Source: a virus
Virus record (IMG/VR): IMGVR_UViG_3300040751_001453
Location: 1-21,498 of that record
Reading direction: 5' to 3' (one strand)
Length of the DNA: 21,498 nt
In this document: piece by piece, positions 1 to 21,498 of the stretch
How positions within the stretch are numbered: position 1 is the stretch's first letter
How the letters are laid out: each line of letters starts with the position of its first letter
The notes under the pieces: generated by a model
What the model was told of the DNA's origin: nothing
Database searches by the model: none
Seen by the model: the letters and a program-made list of their open reading frames with translations, nothing else
Program-made: the position numbers and the translations under genes

Positions 1-571
1 CTAAGCCTAAGTCTAGTCCACCTACACCTGCGCCTAGTACAGTGTTTTCACTGTCTAGGTTGTAGTCAGCTGCTGCTGTTACATCTAGGTTTGCTACGTT
101 CAATGTGTAAGCGCCTTGAATGTTGCTTACGTCTGTTACATCTGTTGTCCAGTCTGTAAGACCTACTGCAACTACTGCATCACCTACAGTCACTTGTACT
201 GCTTCTGCCATTGCTGGTGCTGCTAGTGTTTGCTCACCTTCTGCGCCTGGCATTACGCCTAGGTCATCACCAAATGCAACACCTAAGCCTGCTACACTTG
301 TGCCAACTGCCCATGTGTCTAGTGTTACTGCATTGCCGTCTGTTGCAACAAAGTCTAGATCAACTGTTGCTAATCCACCCATATCTACACCTAGGTCCAG
401 ACCCATTGTTCCACCAAACTTGTCGTTTGCTGTTTCAGCAAAGTCAAGTGATACTTCACCTGATAGTACTGGTGCTGCTACCATTGGAGTAACTTTTGTT
501 ACTGTGTCTTCAGCAAATGCTGCTGTTGAAATAGCCATAGCGGCTACTGTTGTAATAAATACATTACGCAT
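1..571 (-). CDS. Porin-like outer-membrane beta-barrel protein, 3' end outside window
   Basis: Reading leftward from an ATG at 571, the frame stays open for 190 codons to the window edge. The N-terminus is a clear Sec signal peptide: MRN, a hydrophobic stretch VFITTVAAMAIST, then AAFA with probable cleavage before EDTVTK at residue 21. The mature part is rich in Gly, Ala, Val, Asp and Thr with alternating hydrophobic/polar strands such as SLDFAE, DLGVDMGGLATVDLDF and NLDVTAAADYNLD, as in Gram-negative porins. No Cys is seen. An AAGGA ribosome site lies about 8 bases before the start. A general diffusion porin or other barrel is likely, inserted in the host outer membrane. The exact family cannot be fixed because the C-terminus, where the terminal aromatic would be, is missing. 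A host-derived gene carried by a phage is the best reading of the context. Confidence 0.75.
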   Translation of the reverse strand, partial: MRNVFITTVAAMAISTAAFAEDTVTKVTPMVAAPVLSGEVSLDFAETANDKFGGTMGLDLGVDMGGLATVDLDFVATDGNAVTLDTWAVGTSVAGLGVAFGDDLGVMPGAEGEQTLAAPAMAEAVQVTVGDAVVAVGLTDWTTDVTDVSNIQGAYTLNVANLDVTAAADYNLDSENTVLGAGVGGLDLGL

Positions 572-603
572 ATTTTAGTTCCTTTTTAATATGTATACAT
601 AGT

Positions 604-631
604 AAAGGGCAAGTAACCACACTTGCCCTTT
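604..631 (-). promoter_or_regulatory. 11-bp perfect hairpin in the porin 5' UTR (or weak aldolase terminator)
   Basis: AAAGGGCAAGT (604-614) and ACTTGCCCTTT (621-631) pair perfectly around a 6-base loop. The hairpin begins only about 4 bases after the predicted transcript start at 635, which is where stabilising 5' UTR hairpins of outer-membrane protein mRNAs sit. It also lies about 78 bases downstream of the aldolase stop and could act as a terminator, but only three U follow the stem on the minus strand. Confidence 0.55.
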
Positions 632-641
632 CACTATAGTA

Positions 642-669
642 ATTATAACATCTACTTCCGTTTTGTCGA
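642..669 (-). promoter_or_regulatory. Sigma70 extended -10 promoter for the porin-like gene
   Basis: On the minus strand a TCGACA -35 (664-669) is followed after 16 bases by TATAAT (642-647), preceded by TGT, giving a perfect extended -10 (TGTTATAAT). The predicted transcript start is near 635, about 64 bases upstream of the ATG at 571. Confidence 0.7.
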
Positions 670-708
670 TCGTTTCGAGCGTTTTTTGGGGTTTCTGTAA
701 TAATAGTT

Positions 709-1536
709 TTATTTGTGTTGCGTTTGAGCAACACATGCCTCTGTTATCATTTTAATGTTCTGTTTAATCTTTGCATTGAACTCTGCATCTGTTTGCAAAT
801 GTGCCAGTCCTTCTGATAATGCTCTTGAAAAACTAGCAGTAACGTCTGCATTAGCACTAAGCCTACGGCATGCTTCTTGTGTAGCATATCCGCCACTAAG
901 GAACACAACACGTTCTACATTAGGGAACACTGTAAGGTTGTGATACAAGTTAGGTACTTCCGGGGGTGTTAGTTTGAGAATACATTTGCCTGGATATTCA
1001 TCTAAGAACTCTTGCAAGTGATACATAAGAGCGTCTTCAACTTCAGCTTTGATAGGATGATCAATGGGCACTTCTGGTTCAATAATAGGCACAAGCCCAT
1101 AGTCCCAAATAGTACGAGCAAGTGTAAACTGTTGTTTGAGTACAGGATGTACCATTCCTGTACCGTGTACAATACTACGCATCTTAGTGCCGTAGATTTT
1201 AGGACCAATGCCATTAGTAGCCCATTCTAGCATTTGTTTTACAGGAAACTGTTTGAGTGTTCCATCTTCGTTGCATCCGCTATCAATCTTTAAGAACGTG
1301 TCAATACCTTTTTCATCCAAGATGTTAACCATTCCACGTGTAACTGTGTCTTGGTAGAGGATTGCTCCCCAGATGTTTTTGTCGTTGAAGTCAGGACTGT
1401 TGACCATTCTAAGACGCATAGCATGAACTTTCTCCATTTTATCTTCTTCTGTGTATTCTTGTCCGTAGCGTTCTAGTACTCCGCCTGTTGAACCACCACT
1501 GTGATCCATTGCTGCTATAAATCTATGATCACTCAT
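709..1536 (-). CDS. Class I fructose-bisphosphate aldolase
   Basis: This 275-residue protein matches the bacterial class I (Schiff-base) fructose-1,6-bisphosphate aldolase family in length and motifs. The family catalyses reversible cleavage of fructose-1,6-bisphosphate to glyceraldehyde-3-phosphate and dihydroxyacetone phosphate in the cytoplasm. Visible motifs in order: FIAAMDHSGGS (6-16), GAILYQDT (57-64), GTKMRS (116-121), GLVPIIEPEV (147-156), ILKLTPP (186-192, K188 the likely Schiff-base lysine), FLSGGY (212-217) and SFSRAL (235-240). The usual Gln of ALDQSGGS is His here. I chose the ATG at 1536 because GGTGA precedes it and it gives an 8-base overlap with the upstream HAD gene; an ATG at 1623 would overlap that gene by about 95 bases. 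It probably acts as an auxiliary metabolic gene tuning host carbon flow. Confidence 0.85.
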   Translation of the reverse strand: MSDHRFIAAMDHSGGSTGGVLERYGQEYTEEDKMEKVHAMRLRMVNSPDFNDKNIWGAILYQDTVTRGMVNILDEKGIDTFLKIDSGCNEDGTLKQFPVKQMLEWATNGIGPKIYGTKMRSIVHGTGMVHPVLKQQFTLARTIWDYGLVPIIEPEVPIDHPIKAEVEDALMYHLQEFLDEYPGKCILKLTPPEVPNLYHNLTVFPNVERVVFLSGGYATQEACRRLSANADVTASFSRALSEGLAHLQTDAEFNAKIKQNIKMITEACVAQTQHK

Positions 1537-1861
1537 AAGTTTCACCTGTTTCGCGAAAAAAGTTTTCGCTCCAAAATGCCTTATCGTCAATCCATACATC
1601 GTAGTGTTCTTTTTCGCCGACACTTAATTCATGATGCTTTGCGCCCCAATCCATTAGCTGTTTATAAGTAAGTTCAAAATAGTCTACGCCACTAACAGCA
1701 CCACGTGCTGTCATATATTTAATTGTATGTCCTGCGTCATATAATGCATTTACTTTTGCAATGCGCTCTGGCATCGGCGCATGAAGAGCATAGTCTTTTT
1801 TGCCGTCTGGTTTTAAAACTTCTTGACAAATGGTTCCGTCAATATCAATTACGTATTTCAT
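1529..1861 (-). CDS. Small HAD-superfamily phosphatase-like protein
   Basis: The 110-residue protein has HAD motif I as DIDGT (residues 6-10, nucleophile and general acid Asp), a motif-II-like Thr in YMTARG (about 49-54) and a C-terminal acidic motif IV in VWIDDKAF. There is no room for a large cap domain, so it is a minimal-cap HAD hydrolase of the kind found in T4-like marine phages. The substrate is unknown; a small phosphorylated sugar or nucleotide is plausible. Its start overlaps the upstream gene by 17 bases and its stop overlaps the aldolase start by 8 bases, so the three genes are translationally coupled. Adjacency to the aldolase hints at sugar-phosphate metabolism, but this is inference only. 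Confidence 0.7.
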   Translation of the reverse strand: MKYVIDIDGTICQEVLKPDGKKDYALHAPMPERIAKVNALYDAGHTIKYMTARGAVSGVDYFELTYKQLMDWGAKHHELSVGEKEHYDVWIDDKAFWSENFFRETGETYE

Positions 1862-2090
1862 TTATTTCCTCTTGTAGTTCTTTAACTTTATTTTCAAGTT
1901 CAATAATGTAATCAGCTGCCTTCCAAGCATAATGCTCAGTGCATCTAGTCTTCCATTCTTCGCCTGCTTGATTTTTTAATTTTACCACCCATTCGCTTTG
2001 TTCTATACGAGGTGTAATATCTGAGTAGACTTTATCTACTACATCGTGTTCATTTACTTCTACTTCAAAACCGTGTGTATTATGTTGCAT
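1845..2090 (-). CDS. Small hypothetical protein with C-terminal coiled coil
   Basis: I do not recognise this 81-residue protein. The N-terminal two thirds is charged and mixed in character, with Trp at several positions (SEWVVKL, EEWKTRC, YAWKAADY). The last 20 residues (IIELENKVKELQEEINEI) have heptad spacing typical of a short coiled coil, which suggests oligomerisation. The ATG at 2090 lies only about 10 bases after the inferred end of the tmRNA coding piece, with a weak AAAG ribosome site. It is therefore probably translated from the transcript that also carries the tmRNA precursor. Confidence 0.6.
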   Translation of the reverse strand: MQHNTHGFEVEVNEHDVVDKVYSDITPRIEQSEWVVKLKNQAGEEWKTRCTEHYAWKAADYIIELENKVKELQEEINEIRN

Positions 2091-2154
2091 AGTATCTTTC
2101 GTTGTAAATGGGTCCGTTCTGTTGCTAGGTGGAACCCATACCCCGGAAGCCTAA

Positions 2155-2196
2155 CTAGGCTGCCATTGCCATTTCTGGCGCTCTATTTGCGTTTGC
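2155..2196 (-). other. tmRNA proteolysis-tag reading frame
   Basis: GCA (resume codon, 2194-2196) starts the frame ANANRAPEMAMAA followed by TAG. The Ala-rich end (MAMAA) resembles C-terminal degrons recognised by ClpXP-type proteases, which prefer LAA/VAA-like tails. ANAN at the start resembles the AND/ANDN start of many bacterial tags, but the centre (RAPEM) differs from the tags I know. The tRNA-borne alanine would add one more Ala at the N-terminus. Confidence 0.85.
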
Positions 2197-2281
2197 ATTT
2201 AGAATGTTTGTTCGCGGTAACGGCGCTTACATCCCGGTAACTCCACTCTTCTATCCTGCCTGTCGATCCTATTTCAGCCCC

Positions 2282-2356
2282 ATCATAAACACACTGTTGC
2301 TCAAGGTTGCGACCCTTTATAGACTTACTGACGCTTGCACGTTCTCAGTGTGTTTA
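2282..2356 (-). other. tmRNA intervening segment with 11-bp terminal stem
   Basis: TAAACACACTG and CAGTGTGTTTA, perfect complements at the two ends of the segment (2346-2356 and 2286-2296), place the acceptor 3' end and the coding-piece 5' end next to each other. This is the expected substrate for removal of the intervening loop during maturation of permuted tmRNA. Confidence 0.8.
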
Positions 2357-2425
2357 TGGTGGAGCTGCCGGGTACCGCCCCCGGGTCCAGTTCAGTCGTC
2401 AAATCGCTTCAACATTACAAGTATA

Positions 2426-2454
2426 TTTATAACATACTTTTGAAAGCATGTCAA
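2426..2454 (-). promoter_or_regulatory. Sigma70 promoter for tmRNA
   Basis: TTGACA (2449-2454) and TATAAA (2426-2431) are separated by exactly 17 bases, with the predicted start at about 2419-2420. That start coincides with the base of the helix joining the two tmRNA pieces, so the mature acceptor piece may carry the primary 5' end. Confidence 0.8.
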
Positions 2455-2462
2455 CCATTGAT

Positions 2463-2678
2463 TTACCAGCGTTGTTCTTTTATTCTTTTAGCAGTTTTTG
2501 TAGATCGAACTGCGTTCATTATTCTAAGCAACTGTTGCGACTTAGTATTAGAATGCCATCCATTTTTTGTATCAAATGTTTTTGCATACTCACATGCTTC
2601 TGCAAACTTTACCGCAACTATTTTTTCTAAACACTTTAGATCGTCTTCACTTAGAGACGATAATCCTTTTGGATCCAT
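2463..2678 (-). CDS. Small hypothetical protein
   Basis: This 71-residue, Lys-rich protein starts MDPKGLSSLSEDDLK and looks mainly helical. I do not recognise its family. I chose the ATG at 2678 because AGGAG sits 8 bases upstream; the frame is open to an ATG at 2804, but that would almost entirely overlap the 2647-2862 gene. It overlaps the upstream gene by 32 bases. Its stop lies 8 bases before the tmRNA -35 element, so the tmRNA promoter separates this gene from what follows. Confidence 0.6.
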   Translation of the reverse strand: MDPKGLSSLSEDDLKCLEKIVAVKFAEACEYAKTFDTKNGWHSNTKSQQLLRIMNAVRSTKTAKRIKEQRW

Positions 2679-2862
2679 TGTGGAATCTCCTATTATATGC
2701 TTGTTCAAAACCTTTTTCGTAATCATATAACGGAGCCCCATTGCACCCGTCGGCCCATAGTCTTTTAAAATATCCATCTGCTGATTGTAATGCTGTAGCA
2801 TCACTCTCTGGGATATGTCCTTTAACCATCCAAAACAATCTGTATGCTTCTTTGTGCGTCAT
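2647..2862 (-). CDS. Small hypothetical protein
   Basis: The 71-residue protein (MTHKEAYRLFWMVKGHIPES...) has several aromatic residues in its middle (YFKRLW, LYDYEKGF) and a basic tail (RRFHNGSKRIIVSK). No family is recognised. There is no good Shine-Dalgarno; instead a TAAATA-core late-promoter-like element (2868-2875) lies 5 bases before the ATG, so either another start is used or the message is nearly leaderless. It overlaps the downstream gene by 32 bases. Confidence 0.55.
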   Translation of the reverse strand: MTHKEAYRLFWMVKGHIPESDATALQSADGYFKRLWADGCNGAPLYDYEKGFEQAYNRRFHNGSKRIIVSK

Positions 2863-2894
2863 ATGTGTATTTACACAATAACAGAATGTTGGCG

Positions 2895-3125
2895 CTAACT
2901 GTCGGTGTTTTTGGATTGATGTTTTAGCAGTAACGCATTGACTTCATCAGTCTTTATTAGCCAACCACTTTCGTTTACTATAAACACATCGCCTGGTTTA
3001 TACAACGGATGATCCTTATTACCAGGATTTCCTTGCCTATCTAATCCCATTACTTCTCCAGGCCAATCGCCTTCTATACAAAAGTTATCACCGGCTTGCA
3101 TTATATTATAATCCATCCACATCAT
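2895..3125 (-). CDS. Small hypothetical protein
   Basis: The 76-residue protein begins MMWMDYNIMQAGDNFCIEGD and has a compact beta-rich look with Gly/Pro turns (WPGEVMGLDRQGNPGN, YKPGDVFIVNESGWLI). The closing VNALLLKHQ is probably a helix. The segment from GDVFIVNE resembles small SH3-like barrels, but I would not assign a family. A strong AAGGAG lies 8 bases before the first ATG, which fixes the start. It ends 32 bases before the next gene. Confidence 0.65.
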   Translation of the reverse strand: MMWMDYNIMQAGDNFCIEGDWPGEVMGLDRQGNPGNKDHPLYKPGDVFIVNESGWLIKTDEVNALLLKHQSKNTDS

Positions 3126-3137
3126 TAGGTCATCTCC

Positions 3138-3350
3138 TTACCAAAAGTTTAAAGTTCTACCATTGCCTATAATGATCATACTACAAGTAACAACGTGCAA
3201 TATGATCCAAAAGGTGCGAAAAGCCAGAGCCTTCTTTACATCTGATTGTGTAATAGGAAGGAATTCTGGCTTATCGTTATCGTCGATGCCAACAGGCATA
3301 CCAACAGTGCGAGCCCATACTTTAAGCCAGCGCCGCTGACCGCTCATCAC
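3138..3350 (-). CDS. Small single-pass membrane protein
   Basis: Of 70 residues, the first half is soluble (RTVGMPVGIDDNDKPEF) and the second half holds one hydrophobic segment (FWIILHVVTCSMIIIG, about 47-62) followed by a short polar tail. Such proteins are common in T4-like marine phages, but no function is known to me. The start ATGA overlaps the stop of the upstream gene by 4 bases, so translation is coupled. Confidence 0.65.
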   Translation of the reverse strand: MMSGQRRWLKVWARTVGMPVGIDDNDKPEFLPITQSDVKKALAFRTFWIILHVVTCSMIIIGNGRTLNFW

Positions 3351-3529
3351 ATGTCGTTCTTTTTGTCTTGGATTTCTTTGCGGCGTTCTTTTGTAAGTTT
3401 GCCTAAGTCACCCAATGCTTTACGGGCTCTTGCTGCCGCTGCCTTGACACCTTTTTCGTCAAATGTCTCTGCTTCTGCAAGATAGTTATTAAATGCTTGT
3501 ACGATTTCTTCATGTATTGTATTATTCAT
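3347..3529 (-). CDS. Small basic Ala/Lys-rich protein
   Basis: This 60-residue protein has a helical N-terminus (MNNTIHEEIVQAFNNYLAEA) and a strongly basic C-terminal half (AAAARARKALGDLGKLTKER, then RKEIQDKKNDM). Composition and size resemble phage-encoded histone-like or nucleoid-binding small proteins, so nucleic-acid binding is possible but not shown. It overlaps the upstream HAD gene by 8 bases and the downstream membrane-protein gene by 4 bases. Confidence 0.6.
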   Translation of the reverse strand: MNNTIHEEIVQAFNNYLAEAETFDEKGVKAAAARARKALGDLGKLTKERRKEIQDKKNDM

Positions 3530-4109
3530 CTGTATCTCCTGTAATAATATTATAAATTTGTTTCCAATTCTTTACACGAGGAATGTTCCCTGTATAATAT
3601 TGGTTGAAGTCATGGTCAATTAATAAAGAATTTAAACCAAACTTAACACCACATTCGGCATTTTCAGGTTTATCTTCTATCCACCAACATTCAGTGCCTT
3701 CATATTTGATTAGCTCATCATCTTTGTCTGCACCTGTGTCTAGATATACATACTCCTCAAATGCTGTATCGCCGAATAGCTCACGCAAGTTTTTTGTACG
3801 TAGATGACACGCATATTGGTCTTTACTAAGGCTTGTTATGGCATGAAAAATGTATCCATGCTCTTCATGTAATTTTCTTACATACTTAATTGCATCACGC
3901 AACGGCGGAAGTTTCCTAATAGCTGCACTTTCGTTAAACATTCTTATCAAACGTTTGGCTTCTGCACGTTCTAAACCGTACTTGAGCTCCATTCGATATT
4001 GTCCTTCTTGAACAATAGTGTATCCATGTCGTGCCATCCATTGATCAAACGCATATAACCAGTCAAGGATAACGCCATCACAATCTGTAAGAATTACTTT
4101 GTTTTTCAT
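3522..4109 (-). CDS. HAD-superfamily hydrolase, 5'-nucleotidase-like
   Basis: The 195-residue protein has HAD motif I LTDCDGVILDW (7-17), a motif II Thr-Ser in HAITSLSKD (about 89-97) and motif IV in WWIEDKPENAE (about 142-152). The size and the helical cap between motifs I and II fit deoxyribonucleotidase-like HAD enzymes of T4-like phages. Phosphate release from nucleotides is the likely activity, in keeping with the nearby ribonucleotide reductase genes; the substrate is inferred. It is the first gene after a perfect consensus promoter (4143-4171), so its operon 4109 to 2463 is probably transcribed early. Confidence 0.75.
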   Translation of the reverse strand: MKNKVILTDCDGVILDWLYAFDQWMARHGYTIVQEGQYRMELKYGLERAEAKRLIRMFNESAAIRKLPPLRDAIKYVRKLHEEHGYIFHAITSLSKDQYACHLRTKNLRELFGDTAFEEYVYLDTGADKDDELIKYEGTECWWIEDKPENAECGVKFGLNSLLIDHDFNQYYTGNIPRVKNWKQIYNIITGDTDE

Positions 4110-4142
4110 AGTTTGCCTTTCTAATTGCCTAATTCATAACGT

Positions 4143-4171
4143 ATTATAGCATAGGAATTAGATGTTGTCAA
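4143..4171 (-). promoter_or_regulatory. Perfect consensus sigma70 promoter
   Basis: TTGACA (4166-4171), a 17-base spacer and TATAAT (4143-4148) match the sigma70 consensus exactly. It drives the HAD gene starting at 4109 and overlaps the last bases of the PAAR gene. Confidence 0.85.
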
Positions 4172-4527
4172 CCTTTATTTGCCCAAACGGTGCTTTGACC
4201 TACTGAAGTTATTTTGGCTCCACAACCATAAGTATCGCCTTCACGGCCTACTTTTTTGTTTTCAACATATACGTTGCCGCTGTATGTTGCAAGTCCGGGG
4301 GCGTGTGTACTACAACCAGGAATAGTATGTGCTTCAACAGCATCGCCTTCTCTTACAACACCGTGAAACTCAACAAAGACTGTACTACTGCCTACATCTG
4401 TGTTTATGTTCTGTGGGGCTGCATCACATGCAATGCCGTCATCAGAATCAGCGTCACCAACACTTACATGAACTGTATTAACAACGTCTCCGCTGCCTGC
4501 TTTACGTGCAATATTAAGTGTGGCCAT
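4168..4527 (-). CDS. PAAR-repeat spike-tip protein
   Basis: The 119-residue protein has PAAR-type features: STVFVEFHGVVREGDAVEAH (about 48-67), a conserved Cys/His set in HTIPGCSTH, then NVYVENKKVGREGDTYGCGA and a closing STVWANKG. PAAR proteins fold into a cone that binds a metal ion through His and Cys and caps the needle of contractile tails (T4 gp5.4) and type VI secretion spikes. Here it probably sharpens the baseplate spike. AAGGAG lies 5 bases before the ATG. It is unusual in sitting among nucleotide-metabolism genes rather than with baseplate genes. Confidence 0.85.
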   Translation of the reverse strand: MATLNIARKAGSGDVVNTVHVSVGDADSDDGIACDAAPQNINTDVGSSTVFVEFHGVVREGDAVEAHTIPGCSTHAPGLATYSGNVYVENKKVGREGDTYGCGAKITSVGQSTVWANKG

Positions 4528-4539
4528 TGCGACTCCTTG

Positions 4540-4830
4540 TTACACCATCTTGATACCTGAAGTTGCTTCAATGTATTGTTTAGCCATTTCGTTATCAGTC
4601 TTAGTTGTAAAAATAACTGCACTTTTATTTATTTGAATTTTTACATCAGGATGTGTTGTTACTGTCCAAGGACCAAGTCCTGGTCCATTCTGTGTCATCA
4701 TTACTGCCATTGGTTTCTCAATAGTCATAGTAAAGTTATCATCTTCTACAAATCGTGCTACAATTTCCTCACCACTAATAGTTTTAAGTGTAATTGCATC
4801 TGCCTTTTTATAGTTCTGTTGAATCATCAT
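4540..4830 (-). CDS. Small beta-rich protein, possibly Sm-like
   Basis: The 96-residue protein contains LKTISGEEIVARFVEDDNFT followed by MTIEKPMAV and VKIQINKSAVIF, a strand pattern similar to the small barrels of the Sm/LSm fold (SG.E.VA.F.ED...T.). This fold often binds RNA, but the assignment is only by pattern. The start ATGA overlaps the glutaredoxin stop, so the two are coupled. Proteins of this kind are frequent in T4-like marine phages without a known role. Confidence 0.6.
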   Translation of the reverse strand: MMIQQNYKKADAITLKTISGEEIVARFVEDDNFTMTIEKPMAVMMTQNGPGLGPWTVTTHPDVKIQINKSAVIFTTKTDNEMAKQYIEATSGIKMV

Positions 4831-5078
4831 AGTGAATGTCCTGTTCCGTTATAGTTAGTGTCTTCAATGTATTTTACAAATTGATCATAGCCGCCAACTG
4901 CTTTGCCGCCTACTACGATTTGAGGGAATGTTCTTGCATTTGGAAATGCCTCTAACACTTGATCTCTATCAAAGTCGGTACCCAGTTGTTTGTATTCAAA
5001 TTCATATCCACGTTGTTCACAAACTTGTTTTGCTCGATCGCAATATGGACATGCTGGCTTACCCCAAATGACTATCAT
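4827..5078 (-). CDS. grx: Glutaredoxin
   Basis: The 83-residue protein has the glutaredoxin active site CPYC (residues 10-13 within WGKPACPYCDRAK), the cis-Pro motif ARTFPQIVVGG (about 49-59) and the GGYDQF motif (about 63-68). It would use glutathione to reduce disulfides and most likely recycles the C-terminal cysteines of the neighbouring NrdA after each ribonucleotide reduction. The start codon follows the stop of the 5079-5291 gene with no gap, so translation is coupled. Confidence 0.92.
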   Translation of the reverse strand: MIVIWGKPACPYCDRAKQVCEQRGYEFEYKQLGTDFDRDQVLEAFPNARTFPQIVVGGKAVGGYDQFVKYIEDTNYNGTGHSL

Positions 5079-5291
5079 TTAGTCCTCCATTAGTTTTTTA
5101 AGTTGTTTTGCTTCTTCTGCTTGTTTTTCTAATGTCTTTGGTACAAACAGAAAAACAATACCTACAATAAATGGACTAATTAGTGCGCCAGCAACAGCCC
5201 ATACTGTTGCGTTACGTCCTTTAAACTCTGCCCATTTATATATTCCATATACAAATGCTCCCCAAATAACAACTGTTAATAGTAATTCCAT
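5079..5291 (-). CDS. Small two-pass membrane protein
   Basis: The 70-residue protein has two hydrophobic segments (LLLTVVIWGAFVYGIY, about 3-18; VWAVAGALISPFIVGIVFLF, about 30-49) and a charged C-terminal helix (KTLEKQAEEAKQLKKLMED). No family is recognised. It lies between NrdB (1 base away) and glutaredoxin (directly abutting), so it is made with the nucleotide-reduction genes. The function is unknown; a membrane anchor or holin-like role cannot be excluded. Confidence 0.65.
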   Translation of the reverse strand: MELLLTVVIWGAFVYGIYKWAEFKGRNATVWAVAGALISPFIVGIVFLFVPKTLEKQAEEAKQLKKLMED

Positions 5292-5292
5292 C

Positions 5293-6396
5293 TTATAAAC
5301 TAAATCCTTTTAATGCATTCTTATCTACGTCTTGCTTAATGCCGCCAATAACGTAAGACTCAACTTCTGTCTCTTGTGGTGCAACTTGTAGCCCTGAGCT
5401 ACTTAACCAATGCTGTGTCCAAGGTAGTGGGTTAGTGTTTACTGGTTGATCAAATATTGCTTGCATGCCTAGCGCCTTTAGTCTGCGGTTAGCAATGTAT
5501 TCAACATATTGATTCAATAGTGTTGTGTTTAGACCAATCATCGATCCGTCTTTGAACAGATACTCTGCCCAATCTTTTTCTTCTGCAACGCACTCACGCC
5601 ATAGGTCGTATACTTCTTCTTGGCACTCTTTAGCAATCTTAGCCATCTCTGGATCGTCTTTGCCTTGTGCCCACAACTTCAATACGTGTGTGCTTAGTGC
5701 TAAGTGCTGTGCTTCGTCACGAGCGATAAGACTAATAATCTTTGCTGAGCCTTCCATTAGTTTTAGTTCACCAAAGCCGAAAGTACATGCAAAACTTACA
5801 TAGAAACGCAAGCCTTCTAGGATGTTCACAGTCATCATTGCAAGATACAGTTTCTTCTTAACATCACGCATTGAGCCTTCACCACGGTGTGTGTAAGCAT
5901 CAGCTGCTTCTGTAAATGCATCATAGTGTTTAGTAACACTTGTTGCACGAGCAATAATCTTCTCGTCATCTAGAATAGTGTCAAACACTTCTGCAGGGTC
6001 AGCATACACATTTTTCATAATGTGTGTATAACTACGTGAATGGATTGTTTCAAAGAAGTCCCAAGTAACAATACATCCTTCTAGTTCAGGAATTGAAACA
6101 TGCGGCAAAAATGCTAGGCATGGACCACGTCCTTGGACACTGTCGAGCAGTGTTTGATACTTTAAATTTGCTGTAAAGATATGCTTCTGCTCTGGGCGGA
6201 AGTTAGCAAAGTCGGCTCTGTCTTTTTGTAGACTTACTTCTTCTGGGCGCCAAAAGTATCCTAGCATTGTTTGATTCAATTTATCAAACACTGGAAACTT
6301 AAACACATCATAACGCTGTGTGTTTTGATCTGCTCCGAAGAACATATTCTGTTTGGTGAAATCCACCTTGTCTTTATTAAAAACTGTTTTTGCCAT
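5293..6396 (-). CDS. nrdB: Ribonucleotide reductase class Ia, small (radical) subunit
   Basis: The 367-residue protein carries the full diiron-tyrosyl radical site. By alignment with E. coli the ligands and radical Tyr are D85 (TLLDSVQ), E116 and H119 (FFETIHSRS), Y123 (SRSYTHI), E194 (ILEGLRFY), E228 and H231 (ARDEAQHLA). With NrdA it reduces ribonucleoside diphosphates to deoxy forms for phage DNA synthesis. The radical Tyr is present, so this is a standard class Ia subunit rather than a Tyr-less variant. A ribosome site AGGAAA precedes the ATG. It has its own consensus-like promoter (6427-6455). Confidence 0.97.
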   Translation of the reverse strand: MAKTVFNKDKVDFTKQNMFFGADQNTQRYDVFKFPVFDKLNQTMLGYFWRPEEVSLQKDRADFANFRPEQKHIFTANLKYQTLLDSVQGRGPCLAFLPHVSIPELEGCIVTWDFFETIHSRSYTHIMKNVYADPAEVFDTILDDEKIIARATSVTKHYDAFTEAADAYTHRGEGSMRDVKKKLYLAMMTVNILEGLRFYVSFACTFGFGELKLMEGSAKIISLIARDEAQHLALSTHVLKLWAQGKDDPEMAKIAKECQEEVYDLWRECVAEEKDWAEYLFKDGSMIGLNTTLLNQYVEYIANRRLKALGMQAIFDQPVNTNPLPWTQHWLSSSGLQVAPQETEVESYVIGGIKQDVDKNALKGFSL

Positions 6397-6426
6397 CTTG
6401 CTTTCCTATCTGTCTGTTTTATTATT

Positions 6427-6455
6427 ATATATTATCCTGTTTACAAAGTCAACCG
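6427..6455 (-). promoter_or_regulatory. Sigma70 promoter for nrdB operon
   Basis: TTGACT (6450-6455), a 17-base spacer and TATAAT (6427-6432) lie between the nrdA stop and the nrdB start. This promoter lets nrdB, the small membrane protein, glutaredoxin and genes beyond be made independently of nrdA. Confidence 0.75.
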
Positions 6456-8786
6456 TTAAATAGCGCATGCCTCGCACTCTTCGTCGTCTTCTACTGCCAA
6501 AGTATGCGGGTGTACTTCTGGTTGATTATCGTGCCATCCAACATTGTGTGCTGGCTCGTCAATTAATTCACTTGGATCTGTTTTGTAGTCATAAGTGTTT
6601 TGATAGTACGATGTTTTCCAACCGTACTTGTAAGTGTTTAACAAGTCTTGCATCATTACACTCATAGGTACTTCGTTGTCTGGATATTGTGTTGGGTTAT
6701 AACTCCAATTGCCGCTAATAGCTTGGTCGAAGAACTTCTGCATTACTGCTACTACATTGATATAACCTTCGTTGCTTGGCATATCCCATAGTAATGTATA
6801 GTATTGCTTTAAAGACTGATACTGTGGAACAATCTGCTTAAGAGGCCCTTTTTTGCTTTTCTTAACGGACAAGTAACCTCTAGGTGGCTCGATGCCGTTT
6901 GTTGCGTTCGACACAACGGAACTACTCTCCGAAGGCATTTGTGCGGACAATGTGCTGTGCCTAAGTCCGTGCTCCTTGATGTCGCTCCGTAAAGTATCCC
7001 AATCATAGTTTAACTTGTTCTCCACAATATTATCGACATCTGTCTTATATGTATCAATAGGAAGAATGCCGTCTGAGTATTTAGTGCGATCAAAGTAGTC
7101 ACAAGCACCACGCTCCTGTGCTAATTTGTTACTAGCTTTGAGCAAGTAATACTGAAATGCTTCTGATAAATCATGTACTAACGTCCAGGCGGAAGCATCA
7201 CTATATTGTACCTTATTTTTAGCAAGATAATGTGCAAGACCAATATAACCTACACCCAATGAACGTCTTGCTTTTGTACTAATCTCAGCTGCCTTGATTG
7301 GATAGTTTTGATAGTCAATAATTTCTTCTAATGCCCTTACTGCTAATTCACATAACTCTTCCAAGTCATCTAATGTTTTAATGATACCTACATTGATAGC
7401 ACTTAGAATGCATAAAGCAATCTCGCCATCTGGATCATCGATATGATTTAGTGGCTTAGTCGGTAATGTAATCTCTTGGCATAGATTACTCATATATACT
7501 GTGTCTTTGAATGAACTATGTGTATTACAGTGATCAACGTTCATAATGTAAATACGTCCTGTTTCAGCACGTTCTTTGATTAATGCACTAAACAACGCCA
7601 TTGCGTCAACTTTAGTCTTTTTAATACTTGTAGCACGTTCATACTTTTCGTAAAGTTCTTTAAACTTGTCTGCATCACCAAAGTATGCATCATACAAGCC
7701 CGGTACATCGTGCGGCGAGAAAAGAGTTATATCGCCACCGGTTAACAATCTTTCATACATAGTTTTGTTAAGCTGAATTGAATAATCTAACTTACGCACA
7801 CGATTGTCTTCTGTGCCTTTGTTGTTCTTTAGCACTAGGATGTCTTCAATCTCTTGATGCCAAAAAGGGAAGTGTGTAGTAGCACTGCCGCCACGCACAC
7901 CATTCTGTGTACAACAACGTACTGTACTTTCAAACTTCTTTAGAAACGGGACAATTCCTGTGTGCGCAACTTCGCCTCCTCGAATTTTTGAATTAACTCC
8001 TCTGATGCGCCCTGCGTTAATGCCGATGCCAGCTCTCTGCGCTGTGTAACGTCCAATAGACATATCACTGGCAAAAATGGAATCAAGCGTGTCATCTGAA
8101 TCAACGAGGACACAGGAGGCAAACTGTCTGACTGGAGTGCGCACCCCCGCCATGACTGGGGTGGGGATGTTGATTTTGAAAAGTGATGTAGCATCGTAGT
8201 ATCTCCTTACATAGTGCATACGTGTTTCTGTTGGATAGTTAGCAAATAGTGTTGCCGCTATCATCATATACATGTGTTGTGGTGTTTCAAATAGTTCACC
8301 TGTTGAGCGATCTTGTACTAGGTATTTGTCAACCACCTGACGCAATCCTGCGTAGGTAAAATTCTCGTCTCGCTTGTGATGTATATAACGATCAAAAGTT
8401 GCAATTTCTTCTTCAGTATAACTTTCTAGTATTGCAGGATCATACAGTCCACGTTCAATATTTTTATTGATCATTTCGATAAACGGAATAGAGTCATACT
8501 GTCCAAACACCTGTTTGTATAACGCATATCCAAGTAACCTAGCCGCCGCTGTTTGATAATTTGGATTTTCGAGACTAATAAGATCATTGGCACTACGTAT
8601 TAAAATCTCTTGTATTTCGTTAGTACTCATGCCATCGTAAAATTGAATGTTAGCATTCATTTCAATTTGACTACTACTTACTCCTGCTAACCCATCACAT
8701 GCGTTTTGCACAACAAAGTGGATTTTTTCTATATTCAGTTCTTCTTTAGTTCCGTTGCGCTTGACGATATGAATTGCGTTTACCAT
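6456..8786 (-). CDS. nrdA: Ribonucleotide reductase class Ia, large (catalytic) subunit
   Basis: The 776-residue protein has an N-terminal ATP-cone (VKRNGTKEELNIEKI, about 8-22), so allosteric activity control is probably kept. Active-site residues by E. coli comparison: C225 (RQFASCVLV), N434/C436/E438 (SNLCQEITLP), C459 (GEIALCILSA), the Tyr pair Y727-Y728 in SYYQNT, and C-terminal redox cysteines C771 and C774 (CEACAI). MPSESSSVVSNATNGIEPPR is the conserved phosphate-binding region. The C-terminal pair is spaced CxxC, closer than CxxxxC of E. coli. The ribosome site AGGAG lies 6 bases before the ATG. It supplies deoxynucleotides for phage replication with NrdB and the adjacent glutaredoxin. 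Confidence 0.97.
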   Translation of the reverse strand: MVNAIHIVKRNGTKEELNIEKIHFVVQNACDGLAGVSSSQIEMNANIQFYDGMSTNEIQEILIRSANDLISLENPNYQTAAARLLGYALYKQVFGQYDSIPFIEMINKNIERGLYDPAILESYTEEEIATFDRYIHHKRDENFTYAGLRQVVDKYLVQDRSTGELFETPQHMYMMIAATLFANYPTETRMHYVRRYYDATSLFKINIPTPVMAGVRTPVRQFASCVLVDSDDTLDSIFASDMSIGRYTAQRAGIGINAGRIRGVNSKIRGGEVAHTGIVPFLKKFESTVRCCTQNGVRGGSATTHFPFWHQEIEDILVLKNNKGTEDNRVRKLDYSIQLNKTMYERLLTGGDITLFSPHDVPGLYDAYFGDADKFKELYEKYERATSIKKTKVDAMALFSALIKERAETGRIYIMNVDHCNTHSSFKDTVYMSNLCQEITLPTKPLNHIDDPDGEIALCILSAINVGIIKTLDDLEELCELAVRALEEIIDYQNYPIKAAEISTKARRSLGVGYIGLAHYLAKNKVQYSDASAWTLVHDLSEAFQYYLLKASNKLAQERGACDYFDRTKYSDGILPIDTYKTDVDNIVENKLNYDWDTLRSDIKEHGLRHSTLSAQMPSESSSVVSNATNGIEPPRGYLSVKKSKKGPLKQIVPQYQSLKQYYTLLWDMPSNEGYINVVAVMQKFFDQAISGNWSYNPTQYPDNEVPMSVMMQDLLNTYKYGWKTSYYQNTYDYKTDPSELIDEPAHNVGWHDNQPEVHPHTLAVEDDEECEACAI

Positions 8787-8818
8787 TTTTATCTCCTGAT
8801 TGCCGTTTGGTTAGGTAT

Positions 8819-9235
8819 TTAGTTTATGCTAGGCATAACATATTTTGTTTCGATTATTGTATTTTCAACTTTGCTTTTATGAACGTATGTTGTATGCTCA
8901 TAACCTACAACTAGGTCATCAACGTACAACAAGTAGTGTGTCATTTCCTTAGTCGATGCTATATATATGACAAACGATGATCCAGAAAACCGGTCACTTA
9001 ATTGCAGAGTGTAACAAATTGCAAGTAATTTTACAAATTTGCAGTACTCATTTTCTTGAATAATTTGCCATGGAGTTGGCCATGTAGTAGAGTCGTACGG
9101 GTCTGTTGCAATGCTCGTTATCGGAGCACTATTGAACAGATTTATTGTGTCTTGTAGCGGGTCTTCCGCGTCTGTTAAGGTATCTCGAAAACTACTCCAC
9201 AGCCGAAGCCGGTCTTCAAACTTTTTGTTAAACAT
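8819..9235 (-). CDS. Hypothetical phage protein, possibly virion-associated
   Basis: I do not recognise this 138-residue protein with certainty. It begins MFNKKFEDRLRLWSSFRDTL and has a helical first half with WPTPWQIIQENEY and a more beta-rich second half (FVIYIASTKEMTHYLLYVDD). It follows the tail fibre gene by 15 bases, with no promoter visible between, so it is probably co-expressed with it. A role in fibre assembly or attachment is possible from position only. The ribosome site is weak (AAGAAAT). Confidence 0.6.
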   Translation of the reverse strand: MFNKKFEDRLRLWSSFRDTLTDAEDPLQDTINLFNSAPITSIATDPYDSTTWPTPWQIIQENEYCKFVKLLAICYTLQLSDRFSGSSFVIYIASTKEMTHYLLYVDDLVVGYEHTTYVHKSKVENTIIETKYVMPSIN

Positions 9236-9250
9236 TTTTGATTTCTTATG

Positions 9251-10882
9251 TTAGGATATTATACTTACTTTATACACTAAATTTTGCGCTGTGTCAAGTA
9301 AATTACTGTTATATTCTACAAAAATTGTATCAATTCCGTCTTCGAACCTAGCAACAAATTGAAGACTCTCATTATAAGTATCTGGGCCTGCATATTCGTA
9401 GTCGTCAGTAAGTGCTACTTGACTTGCACTGTTTGTATCATTTCTATTTAAAGTAATTGTAAGTGTACCTTTTCTAGTAAAATGACTAATATCGTTCGAT
9501 GTAAAGATATATTCTATTTCGTATACACAATCTTCAGTGCCGCCTAATCTAAAACAATCTAAAAAAGAACCAGCTGTGTTACCTAACGGAACTTTTTGCT
9601 GTCCGGCTAGTGTAGACACAACGTAGCCAGTAATTTCTGCAACATATGGAACAGCAACATAATTTAAATCAGTTCCCAATTGTTTAGAACGAAGGAATGT
9701 ATCGCCGACACTATCGTTACCTGGATTATCAAAAGAAAGAACACTTGTTTTTGTTACAGAAGATGCTCCTCCAAAGTTATACCCAACGTTATCTTCAAAT
9801 CTATTTGCACTACTAATGTTGCCAGTGCCTAATGCAATCCATATTGCTTGACTATGTATCGATCTAAACAGTGATTGTGTAATTGTATTATCTAGTGGGC
9901 CAGCACTACTTCCTGGAATGCCTCGAGGAGCACTTCCAAAAACAACTCCGTATCTCGAGTTGTGAAGTATACAATTTGTAAACTTATTATTTACAACTTC
10001 ATCATCGGCATTAATTAGTCTGCTGTATCCGCTCATTGTAATGTTTTCAAACATATTACTAGTTGTTGTAATAGATGCATTCAACTGTTCTAAGTATATT
10101 GCATTGTTATTAGCAATGTCACCGTCTATTGCTATCCAAGGACCTTCAAAACCTAAATCTCTAAACACACTATCTTTACAAGTCTGTACAAATAATCCAA
10201 TATTATTTGTAGAATTTTTTATAGTAATACCTTCAATTAAAACTTGATTAGTTTGATTTGGTCCAGTTGTTGTTAATAAATCATCTCTTGTTAATTTATT
10301 TATTGGTAGTTCGCCGTCAACTGTTTTCATAGCAGGCTTATCGGCTGTTTGTGTAATTACTGTTTTTTCTTTGCCATCGCCTACTAGACTTGCAAACGGA
10401 GGAAGATATAATGTTTCTGTAATCTTATAATTTCCAGCTGGTATAAGAAGTTTGACTCTAGCAAACTCTTGATTAATTGTTGCGTCATTAAGGAATAGCT
10501 GATCAATTGCTCGTTGTATACTTGCAGTGTCGTCGGTGGTCCCGTCACCTGCAGCACCAAACGATAAAACATTTACAAAATCATCTAATCTATTTTGTAA
10601 AGATCTCTTTACAGGTCTGTCTAGGTCACTACCAGTTGTAACATAACTTTTAAGTTTAGCATACTGATATGAGTTAGTTAACGAAAATAAATCATCTGAC
10701 TCTGTTAGTATTTTTGTATTACCAACTGATGGCGATCCTTCACTAACTGCGCCATTACCAATGTACAAACTTTGCGTATCAACAGCCCAGGCAAACTCGC
10801 CGCCGGCTAGCTGCGGAACACCTGTGTCTGCATTTTCTTTTCCTCTACGAACCTGGATACGGCTGATCTGAACTACGGCCAC
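9251..10882 (-). CDS. Tail fibre/tailspike with pectate-lyase-like beta-helix
   Basis: The 543-residue protein starts at GTG (AGGAG 7 bases upstream; late-promoter-like element at 10909-10916). Residues 1-55 (IQVRRGKENADTGVPQLAGG, then EFAWAVDTQSLYIGNG) match the short module found at the N-terminus of many phage fibres. From about 102 the Pectate_lyase_3-type signature VLSFGAAGDGTTDDTASIQR begins a right-handed beta-helix running to about residue 390, rich in N-x-F/I repeats (NMFENITMSGYS, NNKFTNCILHNSRYG). The last ~150 residues are beta-rich. It probably binds or degrades a surface polysaccharide of the host. Enzymatic activity is not provable from motifs, so a pure adhesin is the alternative. 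Confidence 0.8.
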   Translation of the reverse strand: MAVVQISRIQVRRGKENADTGVPQLAGGEFAWAVDTQSLYIGNGAVSEGSPSVGNTKILTESDDLFSLTNSYQYAKLKSYVTTGSDLDRPVKRSLQNRLDDFVNVLSFGAAGDGTTDDTASIQRAIDQLFLNDATINQEFARVKLLIPAGNYKITETLYLPPFASLVGDGKEKTVITQTADKPAMKTVDGELPINKLTRDDLLTTTGPNQTNQVLIEGITIKNSTNNIGLFVQTCKDSVFRDLGFEGPWIAIDGDIANNNAIYLEQLNASITTTSNMFENITMSGYSRLINADDEVVNNKFTNCILHNSRYGVVFGSAPRGIPGSSAGPLDNTITQSLFRSIHSQAIWIALGTGNISSANRFEDNVGYNFGGASSVTKTSVLSFDNPGNDSVGDTFLRSKQLGTDLNYVAVPYVAEITGYVVSTLAGQQKVPLGNTAGSFLDCFRLGGTEDCVYEIEYIFTSNDISHFTRKGTLTITLNRNDTNSASQVALTDDYEYAGPDTYNESLQFVARFEDGIDTIFVEYNSNLLDTAQNLVYKVSIIS

Positions 10883-10911
10883 TACAATTCTCCTACAATG
10901 TTATTATGTAT

Positions 10912-11589
10912 TTATGCGTGTTGTTCGTAATACTGATAAACTCTATTGTACCATTCAGTTCGCCACTCGTCGTACTCATCAGGCCAAATATCAAACTGTT
11001 GATACTCACCTGCACGACTACACATGAACACATGTCCTTCACGTATTTCTGTGCCATAAATTTCATTGTGTGCTTCAGCATAGGCTGTTAGCTGTAAGAA
11101 GTAATCTACTACCCACTCTAGTTTCTTAGGCTTATTGGTTTGCTTGAAGTCCATAATAGCAGGCTGTCCTTTGTATGTTCCTACTAAGTCAGTAGTTCCT
11201 GCATACATCTGTGGCATATATAAATTAACCTCGCTACCCCATACTACAACATCATCCATTACTTTGTCTTTGATAACTTGTGCCATACTATGTGCTTGCT
11301 GTGCATACGGGTTACTACCCGGAGTAGGCCACTCACCTGTTTCAACATAGTCTTCAAGATACTTGTGCATACGTGTACCAACACCTGCAGCTTCTGTTGT
11401 AATTTCTCTTGCCTTCTGTTCTCCTACACGTTTCCGCCACGCAATAAGATGACTCATATCTTTTGTTGCACTTAGAATTGTAGTAACACTGGCAACGGCA
11501 TGTCCGTCTGGGGTAAGATACTTTCTTTTGCCGTCTACTTCTTTTCTTTTAATAGGTTGGTATTCAAATTTATTAGTTATTAAGCTCAT
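10912..11589 (-). CDS. PD-(D/E)XK exonuclease (RecB/MGME1-like)
   Basis: The 225-residue protein carries the nuclease core of the RecB-like PD-(D/E)XK superfamily: GVGTRMHKYLED (H75), WGSEVNLY (E120), AGTTDLVG (D134), AIMDFKQ (D147, K149) and FLQLTAYA (Q166). These residues bind the metal and cut DNA. T4-like marine phages carry exonucleases of this type for replication, recombination or host DNA degradation. AGGA lies 7 bases upstream of the ATG. It follows the NifU-like gene by 8 bases and probably shares its early promoter. Confidence 0.85.
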   Translation of the reverse strand: MSLITNKFEYQPIKRKEVDGKRKYLTPDGHAVASVTTILSATKDMSHLIAWRKRVGEQKAREITTEAAGVGTRMHKYLEDYVETGEWPTPGSNPYAQQAHSMAQVIKDKVMDDVVVWGSEVNLYMPQMYAGTTDLVGTYKGQPAIMDFKQTNKPKKLEWVVDYFLQLTAYAEAHNEIYGTEIREGHVFMCSRAGEYQQFDIWPDEYDEWRTEWYNRVYQYYEQHA

Positions 11590-11597
11590 TTCTAATC

Positions 11598-11897
11598 CTA
11601 TCTAAACATACTTGTGTCAGTGTAAAACGGATTGACTGTGCTATAAGGATCATCAACTGACTCAACTTCTCTTATTTCTGGAACAAAATGTTTTAACATA
11701 TTTTCAACACCCATTTTAAGTGTCATTGTACTTCCGGCACAACCTGAACATGCTCCGCCTAGTTCTAAAAGTAAGTAACCCTCATCATAGGAAACAAACT
11801 CAATGTTACCTCCATGGCTTGCTACTGACGGCTTAACATGGCTTTCTATTAATTCTTTTATTTGTATAATGATTTCTTCATCGGTACGGCTAGTCAT
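11598..11897 (-). CDS. NifU-like C-terminal domain protein (Fe-S cluster carrier)
   Basis: The 99-residue protein is a stand-alone NifU_C/Nfu domain: IKELIESHVKPSVASHGGNI (about 13-32), then LLLELGGACSGCAGSTMTLK with the CxxC cluster-binding pair (C50, C53), and GVENMLKHFVPEI. Such domains hold a 4Fe-4S cluster between two monomers and pass it to client proteins. A phage copy may keep Fe-S enzymes active or serve phage Fe-S proteins. It is the first gene after a perfect consensus promoter, with AGGAG 5 bases before the ATG. The 20-residue C-terminal tail after VESVDD has no family match known to me. Confidence 0.88.
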   Translation of the reverse strand: MTSRTDEEIIIQIKELIESHVKPSVASHGGNIEFVSYDEGYLLLELGGACSGCAGSTMTLKMGVENMLKHFVPEIREVESVDDPYSTVNPFYTDTSMFR

Positions 11898-11921
11898 ATA
11901 AACTCCTATTAGTTAATTTAT

Positions 11922-11950
11922 ATTATAGCATAGTAAAGTTAAGTTGTCAA
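11922..11950 (-). promoter_or_regulatory. Perfect consensus sigma70 promoter (NifU-like/exonuclease)
   Basis: TTGACA (11945-11950), a 17-base spacer and TATAAT (11922-11927) match the consensus exactly. The -35 abuts the stop of the upstream virion gene (11951). The motif and its flanks (CTATGCTATAAT) closely resemble the promoter at 4143-4171. Confidence 0.85.
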
Positions 11951-12253
11951 CTAATTTAAGTCTTTTAGATCCGTTGCACGTTTTGCCATCTGCTTGACAT
12001 CACTGCCTTTAGATTTTTTGTTTACTCGTTTTTCTTTTTGAAAAATAATTTCTTCACCGTTGTAATTATCTACAATATTAGCAATGACCGGATCAGCATT
12101 ATATGCAGCATCAAATGTTTCGTATGAATATTCTTGTGCATCCATGTTAGACATTAATTTATCTAATTGCTCGTATGATACTTTCTTTACACCTCGTTCG
12201 TCAAGGTGCTTCAACAGTTGCACTAATGCATCTGTACTCGAATCTTCAACTAC
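11951..12253 (-). CDS. Downstream frame, probable -1 frameshift extension of the 12250-13236 protein
   Basis: The frame is open across the A9 run and encodes VVEDSSTDALVQLLKHLDER and onward to a basic end (KRVNKKSKGSDVKQMAKRAT, DLKDLN). The only start in the usual place is GTG at 12223, with no Shine-Dalgarno. The frame continues upstream into the A run, where a -1 slip by ribosomes leaving the 12250-13236 gene would enter it directly. The fused product would be 428 residues, adding 100. The alternatives are a separate 90-residue protein from GTG 12223 or a single-base homopolymer error that split one gene. Coding character is good (varied codon use, no internal stops). Function unknown. Confidence 0.55.
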   Translation of the reverse strand, partial: VVEDSSTDALVQLLKHLDERGVKKVSYEQLDKLMSNMDAQEYSYETFDAAYNADPVIANIVDNYNGEEIIFQKEKRVNKKSKGSDVKQMAKRATDLKDLN

Positions 12254-13236
12254 TTTTTTTTTGAGAGGATTGCACCTAATCGACGTGACTGCTCAAGCAT
12301 TGCTCGTTTTTTGTTCATACGTGACTCACGTTTTGCACGAGCAGCTTCTTCGTCGCCGCCTGCTGCTGCGCCATCTGCTGCAAAGTCATCCATATCTATG
12401 TCGCCGTCTACTGGCATTTCCATATCTGCTTCTGCATCATCCATTGGCATTGCTGCATCATCGTCAGCACCCATCATGTCTGCTGGCTCAGCTTCACCTG
12501 TAATTTGTCCCACACCTTGTGTTAAAGAAACTCTTGTTGTTTCCATTGTAGCGTACATTGCTTCAAGTGCAGGCTTCACAGTGTTTGTAAATTGGTCTGC
12601 TTGTTCAGCACCCATTTCGTCACGTATAGCATCTGCTAATTCTAACATTGATTCTGACTGCATTTCTGCGGTGTCTTCCATCCAACCAGTTAAACGGTCT
12701 ACCATGTCTTTTGCTGCCATTACTAGTTCAGCGTGATCTTCTGCACCTTCTAATAAAGTAGTAAAGTAATTTCCGATGATATCTTTACCTTCGTCTACTT
12801 TCTTCTTCTTAGCGTCTTTAGCTGCTTTCTTCATTGGCTCTTCTTTATCTCCGTCTTTGTCTAGGTCTAAAAAGTCTGGCTTACCTTCGTCAACTTTTTT
12901 ATCATCAGTCTTTGCTTTTCCTGTGCCTCCACAGTCTGGGCAACTCTTAGGACAAGTTTCGTCGCAATCGTCAACTGCTTCAGCTACGTGAGCACGCTCG
13001 TTAATTTCTGCATTAAGAACATCTAACATTAGTTTGGATTTTTGATATGTTTCGTTCTGAACAGCATTGTAACTTTCGTTAGTTTCAAATTGACTAAGTT
13101 TAGTTCTAATTCTATTTCTAACGTCTTGTAATTGTTCAAGCGTAAATGACTCAAGGTTTATTTTCTTGCCGTACTTTTTAGCAAGTGATTCGTTAAGCAT
13201 CGAAGCTGTTATCTTTTTGAATTCTGTTATTCTCAT
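12250..13236 (-). CDS. Acidic virion-type protein with Cys cluster and EF-hand-like loop
   Basis: The 328-residue protein begins MRITEFKKITASMLNES, a possible capsid-targeting leader with L-N-E/S cleavage. It is helical to about 85, then has a Cys cluster C91-x3-C95-x3-C99-x2-C102 followed by GGTGK (DnaJ-like zinc knuckle), an EF-hand-like loop DLDKDGDKEEP (124-134) and a Lys-rich stretch. A second helical part follows (160-245), then a very acidic Met/Ala/Asp segment (250-295), and a basic end RAKRESRMNKKRAMLEQ. Scaffold- or core-like charge alternation suggests a head or internal protein. A GATAAATA late element (13265-13272) and AGGA precede the start. The stop falls one codon after an A9 run (see slip site). 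Confidence 0.7.
   Translation of the reverse strand: MRITEFKKITASMLNESLAKKYGKKINLESFTLEQLQDVRNRIRTKLSQFETNESYNAVQNETYQKSKLMLDVLNAEINERAHVAEAVDDCDETCPKSCPDCGGTGKAKTDDKKVDEGKPDFLDLDKDGDKEEPMKKAAKDAKKKKVDEGKDIIGNYFTTLLEGAEDHAELVMAAKDMVDRLTGWMEDTAEMQSESMLELADAIRDEMGAEQADQFTNTVKPALEAMYATMETTRVSLTQGVGQITGEAEPADMMGADDDAAMPMDDAEADMEMPVDGDIDMDDFAADGAAAGGDEEAARAKRESRMNKKRAMLEQSRRLGAILSKKK
12253..12259 (-). other. A AAA AAG slippery heptamer at gene end
   Basis: The last sense codons of the 12250-13236 gene read TCA AAA AAA AAG then TAG. A AAA AAG in this register is the most efficient known -1 slip site in E. coli. Eighteen bases further on CAGATGCA and TGCAACTG can form an 8-bp stem with one mismatch and a TTAG loop; that spacing is longer than is usual for a stimulator. 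Confidence 0.5.
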
Positions 13237-13264
13237 CAGTAAATCCTAACTGTTTGTATATTAT

Positions 13265-13272
13265 TATTTATC
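13265..13272 (-). promoter_or_regulatory. T4-late-like promoter GATAAATA
   Basis: The minus-strand octamer matches T4 late consensus TATAAATA at 7 of 8 positions, about 29 bases before the ATG at 13236. It overlaps the upstream stop codon. Confidence 0.55.
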
Positions 13273-13687
13273 AATTAAAAATTAAATCGTAAAGTTTCTG
13301 TTTGCATTCAGATACATATAACTTACTAACATCATATCTTTGTTCTGCAACTACTACTGATATTGACGACTTTGACTTTTTAATAGTATTTCTATAAAAT
13401 CTACAATCAATTTCGTGCTTACTTAATAACGAATCAATATGTTCAATCTTGTTTGCTACTGCAGAATGTTTTATATTCTTAGCAAATGCTAGAGCACTTA
13501 TTTTCGAATAGAACAACACTGTGCTGTTACTTTTTCTATCAATAACAATGTAGTTTCCGCCTTTAGTAGGTTTAATTACAACTGAACCTATGACTATCTT
13601 GTTGTCAATCGTATGCGGAATTTGTTCTAAGTCTTTTTCAGCTAGTAAGTCTTGTAACTTCTTAACTGCACTTTCATAATTCGCCAT
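13271..13687 (-). CDS. Hypothetical protein
   Basis: The 138-residue protein is basic, with a helical start (MANYESAVKKLQDLLAEKDL), a beta middle (KIVIGSVVIKPTKGGNYIVI) and a helical end. The central KPTKGGNYIVIDRKSNS segment followed by AFAKNIKH resembles a small core domain seen in other T4-like marine phages, but I cannot name it. It overlaps the upstream 69-residue gene by 14 bases and is read as part of the chain of coupled genes that starts at 15554. Confidence 0.65.
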   Translation of the reverse strand: MANYESAVKKLQDLLAEKDLEQIPHTIDNKIVIGSVVIKPTKGGNYIVIDRKSNSTVLFYSKISALAFAKNIKHSAVANKIEHIDSLLSKHEIDCRFYRNTIKKSKSSISVVVAEQRYDVSKLYVSECKQKLYDLIFN

Positions 13688-13883
13688 TTCTCATCACCCA
13701 ACATTGATTTTTTGTGAATACTTTTGCTATTAAACTCTTTCGATTCAATGTCTCTAATACCATCTGATCTCTTTCTGAGAAACTTTGGTATGGTCGTACA
13801 TCGTTACTAAGACTATTTAATAGTTCTTGTTCTTCGTTCGTTGTAAAAACGATAAAATCATTTATGAGTTGATTGATCTTCAT
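13674..13883 (-). CDS. Small hypothetical protein
   Basis: The 69-residue protein begins MKINQLINDFIVFTTNEEQE and ends KNQCWVMRNGEL; it is predicted mostly helical. The N-terminus resembles the MKINELIEA leader of the 17655-18038 protein but lacks the Glu expected at a cleavage site. AGGACC lies before the ATG. Its first four bases overlap the stop of the preceding gene and its end overlaps the next start by 14 bases. Function unknown. Confidence 0.6.
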   Translation of the reverse strand: MKINQLINDFIVFTTNEEQELLNSLSNDVRPYQSFSERDQMVLETLNRKSLIAKVFTKNQCWVMRNGEL

Positions 13884-14116
13884 TGAGGTCCTACTGTAAC
13901 CTTTTGCCCTGGCTTAATAGTATTGTCAACTGTCCCTGTTGTTTTTGTATCTAAGGTTAATTTACCTTGTTTGTCTTTAGCGATCATTCCTGGCTTCTTT
14001 GGATCTTTAGGAATAATAGTCTGAACTTTTGTTTTTGGGTCAACTAATGTGGTTTTTCTAGGATCGTCCCTAACTACATTAAGCTCTTGTGGAGCCATTA
14101 CTTCAAATACTTTCAT
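13880..14116 (-). CDS. Small Lys/Pro/Thr-rich protein
   Basis: The 78-residue protein starts MKVFEVMAPQELNVVRDDPR and continues with repeated short beta segments (TLVDPKTKVQTIIPKDPKKP, GMIAKDKQGKLTLDTKTTGT, DNTIKPGQKVTV). It is strongly basic and low in aromatic residues, a composition typical of phage internal or decoration proteins. No family is recognised. Both ends overlap neighbours by 4 bases, so it belongs to the coupled 15554 to 13271 chain. Confidence 0.6.
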   Translation of the reverse strand: MKVFEVMAPQELNVVRDDPRKTTLVDPKTKVQTIIPKDPKKPGMIAKDKQGKLTLDTKTTGTVDNTIKPGQKVTVGPQ

Positions 14117-14424
14117 AACTTTCTCGCTTTTGTTTTTGGTTTTAGTTTTCTTCTAGAACTTTTGTTCAATGTTGACAATCGTTGACTTGTAGGATTAGAC
14201 CTCATTGTTGTTGCTCTTTTTACTTTAATTATATTACTTTTTCTTTGTTTAGTTGTTTTAAGATTTCGACTAGCTTTTACATTTTTAGGTTTAGTACAAG
14301 TTGCTGGACTACTAACTACTTGTCCTCTGCGTTGACCTGCACTACACCTGTATTTTCGGACAGCCTTAGTTCCTGACTTGCTCCAAATTGCAACTGCTGA
14401 TTCGTCAAAATCTCTTAGTCTCAT
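14113..14424 (-). CDS. Basic virion protein with Cys-containing KYRC domain (paralogue)
   Basis: Nearly the whole 103-residue protein is one basic domain: SGTKAVRKYRCSAGQRRGQV, a second Cys in PATCTKPKN, then a Lys/Arg-rich tail (KTTKQRKSNIIKVKRATT, SNPTSQRLSTLNK). The same order of motifs forms the C-terminus of the neighbouring 377-residue protein, so the two are paralogous domains. Two Cys could form a disulfide or bind metal. High charge suggests DNA binding inside the head, or a capsid or tail-tube lumen protein. Its start overlaps the upstream stop by 4 bases (ATGA). The N-terminus (MRLRDFDESA) resembles a short leader. Confidence 0.7.
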   Translation of the reverse strand: MRLRDFDESAVAIWSKSGTKAVRKYRCSAGQRRGQVVSSPATCTKPKNVKASRNLKTTKQRKSNIIKVKRATTMRSNPTSQRLSTLNKSSRRKLKPKTKARKL

Positions 14425-15554
14425 TTATTTAATGCCTGTATTCTTCTACTAGCAGGGTTTATCTTTTTAGTACGTTTAGACTTACGTGCCATACGTGATC
14501 CTAAACGTGCTTTTGTCTTTTTAAGTGTTGCTCGTTTTTTAACATCAGGTGCTTTAAAACACTGCGTTACATCTGATACTATTCTACCCTTGCGACTTCC
14601 GCTGCTGCAACGATACTTGCGAACTACTTTTGTTCCAGAACGTGCCCATGCCATAGCTTCATTAGTTACACTTTCTTGTTGTGCTGCTAATGCTACTAAG
14701 TCTTTGTATAGAGTTGATCCATTTGCAGTTGCTTTTCCTTGCCAAACTGTTTTTAATCTATCCCATGAATTAATTATTTTAAGTGCTTTATCATAATCTT
14801 TGTCGTTATACGCTTGTCGAACCATGTTACCAACTTCTTGAGTTGGTACACCTGGATTAGTTGTAGTAGGTGCTGGAGTATTATTAGATGCCGGTGTGTT
14901 ATTAGGTGCCGAGTCAATTGACCTTCCTATAGCATCAGTATCGATAGCAGGAGCAGGAGCTTCTGGTTGTTCTATCGGAACACCTTGTCCTGTGTAAAGA
15001 GGACCTTCTGGATTGGTTGGCGGTTGTCCTTGCATCGGCATACGTGGCATTAAAATACGAGGATTGCTTGATGCTCTGTTACCGTAGTCATCAATCTGTA
15101 CTACTTCGTGTGTTGCTTTAAGTCTATTGTAATTGTCGCCGTTGTAAGCAAACACATAATCATTCAGTTGTCCAACTATTAACCGTGTTACTTTTCTTGG
15201 GTTATCTGGAGTGCCTTCCATCGTTGCTTCGATTACACTAATTATCTTAGCAATAGTATTTTTGCCTGGATCGCCGTCAACAGTTAAGTCGTGGTCTTTT
15301 TGGAATGCCATAACAGCTCGTGCTGTTTTCTTTCCAAACCACCCATCGGGCTTTCCTGGTTTATAATCTAAGTATTGTAGAACTCGTTGTAACAATTGTA
15401 GTTCACCTGTGTTGATACTACCTCGTTTGGTTCTACGCCATTGACTACTAGAAGTGTCAATGTTTTTTAGCAATGGCATAAAGTTCTTTGGTGTGAACGG
15501 AATATCGCCTGCTTCGGATAATGATTCGGTTATGAATAAAGATCTAAGTAACAT
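14421..15554 (-). CDS. Peptidoglycan-binding virion protein with basic KYRC C-terminus
   Basis: The 377-residue protein has three parts. Residues 50-108 form a PG_binding_1 domain (LQLLQRVLQYLDY, KPDGWFGKKTARAVMAFQKD, VDGDPGKNT). A Pro/Ala/Thr-rich linker spans about 165-235 (PEAPAPAIDTD, NNTPAPTTTNPGVP). Residues 300-377 are the basic domain shared with the next gene (SGTKVVRKYRCSSG, C at TQCFKAP, KRTKKINPASRRIQALNK). The peptidoglycan-binding part would hold the cell wall during entry, but no lytic catalytic domain is visible. The N-terminus (MLLRSLFITESLSEAGD) has two gp21-type sites. There is no clear Shine-Dalgarno; a CATAAATA late element sits 5 bases before the ATG, so the message could be leaderless. 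Confidence 0.75.
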   Translation of the reverse strand: MLLRSLFITESLSEAGDIPFTPKNFMPLLKNIDTSSSQWRRTKRGSINTGELQLLQRVLQYLDYKPGKPDGWFGKKTARAVMAFQKDHDLTVDGDPGKNTIAKIISVIEATMEGTPDNPRKVTRLIVGQLNDYVFAYNGDNYNRLKATHEVVQIDDYGNRASSNPRILMPRMPMQGQPPTNPEGPLYTGQGVPIEQPEAPAPAIDTDAIGRSIDSAPNNTPASNNTPAPTTTNPGVPTQEVGNMVRQAYNDKDYDKALKIINSWDRLKTVWQGKATANGSTLYKDLVALAAQQESVTNEAMAWARSGTKVVRKYRCSSGSRKGRIVSDVTQCFKAPDVKKRATLKKTKARLGSRMARKSKRTKKINPASRRIQALNK

Positions 15555-15559
15555 AAAAG

Positions 15560-15567
15560 TATTTATG
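15560..15567 (-). promoter_or_regulatory. T4-late-like promoter CATAAATA
   Basis: The octamer matches TATAAATA at 7 of 8 positions, 5 bases upstream of the ATG at 15554. In T4 the start point lies about 6 bases after such a site, which would put it at or next to the ATG. Confidence 0.5.
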
Positions 15568-15569
15568 CT

Positions 15570-15812
15570 TTATGATAGTTGAAAGAGTATTACTACGATT
15601 GTTGATAGTAGGCCAGCAACAATAGTTCCAGTTGCGCCTATGATAACTTTTGTTAAGCTATTTTGTCCTGCGGCCATTTGTTCTGCAATACCATCTAATT
15701 TAACTTCAACCTTGGTTAAACGATTGTCAAGTTGTTCGTAACGAACTGCACATAGATCTACGTGTGCTTCGAGACTTTCTTTTTCTAATGATGTTGCTGC
15801 AAGGGTCGACAT
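15570..15812 (-). CDS. Small coiled-coil membrane protein, XhlA/holin-like
   Basis: The 80-residue protein has a coiled-coil segment with LDNRLTKVEVKLDGIAEQMA (about 28-47) followed by one transmembrane segment (VIIGATGTIVAGLLSTIVVI, about 56-75) and a very short tail. This layout is that of XhlA-type hemolysin/holin-associated proteins of phages. It may help membrane permeabilisation at lysis, or act as a tail-tip membrane component. GGAGAATTT before the ATG gives a clear ribosome site, and a GATAAATA late element lies about 74 bases upstream. Confidence 0.65.
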   Translation of the reverse strand: MSTLAATSLEKESLEAHVDLCAVRYEQLDNRLTKVEVKLDGIAEQMAAGQNSLTKVIIGATGTIVAGLLSTIVVILFQLS

Positions 15813-15884
15813 AAATTCTCCATGGAAGTCGTTTTAAACGTATTGCCTTTATAAAAATTTAATGCCTTGTTTAGTTGTATAATA

Positions 15885-16277
15885 TTATTTATCAATAATA
15901 TCAAAAATAATATTAGTATAGTTGCCTTTTGTAAGAAAAAGTTTATTTCTAATTTCAGCAGTTTCTTCTAAATCAACAATTACCGGAACATGATTAAAGT
16001 CGTGTATTAACATATCTTTTTCGATAGCACCTTCTTGTTCTATACTGAATACATATGTCCAAACCTTTTGTTTAGTTTTATATAAATTACCAAATTTGTA
16101 ATTTGAACTAGGAGAAACTACAGGAGATTTGATTGTTACAACATTTGCACGAAGACCAATTATATTAATTACTGTCTGAAAGTTTTGTTGCTGACGATAA
16201 CGTAATTGTCCGTTACTTGGTCTGTATTCATTAGTTTCTGTTATATCAACTAATGTATGTAAATTAAATGATTGCAT
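15885..16277 (-). CDS. Hypothetical protein, possibly virion-associated
   Basis: The 130-residue protein (MQSFNLHTLVDITETNEYRP...) is beta-rich, with short strands such as TVINIIGLRANVVTIKSPVV and KVWTYVFSIEQEG and a mixed end (NKLFLTKGNYTNIIFDI). No family is recognised. It follows the strong terminator at 16295-16322, and its only visible upstream signal is TGTAAATA (16282-16289), a late-type element 4 bases before the ATG, with no clear ribosome site. Confidence 0.6.
   Translation of the reverse strand: MQSFNLHTLVDITETNEYRPSNGQLRYRQQQNFQTVINIIGLRANVVTIKSPVVSPSSNYKFGNLYKTKQKVWTYVFSIEQEGAIEKDMLIHDFNHVPVIVDLEETAEIRNKLFLTKGNYTNIIFDIIDK
15886..15893 (-). promoter_or_regulatory. T4-late-like promoter GATAAATA
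   Basis: It matches TATAAATA at 7 of 8 positions and overlaps the stop codon of the upstream gene. It would serve the XhlA-like gene at 15812 with a leader of about 70 bases. Confidence 0.5.
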
Positions 16278-16294
16278 AACATATTTACAGTCAT

Positions 16295-16322
16295 AAAAAA
16301 AGAGCCACTTAAAAAGTGACTC
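16295..16322 (-). terminator. Rho-independent terminator after the 106-residue protein gene
   Basis: On the minus strand GAGTCACTT and AAGTGGCTC pair (9 bp, one G-U) around a TTT loop and are followed by seven T. It ends transcription of the 16380-16700 gene. A second 6-bp hairpin (TTCCTA/TAGGAA, 16358-16376) lies between the stop codon and this terminator. Confidence 0.85.
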
Positions 16323-16379
16323 CTTTATGTGACGCCTGCCATTACGGCCGTATCACGTTCCTATGGTAGCTAGGAATTC

Positions 16380-16700
16380 TTAGTCAGTAAACGTTGCTAC
16401 AACTGTTACTGTGGTATCTGTTGTGTATGAACTTGCTGTACCTTCTGGTGCAACGCCGCCTTGTAGTGCAACATATACTGTGTCAGCTAGTGCTGTTACA
16501 GCTGCAACTGTTCCACCTGGGTAAAATGTACCCGATACTGTTACACCAGTTGTTAGTGCTTGGATTGCTGAGTCTAACTCTGATTGAGTTTGACCTGTGT
16601 TTACGATTGTGCAGATGCGTGTTACTGGTCCTAGACCGTTACCTGCTGTTACTTTATAATTGTCGTTGTTGAAATTTGTTCCAAATCCGATACCTGCCAT
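16380..16700 (-). CDS. Small Gly/Thr/Val-rich virion-type protein
   Basis: The 106-residue protein (MAGIGFGTNFNNDNYKVTAG...) has no charged patches and is rich in Thr, Val, Ala and Gly, with TVSGTFYPGGTVAAVTALAD and a beta-strand end (TTVTVVATFTD). The composition fits a small structural or decoration protein such as a head or tail accessory. It is set up for strong expression: GATAAATA late element (16767-16774), AGGAG ribosome site, and a strong terminator downstream. No family is recognised; an alternative is a tail-lumen or fibre component. Confidence 0.7.
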   Translation of the reverse strand: MAGIGFGTNFNNDNYKVTAGNGLGPVTRICTIVNTGQTQSELDSAIQALTTGVTVSGTFYPGGTVAAVTALADTVYVALQGGVAPEGTASSYTTDTTVTVVATFTD

Positions 16701-16766
16701 TTTATTTCTCCTATATGTTGTTTAATGGCAATTCACGCTCAGTGAATTGTTTGTGTCTTACATATA

Positions 16767-16774
16767 TATTTATC
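16767..16774 (-). promoter_or_regulatory. T4-late-like promoter GATAAATA
   Basis: It matches TATAAATA at 7 of 8 positions, about 66 bases before the ATG at 16700, in a 95-base gap that otherwise holds only the leader. Confidence 0.55.
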
Positions 16775-16795
16775 ATCTTAAACTTAAATTAGTCT

Positions 16796-17653
16796 TTATC
16801 GACGGTCTTTTGCTCGTTTTTGTATGTTCTTTAGCTGCTGTATATAAGTTGGACCGCCAGTAACAATATCATCTATAATTTCCATAGCAGGAATATATGC
16901 TTTAAGTTGTTGCGAAGTTGCACCTCTACCAGCTTTTGCATTATCGATTAGTTGTTTTGTTAGCACAAGATTAGTCTGTCCCACAATATATCTATAACGA
17001 GCAAGTTCTTTTGTACTAGGTAAAAGATCAGGAGTGCTTACTTTTGGTTCAGTATCTTTTACATTATATCGTTCTAAGTCTTTATTTGCAGCAAGTGTTT
17101 CTAACTCACTAATAATATCACTATTCCTTAGTTTTGCTCTACAAGCAAATAATAATTTTGTAACTGTTTCTTTTAACTGTTGCGGAGAGAGACGTTTAAT
17201 ACTTGTTATGTTTCGTCTAAGGTCTTTATAAAGTGATACCTTAAGAGCAGTTTCTAATTTCATAAGCAGTTGCGATTCATTTATTGAGCTACTAGATTTT
17301 AAATTTGTGATATATCTATTCAAAGCTAATACTGGTATCTGAGTAGTGTCACGTTGTTTTTGTGCTGCTCCAGGATTTTTTAGTTTGTCTATTGCTGCTT
17401 TATCACCAGTAGCAAAATAAATTAAATTATACAAATCAGTAGCGTGTATTCTAAAATGCTTGTAAGAATCGTGTGTGGTTGTCTTTTGTGCGTACATCTT
17501 TACAAAAGGCTTTGCACTGTCATAGTTTTTTAAAAGTTCTAAGACCAACAGATGTAGATATAGTTTCTCACACACATCTGTGTAAGTAAGACTCCTTTGA
17601 TCAGAGTCATTACGAGTCATCCTTGCTTCATGTAAGTCTTTTAAAAAATCCAT
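16796..17653 (-). CDS. Hypothetical virion/internal protein with leader MDFLKDLHEA
   Basis: The 285-residue protein is mainly helical and basic. Its first 12 residues, MDFLKDLHEARM, follow the T4 internal-protein leader pattern, with L-H-E/A as a perfect gp21-type site. The rest has helical repeats (YLHLLVLELLKNYDSAKPFV, LSPQQLKETVTKLLFACRAK) and a basic tail (YIQQLKNIQKRAKDRR). No catalytic motif is visible. Its start is one base after the upstream stop. A protein packaged in the head and cleaved on maturation is the best inference. Confidence 0.65.
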   Translation of the reverse strand: MDFLKDLHEARMTRNDSDQRSLTYTDVCEKLYLHLLVLELLKNYDSAKPFVKMYAQKTTTHDSYKHFRIHATDLYNLIYFATGDKAAIDKLKNPGAAQKQRDTTQIPVLALNRYITNLKSSSSINESQLLMKLETALKVSLYKDLRRNITSIKRLSPQQLKETVTKLLFACRAKLRNSDIISELETLAANKDLERYNVKDTEPKVSTPDLLPSTKELARYRYIVGQTNLVLTKQLIDNAKAGRGATSQQLKAYIPAMEIIDDIVTGGPTYIQQLKNIQKRAKDRR

Positions 17654-17654
17654 G

Positions 17655-18038
17655 TTAGCCTAAGTATTTTTGCATAAACAATTTTGGCATTTCATGATAG
17701 TCTTTAATATCTAAAAAATCATGTAGGCCTCTACTGTGCTGAATGTCTTTGGTGAATTGTGTTCTTACAATTGGCTTCACTTTGTCTGTAGTTGCAAACA
17801 TACGTAACATTCTTGCTTGATCAACTGTTACGTTAAGTTCTTTGCCATCATCTGTTTTAACCGAAGTTACTGGTTTAGGACTACCACGTGAATCAAGGAC
17901 TTTACCTAATTGATCAAACATTGGTGATTGTTTAAATCCTGGTGCGTCATCATCCCTGTCAAGTTCTGATCCGTGCTTGCTTAGGCCTAGATCTCCTAGT
18001 GAACTTCTACTAGCTTCTATTAGTTCGTTAATTTTCAT
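17655..18038 (-). CDS. Hypothetical virion/internal protein with leader MKINELIEA
   Basis: The 127-residue protein begins MKINELIEASRSS, very close in form to the capsid-targeting leader of T4 IPIII (MKTYQEFIAEA), with L-I-E/A as a cleavage site. The middle is polar and acidic (SELDRDDDAPGFKQSPMFDQ) and the end is mixed (RGLHDFLDIKDYHEMPKLFM). No family is recognised. The ATG follows the upstream stop with no gap, so translation is coupled to the ligase-like protein. Confidence 0.65.
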   Translation of the reverse strand: MKINELIEASRSSLGDLGLSKHGSELDRDDDAPGFKQSPMFDQLGKVLDSRGSPKPVTSVKTDDGKELNVTVDQARMLRMFATTDKVKPIVRTQFTKDIQHSRGLHDFLDIKDYHEMPKLFMQKYLG

Positions 18039-19226
18039 TTATCTCTCCACTGCTCTGTTTGCTTTTGAAAAATACTCTCTTGAGACAAGTTTAATGTCTC
18101 CTTCAGGATGAGCAAGTACATAGCCTTCCCCTCCGTCACCGTGTGCATCTGAATTAACCGGTCCGTGGTCTCCAATTGATGCTCGTACGTCTGTGTCATG
18201 TTGGTCAAATTGTTTGATTATATCATTTTTAACTCTTATTATTGCCGAAACTGTGTCCCAGATTGCTTTCCAACCTACTTTATTCTGTTGTATATAATCG
18301 CCAATACGCTGCTTTTTTGCATCGCTTTCTTTTTTAGAATTTAACCAGGGCAAAAAGTCTGCGCCAAGATTATCTAATCCTGTATCTACTTTGCTGTTAG
18401 TATAGTTATATAAAATTTGAGGTAAGTTTTTTAACTTTAGCTGTGTAAGTGTTGCTTGATCTAAAAGTTTATCAATCCCAGCAGCATTTTTTGATACAAT
18501 CTGTTTCAACTGTGTAATATCGTCATTGTTTACTTGCGGTGCTTTTGTAACTGTTACAGGAGGAACTACAAACACTTCTTCACCTTGGAACAAGTTCTTA
18601 ACATCATTTGGTAACTTTAACTGACTACCTTGTTCGTCTTGCATACTGTGTACTACAACTGCTGTTTTACTTTTAGAAATACGATTGCCCATTTCACTAT
18701 CAACATCTACTTTGTACGTTACAATGTTTGGGGTAAATGTATACGTTCCGTTAATTATTTCAGGTGTGTTAAAATATAATAGGTCGCCTTTAAAATATCC
18801 CCGAAAGTCCTTTGGTACTGCCTTTTCATACTTATCAAAGACAGACTTCATATTATTAACTAATACTCCATACCCTTCAGGATTCTTAGCATAGCCTGGG
18901 CGATTCATAAACATTTGTGCTAGGTCTTTAGAACTTGTAGCTTTACCGTCATATCCTTTTGCATCAAATCCTGACTTGTCTGTGAGAACAAACTCACCAG
19001 CTTCATTACGTCCAAAAATAATTGCAGGTGATCCGTCCCACTTAATTGTAACATCAGTATGACCACCTTGTTCTAGTTTCTTTAGGCTTTCGATTGCACG
19101 AACTGCACCTTTACTACCTTCCCAAAACACAAGGTCTTCAGCATGTTGTATACGTGCTCCTTCTTTAAGTTGAACAGCATTACCTTTTAACTTGGTTTCA
19201 ACTAATTTAAAATCACTATATCTCAT
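18039..19226 (-). CDS. Ligase/nucleotidyltransferase-like protein with KxDG motif
   Basis: The 395-residue protein shows a pattern of the covalent nucleotidyltransferase (DNA/RNA ligase, capping enzyme) fold. Motif I is TIKWDGSPAIIFG with K62 as candidate nucleotidyl Lys. A motif III-like strand YFKGDLLYF is at 144-152 and NIVTYKVD at 167-174. Motif IV is GEGYVLAHPEG (E367), and motif V is DIKLVSREYF (K379). About 150 helical residues between the IIIa-like strand and motif IV make it longer than simple ligases. The N-terminus MRYSDFKLVETKLKG contains L-V-E/T, with L-K-E/G soon after. The ATGA start overlaps the nucleotidyltransferase stop by 4 bases. Strand sealing or end adenylylation is plausible; activity is not proven. 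Confidence 0.65.
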   Translation of the reverse strand: MRYSDFKLVETKLKGNAVQLKEGARIQHAEDLVFWEGSKGAVRAIESLKKLEQGGHTDVTIKWDGSPAIIFGRNEAGEFVLTDKSGFDAKGYDGKATSSKDLAQMFMNRPGYAKNPEGYGVLVNNMKSVFDKYEKAVPKDFRGYFKGDLLYFNTPEIINGTYTFTPNIVTYKVDVDSEMGNRISKSKTAVVVHSMQDEQGSQLKLPNDVKNLFQGEEVFVVPPVTVTKAPQVNNDDITQLKQIVSKNAAGIDKLLDQATLTQLKLKNLPQILYNYTNSKVDTGLDNLGADFLPWLNSKKESDAKKQRIGDYIQQNKVGWKAIWDTVSAIIRVKNDIIKQFDQHDTDVRASIGDHGPVNSDAHGDGGEGYVLAHPEGDIKLVSREYFSKANRAVER

Positions 19227-20113
19227 TTATTCATCCTAATACCATTACCTGCCATAACAGTACTATTTAAGTTCAATCCGCTTAATTCTTTGATACGGTC
19301 GAGCTCTTCGTTGTTTAAATCATCCGGAACACCAATATCTTGTACTGTTCCATTCTTAGCAAAACCAGTTAATATTTTATCTACCATTGCAGGATCATAA
19401 TTTTTTTCGATAGCAGCTTTTAAACTTTCGTAACTGTTTAAATCAGCAGCACCATCTAGCCCTAGTCCTTTTGCAATACCGTTAGCATCCTTAATAGGTT
19501 TATTAATAATTTCGTTATTGTTTTTCTTTGTGTATCCTTGACCATTCTTTTTTGGTACAGGTGTACGTTTAATTCTCACAAGTCCATCAGTAGGCGACCA
19601 CATCCAACGTTCACTTTCAACTGGTCGGCCATCATCTATTTTTTCTTCTGAATCATTACGTTGATAGATAGCACATATAGTTGCTATCATTAAGTTACGG
19701 AACACACCTTTGTACTTTGATTCTTTATCACTAGGTGAATGATAATAAGTTTTCATCCAACCCGGATCTCCTGGCATAAAGTCTATTTGCACATATCCTG
19801 TTCTTGGCTTTGATGTTGTTTTATTTTGATCAAAGTTTTCTATTTTAACTTTTGTCATTATAACAGAACTTTTAGCAATGTCAAGTATTTCGGGCAACTT
19901 CTTTAATTTTTCTACAAACTCTGGAATCGCATCTGGTTCTATTTGAAGTGCAACATCAATGTCACCACTAAATTCTTTTTTACCTACACTGCCTAATGCA
20001 TTATTAATTAGATCAATACCTAGCTTCTTTTCTAACACAGAAAGAGTTGGATTGATTTCGTCAATATGTATTGGCCCAACTCCGGGCATTGCTCCGCCTT
20101 CAAATAGTTTCAT
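19223..20113 (-). CDS. Polymerase-beta-fold nucleotidyltransferase
   Basis: The 296-residue protein has the nucleotidyltransferase hallmark GSVGKKEFSGDIDVAL (41-56): G41-S42, then the metal-binding pair D51 and D53. A third candidate Asp is in GYVQIDFMPG (D111). This fold adds nucleotides to RNA, DNA or protein. The rest contains a Lys-rich central part (TPVPKKNGQGYTKKNNN) and a helical end (EELDRIKELSGL). The N-terminus MKLFEGGAMPG fits a gp21-type L-F-E/G leader of only five residues. It overlaps both neighbours by 4 bases. Context with a ligase-like protein suggests nucleic-acid repair or end modification, but an antitoxin/toxin-type role cannot be excluded. Confidence 0.75.
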   Translation of the reverse strand: MKLFEGGAMPGVGPIHIDEINPTLSVLEKKLGIDLINNALGSVGKKEFSGDIDVALQIEPDAIPEFVEKLKKLPEILDIAKSSVIMTKVKIENFDQNKTTSKPRTGYVQIDFMPGDPGWMKTYYHSPSDKESKYKGVFRNLMIATICAIYQRNDSEEKIDDGRPVESERWMWSPTDGLVRIKRTPVPKKNGQGYTKKNNNEIINKPIKDANGIAKGLGLDGAADLNSYESLKAAIEKNYDPAMVDKILTGFAKNGTVQDIGVPDDLNNEELDRIKELSGLNLNSTVMAGNGIRMNK

Positions 20114-20367
20114 TTTTTACTCTCAATAATTCGATCCATTGAACGTTTAAATTTCTTAGGATCGCCTGCTCTAATACTATTCATAAACTTTCTCTGCAGG
20201 TCAGCAGCAACTTCAGGTTCATATGAGTTGCCAATTTTTTCTAAAATATTTACGCAACTAATTATAAGATTAGCGCATTTAGCTTCAATGAGATGATCGT
20301 TAAACGAACTATCTCTTTTACTAATATCAGTTAATTCCTGTAACAGGCTTCTTGTAGTTTTTTTCAT
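20110..20367 (-). CDS. Small helical hypothetical protein, first gene of coupled cluster
   Basis: The 85-residue protein (MKKTTRSLLQELTDISKRDS...) is helical and basic. LLQELTDI offers a weak L-Q-E site. The end AGDPKKFKRSMDRIIESKK is strongly charged. No family is recognised. It starts the run of coupled minus-strand genes (20367 to 16796) and lies 66 bases from the divergent lipase gene. Confidence 0.6.
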   Translation of the reverse strand: MKKTTRSLLQELTDISKRDSSFNDHLIEAKCANLIISCVNILEKIGNSYEPEVAADLQRKFMNSIRAGDPKKFKRSMDRIIESKK

Positions 20368-20398
20368 ATTACTGCTCCGTAAATGTATTTAGCGTAAG

Positions 20399-20406
20399 AA
20401 TAAATA
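20399..20406 (+). promoter_or_regulatory. Late-like element AATAAATA for lipase
   Basis: It matches TATAAATA at 7 of 8 positions on the plus strand, about 28 bases before the ATG at 20434. A weaker minus-strand CTAAATAC (20385-20392) faces the other way towards 20367, so the 66-base gap may be a divergent late promoter region. Confidence 0.45.
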
Positions 20407-20433
20407 TGAGTATAGACAATGAGGGAGACCATT

Positions 20434-21192
20434 ATGACAATAATAGAGATGACTTTTAACGAACGTTCCTTACTCTTCGCGAATCTTGCTAGTATAGCAT
20501 ATAGTAACATCAAAGATGCAAAGAGTCAAGCAAAGAAATTAGGGTTTACAACAACAGAGTTTTACGAGAAAGACGGAGCTCAAGCATATCGTTTTATGAA
20601 TAAGAACGATTTAGTAATAGCATGTCGCGGAACACAACCAACAGAGTTCAATGACATCAGTGCAGATTTAAAAGCAATACCAGTAGTAGCTGAAACTATT
20701 AGTAGAGTACATCAAGGATTCAAAGCAGAAGTAGACGAGCTATGGCCAATGATATGCGAAGACATTAACCGTAAAGCAAACTTAGGCAAGACACTTTGGT
20801 TCTGTGGACACTCACTAGGAGCGGCAATGGCAACTATAATGGCAAGCCGTTGTATGCATGACGTAGAACTTAGCGATCCAGTTGAACTGTATACGTTTGG
20901 CTCACCACGTGTGGGTTGGAGAGGTTACTGTAATAGTTTAGGTGTCGTACATCATCGCTGGAAGAACAACAACGATATTGTTACTACTGTTCCACTTGCA
21001 ATAATGGGTTATGTACATCATGGTACTCAGCATTATCTTAATGCCTATGGTAAGTATAGAAACCCAACTGGCTGGCAAATGATCAAAGATAGATGGCGCG
21101 GCATATGGATGGGGTTAAAGCAAGGTAAAGTAGATAGCTTTGGCGATCATTCAATGACTGAGTATATCAAACACATTAGTAACCTAGACTAG
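20434..21192 (+). CDS. Class 3 lipase (alpha/beta hydrolase)
   Basis: The only plus-strand gene. The 252-residue protein has the lipase_3 layout: oxyanion RGT (65-67), nucleophile elbow WFCGHSLGAA with S127 (GHSLG 125-129), TFGSPRVG (154-161), catalytic Asp in NNNDIV (D181) and catalytic His in GDHSM (H239). The likely reaction is hydrolysis of lipid esters, acting on host membrane lipids at lysis or on host storage lipids. No signal peptide is seen. I chose the ATG at 20434 (GGAG 6 bases upstream) over 20419. Its stop overlaps the convergent gene's stop by 4 bases. Confidence 0.88.
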   Translation: MTIIEMTFNERSLLFANLASIAYSNIKDAKSQAKKLGFTTTEFYEKDGAQAYRFMNKNDLVIACRGTQPTEFNDISADLKAIPVVAETISRVHQGFKAEVDELWPMICEDINRKANLGKTLWFCGHSLGAAMATIMASRCMHDVELSDPVELYTFGSPRVGWRGYCNSLGVVHHRWKNNNDIVTTVPLAIMGYVHHGTQHYLNAYGKYRNPTGWQMIKDRWRGIWMGLKQGKVDSFGDHSMTEYIKHISNLD

Positions 21193-21498
21193 TCCCACAA
21201 GTTTTCAAAATAAGTCCCGAACAAACGGAAACCATTGCTCATGCGATCTTGGTGTGCTTTTGCACCTTCGCGATCCCATTTATTATAGTCGTAATCTTCC
21301 ATCCAGTCATCACGGCACTTTTGTTCGAACGCCCAGATCATTTCATCTAAGATCCAGTCCCAACGCTCAAAGAACTTAGGGTCAGAATCACCGTTCTTGT
21401 TGTATGCGTCTAGTTGCTTTTTAGTAGCACGTAGTTCTTTTGGAACATCTTTCATGTCTACCATAGGAGCACCATGCTTTGTAGCTCTTAGCTGTACA
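21189..21498 (-). CDS. Conserved T4-like phage hypothetical protein, 5' end outside window
   Basis: The frame stays open from the stop at 21189 to the window edge (103 codons visible). An ATG at 21464 is possible, but the residues before it (QLRATKHGAPMVDMKDVPKE) look coding, so the true start is probably further right. Conserved-looking parts are FERWDWILDEMIWAFEQKCR and RMSNGFRLFGTYFENLWD, a pattern I associate with an uncharacterised T4-like phage protein that ends LFGxYFxxLWD. It is acidic, aromatic-rich and of unknown function. It is convergent with the lipase gene, the two stops overlapping. Confidence 0.7.
   Translation of the reverse strand, partial: VQLRATKHGAPMVDMKDVPKELRATKKQLDAYNKNGDSDPKFFERWDWILDEMIWAFEQKCRDDWMEDYDYNKWDREGAKAHQDRMSNGFRLFGTYFENLWD

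Follow-up and report, generated by a model that had tools for sequence, protein, structure and literature searches.

At the left end of the window, by which we mean the whole stretch of DNA analysed here (21,498 nucleotides, an IMG/VR viral fragment of 21.5 kb from which gp55 and the capsid genes are absent), lies the first part of a gene whose product is predicted, from models of complete relatives, to be a minimal phage-borne porin with 16 strands. With modest confidence, and judging fold and permeability role together, we favour the reading that this is a late, cation-favouring and receptor-poor phage porin that would raise the permeability of the host outer membrane; the passage of solutes and the timing of expression are both inferred. 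That a phage genome here encodes a porin of the outer membrane had been suggested by an earlier note made from the sequence of the window, and the fold, the signal peptide, the C-terminal phenylalanine and the phage context are all in agreement with this.

The truncated gene and the predicted barrel

The first 190 codons of the porin gene occupy positions 2–571 on the minus strand. The open reading frame starts with an ATG at 571 and stays open through base 2, where the record ends. The window copy is thus truncated by the contig end, with 190 of about 262 residues present and the last ~75 codons, including the C-terminal strands, missing. Complete copies of 251–283 amino acids are found in other viral contigs, and the window sequence is 92% identical to one of these complete proteins, L002. 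A ribosome-binding site, AAGGA, is located at 580–584 (minus strand). The gene is under purifying selection, with dN/dS values of 0.24–0.51 between the window and seven relatives.

The N-terminal residues of the window protein, MRNVFITTVAAMAISTAAFA (512–571, minus strand), form a Sec signal peptide, as the earlier note had claimed, and its n/h/c pattern and AxA motif are kept across the family. Cleavage is expected after AFA in the window protein. All full-length members possess a Sec signal, and all complete ones end with a C-terminal Phe.

The barrel prediction proposed in the earlier note was obtained from AlphaFold (AF2) models of two complete members, L002 being one of them, which are 45% identical to each other. 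In both models (pLDDT 81), 16 antiparallel strands close a barrel, whose absence the earlier note had set as a refutation. The sole long loop, with 20–22 residues, connects strands 5 and 6, which is the position of L3 in general porins, and the remaining surface loops are short, with 3–6 residues each. Alignment to the L002 model places this L3-type constriction loop of the window protein, the 22 residues DDLGVMPGAEGEQTLAAPAMAE between strands 5 and 6, at 203–268 (minus strand). The top Foldseek matches are general porins, namely the Rhodopseudomonas blastica porin, OmpU and OmpF. VIA-align to OmpU gives a Z of 20.3 for the first model (2.9 Å, 228 residues) and of 20.4 for the second (3.5 Å, 240 residues).

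The phage porin therefore resembles the general 16-strand porins (OmpF/OmpC, OmpU and the Rhodobacter and Rhodopseudomonas porins 2POR and 1PRN) in its 16-strand barrel, in the L3 loop after strand 5, in its Sec signal and in its C-terminal Phe, with VIA Z values of about 18–20. However, it has only about 240 mature residues, compared with 289–340 in 1PRN, 2POR and OmpF, possesses no long surface loops, and contains 0.9% K/R, whereas the general porins contain 3–9%. Different from them, it is encoded by a phage and belongs to no detectable sequence family.

Distribution and comparison with known phage porins

Queried with the window protein, a set of 2.9 million viral contigs gave 77 relatives, and at least 155 contigs of the same set carry relatives when the family alignment is used as the query. 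A single porin copy is present per contig in 32 of 32 larger contigs, and the porin is kept across divergent T4-like lineages. A flank of bacterial chromosome, which the earlier note had set as a refutation, is ruled out, the record being viral and the relatives lying inside contigs with T4 core genes.

No credible homologue was found in bacterial and archaeal genomes by two scans of 85,000 genomes with short peptide patterns, which distant relatives may escape, nor by tblastn in 50,697 records of cultured phages. Likewise, tblastn detected no porin homologue in plasmids, and no match by sequence was obtained among solved structures. When 40 members were scanned, none of the families in Pfam, NCBIfam and PHROG recognised the porin, the best match to a Pfam porin model having an E-value of 5e-4 in one single member, and Porin_4 was not found in 21 porin-bearing contigs. 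Profile–profile comparison with the 2POR, 1PRN and Cereibacter porins gave a weak match confined to the C-terminal part (E 0.005–0.009). Common descent with porins of this cellular type is therefore suggested by sequence, not shown.

Porins are known to be carried by phages. The Lc porin of phage PA-2 and NmpC of E. coli represent a phage-carried porin by which the outer membrane of the host is changed. Lc, which closely copies the OmpC/OmpF-type porins of its host, is found in a temperate lambdoid phage, whereas the present family, likewise phage-carried, is divergent and occurs in T4-like phages. In marine viral contigs, a viral OmpL porin is encoded downstream of amtB and glnK, and the ammonium transport genes linked to OmpL co-occur only in Flavobacteriales (PMC8115048). 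This is likewise a marine phage porin from metagenomes with a proposed auxiliary function (PMC8115048), but the present porin has its own late-type promoter and its hosts are probably alphaproteobacterial. Pelagimyophages and Melnitz encode the CsgG/CsgF curli pores, and Melnitz also a two-piece tmRNA (PMC9004378). These are again outer-membrane pores encoded by related marine T4-like phages, but CsgG is a nonameric secretion pore with a fold unrelated to that of the present porin. As a kind, phage porins are already known; as far as our searches reach, the loop-poor, Lys/Arg-poor and late-controlled form is new.

The upstream control region

The conserved element upstream of the porin family is a T4-type late octamer, NATAANTA. 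The family consensus in many lineages is TATAAATA, and the window carries TATAATTA, one base off, at 640–647 (minus strand), where upstream alignments and family counts place the octamer and where it overlaps a sigma70-like −10. The TAA-N-TA core is invariant in the aligned upstream regions. Of 48 porin genes, 33 are preceded by NATAAHTA, where 6.4 would be expected, and the octamer is at or near the background level in 20 neighbouring gene families; the metabolic neighbour genes do not have it, nor do the cell-wall hydrolase genes as a group. No octamer is found at the expected place in 12 of 44 distinct porin upstream regions. G012 and G027, two large porin-bearing contigs, contain T4 core genes, among them the gene for the late sigma factor gp55; in these contigs the octamer itself, or a form one base away from it, precedes gp18, gp20 and gp3 (tail sheath, portal and tail-completion). 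The form ahead of the portal gene in G012 is the TATAATTA variant. Some replication genes of G027 have the octamer before them too, and hence it is not confined to virion genes. Judged by its sequence, the porin octamer is a T4-type late promoter in shape, and the porin is apparently switched on late in infection; transcription may differ where the tmRNA ends directly before the porin.

Directly past the expected transcript start, alignment and covariation define a leader hairpin, AAAGGGCAAGT-GTGGTT-ACTTGCCCTTT (604–631, minus strand). Its longest stem has on average 9.4 pairs, compared with 5.8 in shuffled sequences, and 5 of 12 pairs covary by compensatory changes among 16 relatives. A hairpin at the 5′ end is known as a protector of mRNA, for example in E. 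coli ompA, and by this analogy the likely purpose of the porin leader hairpin would be an abundant protein. A plain terminator is disfavoured, as a T-run past the stem is missing from the window and from most of the A5 set to which it belongs; some lineages do have such a run, and there the hairpin may act as a terminator. The early production expected in the earlier note finds no support, the conserved upstream elements being the late octamer and the 5′ hairpin.

The extended −10 promoter to which that expectation was tied is present as a site, with TCGACA at 664–669 (minus strand) as the −35-like hexamer, 16 nt, TATAAT, and TG ahead of the −10. However, the region holds 6 sigma70-like sites against 5.2 ± 2.4 in shuffled sequence, which is no excess. 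Moreover, the small upstream ORF of relatives ends with ..RSTKRK-stop where the −35 of the window falls, and because of this coincidence with a coding end the sigma70-like site constitutes weak evidence. At 572–734 (minus strand) the window retains a relic of this pre-porin small ORF, frameshifted and shortened beside the aldolase gene.

The sigma70-like hexamers and the TG motif are what would favour an ordinary host-derived gene without a special role, or an early gene under host sigma70. We regard this as improbable, because the promoter-like sites are not above chance, the invariant final TA of the octamer is not explained by a −10 box, the gene is under purifying selection and conserved over divergent T4-like lineages, and the genome scans and the plasmid search found no cellular homologue.

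Phage neighbourhood, pore charge and proposed role

The porin contigs belong to uncultured marine T4-like phages; the capsid protein of one of them has C48C1, Melnitz and HTVC008M as its nearest phages. In the window, a two-piece tmRNA of the alphaproteobacterial type with the tag ANANRAPEMAMAA is located at 2107–2458 (minus strand; RF01849, 128 bits). In many contigs a two-piece tmRNA, its tag varying, precedes the porin, usually on the porin strand and no more than a few kb away. A search by tmRNA for the nearest cultured phage gave no match.

Among 60 porin loci, 27 have a pseudoazurin-like cupredoxin with a signal peptide directly ahead of the porin (e.g. L028:6626–7057), and a SleB-type cell-wall hydrolase with a signal peptide lies ~2 kb downstream in 26. 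DoxX (14 loci), a class I aldolase (9, including the window), a PnrA-like substrate-binding protein (8) and ribonucleotide reductase are other neighbours. The aldolase of the window is a class I fructose-bisphosphate aldolase (709–1623, minus strand), with related copies at other porin loci. The window also encodes, on the strand opposite to the porin, a class 3 lipase (20419–21192, plus strand) that has relatives elsewhere in this group of contigs, and a protein with a NifU-like iron-sulfur scaffold domain (11598–11897, minus strand), which has a relative in G019.

In that contig, G019 (IMGVR_UViG_3300027859_000890), the porin is preceded at a distance of a few kb by a coxB-ctaG-coxA operon of the aa3-type (L170:13989–16892), with COX2, CtaG/Cox11 and COX1 all over the Pfam cut-offs; after the oxidase operon come DoxX, pseudoazurin and then the porin. 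Among plasmid records, the CoxA of the operon matches that of Pseudorhodobacter turbinis best, with 80% identity, and an identical coxA is present in L185, a contig of a different metagenome. A large phage-like contig of 194.5 kb (IMGVR_UViG_3300008963_000727) carries a second, lone coxA (L187:9995–11560), which is divergent, with 49% identity, and has a lipase gene and a SleB-type hydrolase gene as neighbours. Both the alpha-type tmRNA and the phage coxA, with its 80% identity to Pseudorhodobacter, point to a Rhodobacterales alphaproteobacterium as the probable host, the host of the window itself being deduced from its relatives.

The hydrolase gene next to the porin and the late type of the promoter would fit an aid to lysis and release, in which a late outer-membrane pore and a neighbouring secreted cell-wall hydrolase together weaken the envelope. 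This is improbable in our view, since a barrel closed by 16 strands, in which the constriction loop is conserved, makes a stable pore rather than a membrane disruptor, and the hydrolase genes as a group have no octamer.

In the mature porin, the acidic residues Asp/Glu average 37.5 and the basic residues Lys/Arg 2.2, with Arg at 0.1%, compared with 10–29 Lys/Arg in a set of four cellular porins, two of which match the PDB entries 2POR and 1PRN over the full length. Lys/Arg scarcity is a trait of the porin and not of the phage, because other proteins of the same phage are far richer in Lys/Arg. The basic cluster opposite the acidic L3, which gives OmpF and the Rhodobacter porins a charge-separated eyelet, is absent, with 0–7 K/R past residue 24 in 38 members. 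Where a pore lacks basic residues, cations should be favoured over anions such as phosphate, a prediction based on composition and not on model coordinates. Alternatively, the scarcity may reflect nitrogen sparing or descent from acidic marine porins.

According to the favoured reading of a late, cation-favouring porin, the phage late transcription machinery would transcribe the gene along with the virion genes, and the mRNA, protected by its hairpin, would be long-lived. Sec would export the protein and the host BAM complex would insert it into the outer membrane, where the all-acidic pore would let through small solutes that are neutral or cationic, such as ammonium, polyamines, nucleosides and Mg2+, with anions disfavoured. 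The outer membrane of the infected cell would become more permeable while offering little new surface for the binding of other phages. Uptake of nutrients through the porin is possible.

A different use of the same protein would be surface remodelling, in which the porin occupies outer-membrane or BAM capacity and displaces host receptor porins, thereby blocking superinfection or re-adsorption of progeny. The precedent of PA-2 Lc/NmpC, the poor receptor that a nearly loop-free barrel would make, and a 5′ hairpin consistent with high output all speak for it, but superinfection exclusion is usually early whereas the porin octamer is of the late type, and we consider this role unlikely. The same late-type promoter, together with the near absence of surface loops, weakens the suggestion of the earlier note that a changed surface blocks superinfection.

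More tentatively than the favoured reading of this one porin, we propose a porin class found only in phages, with a nearly Lys/Arg-free lumen, hardly any surface loops and a late, hairpin-protected mRNA, that may reprogram the permeability of marine alphaproteobacteria towards cations and neutral metabolites without providing a receptor for competitors. If this is true, a very small natural 16-strand pore would be at hand for biophysics and nanopore work. Outer-membrane pores are the gate through which nutrients, and often phages too, enter the cell; phages would then alter the permeability of their hosts and not host metabolism alone, and what enters infected marine cells would become directly testable.

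Follow-up and report, generated by a model that had tools for sequence, protein, structure and literature searches.

A conserved candidate −1 frameshift site links a head-core-like protein to a winged-helix-like domain in a family of uncultured phages

Comparison with related phages gives good support to a conserved programmed −1 frameshift at the 3′ end of ORF1, a head-core-like gene in the window (the whole 21,498-base stretch of viral DNA analysed here), and from this comparison we infer slippage in cells, its mechanism and its rate. The frameshift would join ORF1 to a second, winged-helix-like domain, ORF2, and we consider it probable that the fusion is carried into the prohead, where ORF2 is cut free. 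The comparison supports the frame relation, the conservation of the slip site, the alternation of the fusion with a separate ORF2 gene and the conservation of a motif at the junction. The carriers appear to be uncultured marine T4-like giant phages.

Reading frames at the 3′ end of ORF1

The region around the proposed slip site contains the following features.

12250–13236, minus strand: ORF1, 0-frame product of 328 aa ending in SKKK, a putative prohead-core-like carrier (reading frame; PHROG match)
12254–12262, minus strand: A9 run, the sole one in the window (run count)
12253–12259, minus strand: slippery heptamer A_AAA_AAG in the 0-frame register (sequence; conserved in relatives)
12250–12252, minus strand: 0-frame stop TAG, immediately 3′ of the heptamer (sequence)
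11951–12253, minus strand: ORF2, −1-frame extension of 100 codons plus stop (one homologous family)
12221–12223, minus strand: −1-frame GTG that lacks an SD; a start here would lose the junction motif and part of helix 1
12214–12235, minus strand: stem named in the original prediction (fold test)

In frame 0, the 3′ end of ORF1 reads ATC CTC TCA AAA AAA AAG TAG. The −1 frame, entered at G 12253, the last base of the heptamer, starts with VVEDSSTDALVQLLKH, reads VVEDSSTDAL and runs for 100 codons to the stop at 11951, giving a predicted frameshift product of 328 + 100 = 428 aa. The original prediction had named the heptamer, the adjoining 0-frame stop, the 100-codon frame and the length of the product, all of which were confirmed in the sequence. 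It had also described an SD-less GTG as the only separate start for ORF2. The GTG at 12223 does lack an SD by eye, and initiation there would leave out the 10 N-terminal residues of the extension, but it is not the only possible start, because the −1 frame also contains a TTG and later ATGs. The sequence TCAAAAAAAAAR occurs once in the 21,498 bases, against 0.07 occurrences expected from shuffles; it contains the only A9 of the window, a run that by itself would be expected about twice by chance.

Collection of related loci

Viral contigs were scanned for relatives five times with ORF1 or a relative of it as the query, each scan keeping the best 80 of at least 500 matches, and once with ORF2 as the query, which gave one match. 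Because the scans kept the closest relatives of each query, the family is sampled unevenly. They yielded 364 sequences, including the window, of which five were dropped because no match reached the ORF1 3′ end, leaving 359 where this end was readable. These loci comprised 147 unique 600-nt contexts, 145 of them with an ORF2 match (the other two are L122 and L256), and gave 112 clusters at 90% nucleotide identity, each with one representative. One locus, L356, is truncated by the contig end and holds 53 aa of ORF2.

The nearest relative among the matches listed, L002/L082, shares 78% identity with the window in ORF1 and 86% in ORF2, and its TCAAAAAAAAAG and frame relation are identical to those of the window. 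Among the first loci (62 distinct sequences among the 81 read), the −1 products and the products of separate ORF2 genes formed one BLASTP-connected family. Fused extensions that were not cut by a contig end measured 98–134 aa, with a median of 109.

Alternation between fused and separate ORF2

A 0-frame A_AAA_AAR through which the −1 frame stays open into the homologous domain was found in 91 of the 112 clusters (fused clusters), or in 92 (slip clusters) when L309, set aside as an intermediate, is included; in the window and in 92 of the 112 clusters, the heptamer has the form X_XXY_YYZ, in the 0-frame register and within the overlap of the two frames. The remaining 21 clusters encode ORF2 as a separate gene with its own ATG, and the slip site is lost in 20 of them. 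The original prediction had proposed looking in related phages for a conserved run and frame relation, and both proved to be kept in the fused clusters and lost where ORF2 is separate. In the 20 separate clusters, which have no usable slip site, the ORF2 ATG lies 2–16 nt past the first base of the ORF1 stop, and these clusters therefore serve as natural controls. ORF2 is in the −1 frame relative to ORF1 in 91 of 91 fused clusters, as compared with 10, 5 and 5 of the 20 separate clusters in frames 0, +1 and −1, respectively. Likewise, 11 of 92 slip clusters versus 20 of 20 without the slip site have an ATG that is in frame with ORF2 and lies upstream of, or close to, the start of the domain, and an ATG or GTG with an SD was present in 2 of 92 (L309 and L269) versus 15 of 20 separate clusters, scored there as an SD-like motif. 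At the level of sequence comparison, this pattern strongly supports productive frameshifting.

The same counts bear on the alternative that ORF1 and ORF2 are two independent genes, with ORF2 translated from an internal GTG or TTG, or by re-initiation, and no frameshift. Pairs of genes with good ribosome-binding sites, which the original prediction had set against its own model, do occur in the family: they are the 20 separate clusters (15 with the SD-like motif), all of them without a slip site, and L309. The separate ATG-started gene in 20 of 112 clusters and the GTG at 12223 in the window thus speak for independent genes. Among the fused clusters, however, ATG, GTG and TTG are all absent from the first 20 ORF2 codons in 50 of 91, an ATG or GTG with an SD is found in L269 only, the −1 relation is invariant and the possible start in the window comes after the conserved xE. 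We consider independent genes very improbable, and internal initiation of ORF2 was rejected on these comparative counts.

The ORF1 stop of the fused clusters is TAA in 63, TAG in 20 and TGA in 8; as all three stop codons are used after the site, no single stop reassignment explains the extension, and this possibility was ruled out. Runs of nine As are generally error-prone in sequencing, and a homopolymer error in sequencing or assembly could in principle split one gene into two frames. However, the same frame relation recurs in 91 clusters from many samples, and it stays constant while the run length varies by substitution (TCA to TCT, AAG to AAA). Sequencing error is therefore ruled out by the retention of slip site and −1 relation across these clusters, its probability being negligible.

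Two clusters illustrate how the arrangements differ. The end of ORF1 in L309 reads TCA AAA AAG AAA TAG and is accompanied by an SD and an ATG for ORF2, so that L309 looks like an intermediate between the architectures. In L079, the SKKK end is encoded as TCA AAG AAG AAG and ORF2 has its own ATG; this cluster is a natural control. As a side observation, the intermediate form L309 / L015 combines A_AAA_AAG (A6) with an ORF2, in the −1 frame, that has an SD and an ATG. In a quick tree of ORF1, from which the direction of change is not inferable and in which L309 was scored as separate, well-supported branches forced at least four changes of architecture, with five in all.

Mechanism of slippage

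The run in the 92 slip clusters is A9 in 74, A10 in 10, A8 in 4 and A6 in 4 (including L309), and a clade of three clusters (L253, L281 and L283) has GGA AAA AAG only, that is, A6. At the A-site Lys codon, 73 of the 91 fused clusters have AAG and 18 have AAA, whereas elsewhere in the fused-form ORF1s AAG accounts for 85 of 246 Lys codons after AAA (p = 4 × 10−14). The preference for AAG and the clade with only A6 favour ribosomal slippage at A_AAA_AAG over slippage of RNA polymerase.

In the latter alternative, slippage on A9 would produce mRNAs with an extra A and thereby the −1 product, leaving the downstream biology unchanged. Bacterial RNA polymerase is reported to slip efficiently in vivo on a run of nine As (PMC5009743), and we therefore kept this explanation; it is also consistent with the A9 or A10 of 84 of the 92 slip clusters and with the depletion of such runs elsewhere in the 112 loci (7 A9/T9 versus 68.7 expected from a mononucleotide shuffle). 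It accommodates poorly, however, the three fused clusters with A6 and the four with A8, as well as the choice of AAG over AAA for the third Lys (73 versus 18), although AAA would extend the run. We regard polymerase slippage as fairly unlikely and ribosomal slippage as the favoured mechanism.

The stem at 12235–12214 predicted downstream of the site does exist (63-nt fold, z −1.84; 13 of 200 shuffles fold equally well), and is at most a candidate stimulator. The mean z of fused loci is −1.04 at 0–50 nt, −1.34 at 50–100 nt and about 0 at 100–200 nt, and that of separate-gene loci is −1.43 after the ORF1 stop. No conserved RNA stimulator specific to the fused loci was found, folding being equally above chance in the separate loci.

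A protease-like motif at the junction

Two peptides of the predicted fusion resemble sites of the T4 prohead protease.

12245–12253, minus strand: V-V-E, proposed prohead-protease site just past the slip, fusion residues 329–331 (motif conservation)
13189–13236, minus strand: N-terminal segment MRITEFKKITASMLNE, a CTS-like peptide that ends in L-N-E (motif conservation; T4 motif)

T4 gp21 cleaves after L/I-X-E, and the T4 internal proteins carry targeting propeptides of 10–19 residues (PMC9026906). Of the 91 fused clusters, 90 encode a [VILM]xE motif in the −1 frame no more than 12 aa from the slip, with V, I or L as the first residue in all 90; the same DNA yields two such motifs in frame 0 and one in the +1 frame, and they occur in 3.1% of 12-aa windows elsewhere in ORF2. 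By type, the junction motif is V.E in 57 clusters, unlike the L/I-X-E of T4 gp21, and [LI].E in 34. In 62 of the 91 fused clusters, its first residue overlaps the 0-frame stop codon and is hence necessarily aliphatic, so only the Glu is informative there; this Glu is not forced, and the frequency of Glu elsewhere is 4.8%. The motif lies off the stop-overlapping codon in 28 clusters, and, among the fused forms that were aligned, 4 to 13 residues separate it from the fold. The separate forms of ORF2 carry [VILM]xE in their first 12 aa in 21 of 21 cases (for example, MKVFELYE and MRVSDIILE). By its sequence, the junction [VIL]xE is like the T4 gp21 sites and might be cleaved in the same way. At the other end of the fusion, LNE[S/T/N] occurs within residues 9–24 of ORF1 in 109 of 112 clusters, and this N-terminus looks like a T4-type capsid-targeting peptide.

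Alternatively, the frameshift could be real and the extension an ordinary structural or assembly variant, as T7 10B or lambda gpGT, that is neither cleaved nor released. Frameshifted C-terminal extensions are indeed known in phage structural proteins (PMC5009743). Against this reading, 90 of the 91 junctions have a [VIL]xE, whose spacing from the fold varies, and a similar site stands at the N-terminus of all 21 separate forms; we judge this reading somewhat unlikely.

Predicted properties of ORF1 and ORF2

ORF1 matches PHROG 14154, annotated as a virion structural protein of the head/packaging family (E 2.9e-14), and a PDB profile search with it gave no match. In some relatives only, about residues 89–110 form a zinc-knuckle-like CxxxCPxxCPxCGGTG insert, followed by a DxDKDGDKxEPMKK segment; a stretch near this segment recurs in another protein of a 335-kb contig described below.

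12041–12241, minus strand: predicted winged-helix-like domain, extension residues 5–71 (AlphaFold2; structural match)

The AlphaFold2 model of ORF2 consists of helix-strand-helix-helix-helix-hairpin, with moderate confidence (mean pLDDT 72.4); a second fold used an alignment (A2) of the ORF2s of 99 of the 112 representatives, that of the window among them. The best VIA match of the model is weak (Z 6.8, rmsd 2.9 over 68 aa), although many of the listed structural neighbours are winged-helix domains. Foldseek gave a best E of 0.048 against the PDB; against viral models, its matches were all unnamed proteins, with E values no better than 4.4e-4 (first model) and 3.7e-3 (second model). Family scans against PHROGs and Pfam returned scattered weak matches, with no family hit by more than 3 of 35 members, and PDB profile searches with ORF2 gave nothing convincing. 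As a VIA Z of 6.8 or less is middling, the winged-helix-like fold is only a lead towards DNA binding by ORF2.

Phage type and distribution

One relative, L366, a 335-kb contig from a Neomarinimicrobiota MAG, carries ORF1 and an ORF2 with TCAAAAAAAAAG TCA TAG. Its gene order agrees by eye with that of the window (NifU-like, exonuclease, spike, nrdA, nrdB), and it also encodes a T4-type gp20 portal, a gp21-family protease (PF03420, E 8e-26; PHROG 207, E 9.8e-58) and gp23. Its T4-type head genes and its length of 335 kb make this relative a T4-like jumbo phage, and very probably the same holds for the window phage, the window itself being a fragment. Between the protease and gp23, L366 has a separate gp22-sized gene, so its ORF1 is not its gp22.

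No protease was found among the 16 window proteins scanned. Searches for gp20, gp21 and gp23 in eight IMG/VR contigs, the longest of 117 kb, gave no match, because these contigs are fragments. A gp21 search of six contigs gave no match and was repeated with cyanophage P-TIM40 as a positive control, which matched all three head families (gp20, gp21 and gp23). Neither ORF1 nor ORF2 was found in P-TIM40 itself. Among cultured phages, ORF1 had a weak match in Sinorhizobium phage Phosso, in which ORF2 was not found, and ORF2 had no match.

The two MAG matches may represent phage contigs binned with those genomes. The T4-type portal, protease and gp23 families match two contigs of the MAG that contains L366 (G007 contigs C57 and C77) with equal scores, which suggests that the bin contains two almost identical phage contigs; only one of them yielded an ORF1 match.

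Proposed model and comparison with known systems

We propose that a −1 slip at A_AAA_AAG, at the end of ORF1, presumably in a minority of molecules, produces the ORF1-ORF2 fusion. The ORF1 part, with its CTS-like N-terminus, would take the fusion into the prohead, and a gp21-type prohead protease would cut at the [VIL]xE past the junction and free ORF2 inside the head, the slip rate setting its copy number. As a separate gene, ORF2 begins with a short peptide of its own that ends in [IL]xE. In a broader reading, to which we give about even chances, the fusion is a tailed-phage counterpart of Gag-Pol: a DNA-binding-like cargo joined at a set ratio to a prohead-core carrier, freed by the protease and packaged or injected with the DNA, its mode of delivery having switched several times.

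As in retroviral Gag-Pol and the totivirus capsid-polymerase, the −1 shift lies near the end of the capsid-side gene and would yield a minority fusion, and in Gag-Pol fusion to capsid components aids packaging ahead of cleavage (PMC5009743). Unlike Gag-Pol, the system described here belongs to a dsDNA tailed phage, involves no polymerase, would rely on a separate gp21 protease gene and has a putative cleavage step; we claim no relationship. With T4 IPI-III and Alt, which are prohead core proteins, ORF1 shares a short N-terminal peptide ending in [IL]xE, and engineered T4 IPIII fusions bring foreign proteins into the head (PMC9026906). Unlike the T4 internal proteins, it is joined by frameshift to a natural C-terminal domain, and V is often the first residue of the motif. 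A literature search covering titles and the opening lines of abstracts found none that describes frameshifting in core or internal head proteins of the T4 type.

Frameshift extension of structural proteins has precedents in tailed phages. In lambda gpG/gpGT, a −1 fusion lengthens the product of a structural gene, and in T3/T7 gene 10 and Lactobacillus phage A2 a −1 shift adds a C-terminal domain to some head proteins, as would happen here (PMC5009743). The T3/T7 and A2 cases extend the major coat protein, and the text on them in PMC5009743 mentions no cleavage. The identical A_AAA_AAG heptamer is used in Escherichia coli dnaX (PMC5009743), where the shift shortens the product instead of lengthening it; the family described here also differs from dnaX in that no conserved stimulator was found.

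Tail assembly chaperone genes adjoin the tape measure and tail tube genes. The original prediction had likened the fusion to these chaperones, but a PHROGs scan of 16 window proteins revealed no tape measure or tail tube; unlike lambda gpG/gpGT, ORF1 has no tail-assembly context, matches a head/packaging family and is followed by a conserved protease-like motif, which points to the head. A tail assembly chaperone was thus rejected on gene context. According to work cited in the PRFect paper, tail chaperones are produced without a frameshift in some T4-like phages.

If the model is correct, tailed DNA phages independently reached the Gag-Pol solution, in which a frameshift doses the cargo and a capsid protease releases it. 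The comparison adds a marine phage family, from many samples, to natural frameshifting, with fused and separate forms as natural controls; it opens the function of an unknown head protein to testing and suggests a possible way to dose cargo into phage heads. Gene callers that rely on start codons would overlook the second domain, or shorten it, in many such genomes.

Other genes of the block

Downstream of ORF2, the window encodes NifU-like and exonuclease genes. The NifU-like gene adjoins ORF2 (11897–11598, minus strand; PF01106, E 2.2e-25), and by eye the 335-kb relative has a similar one at the same place. Short peptides ending in [ILV]xE (MKINELIEA, MRYSDFKLVE and MLLRSLFITE) begin several genes of the block, and the cargo packaged by the phage may include many internal proteins with a CTS.

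18038–17655, 19226–18039, 15554–14421 and 13236–12250, minus strand: genes with such [ILV]xE starts

The gene at 14424–14113 and the 3′ part of that at 15554–14421 are tandem paralogous basic modules (VRKYRCSxGxRxGxxVS...), one of which is fused behind a region with PHROG endolysin matches.
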